From Actinomycetes bacterium (lineage in GTDB: Bacteria > Actinomycetota > Acidimicrobiia > Acidimicrobiales > Palsa-688): 41,303 bases of DNA. Both the position numbers and the translations under genes were made by a program. Below the pieces are notes generated by a model, which worked only from the letters and a program-made list of their open reading frames with translations, ran no database searches and was not told the DNA's origin. How positions within the stretch are numbered: position 1 is the first letter of the stretch; the number at the start of each line of letters is the position of its first letter. Of the stretch, positions 1-41,303 are shown piece by piece. The DNA is taken from NCBI GenBank assembly GCA_021799445.1, contig JAJZAM010000007.1:1-41303 (forward strand), in the 5' to 3' direction.

Positions 1-1
1 T

Positions 2-643
2 GTCTTCGGACTTCTCCCCAACGTGGCGTGGACGTCGCTTGGGCCGCTTCACCCGGCAGACCTTCCCAAGGTGCGAGAACAAGCAGCAGAAGCCGGCGTG
101 CACTTAACCGTTCACGCCGTAGACAAATTCCCGAGGATGGCGGACTATGTCGTGCCTTCCGGGGTGCGGATAGCTGACGCCAGCCGGGTGCGCCTGGGCG
201 CCTACCTGGGCGAGGGCACGACGGTAATGCACGAAGGCTTCGTCAACTTCAACGCGGGCACCCTCGGAGGCGCAATGGTAGAGGGCAGGATCAGCCAAGG
301 CGTGGTGGCGGGAGACGGTACCGACATCGGAGGCGGTGCGTCCACCATGGGCACGCTTTCGGGAGGGGGCACTCAGCGCGTAGCTCTGGGCCGCCGCTGC
401 CTGCTCGGGGCGAACTCGGGGCTGGGGATCGCTCTGGGGGACGACTGCGTGGTCGAAGCCGGTCTCTACCTTACCGCTGGCACAGTCGTCCTCCTACCCG
501 ACGGCACGACCACCAAAGCGAGAGAGCTAAGCGGCAGATCCGGTCTCCTCTACCGCCGAAACAGCCAGACCGGAGCCGTCGAGGTGATACACCGCTCAGG
601 GGCGTGGGGCGAACTGAACCGGGAGCTGCACTCCAACCAGTAG
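2..643 (+). CDS. dapD: 2,3,4,5-tetrahydropyridine-2,6-dicarboxylate N-succinyltransferase, 5'-truncated by window edge
   Basis: The reading frame is open from the first bases, so the gene begins outside the window; 213 residues of the C-terminal two thirds are present. The enzyme transfers succinyl from succinyl-CoA to tetrahydrodipicolinate in the lysine/diaminopimelate pathway, in the cytoplasm. The sequence follows the mycobacterial DapD type closely from memory: [20 protein letters not shown], then [36 protein letters not shown] and [11 protein letters not shown], which are hexapeptide-repeat (left-handed beta-helix) trimer signatures, ending in an ARELSG...LLYRRNS tail. The GTG at position 23 is internal (the frame reads [12 protein letters not shown] across it) and is not the start. 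It stands alone before a regulator in the same direction; 169 bases separate them. Confidence 0.93.
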
Positions 644-698
644 CTACTAGCTATCGGCTTCATTCTGGAAAATCGGACCGAGAACCCTAACTCCGGCC

Positions 699-710
699 GC
701 AGCGCGCTGC
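699..710. other. 12-bp perfect palindrome between dapD and the LacI gene
   Basis: GCAGCGCGCTGC reads the same on both strands. It lies 56 bases after the dapD stop and 60 bases before the -35 box of the next promoter. It could be a weak transcription-end structure or a protein site, but with no loop and no T run I cannot assign a role. Nothing else is recognisable in 644-769. Confidence 0.25.
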
Positions 711-769
711 CCATCATCGGGGTAATGCCGCAGTCGAGACTGACTCCAGATAACCGCCGATAATTCTGC

Positions 770-798
770 TTGACACCAGCCAGGGGTTACCGTATGAT
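770..798 (+). promoter_or_regulatory. Sigma70-type promoter of the lacI-type gene
   Basis: TTGACA at 770-775 and TATGAT at 793-798 are separated by 17 bases: a perfect -35 and a 5/6 -10 at optimal spacing. Transcription would begin near 804-806, only about 8 bases before the GTG at 813, so the message would have a very short leader. The -10 box lies inside the left arm of the 791-820 palindrome. Confidence 0.75.
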
Positions 799-820
799 CT
801 CCCAAAGGGGAGGTGATACG
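791..820. promoter_or_regulatory. Imperfect palindrome over -10, transcription start and Shine-Dalgarno (putative operator)
   Basis: The left arm CGTATGATCTCCC (791-803) and right arm GGGAGGTGATACG (808-820) match at 11 of 13 positions around a 4-base centre. A dyad covering the -10 element and start site just upstream of a LacI-family gene is where an autoregulatory operator is expected. Because transcription probably begins between the arms, a DNA operator is more likely than an RNA hairpin. The right arm doubles as the Shine-Dalgarno sequence (GGGGAGGTGA). Confidence 0.55.
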
Positions 821-1928
821 TATTAGCAAGCAGTTGCCGAGAGGCTCTGGACGAAGAACTCGGCCGGTCACGCAAAGCGACGTCGCGAAGGAAGCCGGGG
901 TGTCCCAGGCGCTCGCATCATGTGTGCTCGGGGGGAAGCCCGTCCGTGTTGCCCCCGAAACCGAGCAGCGCATCCACGAGGCGGCCGTTCGACTCGGGTA
1001 TAGACCAAACTTGATCGCCAGAGGCCTGCGCGGAGCGCCGACCGGCCTCCTGGGCGCTATCGTGCGGGACCTTTCCGCCCCCGTGGCCAACGAGATCTGC
1101 CGGCATCTGATGCACAAAGCTCCCTCTCACGGCTTCGACGTCCTACTGACCGACGCAGCCGACGACCCTCAGACACTTTTGCGCCTTGCCACGCTCATGA
1201 AGTCCAGGCTGTGTGACGGCGTTTTCCTGGTAGGCGAGCTCCCCGACCAGGACGCCATCTGGGATGACTATCTTGCGATCGGCCTGCCGACCATCCTCCT
1301 GCTGCACAACGGACAAGGCCTTTTCCCCACGTTCGCCATTGACGAGGCGTTAGCCGTGCGAGCGATGGCTGAGCACCTAGTAGGCCTCGGCCATCGCCGG
1401 ATCGCCTTCGTGGTAGCTAACTGGATGCACGGTGTGCACGCCCGCTTCCAGGCATTCCGAGAGGCGTTGGACGAGCTTGGCGTGGACGTCGACGACCGCC
1501 AGGTAATCATGGTACCCCCAACCCGCCAGGGCGGGGCTGATGCCTTGGCGCAACTGCTCACAGCGAGCAACTTACCCACGGCCATAGTAGCCACGACCGA
1601 CCTTCTCGCCTTGGGAGTTCTCGCCGAGGCGCACCGCAGGGCGATCCCGGTGCCACAATTCTTCTCTGTCACAGGCTTCGATGACATCCCCGGCGCTGGC
1701 GACTTCCCCCCTGGGCTGACGACGATGCACCAGCCGGTCGAGGCGATCGCGGAGGCAGCACTCTCCTACTTCGACAGCGTCGAAGTCTCGAGACTCCCTT
1801 CCCCACCCCTTAAAGCCACGTTGATCGTCCGTGGCTCGACAGGGCCTCCCCGACCCGACAACGAGGGAGGCGCCCTCCCCGAGAATCACCCCGGCGCCCG
1901 AAGTCTGTTCCGCACCGCAAACCCGTGA
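813..1928 (+). CDS. LacI/GalR-family transcriptional regulator
   Basis: A 371-residue protein with an N-terminal LacI helix-turn-helix and hinge (about residues 18-75: VTQSDVAKEAGVSQALASCV, then EAAVRLGYRPNLIARGL) followed by a periplasmic-binding-protein-like sensor domain ending in ...TGFDDIPGA...LTTMHQPVEAI. The family binds palindromic operators and is released or activated by a sugar ligand. It is first in a run with an ABC sugar importer and a sulfatase, 34 bases before the lipoprotein gene, so local control is inferred. The start is uncertain: GTG 813 sits inside the Shine-Dalgarno sequence, whereas ATT 822 has ideal spacing and TTG 834 also keeps the whole DNA-binding domain. The family is certain; the ligand is unknown. 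Confidence 0.9.
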   Translation: MIRISKQLPRGSGRRTRPVTQSDVAKEAGVSQALASCVLGGKPVRVAPETEQRIHEAAVRLGYRPNLIARGLRGAPTGLLGAIVRDLSAPVANEICRHLMHKAPSHGFDVLLTDAADDPQTLLRLATLMKSRLCDGVFLVGELPDQDAIWDDYLAIGLPTILLLHNGQGLFPTFAIDEALAVRAMAEHLVGLGHRRIAFVVANWMHGVHARFQAFREALDELGVDVDDRQVIMVPPTRQGGADALAQLLTASNLPTAIVATTDLLALGVLAEAHRRAIPVPQFFSVTGFDDIPGAGDFPPGLTTMHQPVEAIAEAALSYFDSVEVSRLPSPPLKATLIVRGSTGPPRPDNEGGALPENHPGARSLFRTANP

Positions 1929-1962
1929 AAGAGAAGATTCTAGACAACCAAAGGAGACACAG

Positions 1963-3318
1963 ATGACACCTGAACTAACGCAAACACCCAAGCGGCACGC
2001 ACGCCGTCGCCACACACAGAAGATCGCCGCGATAGCAGCGGCTGGCGCGCTTCTCGCAGCGTGCGGATCGGCCTCCAAAACGGCTCAGAGCTCCAACTCC
2101 TCAAGCTCGTCGGGGGCCTCGTCGTCCCCGAGCTCGCCGGTAACGATCTCCTTTCTAAACGTCGGCGCAAGCCCACAGGCGCTGGCCTATTTCAACGGGA
2201 CGGTCATACCCGACTTCGAGCGGGCCAATCCGAACATTCACGTGACCATGGAAACTACCGACTGGGGTTCGGCGTTCACCAAGATCACCACCGCTGCCGC
2301 CTCCAAGACGGAAGCCGACGTGTTCATCCAGGGCGGAATTTGGCTGGGCAGCCTGGCCTCAGACGAGGCCTTGCTGCCGCTCACAAAATACGTTGCCAAC
2401 TGGAGTGGAGCTAAGAACATGCCGGCGAGCGAGCTCGCCACCGGGAAGCTCAATGGGACGCAATACGCCATTCCCTATTACTCGGATCTCCGCGGGCTTT
2501 GGTACAACACAGCCGATCTTGCGGCTGCTCACGTCTCACCACCTAAAACTCTTGCTCAGCTCAAATCCGACGCCGCCAAGCTCGTCGTCAAGAGCGGTGG
2601 AAGCATCACACGCGAGGGAATGGACTGGGCGATCGACAACTCGATCGGCCTTCAGCAAGCCTACACCGAGCTGCTCTACAGCATGGGCGGCCACGAGTTC
2701 AACGCCACCGACACCGCACCTGCGTTCACGAGCACGGTGGCACAGCAAGCGTTGAGCTACCTCACCTCTTTCTATAGCGACGGGCTTTCCTCCTCCAAGT
2801 TCGTCGACGTCGGCTCGTCGCCGGCGACGATTGCGATAGGGCAGGCAGCCATGGAGGTAAACGGCTTCCAGGTCTACACCGAGGCAGAGCAATACGACCC
2901 GAAGATCGTGAAGGACTTGGCGTTCGAACCATTTCCAACTCCTAGCGGTTCGAATCCTGTCGCCTTATCCTTCCCGACCAAGCTCGGTATCTACGCTGGG
3001 ACCAAACACCCCAACTCGTCCTGGAAGTTCCTGTCCTACATAACGTCACCGACCGTCGAGGCGAAGTGGGATTCTTTGATCGGAGAGCTGCCAGCGGACA
3101 CCAACGCGCCGCTCGGTCCGACCTGGTCGACCCCAATAGCCAAGCAGTTCTTCGCCCTGGCAGCGGAAAGCAAGGCACAGCCAACCATTCCTGTGATGCT
3201 CAAGCTGGGACCCCTGGTGAACACCCAGCTCGAGAAGGCTGTATCTGGACAGGCCTCACCTTCTGCGGCTCTCGCTGCGGCTAACTCTGGTATCGCCTCT
3301 TTGATGCAGGGCTCCTGA
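1963..3318 (+). CDS. Carbohydrate ABC transporter substrate-binding lipoprotein (family 1, MalE/UgpB-like)
   Basis: ATG 1963 follows AAAGGAGA at good spacing and is preferred over in-frame codons upstream that overlap the regulator. The 451-residue product has a basic N-terminus, a hydrophobic signal segment and lipobox LLAAC with Cys34, then a Ser-rich linker, so it is a surface lipoprotein. The mature part has the family 1 solute-binding layout: VTISFLNVG start, NPNIHVTMETTDWGSA, IPYYSDLRGLWYNTADL and a late SYITSPTVEAKW segment. It captures a sugar and delivers it to the permeases encoded next. No ATPase gene adjoins; the MsmK-type ATPase at 15825-16916 is the likely partner. The substrate cannot be read from sequence; the sulfatase neighbour hints at a sulfated saccharide. 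Confidence 0.9.
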   Translation: MTPELTQTPKRHARRRHTQKIAAIAAAGALLAACGSASKTAQSSNSSSSSGASSSPSSPVTISFLNVGASPQALAYFNGTVIPDFERANPNIHVTMETTDWGSAFTKITTAAASKTEADVFIQGGIWLGSLASDEALLPLTKYVANWSGAKNMPASELATGKLNGTQYAIPYYSDLRGLWYNTADLAAAHVSPPKTLAQLKSDAAKLVVKSGGSITREGMDWAIDNSIGLQQAYTELLYSMGGHEFNATDTAPAFTSTVAQQALSYLTSFYSDGLSSSKFVDVGSSPATIAIGQAAMEVNGFQVYTEAEQYDPKIVKDLAFEPFPTPSGSNPVALSFPTKLGIYAGTKHPNSSWKFLSYITSPTVEAKWDSLIGELPADTNAPLGPTWSTPIAKQFFALAAESKAQPTIPVMLKLGPLVNTQLEKAVSGQASPSAALAAANSGIASLMQGS

Positions 3319-3325
3319 TCTCTCG

Positions 3326-4279
3326 GTGACCTCCCCACTTTTGAGCTCGGGCCGCCCGCCTGCGGCCCGAGCTCAAGACCCCGCTGTCCCCGCCCCCGGG
3401 CGGCGTCGCCTCGGACTCGATGCCGGAAAAAGGCGTGCCGGTCTGAAGTTCGTGGCACCGGCACTCGTGCTTTTGATCATTTTGGACGTCGCTCCTATCC
3501 TGACCGAGCTGTTCTACAGTTTCACGAAGTTCAGCCTCTTAAAACCTGCCCACCTCGTCGGTTTCGCTGAGTACGAAGCGTTGTTCAGCGATCCGGTGTT
3601 CTGGCACAGCGTGTTGAGGACGTTCTACTTCGCCGGAGTACTAGTAGTCGTCGGAATTGCCGTTTCGCTCGGAGTGGCAGTACTTCTCACCCAGACGATA
3701 ATCGGGACCACGTTTCATCGAATCGTGATCTTCCTACCCCAGACGGTTTCTTACGCGGCGGGAGCGCTTATATGGGTATGGCTGTTTAACCCCACCTCGG
3801 GGCCAATCAACACCCTCATCTCTTCTCTGGGTGGCCCGAGTATAGGCTGGCTGAGCTCGCCCGGCATCGCCATGCCCTCCCTCCTCATCGTCAGCCTGTG
3901 GCGAGATACCGGCTACTACATGTTGGTCTTCCTTGCAGCTCTGGCTAATGTCCCCACAGAGCTCTACGAGGCCGCCCACCTCGATGGCGCCGGGCCGATC
4001 CGGACCTTCCGTGAGGTTGTTCTGCCGAGCATTCGCCCGGCGATGCTTTTCGTCCTGCTCACGTGGACGTTGGGCGCCTTGCAGATGTTTACTCAGGCCT
4101 ATGTCATGACCAACGGAGGCCCCGGCAACGCAACTCTTAGCGTCGTGCTCGACATATACAAGGAAGGTTTTCAGGATCTCAGTCTCGGTTACGCGAGCGC
4201 CGAGTCGTTTGTCGTCTTCTTGTTCTGCTTAGTGCTCAGCCTCGTGTACGTGCGCTGGTTCCGGACGAGGATTGATTAG
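3326..4279 (+). CDS. Carbohydrate ABC transporter permease (MalF/UgpA-like)
   Basis: 317 residues with six predicted membrane segments from about residue 40 onward, and the cytoplasmic EAA loop ELYEAAHLDGAGPIRTFREV near residue 213, which docks on the ATPase. It pairs with the next permease as the membrane channel of a sugar importer. It starts 7 bases after the binding-protein stop at GTG 3326, but no Shine-Dalgarno is visible and a 15-bp hairpin covers codons 6-17, so the true start could be later; GTG 3452 is the next in-frame candidate but would leave almost no residues before the first membrane segment. The poorly conserved, Pro/Ala/Arg-rich first 35 residues fit either view. Confidence 0.88.
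   Translation: MTSPLLSSGRPPAARAQDPAVPAPGRRRLGLDAGKRRAGLKFVAPALVLLIILDVAPILTELFYSFTKFSLLKPAHLVGFAEYEALFSDPVFWHSVLRTFYFAGVLVVVGIAVSLGVAVLLTQTIIGTTFHRIVIFLPQTVSYAAGALIWVWLFNPTSGPINTLISSLGGPSIGWLSSPGIAMPSLLIVSLWRDTGYYMLVFLAALANVPTELYEAAHLDGAGPIRTFREVVLPSIRPAMLFVLLTWTLGALQMFTQAYVMTNGGPGNATLSVVLDIYKEGFQDLSLGYASAESFVVFLFCLVLSLVYVRWFRTRID
3341..3376 (+). other. Perfect 15-bp stem-loop after the binding-protein gene
   Basis: TTGAGCTCGGGCCGC (3341-3355) and GCGGCCCGAGCTCAA (3362-3376) are perfect reverse complements around a 6-base loop. It begins 22 bases after the binding-protein stop and lies over the first codons of the downstream permease. Stem-loops here commonly stabilise the upstream message or attenuate read-through so that binding protein exceeds permease (the malE-malF precedent). 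There is no T run, so full termination is unlikely. Confidence 0.7.
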
Positions 4280-4282
4280 AGA

Positions 4283-5161
4283 ATGTCATATACGAAACGC
4301 AAAAGACGAAGCCCACGCAGAATTGTTCTCTCTATCGTTGCCACTTTCGTTTCGATCATCTTTGCGATCCCGATCGTCGTAGCGATTCTGACGTCGTTCA
4401 AGTCGAACTCACAGGTATTCACCACGAGCTCGCTTTCTCTGCCGCACGGTATCAATCTGTCTAGTTACTGGCAGGTACTGACCGAAGGTGGCTTTGGCCA
4501 TTTTCTGCTCAACAGCCTCATTGTGGCTGGGATCGGCTCCGCTGTTCAGGTCGTAGCAGCGACGATGGCGGGTTACGCCCTTGCCCGGCTGCCTTTCCCG
4601 GGGCGGTCCGCTGTATTCTGGCTGGTGCTGGTGACTCTAATGTTGCCTCCCCAGTTGCTTGTGATCGCTTTGTTCCTCTTGGTCGCACGCGTGCCGTTCG
4701 CTGGTGGCAACGGTCTTCTCAGCGGAGGTGGAACCGGCCTCCTCAACAGCTATCCGGGGCTGATAGCACCATATTTGATCAGCGGCTTGTCGGTGTTCCT
4801 CATGCGGCAGTTCTTCCTCGGTCTTCCAGAGGAGCTCGCGGACAGCGGTCGCGTGGATGGTTGTTCAGAAGGAACCCTGTTCGTCCGGATCTTCGTGCCG
4901 CTGATCCGACCGGCGGTATGGGTTGTTTTGCTTCTCGGCTTCCAGTCCGCCTGGCTCGACCTTCTCTGGCCCCTTCTCGTAGCGAACACCCCTTCGCTGT
5001 ACACGGTCCAGGTCGGTCTGACAACCTTCCAACAGGAGTACACGGCCGAGTGGCCACTGATCATGGCCTCCGCGATCATCAGCAGCATCCCCGTTGTTGT
5101 CATCTTCTTCTTCGCACAGCGCCGACTGGAAAAAGGCCTGGCGTTTACGGGCTTCAAGTGA
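4283..5161 (+). CDS. Carbohydrate ABC transporter permease (MalG/UgpE-like)
   Basis: 292 residues with six membrane segments, starting with a basic cytoplasmic tail (MSYTKRKRRSPRR) and a first helix directly after. The EAA-type loop reads EELADSGRVDGCSEGTLF, with Ala-Asp where most relatives have Glu-Ala-Ala, but Gly and the downstream Pro (VPLIRPAV) are kept. It begins 3 bases after the preceding permease stop, so the two are certainly co-transcribed. As a MalG-type subunit it would complete the heterodimeric channel. The substrate is unknown. Confidence 0.9.
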   Translation: MSYTKRKRRSPRRIVLSIVATFVSIIFAIPIVVAILTSFKSNSQVFTTSSLSLPHGINLSSYWQVLTEGGFGHFLLNSLIVAGIGSAVQVVAATMAGYALARLPFPGRSAVFWLVLVTLMLPPQLLVIALFLLVARVPFAGGNGLLSGGGTGLLNSYPGLIAPYLISGLSVFLMRQFFLGLPEELADSGRVDGCSEGTLFVRIFVPLIRPAVWVVLLLGFQSAWLDLLWPLLVANTPSLYTVQVGLTTFQQEYTAEWPLIMASAIISSIPVVVIFFFAQRRLEKGLAFTGFK

Positions 5162-5245
5162 GACGACCCGAACCAATGACCTGTCGAGCGTGCACCTTAC
5201 AGCAGTTTGTCGAGAAGATGGCCGGCCCGAGAGTAAAGGTACGAC

Positions 5246-6757
5246 ATGAGCAGCACTGACCCTCAGCGGCCTAACGTCCTGTTCGTCGTAGCCGACGATC
5301 TCGGGAGCTGGGCGCTTGGAGCGTATGGGAATGACGAGGCCATAACTCCCTCGATCGACGAGCTCAGCAACCAAGGCGTCCTGTTCCAAAACTTCTTTTG
5401 CACTTCACCGGTGTGCTCGCCAGCGAGGGCTAGCCTTCTCAGCGGACAGATTCCCTCCCAACACGGTGTGCACGACTGGATCGCCGGGCGACACAGCGGA
5501 GCCGACGGAACCGACTACCTCGCCGGGCGGCAGACGCTTTACGCAATCGCCGCCAGCAGCGGCTACCGATGCGCCCTCGCCGGAAAGTGGCACCTCGGCG
5601 CGAGCGACCGGCCGCGTGACGGCTTTGTTCACTGGTTTGCTCACCAAAGTGGTGGGGGCCCTTACTTCGGCGCCCCCATGTTCCGGGGTACTACGCCGGT
5701 GACCGTCGACGAATACCTGACCGACGCCGTAGCGGACGACGCCGTCACCTTCTTGCGCCAGGAAACCCTGGGAAATAGTGATCCCTTCTGGTTACACCTG
5801 AACTTCACGGCGCCCCACAGCCCATGGGCAGGAGCCCACCCGTCCGACCTTGTCGACATGTTCGAAGATTGCGCCTTCAGTTCCTGCCCGCAAGGCGTGA
5901 CCCATCCGTGGTTGCTTGTCCACAACGCCGAGGTGGCCGAAGCGCTGCAAAACCCGGCCGAGAGCTTGAAGGGATATTTTGCGGCGGTGACTGGGATGGA
6001 CAGGGCCCTCGGCCGAGTCCTGTCATGTTTGGAAGAGCTCAAGTTGCGGGAGTCCACCCTTGTGATCTTCTTGAGCGACAACGGGTTCAACGCCGGGCAC
6101 CACGGCATCTGGGGCAAAGGTAACGGCACCTACCCGCAGAACATGTTCGACACTTCAGTCAAAGTGCCCGCGATCATGTCACAGCCGGGGCGGATTCCCT
6201 CCGACGTGGCAAGCGACGCCCTCTTGAGCGGGTACGACTTGTTTCCCACCTTGCTCGAAGTGCTCGACTTCACAACAACCCACCCAGAAGCCGGGTCCGA
6301 AACCGTCCGGCCAGGACGCAGCTTCGCCCACCTTCTCGGCATCACCCCCAAATCAAGCGCACGAAAGGACCAGGCCCCCAACTCCAACGACTTTGTCGTC
6401 GTCTTCGACGAGTACGGGCCTGTGCGAATGATCAGGACCAAGGAGTGGAAATACATCAAGCGCAACGGAGGGTGGCAGGGAGAGCTTTACGACCTGCAAG
6501 CCGACCCGAACGAGACCAACGACCTCTCGGGCTCAGACGCACACGCAGGCATCCGAGACGATCTCGACGCACGACTAGCGTCATGGTTCGCCAACTGGGC
6601 AGACCCTCACTACGACGGGTGGTCCCTCCCGGTCACCGGCCTCGGCCAGCTCTCGCCGCTACGAAGTGGCGAATCGAGCCAATTCCGAGCGCTGCCTTCC
6701 GAAGACCAACCCCCCACGGAGACCCCGGCAACAGTCCCCCACGGTGAGAGGCCATAA
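5246..6757 (+). CDS. Type I (formylglycine-dependent) sulfatase, apparently cytoplasmic
   Basis: 503 residues of the alkaline-phosphatase-superfamily sulfatases. VLFVVADDLGSWALGAYG at the N-terminus carries metal-binding Asp17-Asp18; CSPAR at 57-61 is the sulfatase signature whose Cys57 is oxidised to formylglycine; GKWHLG, LHFTAPH-like LNFTAPHSPW, VIFLSDNGFNAG and WGKG supply further active-site residues. It hydrolyses a sulfate ester. No signal peptide is present, so it should act in the cytoplasm on imported substrate. It follows the two permeases after 84 bases and has AAAGG upstream. It needs a formylglycine-generating enzyme, which is not encoded in the window. The last 40 residues are Pro/Ser/Thr-rich and not conserved. 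The substrate is not deducible; a sulfated sugar is inferred from the importer. Confidence 0.93.
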   Translation: MSSTDPQRPNVLFVVADDLGSWALGAYGNDEAITPSIDELSNQGVLFQNFFCTSPVCSPARASLLSGQIPSQHGVHDWIAGRHSGADGTDYLAGRQTLYAIAASSGYRCALAGKWHLGASDRPRDGFVHWFAHQSGGGPYFGAPMFRGTTPVTVDEYLTDAVADDAVTFLRQETLGNSDPFWLHLNFTAPHSPWAGAHPSDLVDMFEDCAFSSCPQGVTHPWLLVHNAEVAEALQNPAESLKGYFAAVTGMDRALGRVLSCLEELKLRESTLVIFLSDNGFNAGHHGIWGKGNGTYPQNMFDTSVKVPAIMSQPGRIPSDVASDALLSGYDLFPTLLEVLDFTTTHPEAGSETVRPGRSFAHLLGITPKSSARKDQAPNSNDFVVVFDEYGPVRMIRTKEWKYIKRNGGWQGELYDLQADPNETNDLSGSDAHAGIRDDLDARLASWFANWADPHYDGWSLPVTGLGQLSPLRSGESSQFRALPSEDQPPTETPATVPHGERP

Positions 6758-6830
6758 CCGCACGACACAGCACCCAACAGACCCTTTCAGAGCTACCCGC
6801 AAACTAGGCCTAACAGAACGGAACAGCATG

Positions 6831-6957
6831 ACAATGCTTAATTAGTCAATATCTATCGTGAACTAACTAAACTACCCAAAACCGCCCAGAAGATCTAGTA
6901 CTTGTGGGTAACAAATCCACAATGCTGGTTGACACGCGCCCATTTTTCAGTCAATAT
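6831..6957 (+). repeat. Two direct-repeat pairs upstream of the second importer operon
   Basis: ACAATGCT occurs at 6831-6838 and 6919-6926, and AGTCAATAT at 6844-6852 and 6949-6957. The second pair is exactly 105 bases apart, about ten helical turns. TTGTGG (6902-6907) and CCACAA (6917-6922) form a further inverted repeat. The region is unusually AT-rich for this chromosome. It probably holds operators for the sugar regulators. The gene-free stretch runs from 6758 to 7049; its first 70 bases show nothing clear. Confidence 0.45.
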
Positions 6958-6958
6958 T
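6929..6958 (+). promoter_or_regulatory. Putative promoter of the galactoside import and utilisation operon
   Basis: TTGACA at 6929-6934 is followed after 18 bases by AATATT (6953-6958), a 4/6 -10 box. The -10 overlaps the second AGTCAATAT repeat, so a protein bound there would block the promoter. TTGTTA is repeated downstream at 6965-6970 and 6992-6997 in the presumed leader. The leader to GTG 7050 would be about 85 bases. Confidence 0.5.
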
Positions 6959-7049
6959 CATGCGTTGTTAACTGTTGGATCATGTGGCAACTTGTTAGTT
7001 GGTGAGCGGTCGGCTGTCCGTGCCGACGCCTGAGCGCTTAGGAGGCGCA

Positions 7050-8456
7050 GTGAAATCAATCGTCGGTACAGGTGAAGCGCGTACGGGGAGGTCGCGCAAA
7101 CATCGTAAGCTTGCCGTGGGTGGTGCAGCGGCTGCTTCTTTAATGGTGCTGGCCAGTTGTGGCAGCAGCTCAAAGGCAGCGTCGAGTCCAGCGTCGACTG
7201 CGGCACCCTCGAACGGAGGATCCGCGGCCCCGACCACAGCGTACTCTGGTCCTACCGTAGACCTGACTTTTTGGTCCTGGGTTCCGGGCATTCAGGCCTC
7301 CGTTAACATGTTCAACCAGACCCACCCCAACATCCACGTCAACCTGGACGAGGTCACCTCGGGCGCTGCCGGCACGTACGCCAAAATGTTTAGCGCCCTA
7401 CAGGCTGGCAACGCTCCAGACTTGGGCCAAGTCGAGTACTACGCCCTACCGCAGTTTGAGCACACCGGGGGACTCATGAACCTGGCTCCGTATGGAGCGG
7501 CGAGCGTCAAGAGCGACTTCGTCCCTTGGACCTGGAGCCAGGTCACTCTCGGCAGCGCTATTTATGCCATTCCCCAGGACACCGGACCCATGGGACTGTT
7601 CTACCGGAAGGACCTCTTCGCAAAGTACGGGCTCACGGTTCCGACGACGTGGGCCCAGTTCCTCGCTGACGCCCAGAAACTGCACTCGGAGAACCCGAAC
7701 GCGTACATCACTTCGTTCTCTCCGGCCGACACCGGCCAATTCGCCGGCCTTGCGTGGCAAGCGGGGGCCAACTGGTTCAACACCACGTCGAGCTCGTGGA
7801 TCGTAAACATCAACGACGCCGCAACCCAGAAGGTCGCCAACTACTGGCAGCAACTGGTGAGCCAGCACCTGGTCAAGGTCGAGGCCGACTTTGCTAACGG
7901 TTGGTACAAGGATCTCTCGGACGGCACGCTACTGACCTGGCCGTCGGCAGTCTGGGGTCAGAACACGATCGCCACCAACGCTGCAACCACCTCAGGGGAC
8001 TGGGCGGTTGCTCCGTTACCCAACTGGGGCAGTACCCCCAGCGACGGCAACTGGGGCGGTTCGACGACTGTGGTGTTCAAGGACAGCAAGCACCCCGCCC
8101 AGGCCGCAGTGTTCGCCGAATGGCTCAACACCAACCAACAAAGCATCACCAACCTGATCAACAAGGGCGGCCTGTACCCTGCCGACCTTCAAGGCGAACA
8201 GCAGAGTGCCGTCAACTCTCCCGTTGCGTTCTACGGGAACCAGAACATTTGGAGCGTCTTCGAGGCCGGTGGTAAGCTCGTCAACACCAGTTTCAAGTGG
8301 GGTCCGATCATGTTCACGACGCTGACGGACATGGGTAACGCCTTCTCCAAGGCGACCGGGGGCAGTGGAACTCTCGCTTCGGCCATTGCGACGACGCAGT
8401 CCGACACGGTTTCCACGATGAAGAGCCAGGGCTTCTCGGTCCAGTCGGCCGGCTGA
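7050..8456 (+). CDS. Carbohydrate ABC transporter substrate-binding lipoprotein (second system)
   Basis: GTG 7050 is chosen because AGGAGG (7040-7045) sits 4 bases before it; a TTG at 6999 in the same frame lacks a Shine-Dalgarno sequence. The 468-residue product has a Lys/Arg-rich start, a hydrophobic segment and lipobox VLASC with Cys37, then a Ser/Ala/Thr/Pro linker. The mature domain shows the family 1 solute-binding pattern: VDLTFWSWVPG, FNQTHPNIHVNLDEV, IPQDTGPMGLFYRKDLFAKY and a C-terminal half containing WAVAPLPNWG and HPAQAAVFAEWLNTN. It captures a sugar, by context an alpha-galactoside, since the same operon encodes alpha-galactosidase and galactose enzymes. It ends 22 bases before the first permease. 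Confidence 0.92.
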   Translation: MKSIVGTGEARTGRSRKHRKLAVGGAAAASLMVLASCGSSSKAASSPASTAAPSNGGSAAPTTAYSGPTVDLTFWSWVPGIQASVNMFNQTHPNIHVNLDEVTSGAAGTYAKMFSALQAGNAPDLGQVEYYALPQFEHTGGLMNLAPYGAASVKSDFVPWTWSQVTLGSAIYAIPQDTGPMGLFYRKDLFAKYGLTVPTTWAQFLADAQKLHSENPNAYITSFSPADTGQFAGLAWQAGANWFNTTSSSWIVNINDAATQKVANYWQQLVSQHLVKVEADFANGWYKDLSDGTLLTWPSAVWGQNTIATNAATTSGDWAVAPLPNWGSTPSDGNWGGSTTVVFKDSKHPAQAAVFAEWLNTNQQSITNLINKGGLYPADLQGEQQSAVNSPVAFYGNQNIWSVFEAGGKLVNTSFKWGPIMFTTLTDMGNAFSKATGGSGTLASAIATTQSDTVSTMKSQGFSVQSAG

Positions 8457-8478
8457 CCTACCAAGGAGGCCATGTCCG

Positions 8479-9435
8479 ATGACAACAAGCACTAAATCGT
8501 CCTCGGACACAGCCGGGAGCGCCCGAGTCCCAACTCGGCGCTTCCGGCGCTCCCGGCGGACCCCGACACCTATTGGTTTCTTAGCTCCCTTCCTAATACT
8601 TTTTGCCCTATTCTTCCTGATTCCGATCGGCTATGCCGTCTACGAGAGCCTCTTCGCAAAGAAGGTCTCCGGACTCGGGCTTGCGGCTCCGGTCACGAAG
8701 TTCGTGGGCCTGTCTAACTACAGCTCCGTCTTCGGCACAGCAAGTTTCATCCAAGGAATCGAACGCGTGCTGCTCTTCGGCATCGTGCAGGTTCCGGTCA
8801 TGCTCGCCTTTGCTACCCTGCTTGCGCTGCTGATCGACTCCGTCGCCGCCCGCTTTACCAGGTTCTTCCGCTTGGCCTTCTTCCTTCCATACGGAATTCC
8901 CGGAGTAATAGCGGCGATACTCTGGTCGTTTCTATACCTCCCCAGCCTGAGCCCAATCGATTCCGTACTGAAAAGCCTTCACTTCGGAAGTATCGCCTTC
9001 TTGGGGTCACACACGGTCCTGTGGTCGATAGCCAACATCGTCACCTGGGAGTACACCGGTTACAATATGCTCATCATCTTCGCCGGGCTACAGGCGATAC
9101 CACGTGAACTGTTTGAAGCAGCACGCGTCGACGGTGCGTCGGAGTGGAAGATCGCAACTCGAGTGAAGCTTCCTCTCGTCGTACCTTCTCTCGTGCTCAC
9201 CTCTGTGTTCAGCATCATCGGCACGCTCCAGCTGTTCAGCGAACCTCAGGTACTCAGGGCCATCTCCACGAACATAGTGAGCACTTATACACCGAACCTC
9301 TCGGCCTACAATGAGGCGTTCACCCTGAACAACCCCAATCTCGCTGCCGCCATGGCGGTGGTCCTGGCGGTCGGGACATTCATCTTGTCATTCGGCTTCC
9401 TTCGCCTCACCTCCCGCAGGAGCATAACCCGATGA
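8479..9435 (+). CDS. Carbohydrate ABC transporter permease (MalF-like, second system)
   Basis: 318 residues: an Arg-rich cytoplasmic tail of about 30 residues, then six membrane segments beginning with GFLAPFLILFALFFLIPIGY. The EAA loop RELFEAARVDGASEWKIATR is canonical. AAGGAGG lies 9 bases before ATG 8479; an ATG at 8472 is closer but its frame closes after seven codons. It couples with the next gene product as the channel of the importer. Its stop overlaps the next start by 4 bases (ATGA). Confidence 0.93.
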   Translation: MTTSTKSSSDTAGSARVPTRRFRRSRRTPTPIGFLAPFLILFALFFLIPIGYAVYESLFAKKVSGLGLAAPVTKFVGLSNYSSVFGTASFIQGIERVLLFGIVQVPVMLAFATLLALLIDSVAARFTRFFRLAFFLPYGIPGVIAAILWSFLYLPSLSPIDSVLKSLHFGSIAFLGSHTVLWSIANIVTWEYTGYNMLIIFAGLQAIPRELFEAARVDGASEWKIATRVKLPLVVPSLVLTSVFSIIGTLQLFSEPQVLRAISTNIVSTYTPNLSAYNEAFTLNNPNLAAAMAVVLAVGTFILSFGFLRLTSRRSITR

Positions 9436-10346
9436 CCCTAGTAGCCGACTCCGACATCGGCACGACTCCGCCGCCCGCGCCTCCACACAGATCGCCTGGT
9501 CGCCATCACCCTCCGGCACGGTCTTCGATCCTCATCACCGCGTTCATGTTCGTGGTGAGCATCTACTTCCTACTTCCGGCTTACTGGCTGGCGGTCTCCT
9601 CGACTAAGGGTCCGACTGCTCTTTACAACTCGGCTGGGCTGTGGTTCGCCCACTTCGACCTTTGGAAGAACCTGAGCGGGCTGTTCAGCTACAGCGGTGA
9701 CATCTACCTGAGGTGGATCCTCAACACCGTTTTGTACGCGGGAGTAGGGTCACTTCTGGCGACGCTTTTGTCAGCGGCAGCCGGATACGCCCTGGCGAAG
9801 TACAAGTTTCGGGGTCGCGAGCTCATCTTCGGGATCATTCTCGGGGGTGTGCTGGTACCGGGGACTGCACTGGCACTGCCGCTTTACCTACTCATGAGCA
9901 AAGTGTCCTTGACCAACTCGTACTGGTCGGTGCTGCTTCCGTCTATCGTCAGCCCGTTCGGGGTTTACCTGGCTAGGGTATATGCTTCGTCGGCCGTGCC
10001 CGACGAGCTAATCGAAGCAGCTCGCGTCGATGGTTCAGGAGAAGGACGGACCTTCGCAACAATATCGATGCGCCTGATGTCGCCCGCTCTGGTTACGATA
10101 TTCCTATTCCAGTTCGTCGCTATTTGGAACAACTTCTTCCTTCCGCTGGTGATGCTTTCTAACGAGAAGCTCTACCCGGTCACCCTCGGGCTCTACTCTT
10201 GGAACAACGAGTATGGCCAGGCGCCCCAATTGGTGAGCTACGTCGTGATCGGCACCGCTGTTTCTGTGATACCTCTCATCGTCGCATTCCTATCGTTGCA
10301 GAGGTTCTGGCGGTCGGGTCTTGCAGCGGGAAGCTTGACACTATAG
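9432..10346 (+). CDS. Carbohydrate ABC transporter permease (MalG-like, second system)
   Basis: 304 residues with a Pro/His-rich N-terminal tail, six membrane segments starting near residue 34 (ILITAFMFVVSIYFLLPAYW) and the EAA loop DELIEAARVDGSGEGRTF. ATG 9432 overlaps the stop of the preceding permease (ATGA), which implies translational coupling and equal expression. A periplasmic P2 loop is small, so the protein resembles the CUT1 MalG class. No ATPase gene follows; after 101 bases comes a DeoR-type regulator. Confidence 0.93.
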   Translation: MTLVADSDIGTTPPPAPPHRSPGRHHPPARSSILITAFMFVVSIYFLLPAYWLAVSSTKGPTALYNSAGLWFAHFDLWKNLSGLFSYSGDIYLRWILNTVLYAGVGSLLATLLSAAAGYALAKYKFRGRELIFGIILGGVLVPGTALALPLYLLMSKVSLTNSYWSVLLPSIVSPFGVYLARVYASSAVPDELIEAARVDGSGEGRTFATISMRLMSPALVTIFLFQFVAIWNNFFLPLVMLSNEKLYPVTLGLYSWNNEYGQAPQLVSYVVIGTAVSVIPLIVAFLSLQRFWRSGLAAGSLTL

Positions 10347-10447
10347 CTAAGGTCGTGGTCTTGACTTCTCTTGTCGGCCCTGTCGAAGCTGGCCAAGGAC
10401 CGGTCCCCCATCCTAGGGATCGGGCGATCTATCCTGAAGGACTGACC

Positions 10448-11227
10448 ATGCTGGCTAAACAAAGACGATCCCTTATCCTCGAAGAGGTACGCCGGTCCGG
10501 TGGCGTAAGAGTGTCCGACCTGACACAGATTCTTTCGGTCTCGGACATGACCATCCGCCGTGATCTGGACGTCCTCGCTCGCGAAGGGCTATTGGAGAAA
10601 GTCCACGGTGGTGCCACCATCGGTGGTCATCTTTCGACCGAGGAGCCAGGATTCGAAGCCAAGGCACACAGGGAGCTTCGCGAGAAAGACCTCATCGCAA
10701 GGTTCGCTGCTGGAATGATCGAACCCGGTTCGGCCATAGCCCTATCCGCGGGGACTACGACGTACGCCCTCGCGCACCACCTACCCGGCATCGCAGGCCT
10801 AACCGTCGTAACGAACTCGATGCGCATAGCCGAAGTCTTGTGGGCATCAGGCCGAAGCGACCCCACCGTCGTAGTGACCGGGGGGATCAGAACCCCGTCT
10901 GATGCCCTAGTCGGGCCCATAGCTCTAAACGCTGTCAGGTCTTTGCACTTCGACGCCGTGTTCATGGGAGTACACGGGATGGCGGAGCACACGGGCTTCA
11001 CGACGCCCAACCTCACCGAGTCCGAAGTAAATCGGGCGCTCGTTGGAGCAGCTCGCCGCCTGGTCGTGCTGGCTGATCACACCAAGTGGGGTGAGATCGG
11101 ACTTTCGACGTTCGCTTCCCTGGAGGAAGCTGACGTGCTGATAAGCGACGAGGCCCTCCCCGACGACGCCCGGAAAGTCCTCTCAGACAGCGTAGGAGAA
11201 CTGGTGGTTGTGCAATCCCATGATTAA
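10448..11227 (+). CDS. DeoR-family transcriptional regulator of sugar metabolism
   Basis: ATG 10448 follows GAAGGA (10436-10441) with 6 bases of spacing; a longer frame to 10199 overlaps the permease and has no support. The 259-residue product has the DeoR helix-turn-helix (about residues 6-56, including VSDMTIRRDLDVLAREGLL and the KVHGGA hinge) and the DeoR C-terminal sensor domain of the ribose-isomerase-like fold (TTTYALAHHLP, VVTNSMRIA, VVVTGG, DAVFMGVHG, LADHTKWG). Family members usually sense a phosphorylated sugar and repress their operon. Its place between importer and galT suggests control of the galactoside operon, with targets perhaps in the repeats at 6831-6997. It overlaps galT by 8 bases. 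Confidence 0.92.
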   Translation: MLAKQRRSLILEEVRRSGGVRVSDLTQILSVSDMTIRRDLDVLAREGLLEKVHGGATIGGHLSTEEPGFEAKAHRELREKDLIARFAAGMIEPGSAIALSAGTTTYALAHHLPGIAGLTVVTNSMRIAEVLWASGRSDPTVVVTGGIRTPSDALVGPIALNAVRSLHFDAVFMGVHGMAEHTGFTTPNLTESEVNRALVGAARRLVVLADHTKWGEIGLSTFASLEEADVLISDEALPDDARKVLSDSVGELVVVQSHD

Positions 11228-12350
11228 GAGCCTTCCCCGCGTCACTTCAGGGCGTCTCGCCGATGGTAGAGAGATCTTCTGGTTCGACACAGATCACTCC
11301 GAGGACGCCAACTCATCGGCAGGAGACCGCTGGCGCGACGAAACAGACCGCCGTCAACTGCCACAAACCGCCACGACATCGGAGCGGCGCTGGGATCCGC
11401 TGCTGAGGGAATGGGTGACGGTTGCCAGCCACCGCCAGACACGGACCTTCCTCCCCGCCGACGACGATTGCCCATTATGTCCGTCTACACCCGAGCGGCT
11501 AACCGAAATACCAGGCGGCCCCTACGAAGTAGTCGTCTTCGAGAACCGGTTCCCGTCCTTCTCTACACGAGCGACGATCCCAGACGACGGCGTGGTCTTG
11601 GACCCCTCCCTGTACGTCCGAGCGGAAGGGCACGGCCGCTGCGAGGTGGTCGTCTTTAGCGACGACCACTCGGCTACTTTCTCTACCCTGTCGCCCGAAA
11701 GAGTCCGACTTGTCATAGAAGCCTGGGTCGCCCGAACGGAGGCCCTCAACGCCATGCCCGAAGCCGAGCAGGTGTTCTGCTTCGAGAACCGGGGCGCCGA
11801 GATCGGTGTGACACTGTCACACCCGCATGGGCAGATCTACGCCTACCCTGTGATAACCAGCCGCACCCAGGTGATGCTCGAATCGGCCCGCCGCCACCAG
11901 CTCACGACCGGCCGTAACCTCTTCGCCGACGTTCTAGCCTCCGAACGCTCAAGCGCCCGCCGTGTGGTCACGTCCAACGAGCATTGGACGGCGTTCGTCC
12001 CGGCCGCCGCCCGCTGGCCCTTCGAGATCCACCTCTACCCGCACCGTCACCTGCCCGACCTTCCTGCTACATCGGAGGAGGAACGTGACTCCCTCGGTGA
12101 GATCTACGTAGAGCTGCTCCGCCGCCTCGACGGTGTGTACGGCGTGGCGATGCCCTACATAGCAGCCTGGCACCAGGCGCCCGCAAGATCTGACCGGGAG
12201 CTCGCCTACCTGCATCTCGAGTTGTTCTCCATCCTAAGAGCACCCGGCAAGGTCAAGGCCCTCGCCGGATCTGAATCCGGGATGGGCATGTTCATCAATG
12301 ACATCGCACCCGAACGCGCCGCCGACATGCTTCGAAGCGCCCAGCCTTGA
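11220..12350 (+). CDS. galT: Galactose-1-phosphate uridylyltransferase
   Basis: 376 residues from ATG 11220, which overlaps the regulator's stop. The enzyme exchanges UMP between UDP-glucose and galactose-1-phosphate in the Leloir pathway. Visible motifs are CPLC, a zinc-binding pair as in the E. coli enzyme; VVVFENRFPSFS; FCFENRGAEIGVTLSHPHGQ, where HPHGQ at 201-205 contains the nucleophile His203 that carries UMP; and a C-terminal WHQAP...LAYLHLELFSILR segment with the second HIT-like half. Length suits the bacterial GalT class I family. The gene lies between the regulator and galK and its stop overlaps the galK start. Confidence 0.95.
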   Translation: MIKSLPRVTSGRLADGREIFWFDTDHSEDANSSAGDRWRDETDRRQLPQTATTSERRWDPLLREWVTVASHRQTRTFLPADDDCPLCPSTPERLTEIPGGPYEVVVFENRFPSFSTRATIPDDGVVLDPSLYVRAEGHGRCEVVVFSDDHSATFSTLSPERVRLVIEAWVARTEALNAMPEAEQVFCFENRGAEIGVTLSHPHGQIYAYPVITSRTQVMLESARRHQLTTGRNLFADVLASERSSARRVVTSNEHWTAFVPAAARWPFEIHLYPHRHLPDLPATSEEERDSLGEIYVELLRRLDGVYGVAMPYIAAWHQAPARSDRELAYLHLELFSILRAPGKVKALAGSESGMGMFINDIAPERAADMLRSAQP

Positions 12351-13588
12351 ACCCGCCAGCAGCTGTGCCTTCCGGGCGGGTGCCAGCCGGGAGCGAGATA
12401 TCCGAGGCCTTCGCTGCCGGTTTCGGTCGTCACCCCGAAGCGCTGTGGTCGGCCCCAGGTCGGGTCAACCTCATCGGGGAGCACGTCGACTATAACGGCG
12501 GTCCTGTCCTGCCCTTCGCTATCCAGCACCGGTGCTACCTGGCAGCGGCCAGGACCAAAAGTGGAATTGTCACGGTCAGGTCTGAGCAGTTTCCCGACGA
12601 AATCGTCCGCGTGGCCCTCGACGACTTGAGAACGGGTACTTCACGCGAACCCGGCACTGGAGGCAACGCGCAACGCTTCGCCGGCTGGGCGTCTTACGTG
12701 CTGGGTGTTATCTGGGCTCTTGAGCAGGTCGGGGTGCGTGTCCCCGCTGTAGACGTGCTCGTAGACGGTCAAGTCCCCGTGGGCGCCGGCCTGTCGTCGT
12801 CTGCAGCTTTGGAGTGCGCTGCTGTTGGAGCGTTCTGTGACCTAGCAGGCGCGGACGTCGACGGTCCGCAGCGTGCGACTATCGCCCAGCGAGCGGAGAA
12901 CGACTTCGTGGGCGTGCCGTGCGGATTGATGGACCAGATGGCCTCGACGTGCGCTCGGGCGGACCACGCACTGCTGTTCGACACTTACGACCTAAGTATC
13001 GAGCAGATCCCCCTGGCCGCTTCAGCAGCCGGATACGAGTTCCTCGTCGTCGACACCGGAGCAGCGCACGGGTTGGTCGACGGTGAGTACGCCAGCCGTC
13101 GTGCGGCGTGCGAGGAGGCAGCACGGACGCTAAGGGTGAAGCTGCTACGCGAGGTGGCCGACCGCGGACCCGACGAATCAGCCGCTCTAGTCGCCGGCAT
13201 CGCAGACCCGACTCTACGCCGGCGGGCGAGGCATGTCGTATCAGAGATTTTGAGAGTTAGCGCTGCTGTAGAAGCCCTTAAGGCCGCCGACTGGTCGCGC
13301 CTGGGAGCTTTGATGACAGCCTCGCACAACTCCTTGCGCGACGACTTCGAAGTGTCGAGCCCGCAGCTTGACACCGCGGTCGAAGCTCTCGTTTCGGCCG
13401 GAGCCCTCGGAGCTAGGCTGACCGGGGCTGGTTTCGGCGGAAGCGTCGTCGCCCTGATCGAAACGTCCCGGCTAGAAACCGCCGTGAGTGCTGTCACGAC
13501 TTCCTTCTCGACCGCAGGCTTCGACACCCCTACAAAGAGCGTGGCTGTCGCATCGCAAGGCGCCCGGAGGGAACCGCCAGCTACGTGA
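12347..13588 (+). CDS. galK: Galactokinase
   Basis: 413 residues of the GHMP kinase family. PGRVNLIGEHVDYN (37-50) is the galactokinase signature that binds galactose; PVGAGLSSSAA (144-154) is the ATP-binding motif; CGLMDQMAS contains the catalytic Asp196; LTGAGFGGSVVALI near the C-terminus is GHMP motif 3. It phosphorylates galactose to galactose-1-phosphate for GalT. The start TTG 12347 overlaps the galT stop (TTGA); in-frame GTG codons at 12365 and 12380 are alternatives that also keep the whole catalytic domain. Its own stop overlaps the next start (GTGA). Confidence 0.95.
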   Translation: MNPPAAVPSGRVPAGSEISEAFAAGFGRHPEALWSAPGRVNLIGEHVDYNGGPVLPFAIQHRCYLAAARTKSGIVTVRSEQFPDEIVRVALDDLRTGTSREPGTGGNAQRFAGWASYVLGVIWALEQVGVRVPAVDVLVDGQVPVGAGLSSSAALECAAVGAFCDLAGADVDGPQRATIAQRAENDFVGVPCGLMDQMASTCARADHALLFDTYDLSIEQIPLAASAAGYEFLVVDTGAAHGLVDGEYASRRAACEEAARTLRVKLLREVADRGPDESAALVAGIADPTLRRRARHVVSEILRVSAAVEALKAADWSRLGALMTASHNSLRDDFEVSSPQLDTAVEALVSAGALGARLTGAGFGGSVVALIETSRLETAVSAVTTSFSTAGFDTPTKSVAVASQGARREPPAT

Positions 13589-15759
13589 CCGTTACTGATT
13601 CGAACGCTAGCGCCGAGCGCATCGCTTACCTTCGCGGTGGCGGGGTCAGCCTCCTGGCCGACGTTTCCCCACCGGGCCTCCCGCGGATCGTTCACTGGGG
13701 CGCTGACCTCGGCGAGCTGTCAGAGGCCCAGGCTCACGCCTTGATCCGGGCCGCAACCCCGGGGACTCCTCACGCAGGATACGACACCTTCGAACGCCCT
13801 TCGCTTCTCTCGGAGCGCCTTCGGGGACAGTCGGGGCCCCTCGGCGTGTCAGGACGCCGAGGCGATGGGACCGCCTGGTCGGTGCACTTCTCCGAAAGGG
13901 TCGACAGTACCACCACGACAACACAGACCGCTGGGACCGACAGTCGCCTCGTGACCGTGGCCTGTGACCCGGTCGCCGGCTTGAGAGCCCGCAGCGAGCT
14001 GGTGCTGCACGACAACGGTGTCTTGGCGGTAGCAACATCGCTGACCAACATCTCCGACACGCTGTACCAGCTGGGCGGACTGACACCCGCTTTGCCAGTG
14101 GCTGCGACAGCACAGGTCGTGGTGTCGTTGTCGGGGCGCTGGGCCTACGAACGCATACCAGAACTTCTGCCGATATCGTTTGGGGTCTGGCAGCGTGACA
14201 GCCGCGAAGGCCGCTCCGGGCACGACTTTCCTATCGCCCTCACCGTATGCGAAAAGGGTTGCGGCTGGCGTCACGGTGAGGCGTGGGCGCTTTCGCTGTG
14301 CTGGAGCGGAAACCACCGTCACATAGTCGAACGCCGTCCCGACGGGACGACCTGGGTGAGCGCCGCCGAGCTCCTCCTGCCTGGTGAGGTTGACCTGGAG
14401 CCGGGCGAGACCTACACAGCCCCGACAGTGCTCGCGGCGTGGTCCGACCGGGGCTTGGACGGGATATCCCATCGTTACCACTCGTACCTGCGGGCACGCG
14501 ACGAGCACCCACGCTCCCCCAGACCTCTGACCCTCAACAGCTGGGAGGCGGTCTACTTCGACATGGACGAACGGCGACTCGGCGCTCTGGCGGAGGCGGC
14601 CGCTGCTGTTGGCGTCGAGCGCTTCGTCGTCGACGACGGCTGGTTCCATCGACGCACCAGCGACCGTCGGGGTCTCGGGGACTGGTGGGTGGACACCGAC
14701 CGTCTTCCCTCGGGGTTGAGCCCGATCGCTGCGCGCGTCGGGGATCTGGGCATGCAACTCGGGTTGTGGGTCGAACCCGAGATGGTCAACCTCGACAGCG
14801 ACCTGGCAAGAGCGCACCCGGATTGGATCCTTCAGATACCGGGCCGCCAGCCCCGGGAGGGACGGCATCAGCAGGTTTTAGACCTAACCAACGACGAGGC
14901 TTTCGAGTACGTCTTCGCAAAGCTGGACCAACTTTTGGGGCAGTATCCGATCGCCTACCTCAAATGGGACCACAACCGTCCTCTCTCCGACGCCGGTGAC
15001 CGTAATGCGAGACCCGCGGCGCACGACCAGACGCTTGCGCTCTACAAGCTGATTGAGGCTTTGCGCGAAAAGCACCCGGCGCTTGAAGTGGAGTCGTGCG
15101 CGTCAGGCGGCGGGCGAGTAGACCTCGGGATGGCACGTTTATGCGAGAGGTTCTGGACTAGCGACACAAACGACCCGGTAGACCGCCAGCAGATCCAGCG
15201 TTGGACGTCACTGGTGCTACCACTGGAGATGATCGGCGCTCACGTCGGGGCATCGCCAGCTCACGTCACCGGTCGCCACACCGACCTTTCGTTTCGCGCT
15301 GCGACAGCCCTGTTCGCCCACGCTGGGATCGAATGGGACCTTACCAAGCTCCCCGGCGAGGACCTCGACTTTCTAAGGCGATGGGCTGACCTGTACAAGG
15401 CCCGCCGAGCTCTGCTCCACAGCGGCACTCTCATCCGTCCTGATCATCCAGATCCCAGCACTCTCGTGCAGGGAGTGGTCGCCGCCGACCAAAGCGAAGC
15501 GCTCTATTGTTACGCCCAGCTGGGGACAAGGCAGGCTAGCCAGCCGGCTCCGCTGCGCGTCGACGGGCTAACACCGACTCGAGTTTACCGCCTGACGGTA
15601 GAAGATCCCTTCTCCTCGCCTAAGACGGTCGCCAGGTCGGCTCCCCCGTGGTGGCCAGATCCCATAGAACTGACCGGGGCAGCGGCGGCAACCATTGGCG
15701 TGACGATGCCTATCCTGGCCCCGGCTCAAGCGGTCGTAGTGCACCTCGCCGGTCTCTGA
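13585..15759 (+). CDS. Alpha-galactosidase, glycoside hydrolase family 36
   Basis: 724 residues with no signal peptide, so it acts in the cytoplasm on imported oligosaccharides. GH36 layout is clear: N-terminal beta-sandwich, then a TIM barrel with FVVDDGWFHRR, LGLWVEPEMVN, KWDHNR with the expected nucleophile Asp462, ESCASGGGR, and WTSDTNDPVDR with the expected acid/base Asp527, then a C-terminal beta domain. The spacing of these residues matches characterised GH36 enzymes of about 730 residues, which release terminal alpha-galactose from melibiose or raffinose-type sugars. GTG 13585 overlaps the galK stop. It is the last gene of the operon and is followed by a strong hairpin. Confidence 0.94.
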   Translation: MTVTDSNASAERIAYLRGGGVSLLADVSPPGLPRIVHWGADLGELSEAQAHALIRAATPGTPHAGYDTFERPSLLSERLRGQSGPLGVSGRRGDGTAWSVHFSERVDSTTTTTQTAGTDSRLVTVACDPVAGLRARSELVLHDNGVLAVATSLTNISDTLYQLGGLTPALPVAATAQVVVSLSGRWAYERIPELLPISFGVWQRDSREGRSGHDFPIALTVCEKGCGWRHGEAWALSLCWSGNHRHIVERRPDGTTWVSAAELLLPGEVDLEPGETYTAPTVLAAWSDRGLDGISHRYHSYLRARDEHPRSPRPLTLNSWEAVYFDMDERRLGALAEAAAAVGVERFVVDDGWFHRRTSDRRGLGDWWVDTDRLPSGLSPIAARVGDLGMQLGLWVEPEMVNLDSDLARAHPDWILQIPGRQPREGRHQQVLDLTNDEAFEYVFAKLDQLLGQYPIAYLKWDHNRPLSDAGDRNARPAAHDQTLALYKLIEALREKHPALEVESCASGGGRVDLGMARLCERFWTSDTNDPVDRQQIQRWTSLVLPLEMIGAHVGASPAHVTGRHTDLSFRAATALFAHAGIEWDLTKLPGEDLDFLRRWADLYKARRALLHSGTLIRPDHPDPSTLVQGVVAADQSEALYCYAQLGTRQASQPAPLRVDGLTPTRVYRLTVEDPFSSPKTVARSAPPWWPDPIELTGAAAATIGVTMPILAPAQAVVVHLAGL

Positions 15760-15782
15760 GACGGAGCGGATACTGCCGACCC

Positions 15783-15815
15783 TGGTGGACGCCCGCCGAA
15801 GGCGGGCGTCCACCA
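15783..15815. terminator. Bidirectional terminator between convergent operons
   Basis: A perfect 15-bp inverted repeat: TGGTGGACGCCCGCC (15783-15797), GAA loop, GGCGGGCGTCCACCA (15801-15815). It lies between the stop of the alpha-galactosidase and the stop of the convergent ATPase gene. No T run follows on either strand, which is common for GC-rich actinobacterial terminators. Confidence 0.85.
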
Positions 15816-15824
15816 ACGGCTATT

Positions 15825-16916
15825 TCAGCTGATCCGCGCCCCGTCCCGAGGGTCGAACACTCGGGCCTGGTCTGGCTTAACCAAAAGATGAACGATCTCG
15901 CCGCGCATGGGAGGCCTGCGGCCGTCGGTCCTGGCGACAACCTGGGACATGCCAGAGTTTGGACCGGCGAGCGTCGCGTAGGCGTAGGCGTCGGCGCCGA
16001 GCTCCTCGACGATTTGCACCTCAACCGGGATGCCCGCACCGTCGTCGCTTACGGTGACGTCCTCGGGTCTGAAACCGATAGTTATCTCGTCGATCTGCCT
16101 CGCTGCCGCAGCGGCGAGCGTGTCACGATCCAGAGGCACGGTAGCACCTCCGACTACGGCCCCTTCGGCAGAAAGCTTTGCAGGAACCAGGTTCATCGGC
16201 GGGGAACCTATGAACCCGGCTACGAAGACGTTCTCGGGCTGGTCGTAGAGCTCCCGCGGGGTACCGACCTGCTGGAGGAGCCCGTCTTTGAGCACTGCTA
16301 CCCGGTCACCCATCGTCATCGCTTCGACCTGGTCGTGGGTCACGTAAACGGTCGTGGTGCCGAGACGGCGCTGGAGAGCAGCTATCTGCGTCCGAGTCTG
16401 AACCCGAAGCTTGGCGTCCAGGTTGGACAGCGGCTCGTCCATCAAGAACACCTGAGGCTCCCGCACGATAGCCCGGCCCATCGCCACACGCTGACGCTGA
16501 CCGCCGGATAAGGCTTTCGGTTTACGCTCAAGGTACTGCTCCAAGTCGAGGAGCTTCGCTGCTTCTTGAACCCGCCGGTTGATCTCGTCCTTGGGCACCT
16601 TGGCGATCTTGAGGGCGAAAGCCATGTTGTCCGCGACCGTGAAGTGCGGGTACAAGGCGTAGTTCTGGAAGACCATAGCGATGTCACGCTCGCGGGGTTG
16701 CAGATCGGTAACGTCCCGCTCACCGATGCGGATCGTCCCCTGATCGACCGGCTCGAGGCCGGCAAGCATCCGCAGTGAGGTCGACTTTCCGCAGCCTGAC
16801 GGCCCGACGAGCACTAAGAACTCGCCGTCTTTTATGTCCAAGTCCAGCTGGTCTACTGCCGGCTTGGTCGAACCACTGTAAATCCTGGAGGCTTTGTCAA
16901 AGGTGACGGTTGCCAT
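15825..16916 (-). CDS. Sugar ABC transporter ATP-binding protein (MsmK/UgpC/MalK type)
   Basis: 363 residues starting at ATG 16916 after AGGAGAGGGG. Motifs in order: Walker A GPSGCGKST (38-46), Q-loop FQNYALYPHF (83-92), signature LSGGQ (136-140), Walker B VFLMDE (156-161), switch His194 in THDQVEAM, then a C-terminal MalK-type TOBE/OB domain (IGFRPEDV and following). It hydrolyses ATP for CUT1 sugar importers. Both importers in the window lack their own ATPase, and MsmK-type ATPases are known to serve several importers, so it probably energises both. It has its own promoter region and converges on the gal operon. An N-terminal extension to 17408 is open but has no family similarity. Confidence 0.95.
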   Translation of the reverse strand: MATVTFDKASRIYSGSTKPAVDQLDLDIKDGEFLVLVGPSGCGKSTSLRMLAGLEPVDQGTIRIGERDVTDLQPRERDIAMVFQNYALYPHFTVADNMAFALKIAKVPKDEINRRVQEAAKLLDLEQYLERKPKALSGGQRQRVAMGRAIVREPQVFLMDEPLSNLDAKLRVQTRTQIAALQRRLGTTTVYVTHDQVEAMTMGDRVAVLKDGLLQQVGTPRELYDQPENVFVAGFIGSPPMNLVPAKLSAEGAVVGGATVPLDRDTLAAAAARQIDEITIGFRPEDVTVSDDGAGIPVEVQIVEELGADAYAYATLAGPNSGMSQVVARTDGRRPPMRGEIVHLLVKPDQARVFDPRDGARIS

Positions 16917-17112
16917 GATTCCCCTCTCCTGTGCTACTGGCTCCGACCAGCTGCACATAGCATATACCACACAGCAAACCACCCTCGCGCTCGCACATTT
17001 TGGCACAAACCCCAACACCGCGGGCGTGCTCTGATCTCGGAAAATCCCCCTCCAGCGGGAAATAGCGCCGCTTTGGGCTAAAGGGACCCCGCTGGTGCTC
17101 CGATCTCCGACC

Positions 17113-17478
17113 ATGGCCAGCTTGCGGTCAAGGTTGATCTTAAAGCTGATCGGGATCGTGGTGACACTGATCCTCACCGTCATTGCGATGCGGTCGTTGT
17201 CGTTGTCGCCGTCGTCGCCGCTTGCTCCAACCAAGCTGGTCGGCAACGCTGTGAGCGGTCTGTGCGCTGACCAGCAGGCGATCGCCGAAGCGGACGGCCA
17301 GACGAGCGGGACCTCCGCATCTGCCAGCGTTGGTGCCGGACCCGCCACCGGGTCCTCACTGGGTGCTTCGTCGGCGCTCGCACCGCTAGTCTCCGCAGCG
17401 GGCCTCACGCCGGGGCAACTTTCGTGTCCTACGGCGACGTCACTGCCGGGCGGTCAGGCCGTCACCCCTTCGGGCTGA
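17113..17478 (+). CDS. Small hypothetical membrane-anchored or secreted protein
   Basis: 121 residues from ATG 17113, not recognised as a family. It has a basic start (MASLRSRLILK), one hydrophobic segment at about 9-27 and then a Ser/Ala/Gly/Thr-rich low-complexity domain with two Cys (LCAD and LSCP), suggesting an anchored extracytoplasmic tail. Third codon positions are strongly GC-rich, as in real genes nearby, and the opposite strand shows no conserved domain in this interval. No clear Shine-Dalgarno is seen. It overlaps the 3' end of holB tail-to-tail by 39 bases. A CGGGCT-GAC-AGCCCG stem lies over its stop. It may be a genuine gene or a chance frame. Confidence 0.45.
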   Translation: MASLRSRLILKLIGIVVTLILTVIAMRSLSLSPSSPLAPTKLVGNAVSGLCADQQAIAEADGQTSGTSASASVGAGPATGSSLGASSALAPLVSAAGLTPGQLSCPTATSLPGGQAVTPSG

Positions 17479-18660
17479 CAGCCCGCGGGCATGGGCGTAA
17501 TGGCCCTGTTCGATTCGGGCGGACCGAGCGCTGAGCCTGGCGAGAAGCGCTTGAAGGCCGAGGAGCTCCGTCGGGTTGTATTTCAGTGTTCGAGCGAATT
17601 TTTCGATCTCTTGAAGCGAGGCTAGGACGCTTCGCGTGTTGAGCAGGCGCCGTGGCGTCCGCTGCGTCTGCACGGACTCCACCAAAAGGTCGCGGTAGGC
17701 CGCAGCGAGGACAGCCAAACCCTCTTTCAGCTCGTCGGAACGGTAACGGCGAAGCTCCCGGCGGTGCCTCTCTTCAAGTTCGCCAGCGCCTGGCCCGGCT
17801 CTGGTAGTGGAAGCCTTGGAACCACGGGCGGGCTTGGCGCGTCCGGCTTTCCCGGTAACCCCCGACGCACGCCGGTTAGCTTCAGCCAGCTTTTCGAGCT
17901 CCTCCGCATGCTTCGCTACGAGGACGGACGCACCGGCGTCCAGCGCTTCTGCTATCTCGTCCGCGAGGGCCGCGGCGGTGGCGTTGGTGCCGTCGAGACG
18001 ATCCGGTATCGAGTACCACAGCGCTCGACGTTGTTCGGTTCTTGGGTCGGCGGCCAAAACCCTGGCACGGTCCAGGCGGCCCGACGACAGCTCTGCAATA
18101 AGATCCGCTCTGTCGCGTTCTACGCCGTCGGCGACCAAGGCTTCAGCTATGCGGGCAGCGGGCAGGGCGTCGAAAGTGACCTCGACGCACCGGCTGGCTA
18201 TCGTAACCAGCTCAGGCGGAAGGTAATCGGCGAGCACCACGAACACGGTCGTTGGGGGCGGCTCCTCCAGCGTCTTGAGCAGCGCCGGACCTGTGTCGCG
18301 AACCAGGTGAAAGTCGTTCAGTACTATGACTTTGCGCTTGGCTTCCAGGGGGCTGCTGTGAGCAGACCGGACCGTCTCTCTGGCGACGGGCATCCCTATG
18401 AAAGCCCCCTCCCTTTCTACGCTCACCACGTCGGGGTGGACTCCCGCAAGGGCGCGCCGGCAGCTTTCACAAGGCTCGGCTAAAGCGTGCTCCCCCGCCG
18501 ACGGGCACACCAAGGCGGCTGCGAAGCTGGCGGCCGCAGCCCGCTTGCCGCTCCCCGGCGGGCCGACGAAGAGGTAAGCGTGGACCGGACGGCGCGCTGC
18601 CCGCTTGAGAAGCTGCACGGCACCCGGTTGGCCTATGACGTCTGCGTAAAGCTCGGTCAT
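17440..18660 (-). CDS. holB: DNA polymerase III subunit delta' (clamp loader)
   Basis: 406 residues of the AAA+ clamp-loader family: N-terminal GQPGAVQLLKRA, P-loop-like GPPGSGKR (33-40) with Arg in place of the final Thr, as is usual for delta' which does not need ATP hydrolysis, Cys52/Cys64/Cys67 of a partial zinc module, LLKTLEEPPPTTVFVVLAD (sensor 1 region) and IASRCVEVTF. The middle of the protein (about 270-300) is a Lys/Ala/Gly linker before the C-terminal collar domain. It helps load the beta clamp in replication. It begins 15 bases after tmk, in the order topA-tmk-holB. Start ATG 18660 is directly followed by the conserved domain. Confidence 0.9.
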   Translation of the reverse strand: MTELYADVIGQPGAVQLLKRAARRPVHAYLFVGPPGSGKRAAAASFAAALVCPSAGEHALAEPCESCRRALAGVHPDVVSVEREGAFIGMPVARETVRSAHSSPLEAKRKVIVLNDFHLVRDTGPALLKTLEEPPPTTVFVVLADYLPPELVTIASRCVEVTFDALPAARIAEALVADGVERDRADLIAELSSGRLDRARVLAADPRTEQRRALWYSIPDRLDGTNATAAALADEIAEALDAGASVLVAKHAEELEKLAEANRRASGVTGKAGRAKPARGSKASTTRAGPGAGELEERHRRELRRYRSDELKEGLAVLAAAYRDLLVESVQTQRTPRRLLNTRSVLASLQEIEKFARTLKYNPTELLGLQALLARLSARSARIEQGHYAHARGLSARRGDGLTARQ

Positions 18661-18675
18661 GTCGACACGAGTCTC

Positions 18676-19305
18676 TCAGCTTTCCAGGGTCTGCGAATGC
18701 GAGAAGGCGGCTAGTCTCACCCGACGCTCCACTTCGTCGGGATCGCCGGTGCCGTCTACGATCCTCCACCGGATCGGATCAGAGGTCGCCATTGCCACGA
18801 AGCTGGCCGCTATCCGCTCGAAGAACGCTTCGTCCTCGGATTCGATACGGTCGGCGTTGCGCGACCTTATCCGAGCCTGCGCTTCAGCCGGCGGAACTAC
18901 TAGGAGTATCACCCGGTCGGGCGCTAGGCCCGAAGAAGCCCAATCCGAGATCCACGAGAGCTGCTCGGGGTCCAACCCGCGCCCGTAACCCTGGTAGGCG
19001 AGGGTGCTGGCCGAGAAACGGTCGCACACGACGTGGCGGCCAGACGCGAGAGCGGGAGCTATCACGTCTTGGACATGCTGGGCTCTCGCTGCCATCATAA
19101 GAAGCGCCTCGGCGCGCGCCGAGACGTCCGGCCCGGCTGGGTCGAGCAGCAACGACCTGACTCTCTCCCCAAGAGGCGTACCGCCCGGTTCCCTGGTCAG
19201 GACGGCTCCGATGGCCTGGGCTAGGCGGGCCGCCTGGGTCGACTTGCCACTCCCCTCGCCGCCTTCGAGGACTATGAAGCGGGCGGCTGCGGGGCTGTCA
19301 ACCAC
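18676..19305 (-). CDS. tmk: Thymidylate kinase
   Basis: 209 residues from GTG 19305, which overlaps the topA stop by 8 bases; the frame continues further upstream but only as a Pro/Arg-rich translation of topA's tail. Motifs: P-loop GGEGSGKST (15-23), TREPGGTPLGE, CDRFSASTLAYQGYGRGLD with the DR motif, and a LID segment RIRSRNADRIESED. It phosphorylates dTMP to dTDP in the cytoplasm. The length fits the family (about 205-215). The Arg pattern in the LID could indicate the E. coli-like type, but I did not resolve this. It is co-transcribed with topA and holB. Confidence 0.94.
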   Translation of the reverse strand: MVDSPAAARFIVLEGGEGSGKSTQAARLAQAIGAVLTREPGGTPLGERVRSLLLDPAGPDVSARAEALLMMAARAQHVQDVIAPALASGRHVVCDRFSASTLAYQGYGRGLDPEQLSWISDWASSGLAPDRVILLVVPPAEAQARIRSRNADRIESEDEAFFERIAASFVAMATSDPIRWRIVDGTGDPDEVERRVRLAAFSHSQTLES

Positions 19306-22165
19306 CGGCTTTCTTGGCCCCTGCAGCCTTGTTGGCCGTCGTTGCTTTCTTGGCTCCGGTGGTTTTGTTGGCCGTCGCGGACGCCTTGGACGCTGAGGTC
19401 GCTTTCTTCGCCGGCACGACCTTTTTTGCCGGGACAGCCCTCTTCGCCGGTCCGGCCTTCTTGCGCCCACCTGCCGGCCTGCCCGGACGTGGCGGTGCGC
19501 TGCGACGGTCGGAGAGGAGCTCCGCTGCGCGCTCGGTGGTTATCCCGTCGACGGTGTCACCTTTTCGAAGCGAAGCGTTCGTAGTCCCGTCGGTCACGTA
19601 AGGACCGAAGCGGCCGTCTTTGACCAAGATCGTGACGCCAGAGGCGGGGTCAGGGCCAAGTTCACGCAGAGGAGCTGCGGCAGCCGCCCTTCCCCGGCGT
19701 TCCTTAGGCCGGGAGAAAAGCTCCAAAGCTTCCTCCAACGTGACGGTAAAGAGCTTCTCCTCCGAGTCGAGGGACCGGGAGTCAGAACCCTTTTTCAGGT
19801 AGGGACCGTAACGCCCATTGGTCGCTTCGATCGGTTCGCCACTATCCGGATCGACTCCGACCAGACGCGGAAGGCTGAGCAGCCGGAGCGCCTCGTGCAA
19901 AGTGATGGTCTGGGGGTCCATGCCCCGCAGAAGCGACGCTGTGCGAGGCTTGGAGCCCGCCGCCTTCGACGTAGGTTCTTCGGAAGGTTCGCCCTCTTGG
20001 ACGTAGGGACCGAAACGCCCCGTCTTGACGTACACCGCTAAACCGGTTTGCGGGTTCACTCCTAGCTCGCGCTCAGACGATCCCGCTTCGAGCAGCTCAA
20101 GCGCCTTGGCGACTGTCAGCTCGTCGGGAGCGAGATCTTCGGGCAGGGGAGCTCGCTGCCCGAAGCTCTGCGGCATGGAACCCGGATCCCCGGCAGGCGA
20201 AACAGGTCCCGGACCCGCTTCGCCTGGGGGAACTTCACGCTGGATGTAGGGACCGTAGCGCCCCACCCTTACGACGATCCCGGAGTCCGGTCCCCCCACG
20301 GGAATAGAGTTCACCTCGCGAGCGTCGATCTCGCCAAGGTTCTCCAGCACCAGTTTCTTCAAGCCTGGCTCCGAGTCGCCCAGCTTTGAGTCGCCGGTCG
20401 TGTCGCGTAGGCTCCCGAAGTAGAACCTGGTAAGCCAAGGGATAGCGTCACGCGCTCCGTTGGCGATCTCGTCTAAGTCTTCCTCCATAGACGCCGTGAA
20501 GCCGTAGTCGACGAGCCCGGAGAAATGGCGTTCGAGGAGGCCGACAACCGCAAACGCCGTCCAGGAAGGGACCAGCGCCGAGCCTTTCTTCCAGACGTAA
20601 CCACGGTTCTGGATGGTCTCCAAGATCGAGGCGTAAGTCGACGGGCGGCCGACTCCCATGTCCTCCAACGCCTTCACCAGGGATGCCTCGCTGTAGCGCG
20701 CCGGGGGCGCTGTCTGATGCTCCTCGTCTTGTAGGGAGTCGAGCGCCACACTGTCACCTACGTCGAGTGCCGGAAGGCGAACCTCGCGATCCTCCAGCTC
20801 AGAATCAGGGTCATCTGAACCTTCGACGTAGGCCCGAAGGAAGCCTGGGAAGGTGATAACCCTGCCCGAAGTGGCGAACACGGCGTCCTCGCCGCTGCTC
20901 GAGATGGCACCGAGACGAACCGACACGCTCCGTCCGACTGCGTCAGCCATCTGGGACGCCACGGTGCGCATCCAGATGAGCTCGTATAGCCGCCGGGCGT
21001 CCCCGCTCAGTCCCGTCTGCTCCGGCGTCTTGAAGGCCTCCCCGGCGGGACGGATGGCTTCATGAGCCTCTTGGGCGTTTTTAACCTTCTTGTCGTAGCG
21101 GCGCGGGGAACTAGGGACGTAATCGTCGCCGTAGAGGGCCCGAGCCTGGGAACGGGCCGCCTCCAGCGCCTCCGACGACAAGGTAGTCGAGTCGGTACGC
21201 ATGTAGGTGATGTGGCCCGATTCGTAGAGCTCCTGAGCCACGCGCATAGTGCGAGCGGCCGGGAAGCGGAGCTTACGGCTCGCCTCCTGTTGGAGCGTGG
21301 AAGTCATGAACGGCGCGTGCGGGCTTCGCCGCCACGGTTTCTCCTCCACCGAGCGGACGCCGAAAGAGGCGTCGCGAAGCCTGGCCGCGAGCTCAGCAGC
21401 CCTCGCCGAGTCGAGCAGGATCACATCCGAGCGTGTTAGGCCCCCGGACTCGTCGAAGTCACGGCCGCTGGCTAGGCGCTTACCGTCTAGTTCTACCAGC
21501 GACGCGCCGAAAGACTCGGGCGGCTCTCCGCCCAGGAAGACACCCGTAAGGTCCCAGTAGGAGGCCGACCTGAAGCGCATCCTGGCTCGCTCGCGTTCCA
21601 CCACCAGACGGGTGGCCACTGACTGCACCCGACCTGCGGACAGGGACGGCATGATCTTCTTCCAAAGGACCGGACTGACTTCGTAACCGTAGAGACGGTC
21701 GAGTATCCGCCGGGTTTCCTGGGCGTCGACCAGGCGACGGTCAAGTTCCCTCCAGTCTCGAACAGCCCGCTGTATCGCCGGTTGGGTTATCTCATGGAAG
21801 ACCATCCGCTTGACCGGAACGGTCGGGGCGAGCACTTCTAGGAGGTGCCATGCGATCGACTCACCCTCGCGATCCTCGTCGGTTGCGAGGTACAGTTCGC
21901 TTGCGTCCTTGACCATCTTCTTTAGCTTTCGAACCTGTTCTCGCCGCTCGGGTGACACCACGTACAGCGGCTTGAAGTCGTTGTCCACGTCAACGCCCAA
22001 ACGCGCCCAAGGTTCCGACTTGTACGCGGGCGGTATATCCGCCGCACTTCTCGGCAGGTCCCTGATGTGGCCGATCGAAGACTCCACGTCATAGTCCGGT
22101 CCGAGAAAGCGCGAGATGGTGCGCGCTTTCGCCGGGGACTCCACTATCACAAGGGGTTTAGGCAT
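19298..22165 (-). CDS. topA: DNA topoisomerase I (type IA)
   Basis: 955 residues from ATG 22165 (a TTG 21 bases upstream is an alternative). The Toprim domain starts LVIVESPAKA with catalytic Glu9; IGHIRDLP and LATDEDREGESIAWH hold the metal-binding acidic residues; SGHITYMRTDS contains the nucleophile Tyr321, close to E. coli Tyr319; GVGRPSTYA follows. After residue 590 come about four copies of a C-terminal repeat with a GRFGPYV or GRYGPYL core, and a final Lys/Ala tail of about 55 residues, instead of the zinc fingers of E. coli. This architecture is typical of actinobacterial TopA. It relaxes negative supercoils. The Lys/Ala tail resembles histone-H1-like DNA-binding tails. Confidence 0.96.
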   Translation of the reverse strand: MPKPLVIVESPAKARTISRFLGPDYDVESSIGHIRDLPRSAADIPPAYKSEPWARLGVDVDNDFKPLYVVSPERREQVRKLKKMVKDASELYLATDEDREGESIAWHLLEVLAPTVPVKRMVFHEITQPAIQRAVRDWRELDRRLVDAQETRRILDRLYGYEVSPVLWKKIMPSLSAGRVQSVATRLVVERERARMRFRSASYWDLTGVFLGGEPPESFGASLVELDGKRLASGRDFDESGGLTRSDVILLDSARAAELAARLRDASFGVRSVEEKPWRRSPHAPFMTSTLQQEASRKLRFPAARTMRVAQELYESGHITYMRTDSTTLSSEALEAARSQARALYGDDYVPSSPRRYDKKVKNAQEAHEAIRPAGEAFKTPEQTGLSGDARRLYELIWMRTVASQMADAVGRSVSVRLGAISSSGEDAVFATSGRVITFPGFLRAYVEGSDDPDSELEDREVRLPALDVGDSVALDSLQDEEHQTAPPARYSEASLVKALEDMGVGRPSTYASILETIQNRGYVWKKGSALVPSWTAFAVVGLLERHFSGLVDYGFTASMEEDLDEIANGARDAIPWLTRFYFGSLRDTTGDSKLGDSEPGLKKLVLENLGEIDAREVNSIPVGGPDSGIVVRVGRYGPYIQREVPPGEAGPGPVSPAGDPGSMPQSFGQRAPLPEDLAPDELTVAKALELLEAGSSERELGVNPQTGLAVYVKTGRFGPYVQEGEPSEEPTSKAAGSKPRTASLLRGMDPQTITLHEALRLLSLPRLVGVDPDSGEPIEATNGRYGPYLKKGSDSRSLDSEEKLFTVTLEEALELFSRPKERRGRAAAAAPLRELGPDPASGVTILVKDGRFGPYVTDGTTNASLRKGDTVDGITTERAAELLSDRRSAPPRPGRPAGGRKKAGPAKRAVPAKKVVPAKKATSASKASATANKTTGAKKATTANKAAGAKKAGG

Positions 22166-22275
22166 ACGAGCGCTCGCTGGCTCCAAGAACTTTCAATGAG
22201 ATTGGGGAAACGACGGCGCGGACTCATCTTGCGCCTTCAGCCGTCAGGCTAACGCGGCGGCGGACCTGAATGGGA

Positions 22276-22310
22276 GACGGCCGGGCCGCCCCGCAGGAGA
22301 CCCGGCCGTC
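22276..22310 (-). terminator. Stem-loop downstream of hppA
   Basis: GACGGCCGGG (22276-22285) and CCCGGCCGTC (22301-22310) form a perfect 10-bp stem with a 15-base loop, 33 bases beyond the hppA stop and upstream of topA. No T run is visible. Position and GC content suit a terminator that separates hppA from the topA operon. Confidence 0.6.
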
Positions 22311-22342
22311 AAAGTAGCACGCGACCCTCGGCGGGCGGGTTC

Positions 22343-24685
22343 CTACGCGCGGGTGGCCGCCTGGGTCGTCGAAGAAGCCGCAGGGGGTTCGCTGTCTAGG
22401 GATGCCATCTTGCGCTTGGAGAAAAGCACCCCGGCGAGGATGACCGCTCCCGCTGCTACTGCGATGACCGTGCGCAAAGCCGTGTCCGACTGCAAGCTTA
22501 TGATCGCCGGCAAGACGAGCAGGCTCACCAGGTTCATCACCTTGATCAGCGGGTTGATGGCCGGCCCCGCAGTGTCTTTAAAAGGATCCCCGACCGTGTC
22601 GCCGATCACCGCAGCCTTGTGCGACTCGGAACCTTTGCCACCTTCGTGCCCGTCTTCAATGTACTTTTTCGCGTTGTCCCAGGCGCCGCCTGAGTTGTTC
22701 AAGAAGTTGGCCATCAGCTGTCCGGTCAGGATCGTCCCGGCGAGGAACGCTCCCAGCGCCTCGTAGCCGATGCCGAAGCCGACCACTACCGGTGACAGGA
22801 CGGCCAGCAACGCGGGGGTGGCGAGCTCGCGCTGGGCGGCGGCCGTGCAGATGTCGATCACGCGGCCGTACTCGGGACGTTCTGTGCGGTCCATGATGCC
22901 TGGGTGCTCGCGGAACTGGCGCCGGACCTCCTGGACCACCGTGCCGGCCGAACGTCCGACGGCCCGGATGGCTAGAGAGGAGAAAAGGAAGGCGATGGAC
23001 CCGCCTATGAGCAGCCCGAGGAACGTCTTGGGGTTAGCGACGTTGATGATGGACTGAGAAACGGAGGTGAACAGAGCGTTCGCCGCTTTTCCTGTCAACT
23101 GGGGGACACCTTTGGCGTTCTCAGCGATCGTCTGTATGTAGCTCGCGAACAACGCCACAGCGGCGATGACGGCCGATCCGATAGCGAAACCTTTGGTGAT
23201 CGCCTTGGTGGTGTTCCCGACGGCGTCGAGGCTGACCATGATCCGCTCCGGTTCTCCGTGGAACTCGCCACTCATCTCTGCTATGCCTGCGGCGTTGTCC
23301 GATATCGGGCCGAAAGTGTCCTCTGATACGACGATCCCGGCGTTGGAGAGGAGTCCCAGACCCACGAGTGACACCAGATATAGCTCGTACTGGATGTCGC
23401 CCTTGCCGAGGGCTATCGCTACGACGATCGCCAGCACGATCGCCAGGATCGCTGGTGTCGCCGACTCGAGGCCGGTGCTGATACCCGACAACACGGCGGT
23501 AGCCGGGCCTGTTCGCGTCGACTCGGCGATGTCACGCACAGGGGTGGTCTCGGTTGAGGTGTAGAACTCGGTGATTCGACTGGCGACCTGTCCGAGGACA
23601 ACCCCGGTCGTCACGGCAAAGAACACCCGGTAGCTGTGTACATACCAGGCTGAGACCGCGAGCGTTCCGAGGATGGTGAGAACCGCCGATATGACTAGCC
23701 CGCGGTTGATAGGCGCCATGGCCGACTTGTCCCTGGAAGTCGCCTTGACCGCGAAGATCCCGATAACCGAGGCGAGGATGCCGATAGCGGGCACTATGAG
23801 AGAAAAAGCGAGACCTACCTGCCCTCGACCGGGGAAGGCGGCGTTGGCGAGTATCAGCGTGGCCACCAAGATGACGACGTAGGACTCGAAGAGGTCGGCG
23901 CCCATGCCAGCGCAGTCCCCGACGTTGTCGCCGACGTTGTCAGCTATGGTGGCAGCGTTACGGGGGTCGTCTTCGGGGATGCCGGCTTCTACTTTGCCGA
24001 CCAGGTCAGCTCCGACGTCAGCCGCCTTGGTGAAGATGCCGCCGCCGACCCGCATGAACAGCGCCAGGAGCGAGCACCCGAAGCCGAAACCTACGAGAAC
24101 AGCCGTGGCTGTGTTCTGGGCGAGCATGACGATAACCGTCGCTCCTAGGAGCCCGAGTCCGACCACCATGAGGCCGGTTACGGCTCCAGTCCGGAAAGCG
24201 ACTTTCAACGCTCCCTGCAACGACCCGTCGCGAGCTGCAGCTGCCGTGCGAACGTTTCCTCGAACGGCGGTGCTCATCCCGATGAAACCGGCGAGACCCG
24301 ACAGGGACGCCCCGACCAGGAATGCGAGTGCTCTGAAAAGACCCGACAGCCCGTACGACAGCACGGTGTGCTTGGTAGTGACGCCATTGGTGGTAACCGT
24401 CTCCGTTACCCGGCTTGCGGTGACGAAAACCAAGATCGCCAGTGGGACGACGATGATCCCGATAGCCTTGAACTGCCGGACGAGGTAGGCCTGAGCGCCC
24501 TCTTGGACAGCCTTGGCGATCTCTATCATCGACGGCGTGCCTTGGTCAGATGCGAGCATGCCTCGCATGAGCACCAGGCCTGTGCCGATCGCTATCAGCC
24601 CGCAGGCCGCAGCGAAGACGAGCCACGCCCATTCGGTGCTGTGAAGGTGGAAGGGCTGATAGCCGCCCTCAGCGACGAATCGCAT
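22343..24685 (-). CDS. hppA: Membrane-bound proton-pumping inorganic pyrophosphatase
   Basis: 780 residues with about 16 membrane helices. Conserved blocks include KAADVGADLVGKVEAGIPED and DDPRNAATIADNVGDNVGD for Mg-pyrophosphate binding, then SDNAAGIAEM, and GDTVGDPFKDTAGPAINPLI near the end. It couples pyrophosphate hydrolysis to ion pumping across the cytoplasmic membrane. The segment GNTTKAITKG has Lys and Thr at the two positions that are Ala and Gly in K+-dependent enzymes, so this is predicted to be the K+-independent, H+-pumping type. The start ATG 24685 lies inside the end of the DtxR-type gene (17-base overlap), so translation is probably coupled. A stem-loop follows. Confidence 0.96.
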   Translation of the reverse strand: MRFVAEGGYQPFHLHSTEWAWLVFAAACGLIAIGTGLVLMRGMLASDQGTPSMIEIAKAVQEGAQAYLVRQFKAIGIIVVPLAILVFVTASRVTETVTTNGVTTKHTVLSYGLSGLFRALAFLVGASLSGLAGFIGMSTAVRGNVRTAAAARDGSLQGALKVAFRTGAVTGLMVVGLGLLGATVIVMLAQNTATAVLVGFGFGCSLLALFMRVGGGIFTKAADVGADLVGKVEAGIPEDDPRNAATIADNVGDNVGDCAGMGADLFESYVVILVATLILANAAFPGRGQVGLAFSLIVPAIGILASVIGIFAVKATSRDKSAMAPINRGLVISAVLTILGTLAVSAWYVHSYRVFFAVTTGVVLGQVASRITEFYTSTETTPVRDIAESTRTGPATAVLSGISTGLESATPAILAIVLAIVVAIALGKGDIQYELYLVSLVGLGLLSNAGIVVSEDTFGPISDNAAGIAEMSGEFHGEPERIMVSLDAVGNTTKAITKGFAIGSAVIAAVALFASYIQTIAENAKGVPQLTGKAANALFTSVSQSIINVANPKTFLGLLIGGSIAFLFSSLAIRAVGRSAGTVVQEVRRQFREHPGIMDRTERPEYGRVIDICTAAAQRELATPALLAVLSPVVVGFGIGYEALGAFLAGTILTGQLMANFLNNSGGAWDNAKKYIEDGHEGGKGSESHKAAVIGDTVGDPFKDTAGPAINPLIKVMNLVSLLVLPAIISLQSDTALRTVIAVAAGAVILAGVLFSKRKMASLDSEPPAASSTTQAATRA

Positions 24686-25484
24686 CTCCAGCCGGGTCCT
24701 TTCTATTGGTTTCGGATTGTTGGATAAAGCCGACCTCGCCGGCTCTGGCTGGGGCCGTGACCGACCCCTGCGGGATGGCTGTGGCTCCGGGGAGCTGTTC
24801 TCGCACTCGGTGAACGAGGATCAAGCGTGCCAGGTTCTCACCCAGCATTCGCTCATGCCCGCCGACCGAGACGATCATAGGGCCACCAAAGGGTTGCTTG
24901 TCGAGAATCCTCAGTTCGACGCCCGGTCGCACTCCGAGATCCTCAAGGAAGTCGGCTACTTCAGCGTCGGTCGAACCCGGCAAGGCGACCACGGCACGAT
25001 CACCCGGCCCCAGGTCGTATAGCGGGGGCATCGTCGGGAGGTCATCGGTCCCGCTACCAGGTATTACGAAGCCGTGAGGGCACGTTGTCGGCCGGTCCAA
25101 GGCCAAGAAAAGCCGATCCTCCACTTCTTGAGGTAGGGAGTGCTCGAAAGCGACGGCCAGGCGGTCCGCCTCTGCCCAGGTGTAGCCGAGGAAGTCTGCT
25201 AGGAGCCGCTCGACGATCCTGTGACGTCGCACGACGGCTATGGCGAGACGCCGTCCGTCGTCGGTTAGGCACACCCCGTGGTATGGGGTGTGCACGACCA
25301 GTCGCCGATCCGCGAGCTTCTTAACGGTCGCCGTCATAGCCCCGGGACTGACTTTGAGAGACGCAGCCAAGTCCCCCGTGCGCGCACCCGAAGGCTCCGA
25401 GGCGACGTCGCCTGGGACCTGTGAGGTGATCCGCCAGATCGCTTTCAGCGTCTCGCGTTCAGACTTAGTGAGGGCTGCATCCAT
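24669..25484 (-). CDS. DtxR-family metal-dependent transcriptional regulator
   Basis: 271 residues: winged helix (about 5-75, including ARTGDLAASLKVSPGAMTAT and VKKLADRRLV), dimerisation/metal domain (about 80-150, RHRIVERLLADFLGYTWAEA and FEHSLPQEVEDRL), CPHG, then an SH3/FeoA-like C-terminal domain (about 160-225) and a 40-residue tail. The family represses iron or manganese genes when metal-bound. Glu-His of the primary site is present, but the position of DtxR Cys102 (MntR Glu99) reads Val, so metal binding may differ. ATG 25484 is preceded by a promoter and palindrome. Its 3' end overlaps hppA, an unusual partner for a metal regulator. Confidence 0.9.
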   Translation of the reverse strand: MDAALTKSERETLKAIWRITSQVPGDVASEPSGARTGDLAASLKVSPGAMTATVKKLADRRLVVHTPYHGVCLTDDGRRLAIAVVRRHRIVERLLADFLGYTWAEADRLAVAFEHSLPQEVEDRLFLALDRPTTCPHGFVIPGSGTDDLPTMPPLYDLGPGDRAVVALPGSTDAEVADFLEDLGVRPGVELRILDKQPFGGPMIVSVGGHERMLGENLARLILVHRVREQLPGATAIPQGSVTAPARAGEVGFIQQSETNRKDPAGDAIRR

Positions 25485-25501
25485 ATTTTTGCAGCCGGGA
25501 C

Positions 25502-25528
25502 ATTATGTTTTACCTAGTTAAATGTCAA
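25502..25528 (-). promoter_or_regulatory. Promoter and 14-bp palindrome upstream of the DtxR-type gene
   Basis: On the minus strand TTGACA (25528-25523) precedes CATAAT (25507-25502, spacing 15) or TAATGT (25505-25500, spacing 17). Between the boxes the sequence TTTAACTAGGTAAA (25522-25509) is palindromic at 12 of 14 positions and AT-rich, as DtxR/MntR-type boxes are. It lies inside the 3' end of the upstream gene. Autoregulation is inferred. Confidence 0.5.
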
Positions 25529-26038
25529 CTGTTTTTCCGGGGAAACTTTCGGCGAAGGCTTCCGGGACCAGAGGTTGGAGCACTCCTCACACGAGCTTGC
25601 GGGTACGAGTCCGACATTCGCACCCAAAGCGAACAGCTTGCACCCAAGGCACAGGCCGAGCCCTGCTTCAAGGCCGGCAGCGACGCCGAGAGCTCCTAGG
25701 GTCAGCTTCGCCTGGACCGGCCTGCCCCTCCAGTAGTGCAAGCCCAAAGCGGCCAAAGACACCGCAAGTCCTATGGTCTGAGCGAATCGCTTCGGCGGGC
25801 CTGGGGAAAAGCTATGTTCGGCACCGAGACGAGGCGTAACGACACGAGAGGCGAACAATCCGAGAGGGCTCAGCTTCGGCCCGCACGCGACGCGTGACGC
25901 GAATCCGTATGCCAGCGGAAACATCAGCCACGGCTGATCGGCGAGCGTTGCGGTGGCAACCATTGCGACTACCCCACCGGCTACTACCCGGGCGGTGGTC
26001 TCGTTGACCTGATCAGGAAACCCGATAAACTTGCTCAC
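25514..26038 (-). CDS. DUF4395-type integral membrane protein
   Basis: 174 residues resembling the DUF4395 family: start FPDQVNETTARVVAGGVVAM, then PWLMFPLAYGFASRVACGPK, LSPLGLFASRVVTPRLG and PGPPKRFAQTIGLAVSLAAL. Four hydrophobic segments are predicted. The C-terminal part has two cysteine pairs, CLGC and CEEC, facing the same region after the last helix, which suggests a redox or metal role; DUF4395 proteins are often near thioredoxin-fold genes, though none is seen here. GTG 26038 is the start. Its end overlaps the promoter of the DtxR-type gene by about 15 bases. Function is unknown. Confidence 0.82.
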   Translation of the reverse strand: MSKFIGFPDQVNETTARVVAGGVVAMVATATLADQPWLMFPLAYGFASRVACGPKLSPLGLFASRVVTPRLGAEHSFSPGPPKRFAQTIGLAVSLAALGLHYWRGRPVQAKLTLGALGVAAGLEAGLGLCLGCKLFALGANVGLVPASSCEECSNLWSRKPSPKVSPEKQLTFN

Positions 26039-26048
26039 CGCAATACTT

Positions 26049-26063
26049 TATCAGTTATATCAG
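26049..26063 (-). promoter_or_regulatory. Possible -10 region with a CTGATA direct repeat
   Basis: On the minus strand CTGATATAACTGATA contains two CTGATA copies 9 bases apart and TATAAC, a 5/6 -10 box, about 17 bases before GTG 26038. The surrounding 55 bases (26039-26093) are clearly AT-rich. No convincing -35 box is seen. It could be a promoter with a repeated activator or repressor site for the DUF4395 gene. Confidence 0.3.
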
Positions 26064-26093
26064 GTTTTCTTTTAGGGTAGTTGGAGAGTTCGG

Positions 26094-26588
26094 TCAGTCC
26101 CGTTCGACCACGGTCCGCACGATTTCGGTTGTCGCGTCCCCGGAGTCTGGGCCCCCGAACATTGTCATCCAGACCTTCGTTCCCTGAGGTGTCGACTCGA
26201 AACGAAGGTCGTCCACCAGTGACCTGATCAGCGGGATTCCAAGTCCACGTTCGAAGTTGAGCCGTTCGGGATCGCTGACCTCCGGGTGCGCGGACAACGT
26301 TGATGGCTCGAACCCCGTCCCCGAGTCGGCGATGCACACCTCCAGCCGTTCCGGCGCCTCCCAGCAACTGGCTATCACCGGCGCGTCCAACCCGGCCTTC
26401 CGGTTGGCTTCTATCGCGTTGGTGCAGGCTTCTGACACCGCCAGTTTCAGATCGTCGATGCGGTCAGCGGCCAGGTTACGCGTCCCAGTGGCGAGCGAGG
26501 CGACCACAAGGCGGACGACTGCCACGTACTCCGAGCGGCTCGGCACCGATAGCTCGACGGACTTGGTCCCGGCTGCCACCAACGCCAT
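26094..26588 (-). CDS. Anti-sigma factor/serine kinase, HATPase (RsbW/SpoIIAB-like)
   Basis: 164 residues with a GHKL ATPase fold: N-box LKLAVSEACTNAIEANR, G1 box ADSGTGFEP and G2 box RGLGIPLIRSLVDDL. Such proteins bind a sigma factor or phosphorylate a STAS partner on Ser. The gene starts 3 bases after the STAS gene stop, so the two form a partner-switching pair (antagonist plus kinase). No sigma factor gene is adjacent, so the target is encoded elsewhere or the pair acts on another output. After the ATPase core the last 25 residues are not conserved. Confidence 0.88.
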   Translation of the reverse strand: MALVAAGTKSVELSVPSRSEYVAVVRLVVASLATGTRNLAADRIDDLKLAVSEACTNAIEANRKAGLDAPVIASCWEAPERLEVCIADSGTGFEPSTLSAHPEVSDPERLNFERGLGIPLIRSLVDDLRFESTPQGTKVWMTMFGGPDSGDATTEIVRTVVERD

Positions 26589-26591
26589 CTG

Positions 26592-26930
26592 TCAGCCTGC
26601 CAGGGCGTCTTCGAGAGTGGAGCTGATCCTGAACACACCTGTCAGACCGGTGATATCGAAAACTTTGAGCACGCGCGCTTGGGTGCACACCAAGGAGAGG
26701 TCCCCATCGTTGCTTCTGAGACGCTTGAGGCCGCCGACTAGAACGCCGAGCCCTGTAGAGTCGAGGAACTCCACCCCTTCGAGATCGGCGATCAGCTTTC
26801 GGTGACCTTCGCTGACGAGCTCGACCAGCGCCTCTCGCAACCTGGGGGCGCTGTAGACGTCGAGCTCACCTCGAACCACGATGACCGTGAAGGGAGGATT
26901 GCTGGTGTCAACATGCAGGCCGAGCTCCAC
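26592..26930 (-). CDS. Anti-sigma factor antagonist, STAS domain (RsbV/SpoIIAA-like)
   Basis: 112 residues forming one STAS domain: [20 protein letters not shown], then [20 protein letters not shown] with the expected phosphorylated Ser58. When unphosphorylated such proteins trap the kinase encoded next and free its sigma factor. GTG 26930 is the start. Gene order antagonist then kinase matches rsbV-rsbW, with 3 bases between them. Confidence 0.9.
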
Positions 26931-26955
26931 GCATCAACCCTAGTTTGCGGACAAC

Positions 26956-27513
26956 CTACAGGCCAGCATCCCCGACCAGAAAAGCTTCGAGCGACGTCGC
27001 AGCTTCAGCGGCACGGGCGGCTGTACCCGCCTGGCCGTGCGCTGCTTCCAGTTCGGCATCCAGGAGACCCTGCAGGACCGTCTCACCCTCAAGCCAGTCG
27101 GCGCGAAGGTCGCGGCTGACGATCGTCAGGGTTCGACGGACCGAAGAGTCCGACACTTCGCCGCAAAGGAGTCTGTGGCGTTCATAAGCCACCGCCAGCC
27201 TCGGTAGTAGCACCCTATAGGCGCAGGCCATGCGCTCAAGCGTGGAACCGAGCGCAGCGACGAAGTCGAACGCTCGAAGCAGCGGGGCACCCTGGGAGTC
27301 GACGAGCTCATCCCTGTCCACGTCGGCAAGCACAGGAAGCCTGTCGTACCACTGCTTTGCCCTCCACGAGTGGTGGAGGCTGTGACGGTCGAAGAGCAAC
27401 TTCGGTTCGGTCTCAGGGGTCGAAGCCACCCAAGCCCCGACGAGCGCGAACATCCTGGTCTCGACCCAATGGTGGCGTGCGACGCGACGCCCCGACTCGT
27501 CTAATGTCAACAC
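26956..27513 (-). CDS. Hypothetical mostly helical protein, possibly ferritin-like
   Basis: 185 residues; no family recognised with certainty. The predicted helices are amphipathic and carry clustered His, Glu and Asp residues: RHHWVETRMFALVGAW, FDRHSLHHSWRAKQWYDRL, LERMACAYRVLLPRLAVAYE and IVSRDLRADWLEGE. Four helices with such residues recall ferritin-like di-metal bundles, which is only an inference. There is no signal peptide or membrane segment. GTG 27513 overlaps the TetR stop (GTGTTGA), so the two are translationally coupled and the regulator may respond to its substrate. The STAS gene follows after 25 bases. Confidence 0.75.
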   Translation of the reverse strand: MLTLDESGRRVARHHWVETRMFALVGAWVASTPETEPKLLFDRHSLHHSWRAKQWYDRLPVLADVDRDELVDSQGAPLLRAFDFVAALGSTLERMACAYRVLLPRLAVAYERHRLLCGEVSDSSVRRTLTIVSRDLRADWLEGETVLQGLLDAELEAAHGQAGTAARAAEAATSLEAFLVGDAGL

Positions 27514-28187
27514 CGACGTTCGCCGCCGCCTTGGACAACATCATCGCTTCGCGCTGAGATCCCTTTGTACAGAAGTTCGAACATCGCCTCGTAGACGTCC
27601 TCGGCGGAGCCGAAAGGGAAACCCGGCTTGCAGATCAGCAGAGACACCATTCCGTGCACCACCATCCACAGAAGCTCACTGACGCGCAGAGTGTCACCGG
27701 CTGGGGCAAACCGGCCTTCGGCGACTCCGGCAATAAGGTCTGAGGCCACCGCTTGAAGACCTGCCATCCCGGCGAGACGCTCGTCGGTAAAGCGATCAGG
27801 CGTTGCTTCGGAGTGGCTCATCATCAGGATCCGGTAATGCTCAGGGTTGGCGAGACCCCACTCCAGATAGGCACGACCCCGCCGGCGTAACCTTTCCCAC
27901 GGGTCGCTTACCCCGGCCGCTGCGGCCTCCATCGCTTTTTCGATGTGCTCGCTTTGACGTTCGCAAACCGCGAAGATCAGCTCGTTACGGTCGGAGAAGT
28001 GCAGATAGATCGACGGTGGGGTCACGCCTACGGCGCTGGCTATGGCCCTTATGGAAAGCGAGGACTGGTCGTTAGTAGCGATGAGCATCTTCTCAGCCGC
28101 TTCGAGGATGTCCTCGCGAAGCTTGTCGCCCTCCCCACGGCGCGACCGCACCCGCCTCGCTGCGGCAACGACCTCGACACTGCTCAC
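27507..28187 (-). CDS. TetR-family transcriptional regulator
   Basis: 226 residues. The N-terminal helix-turn-helix is canonical: REDILEAAEKMLIA, LSIRAIASAVGVTPPSIYLH and FSDRNELIFAVCERQ, preceded by a basic, Arg-rich arm of about 20 residues. The C-terminal ligand domain matches the TetR_C/WHG type by its WERLRRRGRAYLEWGLANPE and LLWMVVHGMVSLLI segments. GTG 28187 is the start, with TAGAAT about 10 bases upstream. It is the first gene of a run with the hypothetical helical protein. Ligand and targets are unknown; autoregulation is usual for the family. Confidence 0.92.
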   Translation of the reverse strand: MSSVEVVAAARRVRSRRGEGDKLREDILEAAEKMLIATNDQSSLSIRAIASAVGVTPPSIYLHFSDRNELIFAVCERQSEHIEKAMEAAAAGVSDPWERLRRRGRAYLEWGLANPEHYRILMMSHSEATPDRFTDERLAGMAGLQAVASDLIAGVAEGRFAPAGDTLRVSELLWMVVHGMVSLLICKPGFPFGSAEDVYEAMFELLYKGISARSDDVVQGGGERRC

Positions 28188-28281
28188 CCCGCTATTCTAA
28201 CGGGTCAAGTCGCAGCAAGGTCTGGGCTGCGGACCGGGCACGTCCCTCGGACGCGGGGCCCACCTCGACGAGACTTGCAGC

Positions 28282-30033
28282 TCACCTGTATCCGTTGGTT
28301 ATCGGCATCCGTCTATCCCTCCCGAAAGCTTTGGCTGTGATCCGGATTCCCGGCGGGGTCTGACGGCGCTTGTACTCCGCTAGGTCGACAAGCCTCACTA
28401 CTTTTGAGACGACAGCCTCGTCGAAACCCGCTTCGACGAGTTCCGACGCTGTCATGTCCTCTTCGACGTAAGCCCGTAGGAGCGGGTCGAGCACCTCGTA
28501 GGCGGGCAGAGACTGGTCGTCGCGCTGGTCGGGTCTCAACTCCGCAGAAGGCGCTTTGGTCATCACGTCGGGCGGCAGCAGCTGGCGCGGCCCCGAGCTG
28601 TCCCTCCACGCGCAAAGCCGGTAGACCGTGGTCTTGGCGACGTCTTTTATAACGGCGAAGCCGCCAGCGGTGTCACCGTAAAGCGTGGAATAGCCGACGG
28701 CCGCTTCGCTCTTGTTGCCAGTGGTAAGGACCAACCACCCCAGCTTGTTGGAGAAGGCCATGAGCAAAAGACCGCGGATCCGGCTCTGCAAGTTCTCCTC
28801 AGCCAGCCCGGGCTGCTCCTCGCTCAGCGTCCCGGAGAGAACCTCCAAGAAAGCCTCGTGGGGACCTTCGATGCCGACAACGCGAAAATCGATGCCGAGG
28901 TTGGTCGCAAGGCTGCGGGCGTCATCAACAGAACCTTGACTTGAGTAGCGGGAGGGCATCGCTATCCCGTGGACATGGCCGGCTCCCACGGCGTCTACCG
29001 CTACCATCGCCACCAGAGAAGAGTCGATTCCGCCGGAGAGGCCGATCACAACGTCGGTGAAGCCGTTCTTGCGCACATAGTCCCGGGTGCCGAGCACGAG
29101 AGCCTGGTACATCTCCTCGGTACGTTCCAGGCGCTCATGGATGAGCGCACCAAGAGTGACTTTTCCGGAGCTGGGATGCGTAGACATTTCTGACCCTTCA
29201 GAGCTACGAGACCGGCTCGGTTGCCAGACCGGGACGACCGGCAACGGTATGGTGACCGTCCTGCCGCGGGGGTCGATGAGACGTTTGCGGAACACGGGAC
29301 GCACGTCCAAGTCGATGATCGAAAGGTCCTGTTCGAACTGGCGGAGAGAAGCGACGAGCTCACCCCGCTCGTCAAAGACCATGGACCCCCCGTCGAAGAC
29401 GAGCTCGTCCTGACCGCCGACGCAATTGACATACACCAGAGCGCAGCTAGAGTCTGCCGCTCGGGTCGCCAGCATGCGTTCCCTGTCCGCCAGCCGCCCC
29501 ACAGAGTACGGCGATGCGTTGATGTTGATCATCAGCTCCGCCCCGGCTGCAGCCTGCGCCGAGATAGGACCGGAGGGGGCCCACGCGTCCTCGCAGATCG
29601 AAACTCCCACCCGGACGCCGCAAACACCGAAAAGCTTGTCCGCTCCAGCGCCTGAAGCGAAGTATCTCTGCTCGTCGAAAACCCCGTAGTTGGGGAGAAC
29701 CTGCTTGTGGTACACACCGCGGACGCTGCCTCCAGCGCAGACGGCCGCAGCGTTGTAGAGGTCAGTCTGCTCGTCGACGAAACCGACGACAGCGGCCAAC
29801 CCCTTTGCGGCCTTAGCTATGCGCTCCAGCGCCCGTCTGTTGTCAGCGACGAACCCGGGCTTCAAGAGCAGGTCCTCAGGCGGGTAGCCGGTGACGGCAA
29901 GCTCGGGGAACACTGCGATGTCCGCACCGCACTCCTCGGCTTGTCCCAGGATGTCCACCATCGTGGCCGTGTTCGCTCGAAGGTCGCCTACGACGGGGTT
30001 GATCTGGGCGAGTGCTATACGCAGTCGTGACAC
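28282..30033 (-). CDS. nadE: Glutamine-dependent NAD(+) synthetase
   Basis: 583 residues in two domains. The N-terminal nitrilase-fold glutaminase has Glu44 (FPELAVTGYPPEDLL), Lys110 (YHKQVLPNYGVFDE) and Cys147 (SICEDAW) as catalytic triad and supplies ammonia. The C-terminal synthetase domain has the PP-loop SGGIDSS (333-339), TTGNKSE and YGDTAGGFAVIKDV. It amidates deamido-NAD to NAD with ATP. The Ser/Thr-rich region at 272-290 is the interdomain linker. The protein is of the shorter (about 570-580 residue) type rather than the mycobacterial 680-residue type. GTG 30033 starts it; the neighbours appear unrelated in function. Confidence 0.96.
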   Translation of the reverse strand: MSRLRIALAQINPVVGDLRANTATMVDILGQAEECGADIAVFPELAVTGYPPEDLLLKPGFVADNRRALERIAKAAKGLAAVVGFVDEQTDLYNAAAVCAGGSVRGVYHKQVLPNYGVFDEQRYFASGAGADKLFGVCGVRVGVSICEDAWAPSGPISAQAAAGAELMININASPYSVGRLADRERMLATRAADSSCALVYVNCVGGQDELVFDGGSMVFDERGELVASLRQFEQDLSIIDLDVRPVFRKRLIDPRGRTVTIPLPVVPVWQPSRSRSSEGSEMSTHPSSGKVTLGALIHERLERTEEMYQALVLGTRDYVRKNGFTDVVIGLSGGIDSSLVAMVAVDAVGAGHVHGIAMPSRYSSQGSVDDARSLATNLGIDFRVVGIEGPHEAFLEVLSGTLSEEQPGLAEENLQSRIRGLLLMAFSNKLGWLVLTTGNKSEAAVGYSTLYGDTAGGFAVIKDVAKTTVYRLCAWRDSSGPRQLLPPDVMTKAPSAELRPDQRDDQSLPAYEVLDPLLRAYVEEDMTASELVEAGFDEAVVSKVVRLVDLAEYKRRQTPPGIRITAKAFGRDRRMPITNGYR

Positions 30034-30054
30034 GCCCTGAGCGTAGTCACCTCT

Positions 30055-30077
30055 CAGGCTGCCCTACGAACAGCCTG
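30055..30077 (-). terminator. Weak stem-loop between mscL and nadE
   Basis: CAGGCTG (30055-30061) and CAGCCTG (30071-30077) form a perfect 7-bp stem with a 9-base loop, 44 bases past the mscL stop. A shorter TGTCG/CGACA stem lies at 30090-30103. Either could end the mscL transcript; neither has a T run. Confidence 0.35.
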
Positions 30078-30120
30078 CTGCAGCGTCTTTGTCGCCACCG
30101 ACAGCTAAGTGGCGTTCATC

Positions 30121-30546
30121 TCAGACCGGCTGAACTTCAGCGGTGCAGAACCGGCAACGCGTAGCGGCCTTGGGAATGTCGCTCAGGCACTCGGGGCACG
30201 ACCTGTCGGCGCTCTCCGGGTCGGGATTGGCCTGACGTCGTGCCACCAACGTCCGGACGGGGCGAACAACCAAGAAGAACACGACCGCCGCCACGACCAC
30301 GAAGGTTATGACGTCGTCGATGAGCTGGCCGTAGTGGAACACCCCGTGACCGATGGTAAACGAAAGCGTCGAGAAGGACTGAGACGTCTTTCCGGGGATG
30401 GCTATGAGGGAGAGTATGAGCCCGACCACATCCTTGACAACAGCACCGAAGAACGTGGCGATGACGACAGCCACCGCCAGGTCGATAACGTTACCCTGCA
30501 GTACAAAATCTTTGAACTCCGAGAGTGCTTTCGGCTTGTCAGCCAC
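30121..30546 (-). CDS. mscL: Large-conductance mechanosensitive channel
   Basis: 141 residues from GTG 30546, chosen because AAAGGA lies about 9 bases upstream; an in-frame GTG at 30585 would add 13 residues without a better ribosome site. The order is an amphipathic N-terminal helix (LSEFKDFVLQ), pore helix GNVIDLAVAVVIATFFGAVV, a periplasmic loop, second helix DDVITFVVVAAVVFFLVV and a cytoplasmic tail. The tail ends in CPECLSDIPKAATRCRFC, a zinc-ribbon-like double Cys pair often present in actinobacterial MscL. It opens under membrane tension to release solutes in osmotic downshock. Confidence 0.95.
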   Translation of the reverse strand: MADKPKALSEFKDFVLQGNVIDLAVAVVIATFFGAVVKDVVGLILSLIAIPGKTSQSFSTLSFTIGHGVFHYGQLIDDVITFVVVAAVVFFLVVRPVRTLVARRQANPDPESADRSCPECLSDIPKAATRCRFCTAEVQPV

Positions 30547-30642
30547 CGTACTGCGTCCTTTCTTTGATGTGCTACCCCGTTTCACTGCGCCCGGTCTGAA
30601 CTTTGTCGAACCCTCGGCGCGCCAGGCTAGATACTACATAAC

Positions 30643-32202
30643 TCAAAGAACGCCGAGCGCCACGAGCGCTGCCACGGCTATAACCATGGCGGCGACGACG
30701 ACAAAAGCCTTCACCACAAGCGGGAGGTGAACCGGCCCATGGGTTCCCCCAGTTGTCCCCATGCCGGTGGCTGGCTCCCGTAGCACGCTGGGTTTATTGG
30801 AAGCCTGGGCTGGGGCGCCGCCGCCCGTGCCTGACCGTCTCGCGCCGGCAACGGCTCGGCGGGCGCCTGACACCCGACCCCAACGCGCCCCGACACCGAC
30901 GTGACGGGCAGCAGACGCTGCGAGCCTGGCACCGTCACCGTCTGGGGACACTGCCCAACCGGGATCGCTCGGGGATACCGGCATCTCCTGCCGGTGTGGC
31001 CTGGCGGATTTCAAGGGTTCGAGGGATTCTAAGGGCTCGTCGGAGCCTTTGAGAGGTACCTGCGGTTGACCTCTTGTAGCCGCTGGGAAACTCTCGACTC
31101 TAGGGTTGCCGGCGAGGGGTGTCTCGAGAGCCCTTCGGGACCTTCTCGGGCGGGAGGTTTCGATTGTGTTGCGATCCTTAGCTGAAGGTGTCGCATCGGC
31201 GTGGGATGGATCTTCTTCGACGATCAGCCGGAAGGCTTCTATCCCGGTGGCGTCGTCTCCATTTTCCCGCTCAGTGTCGGGTCTAAAGTGCTGTTCGCCG
31301 GGGAGCCGCAGATCCTCTTCTGTCCACCCGTGACACTCCCGAATCTCGTCTAGAGCCGCTGAGCATTGCGCCGGGCTGGACGGCCTCAAGGAGGGATTCT
31401 TGGCGATCGCCGAACCGACAAAGCTCCTCAGATCGTCAGGTATCCCCCCGCGTAGGGGAGCTGCCTGCTCGGCTAGGACTCTCAGAGCGAACGCGGCGGC
31501 GGACTCTCCTGGGAGAACTTCGAAAGGTGCTCGCCCGCTCAGCACGTTATAGATCACGGATCCGAGTGAGTACACGTCTGCTGGCGGCCCGGAAGCGAAG
31601 CCTTCGAGCACCTCGGGGGCCGCGTGACGCACGAGGTCAGCACCTTCGCTCAGAGGAGCGAAGGCGACCTCACCCGATACGAGGCTGGCGAACCCGGCGA
31701 CCTCGACGTTGCCACCTGGTCGTACCATGATGTTCTCGGGGCACAGAGCCAGGTGCGACATTCCAGCGCAATGGAGTACTGCTAGGGCACTTGAGATGCT
31801 CAGACCGATGTTGACTGCCTGCGCCGGCGTCGCCGTCCATCCCCGGGACATGCCGTCCGACAGGCTCCAAGACCGGTGGGCGACGACTAAGCCCAGGCGA
31901 CCCCCCGGGAGCTCCAGGAGGTCTCGCACATGACTGATGTTGGGGTGTACGCTCAGCTCTGTTAGCCAGCGCGCCCGCTTCCAGGCATGCCGGTGTTGCG
32001 ACCTCGTGGAGCTTCCGGGGTCCACCAGCTCGATCTCCACGCGGCCGCGGGTCCTCGGGTCGCACGCTTCGTAGCTGTTACGAGCCGCCCGGTGGGCTCG
32101 AGCTACTAGCGGCGCGTACGCTGCCAGCTGGGACGCTAGTTGGGCGGTGTCGAGCTCTTCTGTCTTCTTGTCGAAAAGCCACAAAGCGCTACGGTCGATC
32201 AT
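30643..32202 (-). CDS. Tail-anchored protein-kinase-fold protein, probable pseudokinase
   Basis: 519 residues from ATG 32202, with GAGGAGG 7 bases upstream; it overlaps the preceding gene by 14 bases. The kinase fold is recognisable from NIMVRPGGNVEVAGF, AAPEVLEG and DVYSLGSVIYNVLSGRAPF. The catalytic residues are missing: the HRDLKPEN loop reads HLALCPEN (150-157) with Ala for Asp, the DFG motif reads GFA (170-172), and no VAIK lysine is seen in RVEIELV. A long disordered Ser/Pro/Arg-rich region (about 300-490) leads to a C-terminal membrane helix at about 494-519. It is likely a cytoplasmic scaffold or sensor at the membrane rather than an enzyme. It is the last gene of the MoxR operon. Confidence 0.87.
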   Translation of the reverse strand: MIDRSALWLFDKKTEELDTAQLASQLAAYAPLVARAHRAARNSYEACDPRTRGRVEIELVDPGSSTRSQHRHAWKRARWLTELSVHPNISHVRDLLELPGGRLGLVVAHRSWSLSDGMSRGWTATPAQAVNIGLSISSALAVLHCAGMSHLALCPENIMVRPGGNVEVAGFASLVSGEVAFAPLSEGADLVRHAAPEVLEGFASGPPADVYSLGSVIYNVLSGRAPFEVLPGESAAAFALRVLAEQAAPLRGGIPDDLRSFVGSAIAKNPSLRPSSPAQCSAALDEIRECHGWTEEDLRLPGEQHFRPDTERENGDDATGIEAFRLIVEEDPSHADATPSAKDRNTIETSRPRRSRRALETPLAGNPRVESFPAATRGQPQVPLKGSDEPLESLEPLKSARPHRQEMPVSPSDPGWAVSPDGDGARLAASAARHVGVGARWGRVSGARRAVAGARRSGTGGGAPAQASNKPSVLREPATGMGTTGGTHGPVHLPLVVKAFVVVAAMVIAVAALVALGVL

Positions 32203-34645
32203 ACGACCGCCTCCTCGATGGACGACCACGGCCCGTGGATCTTCCAAGCAAAATGGTAGCGGCCTTCGACCGGATGCGGCGGGCCTGGAGCCCGACCAAC
32301 TGACGCGACTCTACTTTGATAGCTGCGCGCACGTCGCTTTCCGCCTGCCAAAGCTCTTCGACGTCGTCTTGGCCGATGGGAGCAGATGGGTTAAACACAG
32401 CCCTCTCGGCTAGTAACGCGACCAGACCTGCGGGTTCGAGGACCGCTGGACCATAAACCCCGGCGAGTTCCACGGCCATCTCAGCGTTGGTGGAAGCCTC
32501 AGGCAGGTGCACGCCACGCCTTCCGGCTAGCTCGAGTATCTCGCTCCACGCTCCGACTACCTGACCGGGGGGATCGGCCGCGACCCGTCGTCGCCGGCGA
32601 GCTCGCCGCTTCAGCCAAGGCAGCACCGCAGCGCCAGCCGCAGCCACGACAAACAAGATCAGTACTGACAGGGCCCAGTCCACCGGGCCTCTCTTGGCGG
32701 GTGCCGGCGCGGGTGCAGGCGGTGCCACCGCGTGCTGCTCGCCAGTTGCCGGGCTTGGTTCTGCTACGGCGCCGGGAGAGGCAACCGTTGTAGGCACCGT
32801 CTGGGCCGGTTCGGGCGGCGGACTTGCCGCAGCGGTCGCCGCAGTCGGTGTCGGGTCTGCTACCAGCCAGCCCTTTCCAACGACTGGTATCTCTACCCAT
32901 GTCCAAAGCTCAGAGCTGTTCAGCTCGTAGGCGACTGAAGCCGGCGCTGCCGACCGTCCCGGGGAGGGGAGGCGGATGCCCGTTACCACCCTCGACGGCA
33001 CTCCAAGTAGCCTCGCCGCAACCGCAAAGAAAGTGGCGAACTGTTCGGGTGTGGCCGCTCTGTCTACGGTAACAGCGTTTATCACTTGGGCCAGGGAGGT
33101 TCCACCCAAAGGCGGTGATGGTGAAATCGACGGGTCTACCCACTTGTCGTCAGCGCGCAGAGCTCGCAGCGCAGCTTCGAGGAACTCCACGGAAGCTGCC
33201 GGTCTCATTCCGGTCAGGTAAGCCAGGAACCCGACGGTCGCGTTCAGGTACGACTGCGCCTCTTGTGGAAGCTCGATGTCGGCCCTGCCACCGGCTTGCA
33301 GGTCTATTTCGGAACCAGAGGGTATCTGCTTGAACGTCAGAGCAACCGTTCGCGAACTGACAGTATATTTAACAGCGGAGACCCCGTCGTCCTTCAGGAT
33401 CATGCCTGTCATCTCATCATCGGCTACTGATACCCCTGACACTTCGGAAGGGCGCCCAACAGCCGGCAGTAGCGGGATCGGCCACGATGCAGCCAAGTTG
33501 AACCTCTGCCGGGCCACACGCTTTCCCGTCCCAGCGGGTGACGGGTCCGGGATCCGACCGCCGGTCGGCACGAACGTCGCCTTGAATGACCACAGACCTC
33601 CCGTGTAGTCGTTGAGTACCGCCGCCTGAAGGTAGCGGGTATGCGGGCCAGATACGGTCACTGAACCCAACGACACGGGACGCGCGCCGTTGTCGTCACG
33701 TAGACGCGCTAGCTCGTCCACAGGGTCGTCTACCACCGGTGTCAGCACCCGAGCCTGGAGACGTAACGTTACGGGTTTAGCGGAGCCGATGAGACTAGAA
33801 GGCACCACTACAGCCAGGAGCGAAGCGACCAGTGCGGTTGCGACCGTAGCCCGAGCAACAGGACCGAAACGCAAAATCAGGCTCGAACCGGCACGCCTCC
33901 CGGCCGGATGGGTCTCCACCAAGTAGCTTCCGGTGGGATCGGGTATGTCGACCGCGCTGAGGCCGCTGTGAGGAAAACCCGACGAAGATTGCTCCTTCAA
34001 CTTGCCAAGGTCGTGAATCATGGCCGCGGCCACAGCCATAGCTACGAGCAGTTCCGGGCCACTCACCCGACTTTGGGAGGGCGACGCAAAAGCGACTGCG
34101 ACGGATCCGAGGTAGACGGCTAACGGTACGCACAGCGCAAAGACACCACGGTGAGGACCAAGCGTTGCATCTACCTCAGGCGGGGGCGAGTCTGGACCTG
34201 CACGTGTCGGGCCTATACCGGGGAGTGCCCTCGCAACTATTTCGGCACTTATCGCTGCCGAGATCCACTCGACGACGAACAATGGGACGAGGGTGCTCAT
34301 CCCCCCCACGAGGGGGAGGGTTTCGCTTAGCAAGTTCCTTGGTCCGCTATCGAGCGAATCCCACAGGGTCACCACGTTGCCCTGACAAATCCCCAGGGCC
34401 ACCACTGCGAGCACGCTGATGCTGACCGCCAGGCTTGCTACTGAGCTGATCTTATAGCGACGGGAACTGATGAAAGCTATGGCGACTGCGGCCGGTGCAG
34501 CTCCCCACAAAACCGCCGGCGCCCACGCTACACGGTACGCCGCAATAAGGGGACTGACGGCAACGACAGAGACGAGAGCCACTGAGGCGGCCAAACCGGC
34601 AAGCCTCGGATCCCCGACTGTCAAAGACCCGCTCCGATACGCCAC
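32189..34645 (-). CDS. TgpA-like transglutaminase-fold membrane protein, catalytic residues apparently lost
   Basis: 818 residues: six or so N-terminal membrane helices, an extracytoplasmic domain (about 290-670) with a transglutaminase core, a Pro/Ala/Thr-rich linker, a helix at about 670-693 (VDWALSVLILFVVAAAGAAV) and a cytoplasmic DUF4129-like tail. The core aligns with the family at PEQFATFFAVAARLLGVPSR and GKGWLVADPTPT. The family motif with the catalytic Cys (GxCEQFA) reads ATPEQFA with Pro533, and the HAWVE His position is Trp581 (WTWVE); only Asp597 remains. It is therefore probably inactive as a transglutaminase or protease. GTG 34645 overlaps the DUF58 gene by 25 bases. Confidence 0.88.
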   Translation of the reverse strand: MAYRSGSLTVGDPRLAGLAASVALVSVVAVSPLIAAYRVAWAPAVLWGAAPAAVAIAFISSRRYKISSVASLAVSISVLAVVALGICQGNVVTLWDSLDSGPRNLLSETLPLVGGMSTLVPLFVVEWISAAISAEIVARALPGIGPTRAGPDSPPPEVDATLGPHRGVFALCVPLAVYLGSVAVAFASPSQSRVSGPELLVAMAVAAAMIHDLGKLKEQSSSGFPHSGLSAVDIPDPTGSYLVETHPAGRRAGSSLILRFGPVARATVATALVASLLAVVVPSSLIGSAKPVTLRLQARVLTPVVDDPVDELARLRDDNGARPVSLGSVTVSGPHTRYLQAAVLNDYTGGLWSFKATFVPTGGRIPDPSPAGTGKRVARQRFNLAASWPIPLLPAVGRPSEVSGVSVADDEMTGMILKDDGVSAVKYTVSSRTVALTFKQIPSGSEIDLQAGGRADIELPQEAQSYLNATVGFLAYLTGMRPAASVEFLEAALRALRADDKWVDPSISPSPPLGGTSLAQVINAVTVDRAATPEQFATFFAVAARLLGVPSRVVTGIRLPSPGRSAAPASVAYELNSSELWTWVEIPVVGKGWLVADPTPTAATAAASPPPEPAQTVPTTVASPGAVAEPSPATGEQHAVAPPAPAPAPAKRGPVDWALSVLILFVVAAAGAAVLPWLKRRARRRRRVAADPPGQVVGAWSEILELAGRRGVHLPEASTNAEMAVELAGVYGPAVLEPAGLVALLAERAVFNPSAPIGQDDVEELWQAESDVRAAIKVESRQLVGLQARRIRSKAATILLGRSTGRGRPSRRRSYDRP

Positions 34646-35772
34646 CTTCGGGCCACCTCGTCAGCGTTGCGCCCCTGCAGGATCGACACGCCGGCATGTG
34701 CGCCGTGATTCGTTGGTTCATCGACGATTGACGCTACGACGATACGATCGAAGCGACGGCGCAGTGCTGACATGGCAGCCAGCACCTCGCCGGAGAGGAT
34801 TCCCCCGACGACTACTAGGCTCGTCCCCCCCTTGGTGCGACGCAGTAGCAGTAGCTGCTCTAGAACAGACCCGGAGTCGTCTGGTGTGACATCGGTAAGG
34901 TAGTCTTCGATAGCGTTTACATCGCTGATTGAAGCGCCGCCCAAGATGACACCTGAGGTGCTTCTCAATATGACCGGTGCCCGGCCACTTGACATGCAAG
35001 TCGCGACTGATGCAGCCACGTCCACAGCTTGCTCGAAACCGGCTTCGCTGTAATTCGCTGGGTTGAGGTCCAACACCAGGACCGTTCGCGGTTGCGCAGT
35101 GTCCACGTTCTGGCGAACTACCAGGCGCCCGAGGTGGGCGCTCGACGGCCAATGGACCAGCCGGAGGTCGTCGCCAATGACGTACTCGCGCAGTCGGTGA
35201 AATGTGATGCTCCCCTGCGGGGACGTGTCGCTGGATGGTCCTTCCACTATCCTGGAGGTCCCAACAGGTAGCGGCGACAAAGTCACTATCCGGGGACGCA
35301 CTCGGATGACGTCAGTTGAACCCAGGATTTGGACACTTTTCCACAATCCGAACGGGTCGGAACGCGGGAGATCAACTGGACCAACCTGGATGGTTCCTCT
35401 TGAATCTGTGGGAAGCCGGTACGCACGGATGGCAGACTGGCCGGCAGCAAGGCTGGGCAGGCGGGAAGTGAGGCGTCTCTCCCCAATGTTCTGTTCGATG
35501 GTCAAAGAGCTAATTGCGTGACGGGATTGGTTAGTAGCTTCGATGAGCGCCACCGCCGGGCTTCCTTTCTCCACGTAATGAGGCTCGATGCTCCGACGGA
35601 GGCTAACCCTGGGTCGGAGCATCACGTAGCCGAGCGAGCCGGCGTCGATGACGACGAACCCAACGCCTAGCACCGTCACCGGCTCCCAGCGAGCCACGAG
35701 CCCGACGAGGCCGACGACCATCCCTACCAGACCGCTCACAACACCAAATGTGTTGACGCCGGTGGATCTCAC
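34621..35772 (-). CDS. DUF58 (von Willebrand A-like) membrane protein
   Basis: 383 residues. Two N-terminal helices at about 8-27 and 32-52 anchor the protein; the rest is cytoplasmic or surface-facing by family analogy. The DUF58 signature FHRLREYVIGDDLRLVHWPS, then SAHLGRLVVRQ, is clear near residues 190-220, followed by VLVLDLNP, the start of a vWA-like fold. DUF58 proteins nearly always pair with MoxR ATPases and are thought to be their clients or adaptors in assembling membrane complexes. GTG 35772 overlaps the moxR stop (GTGA). No enzymatic role is established. Confidence 0.92.
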   Translation of the reverse strand: MRSTGVNTFGVVSGLVGMVVGLVGLVARWEPVTVLGVGFVVIDAGSLGYVMLRPRVSLRRSIEPHYVEKGSPAVALIEATNQSRHAISSLTIEQNIGERRLTSRLPSLAAGQSAIRAYRLPTDSRGTIQVGPVDLPRSDPFGLWKSVQILGSTDVIRVRPRIVTLSPLPVGTSRIVEGPSSDTSPQGSITFHRLREYVIGDDLRLVHWPSSAHLGRLVVRQNVDTAQPRTVLVLDLNPANYSEAGFEQAVDVAASVATCMSSGRAPVILRSTSGVILGGASISDVNAIEDYLTDVTPDDSGSVLEQLLLLRRTKGGTSLVVVGGILSGEVLAAMSALRRRFDRIVVASIVDEPTNHGAHAGVSILQGRNADEVARRWRIGAGL

Positions 35773-36737
35773 GACTTCGGGCGTCGGGGCACGGGTACGG
35801 CGGCGAGCGCTCTTTCCACGATGTCGTGGGCACTGACACCTCGAAGCTCGGCCTCGGATCTCATGATTATGCGGTGAGCGAGTGTTGGACCTGCCATCGC
35901 CTTCACGTCGTCGGGGCTGACGTAACTCCTACCCTCGGCTGCTGCCACAACGCGCGCGGCTCGCAGGAGCGCTATCCCTCCACGAGGTGATACGCCTAGA
36001 CGTACCTCGGAGCGGTTGCGGGTCTCGGCACATATTGCAACTATGTAATCCTCCAAAGCGGCGGAGACCTCAACGTTGCACTTCACCACCTCCACCAAAT
36101 CCAACAGTTCGTCGCCGGTCATGACCGGCGCAAGACTTGCGACGACCGGTTCGTCCTTCTCGGCGCGCAGGACCAGGGCCTCCTGTTCCGGGCTTGGGTA
36201 GCCGATCTCGATCCGCATAAGGAACCGGTCAAGCTGGGCTTCCGGCAGAGCGTAGGTGCCTTCCAAGTCGATCGGGTTTTGAGTGGCTACTACGACAAAC
36301 GGACGAGGAACCCTGTACACGGTGGCATCAGTGGTAACAGTTCGCTCCTGCATAACCTCAAGAAGCGCTGACTGTGTCTTCGGGGACGCACGGTTGATCT
36401 CGTCTCCCAAGACGATGTTAGCGAACACCGGACCGGGACGAAAGCTGAAGCTCGAGGTTGCCTGGTCGAATACCGAGATACCGGTCACGTCGCTCGGGAG
36501 TAGATCTGGAGTGAACTGGATTCGATTCCACGTGAGAGCGACCGATGCCGCTATCGACCGCGCCAGTGATGTCTTTCCCACACCTGGTACGTCTTCGATC
36601 AGAAGATGGCCTTCCGCAAGGACGCAGCCGACCGCCTGTCTGACTACTTCGTCTTTACCGCGGACTGCCAGGCAGACGTTCGAAACTAGGCGATCGAAGC
36701 GCTGAACGAAAGCGCGCATACCTGGATTGACGGTCAA
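35769..36737 (-). CDS. MoxR-family AAA+ ATPase
   Basis: 322 residues with the AAA_3 core: Walker A EDVPGVGKTS (48-57), Walker B VLGDEINRAS (109-118), sensor 1 FVVVATQNPIDLEGTYALPE and arginine-finger region EAQLDRFLMRI, then the lid domain with VSPRGGIALLRAARVVAA. MoxR ATPases act as chaperones that mature or insert protein complexes. TTG 36737 follows GAAGGGA with good spacing; ATG 36719 is an alternative that loses six residues. The gene is followed at once by DUF58 and transglutaminase-like genes, the usual MoxR company, and preceded after 49 bases by the FnIII protein gene. Confidence 0.94.
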   Translation of the reverse strand: MTVNPGMRAFVQRFDRLVSNVCLAVRGKDEVVRQAVGCVLAEGHLLIEDVPGVGKTSLARSIAASVALTWNRIQFTPDLLPSDVTGISVFDQATSSFSFRPGPVFANIVLGDEINRASPKTQSALLEVMQERTVTTDATVYRVPRPFVVVATQNPIDLEGTYALPEAQLDRFLMRIEIGYPSPEQEALVLRAEKDEPVVASLAPVMTGDELLDLVEVVKCNVEVSAALEDYIVAICAETRNRSEVRLGVSPRGGIALLRAARVVAAAEGRSYVSPDDVKAMAGPTLAHRIIMRSEAELRGVSAHDIVERALAAVPVPRRPKS

Positions 36738-36786
36738 AATTGTCCCTTCAATGTTCCTATGCGAGGCCTCTGGCTGCCCGGGAATG

Positions 36787-39700
36787 TCACTGCGCCGAGG
36801 AGTGCCGTGCAGGGGCCAGCGGCGGCTGGGTAGTGGACGTGGTCGTAGGCATCGAACCCGTCGTCGTGGTAGAACCCGAACCCGTCGACGTCGTCGTCGT
36901 GGTAGAGCCCGAACCCGTCGTCGTCGTCGTGGTAGAGCCCGAACCCGTCGACGTCGTCGTAGAACCCGAACCCGTCGACGTCGTCGTGGTAGAGCCCGAA
37001 CCCGTCGACGTCGTCGTGGTAGAACCAGAACCCGTCGACGTGGGCGTGGATGTCGGACCTGACGGTGGTGGGGTTGCTGGAGTACCGGCTTCTACCTGCA
37101 CCTCCTGGCCGAGGTACCGGTAGCTCACTGTCACGGTAACGTCATTGCCATTCGGGCACGTTTGGGGCAGTTCAATCGTCACGGGAAACGATGGGGCTCC
37201 CAACATTTTTGATGCTGCGCAGGGGTCGTTGAATCCTGGCGAAGTTTGACCGCCTTTGCCGGTGGTGCCCGAAGGCGCCGGTAAGGCGGGAGGCGCACCC
37301 TGCGTAGCGGTTGAGACTGTCCACGCCCCACCGGCAAGTGGCTGTGGTCCGTTACTGGATACTACGACCTGCCAAGCCGAGCCGGGAAGCTGGCCGCATG
37401 TGCCGGGGTCCTGGCAGGTTTCGGCGGCTGTCACCGCAAAAGAGTAAGAAGGTTGGGAACCGATCTCGAAGCTCGCCGTCAATAGTGGAGAATCGATTCC
37501 GTATGGGTTAGTCCCTGACGTATCCGCCAGGTTGAAAGATATTTTGCACGCTCCGCCCAAGTCGACGAGGTCGACGGGGAACTGCACTCGATCCGCAATG
37601 ATTGGGGTCGGTGGCTCGTCGAGCGACACATCCGAGCAGCTCAACACGCCGGCCACAGCCGTCAAAGGGACCGCGGGCAGATCAGCGGGAAAACCCACCG
37701 TCACGATGCCCTTGTTGGGGTTTGACTCTACGGCTGCTTGTACTTCTAGGTCCGGCTGCAAGTCGGATGGCCAGGGTAAGTTGATCTGGAAGGCTGATCC
37801 GCTAACCGTGACCGAAGCGTTAGGGTGGCCACTCGGGTAGACCGTGACGGTGGCCACGTATGGAGTTCCAAGTGACAAGCCCGGCACCGTAACAGAGGTC
37901 TCGTTCGTAGGCCCTACGGTGTCATTTCCGACTTTGTAAATGAAGTCCGCCTGCGACGGCGCGGTGCCGAAGGCAGCCGTCGGGTCTCCCGTGACGTCCA
38001 CTTGAAGTTGGGCGCTGAGCGACGACCCATGCGCTGCTCCTGCGCTCGTCAGGGATATGTCCGAGGCTGTTGGGTCAGCCCACGACCGTGTGCAGGTACC
38101 GTCTGCAGTCGAGCGACCGACAAGGCCGCTGCTGAGCTCGCCTTGGACGCTGAAGGAAAAGGCGTCGCCGAGCAAGCCGAGTTTCTCGCTCGGTATCACA
38201 ACCGTGTCCTTGTCGCCAGACACCACTACTTGTGGAGGGGATGTGACGACTGTTCCTCCGCAGGCCGAGCCCAAGACACTCCAGCTGTCGGCAGGAACAA
38301 CACAGTGGGGATTAGCAGCCTCGGTGCATGGGACCCAGGAGACCACCCAGTCCCCGTTGGAGTCGGCTACTGCAGAGACGCTCAAGGGGGCGTCGGGCCC
38401 GCGATCAAGAGTGGTGAACTCCAGCGAGTTAGAGGTTGTCGAAAGCGAATTGATGTAAGCCGTGACCGAGACGACGTAGCTCGTTGCGGGCCTGAGACCA
38501 CTGAAAAGGTACTCCTGCTCCCCGGTGACGCGCTGGATGGACGGGGCGGGCTGCGGGGCACCTCCGAGCGCTTCTACTTGGACGGTCCAGGATTGGGGTT
38601 CACAGTCTGTCTCTTGGAGCAGTTGGTAGCTCCACGCGACGAGTACGTCCTCCGACGAGGGTGTCACCGCAGTTATTTGCGGTACGTGAGGTTGTTGTGA
38701 CGTCGTGGCACAGACTACTTTCCTGCTGAGCGGACTCACGACGGGCAGCGGGAGGGCAGTCTTGCTGGGCGCAGGAACGGTCGTGGCGGACGTGGTATCG
38801 GGGGCGCCCGGATTTCCATTCTGCTTCGGACTCCCGGGCTGTTTGCCGGCCGTCGACTTGGTTACCGGCCCGCCCGGGCTGGGGGTGGCGGTGAGAACAG
38901 CCGGGCCTTGTGCGCTCACAGTGACCGAGTCCGCTTTGTCGACTACCGCCGGCGGTCGGGACTTGTCGGTGAATACGACGACCGCTTCCAAGTTCTGGGG
39001 ATTGTTGAATACGACCCTGGGCCCGTCGCCGAGCACCTCAGCGTCGGTGAAAGTGTTCTTGGCCTCCGCGCTGCTGTAGAGGGGATAGTCGTTAGTTCCC
39101 GCCACCGGACTCATCAAAGCGTCGGAGGTCCTAATCTGCCACAGCGCAGGCCGGCCGATCTGGGTTCTATCTATCGTGTACAAGTAACCCGCTGAAAGAA
39201 CTGGCGGGGCCGGGTCAGAGGTAGCGTGAAAGCCGCTCAAAGGCTTCGGGCCGACCAACGTTCCGGACCGGGACACGCCGTAAAGGCTCCACCCGGACCC
39301 GCCCCGGGCTAAGAACCAGGCCTCGTTGACGGCTCCGGTCACAGCTACGGTGCTCGTGGTCGCATCTGTAAAGGAGGTCCGCACGCTCCGTGAAGTCCGC
39401 CCCGACGTTGGCGACGCCACCTTGAGCTCAAAGCTCGCATTCGAGAGCGTCCCGACGCCAGAATGGCCAGCAGCCGGCACATCGACGCTGGGTTGGGGAG
39501 CTGGGTCTAGAACTGTCACCCAGCCTGGGCTCGCCACGGCTACGAAATTTGCAGCGGACTCGACGGATAAACCCCTACACGTCTGGCGGGGAAACGTTGC
39601 TCTGATATGCACCGATATCCCTTCGGGAGCCGAGCGGTCCGGCACCAGCTGGTACAGCTGGCACCCACCGCCGGATTCGGCCAGTTGCCACAACTGTACG

Positions 39701-40344
39701 CCCTGAACCGCCCTAGCCGAGGACGACAGGACCGCTCTACCAGGAAGGGTAGCAAACCCGATAGGGCTGACCCGTGCGCGCGGAGACGCAAGCTTGGACT
39801 GGGCTGCTAGCGCGGCTGACACGGTCTGGCTCCCTACAAGCGAGACCGTGCTCGTCGGAGCGGACCGGATTATGTACGCGTCAGCTCCAGCAGCGATACC
39901 CGCTGCCCCGGTAGCCTTGCTGAGGGAGCCGAGGCCGACGCCGGGCGCGTGCGGGTCGGTAACGTAGTTGTCAGCGCCCAAGAAGTTGAAACTTCCGGTC
40001 AGCTTGTTCACCAGCACCGTCCCACCCTGCACCGCCACTGGTTGGACCGTCGCGTAGTCGGACGCCCCGACTAGGGTGTCAACGCCTTCGAGGCGCACCT
40101 CGACCGTCGCAGTGGTCACGTCGATCACCGACAGGGGCCTCACGTCGCTCAGGACCAGCGACCCACCGAAGACGCTCAGCCGTCTAGACGCTAGCGGTGG
40201 GGCCCCAAGCACAGACCACAGAATCCCGCCCAGAACAGCCACGACCGTTCCCAACGCGAAAAGTGCGCCTCCCAGTCCGAGCGGTGGGGTCGCGTTACGC
40301 GCGAGTGCCCCGTGGTCAAGCTGGGAGGGCTCACGAGGGCCCAC
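36787..40344 (-). CDS. Large membrane-anchored FnIII-type extracytoplasmic protein with Ser/Thr/Gly tail
   Basis: 1185 residues from GTG 40344, which follows GGAGGG by 7 bases; a TTG at 40389 would add 15 residues without such a site. After a short cytoplasmic tail there is one membrane helix (about 23-48), then a beta-rich domain of about 450 residues that may be a propeller, a Pro/Ser/Lys linker, and fibronectin type III domains starting near residue 565 (PQITAVTPSSEDVLVAWS, with YLFSGLRPATSYVVSV); further beta-sandwich domains follow. The last 110 residues are Thr/Ser/Gly repeats encoded by a minisatellite. It is the first gene of the MoxR operon and looks like a surface-exposed binding or stalk protein. 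No enzymatic motif is seen. Confidence 0.85.
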   Translation of the reverse strand: MGPREPSQLDHGALARNATPPLGLGGALFALGTVVAVLGGILWSVLGAPPLASRRLSVFGGSLVLSDVRPLSVIDVTTATVEVRLEGVDTLVGASDYATVQPVAVQGGTVLVNKLTGSFNFLGADNYVTDPHAPGVGLGSLSKATGAAGIAAGADAYIIRSAPTSTVSLVGSQTVSAALAAQSKLASPRARVSPIGFATLPGRAVLSSSARAVQGVQLWQLAESGGGCQLYQLVPDRSAPEGISVHIRATFPRQTCRGLSVESAANFVAVASPGWVTVLDPAPQPSVDVPAAGHSGVGTLSNASFELKVASPTSGRTSRSVRTSFTDATTSTVAVTGAVNEAWFLARGGSGWSLYGVSRSGTLVGPKPLSGFHATSDPAPPVLSAGYLYTIDRTQIGRPALWQIRTSDALMSPVAGTNDYPLYSSAEAKNTFTDAEVLGDGPRVVFNNPQNLEAVVVFTDKSRPPAVVDKADSVTVSAQGPAVLTATPSPGGPVTKSTAGKQPGSPKQNGNPGAPDTTSATTVPAPSKTALPLPVVSPLSRKVVCATTSQQPHVPQITAVTPSSEDVLVAWSYQLLQETDCEPQSWTVQVEALGGAPQPAPSIQRVTGEQEYLFSGLRPATSYVVSVTAYINSLSTTSNSLEFTTLDRGPDAPLSVSAVADSNGDWVVSWVPCTEAANPHCVVPADSWSVLGSACGGTVVTSPPQVVVSGDKDTVVIPSEKLGLLGDAFSFSVQGELSSGLVGRSTADGTCTRSWADPTASDISLTSAGAAHGSSLSAQLQVDVTGDPTAAFGTAPSQADFIYKVGNDTVGPTNETSVTVPGLSLGTPYVATVTVYPSGHPNASVTVSGSAFQINLPWPSDLQPDLEVQAAVESNPNKGIVTVGFPADLPAVPLTAVAGVLSCSDVSLDEPPTPIIADRVQFPVDLVDLGGACKISFNLADTSGTNPYGIDSPLLTASFEIGSQPSYSFAVTAAETCQDPGTCGQLPGSAWQVVVSSNGPQPLAGGAWTVSTATQGAPPALPAPSGTTGKGGQTSPGFNDPCAASKMLGAPSFPVTIELPQTCPNGNDVTVTVSYRYLGQEVQVEAGTPATPPPSGPTSTPTSTGSGSTTTTSTGSGSTTTTSTGSGSTTTSTGSGSTTTTTTGSGSTTTTTSTGSGSTTTTGSMPTTTSTTQPPLAPARHSSAQ
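36854..37057. repeat. In-frame minisatellite encoding the Thr/Ser/Gly tail
   Basis: Seven imperfect tandem units each begin GAACCCGTCG, at 36854, 36878, 36911, 36941, 36968, 36998 and 37028. The spacings are 24, 33, 30, 27, 30 and 30 bases, all multiples of three, so every length change keeps the frame. Units differ by whole GTC/GTG/GTA triplets. On the coding (minus) strand they encode TTTTSTGSGS-like repeats; all three phases on the plus strand are also largely open, producing false frames. Confidence 0.95.
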
Positions 40345-40416
40345 TACCGTACCCTCCGACGCCGGCCGAGGCCAGAAGCCATGGAGCAACCATAGCCCCG
40401 ATGAGGCGTCGGGCGT

Positions 40417-40431
40417 AGCTGATACTCAGCT
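40417..40431. promoter_or_regulatory. Small palindrome in the divergent promoter region
   Basis: AGCTGA-TAC-TCAGCT is a perfect 6-bp dyad, nested in a wider GTAGC...GCTAC pair. It lies in the 188-base space between the FnIII gene start (40344, minus) and the antiporter gene start (40533, plus), where both promoters must be. It could be an operator. No consensus -35/-10 pair is obvious on either strand. Confidence 0.3.
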
Positions 40432-40532
40432 TCGCTACCTTCCATGGCCTCCCGTGATATCATTTGCCTGGCGCGCCGGGAAGTCTGGTCGGCATCGAAC
40501 CCTTCGAGTGGATCCACCGTGCTGACCTGGGA

Positions 40533-41303
40533 GTGCACTTGCCTGACCCGGTTCCTTTTGCCGTTGTCGTAGCAGTTGTTTCGATAGCCGTTCTCGGGAT
40601 ACTGGCTGGAGGGAAGCTGTCGGAAAGGTCCGGGGTACCCCTACCGCTGATCGTCTTGGGCGTCACAGCGCTCAGCGCGAAGGTAGCCAACTTGTCTCCC
40701 CTCGGAGAGATAGCCGTCTCGCGCATCGTCACAGTCGCGTTGATCGCCGTGTTGTTCTCCGGTGGCATGCACTTGGGCCGGCGCCGGCTCACCCGCTCCG
40801 CCAGGGCAGTCCTGACCTTAGGAGTGGCCGGGACCTTGGGGACCACGGCGTTGGGAGCCTTGTTCGCCCATTTTGCTTTGGGATTCGCGTGGTATCAGGC
40901 ACTGCTGGTCGCCACGGCCGTCGCCCCGACCGATCCGACGATCGTGTTTGGGCTCCTCGGCCGGAACCCGGTTGCCGGAACGGTAGCTACCGTGCTCGAA
41001 GGAGAGTCTGGTGCCAACGACCCGGTTGGCATAGCACTCATGACCGCGCTCCTCGGAGCGGGAGGCATCACCCTTTCAGGCTTGGCTCACGCTGGCAGTA
41101 CTTTCGCACTGCAGATTGGCGTGGGAGCAGTCGTCGGCGTCGCCGGCGGTCAGGCACTGCTCTGGCTGATCAGACGTCCGTCCCTCGGCGGCGCTGGACA
41201 ACGCCCGATCGCCTCGGCGGCGGCCGCAGCGGCCGTCTACGGGCTTGCGACCGTTGCGGACGGGTCTGGGTTCCTGGCGGTGTTCATCGCGGGTATCTTT
41301 TTG
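40533..41303 (+). CDS. CPA1-family cation/proton antiporter (NhaP2-like), 3'-truncated by window edge
   Basis: The frame runs open to the window end without a stop; 257 codons are present. The product is highly hydrophobic, with about eight membrane segments seen so far. It begins PFAVVVAVVSIAVLGILAGG, then SGVPLPLIVLGV and VALIAVLFSGGMHL. The transport motif APTDPTIVFGLL and the EGESGANDPVGIAL motif match the paired Asp sites of CPA1/NhaP-type K+ or Na+/H+ exchangers. The start is uncertain: GTG 40533 is used, but TTG 40539 is better spaced from GGGAG (40529-40533), and TTG 40464 would add a longer tail. It is divergent from the FnIII operon. Ion specificity cannot be told. Confidence 0.9.
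   Translation, partial: MHLPDPVPFAVVVAVVSIAVLGILAGGKLSERSGVPLPLIVLGVTALSAKVANLSPLGEIAVSRIVTVALIAVLFSGGMHLGRRRLTRSARAVLTLGVAGTLGTTALGALFAHFALGFAWYQALLVATAVAPTDPTIVFGLLGRNPVAGTVATVLEGESGANDPVGIALMTALLGAGGITLSGLAHAGSTFALQIGVGAVVGVAGGQALLWLIRRPSLGGAGQRPIASAAAAAAVYGLATVADGSGFLAVFIAGIFL

Follow-up and report, generated by a model that had tools for sequence, protein, structure and literature searches.

Why does a gene for a large FN3 protein end in a tandem repeat, and what might the repeat-coded segment do for the protein? This question is raised by a locus near one end of a 41,303-nt stretch of DNA, hereafter the window, from an Actinomycetes bacterium known as a draft metagenome bin (3.0 Mb, 332 contigs, 76.6% complete). 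The original prediction described a frame-preserving minisatellite that changes copy number by slippage and codes for a stalk of variable length, possibly a target of O-mannosylation. We examined the array, the protein, its homologues and the neighboring genes.

An in-frame coding minisatellite

The strongest tandem repeat that TRF finds in the window spans positions 36859–37049, with a period of 30, 6.4 copies, 89% matches and a score of 285. The next unrelated array scores 98, and the top score in 50 simulated first-order windows was 69. These values confirm the presence of a minisatellite at the end of the FN3 gene. Read in coding orientation (minus strand), positions 37032–36859 comprise six clean units of 30, 30, 27, 30, 33 and 24 bases, each coding for GSGS and a run of Thr and Ser, with a partial unit in front. 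Behind them follows a degenerate seventh unit (36829–36858, minus strand) coding for GSMPTTTSTT. The predicted count of seven units of 24–33 bases is therefore correct if the degenerate copy is included, but only six units are clean. Among these six the length differences are whole triplets, as predicted. Most are Thr codons (ACG, or CGT on the plus strand; the GTC named in the prediction is the same triplet in another register). The base differences between the six units are synonymous (GGT/GGC, TCG/TCT) with the sole exception of one Ser/Thr change. Unit parsing and the Pfam match described below also bear out that the array is coding, preserves the frame, is rich in Ser, Thr and Gly, and forms the C-terminal end of an FN3 gene.

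The repetition resides in the DNA and not only in the protein. The tail-coding stretch contains 121 repeated 15-mer positions. The highest count in 2000 recodings that follow the codon usage of the gene was 28, and the highest in 2000 shuffles of the synonymous codons present in the tail was 78. The observed autocorrelation was matched by 5 of these 2000 own-codon shuffles and the longest repeat by 2. The motif (ACS)6 occurs once in the draft, incomplete assembly, namely at the array. With tandem units in multiples of three bases, in frame within a gene, the array is a genuine in-frame coding minisatellite and a slightly unusual case of a familiar kind.

Could the unit number be an error of the metagenome assembly? 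The bin is a draft in 332 contigs, and a collapse of identical units would leave no trace. However, the units differ from one another, the longest exact repeat inside the array measures 39 nt, and an array occupies the same place in a separately assembled congener. We consider an assembly artefact extremely unlikely.

A function of the array at the RNA or DNA level was set aside: its RNA fold is no better than that of shuffled sequences (z −0.53). An Rfam scan of the window gave no match at the gathering score, and no promoter-like or terminator-like sites were found between 36600 and 37200. An antisense reading frame with VVVVEPEP repeats (36740–37123) was taken as a by-product of a repeat that is open in another frame.

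After this array, the strongest tandem repeats of the window (TRF scores 98 and 63; 19298–19600, minus strand) lie in a gene for topoisomerase I (Pfam Topoisom_bac, 7e-111) and code for its C-terminal tail, which is rich in Lys and Ala. This tail overlaps the 5′ end of a listed thymidylate kinase reading frame.

The encoded protein

The fn3 gene (36787–40389, minus strand; one match in the genome) codes for 1200 residues, counted from the first TTG as the putative start. An AlphaFold2 model built with 16 sequences (mean pLDDT 69.7, pTM 0.43) predicts with low confidence a membrane helix at residues 40–62 (40204–40272, minus strand), and our alignment of the homologues (A1) places a hydrophobic segment at this position also in relatives. 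The helix is followed by an all-beta, propeller-like domain (residues 77–492; 38914–40161, minus strand). The single Pfam FN3 match above the curated cut-off covers residues 571–655 (PF00041, 4.7e-09; 38425–38679, minus strand). From there to residue 1105 (37075–38424, minus strand), the strands of the model and Foldseek matches to tandem FN3 proteins suggest further beta-sandwich modules. Residues 1107–1200 (36790–37071, minus strand) form the Thr/Ser/Gly-rich tail, which contains 41% Thr and 23% Ser and is predicted to be disordered (pLDDT under 50).

The Foldseek matches listed first include tandem FN3 fragments, cytokine receptors and the ectodomains of ROS1 and Sevenless; in this listing the TM-scores by query length do not exceed 0.18. 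Because these scores are low, we only infer a propeller-like fold for the N-terminal domain. A PDB sequence search with a profile of the N-terminal part gave no match at E values up to 0.1. Across 148 genomes of the order, the same profile had matches in 5, and each of these belongs to the family of the window. The predicted low-confidence helix and homology suggest that the protein is exposed at the cell surface.

Relatives with and without a second anchor

We identified 17 homologues in 32 genomes of the family; in the other 15 none was found, partly due to incompleteness. In 11 of the 17, a conserved YLG segment is followed in frame by a Thr-rich linker, a hydrophobic helix and basic residues. 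A twelfth homologue (G014, locus L006) carries the helix in another frame: a gap of two Ns in its Thr linker shifts the frame, and linker and helix continue beyond it. Three homologues are cut or rearranged, two by contig ends (G028 and G029) and one (G023) that has no moxR gene behind it. The locus of the latter (L013) departs after position 3648, where the fn3 homologue ends early, with no Thr linker, helix or moxR; either a rearrangement or a chimeric contig may account for this. Linker statistics were computed for 14 genes, with these three left out and G014 kept despite its gap. G014 was also left out, with the same three, from the comparison of repeat units, and was not used for alignment A1, the structure model and the tree.

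The C-terminal helix is absent from the remaining two homologues, that of the window (G000) and that of a congener (G001, 74% identity). No helix above threshold was found in any frame between array and moxR in either genome. The best 19-residue hydropathy mean in this interval is 1.07 in the window (in another frame) and 0.41 in the congener (over all frames). The threshold of 1.1 was chosen after seeing the tails; two accepted helices lie barely above it (1.15 and 1.17), and the window's 1.07 lies barely below. The repeat has no recognizable anchor on its far side in these two genomes, and the term stalk, as used in the original prediction, is not supported. The window's protein shows a single membrane helix, at the N-terminus (residues 40–62); in relatives that carry a C-terminal helix, the Thr-rich segment links the head to it.

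The tails of the window and its congener nevertheless correspond to the linkers of the relatives. They belong to the same gene, follow the YLG segment, are rich in Thr and vary in length (33–274 residues among the 11 linkers with a helix in frame; repeat units vary as well). They differ in that no helix follows and in the Gly/Ser spacers that separate the runs of Thr. In an unrooted tree a branch supported at 100/99 separates the two proteins, together with the helix-bearing homologues G012 and G022 and with G028, whose end is cut, from the other sequences. The simplest reading, which is not proved, is that the C-terminal anchor has probably been lost in the genus of the window. The branch leading to the pair is the longest inner branch (0.79), and with the root placed there, loss and gain of the anchor cannot be told apart.

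With no membrane helix seen other than the N-terminal one, the tail would project outward as an unattached end, and is probably a free tail of this sort rather than a stalk. We propose that the protein is a surface protein with an N-terminal anchor and with propeller-like and FN3 domains, and that the minisatellite codes for its disordered outer end, rich in Thr, Ser and Gly. In the ancestral state this segment would most likely have been flexible and have linked the FN3 head to a second membrane anchor at the C-terminus. With this anchor missing in the genus of the window, and probably lost, the repeat would end as a free tail. Slippage or unequal recombination could add or remove units of 3n bases and thereby change the length with the frame intact, and the tail itself would be a passive flexible spacer or extension with a loosely constrained sequence. 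Taken as a whole, this account of a former linker, now the free and passive end of a PFNA-like surface protein, appears to us to be likely.

A related idea, compatible with this account, is that the tail became unconstrained once the C-terminal anchor was gone, so that the repeat reflects drift in a dispensable end. The genus does sit on a long branch and has no helix, and the tail is encoded at the very end of the gene. On the other hand, all six units keep GSGS and the run of Thr and Ser, nearly all of their base changes are synonymous, and both congeners maintain tails of similar length (101 and 97 residues) and similar Thr/Ser/Gly make-up. A purely neutral remnant therefore seems doubtful. 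An equally tentative extension of the spacer model concerns the difference between the two architectures: in relatives that would be doubly tethered the repeat-coded Thr linker might set how far the head moves, and with a one-ended display in the genus of the window, the length of the repeat might tune reach and not tether length.

Under the favored reading of a free outer tail, a Thr-rich and fast-changing segment has been kept in the absence of the helix found behind it in most homologues. Homologues with and without the second anchor thus offer a natural comparison for what such linkers do.

Turnover of the repeat

The original prediction expected the array to vary between strains. Between species it does turn over. 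At the same place and with similar flanks, the congener carries 6.5 copies of a 21-bp unit (93% matches) with motifs of the type TTTGGSS instead of the 30-bp unit of the window and its GSGSTTTTST. A second congeneric pair (G019 and G027) has a common 15-bp unit, present in 6.6 and 4.9 copies, respectively; the remaining units differ. In six of the 14 genes (G000, G001, G005, G017, G019 and G027) the repetition in the DNA exceeds that of all 500 own-codon shuffles; for G010, the observed value was attained by 2 of the 500. Since units differ between congeners and six of the genes show such an excess, we conclude that the linkers change by gain and loss of repeats in some lineages. The seven tails with no clear excess (G003, G009, G011, G012, G014, G016 and G022) indicate that repeat-driven change is not universal. 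The sample of the genus consists of three genomes, one per species, one of which has no match. A scan of genome contigs for further copies returned one locus, that of the congener, and a search of IMG/VR gave no match. Judged from sequence, slippage between strains of one species is plausible.

Would the array then have been selected for its mutability? As a contingency locus it would let the tail vary in length within a strain and alter adhesion or exposure. This has been proposed for staphylococcal SD repeats, which are reported as unstable in a plasmid assay (PMC3324548). In-frame units, an exact internal repeat of 39 nt, a surface-type protein and the different unit of the congener would all suit such a role. 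However, the units have already acquired base differences that should slow slippage, and in the window the tail does not bridge a binding head and an anchor. We regard this explanation as quite improbable.

Proposed glycosylation of the tail

A composition of 41% Thr and 23% Ser invites the idea of a mucin-like tail whose Thr/Ser repeats are there to accept O-mannosylation, a modification already raised in the original prediction. There are precedents in the literature: a review discusses mannosylation in the linkers of C. fimi enzymes and in the C-terminal tails of PASTA kinases (PMC12757957), and a bifidobacterial FN3 protein has been termed a glycoprotein (PMC8430577). We searched for the enzymes that such a modification would use. 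PF16192, the mannosyltransferase module PMT_4TMC, was found in none of 20 genomes of the family (0/20; completeness 76.6% for the bin of the window, 90% and 77% for its congeners). Outside the family, one of 12 genomes of the order has it. Among 14 controls it was found in one, Corynebacterium glutamicum. The broader model PF02366 matches 11 of the 20 family genomes (E up to 0.001), which would favor the proposal, but none of the three genomes of the genus. This model is also less specific, as 8 of the 14 controls are positive and both E. coli and B. subtilis match. Furthermore, proline, described in the review as high in many M. tuberculosis glycopeptides (PMC12757957), is absent from the six clean units. 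The absence of PF16192 from 20 incomplete family genomes weakens the mannosylation proposal; it concerns the Pmt route and not other kinds of O-glycosylation. With these observations combined, an origin of the repeat as a set of mannosylation sites appears very unlikely. The case recommends caution, in that not every Thr-rich tail is a stalk or a mannosylation target.

Gene cluster and comparison with known systems

The fn3 gene is the first in a cluster on the minus strand. It is followed by genes for a moxR-type AAA+ ATPase (35769–36737; Pfam AAA_3, 3.3e-61), a DUF58 protein (34621–35772; PF01882, 2e-08), a transglutaminase-like protein (32189–34645; PF01841, 3.2e-08) and a protein kinase (30643–32247; PF00069, 4.1e-18), and the downstream genes are the same in the congener. 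The spacing from the fn3 stop codon to moxR is 49 nt in the window and 10 nt in the congener. A moxR gene stands behind fn3 in 13 of 16 loci of relatives; of the other three, two are cut by contig ends and one is rearranged. In four loci (L005, L008, L015 and L017) the moxR match begins, by its coordinates, on the final base of the fn3 frame.

The closest parallel to the array itself are the SD repeats of staphylococcal ClfA and Sdr proteins, described as an in-frame coding minisatellite that links a binding domain with an anchoring domain (PMC3324548). Both are in-frame coding minisatellites for a disordered surface segment, in which length can change with no frameshift. They differ in composition, with Ser/Asp in the SD repeats and Thr/Ser/Gly in the window, and in placement: SD repeats connect two domains, whereas no C-terminal anchor is seen in the protein of the window. 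The instability of SD repeats has been assayed in plasmids; the array of the window is known from sequence alone.

For the ATPase gene, the bpMoxR model PF20030 gives a further match (32.4 bits, with a cut-off of 27), which recalls the MoxR-vWA-beta-propeller ternary systems, where the propeller is reported as fused to the vWA component (PMC7159879). In the window the propeller would instead sit in a separate, membrane-anchored FN3 protein. Assignment to a ternary conflict system was considered and set aside. For the ATPase, AAA_3 is by far the better model (205.4 bits).

As a cluster, the locus most resembles the PFNA operon of Bifidobacterium, given as pkb2-fn3-aaa-atp-duf58-tgm (PMC8430577). 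In the window and in the congener, genes for FN3 protein, MoxR-type ATPase, DUF58 and transglutaminase are adjacent, in the same order and on one strand, accompanied by a kinase gene. This kinase gene comes last, after the transglutaminase, whereas bifidobacterial pkb2 comes first. The likeness is one of gene content and of the order of these four genes. The mycobacterial moxR locus has likewise been compared to PFNA (PMC12067865). With the window, a PFNA-like cluster is seen beyond the bifidobacteria, the group in which the operon was described.
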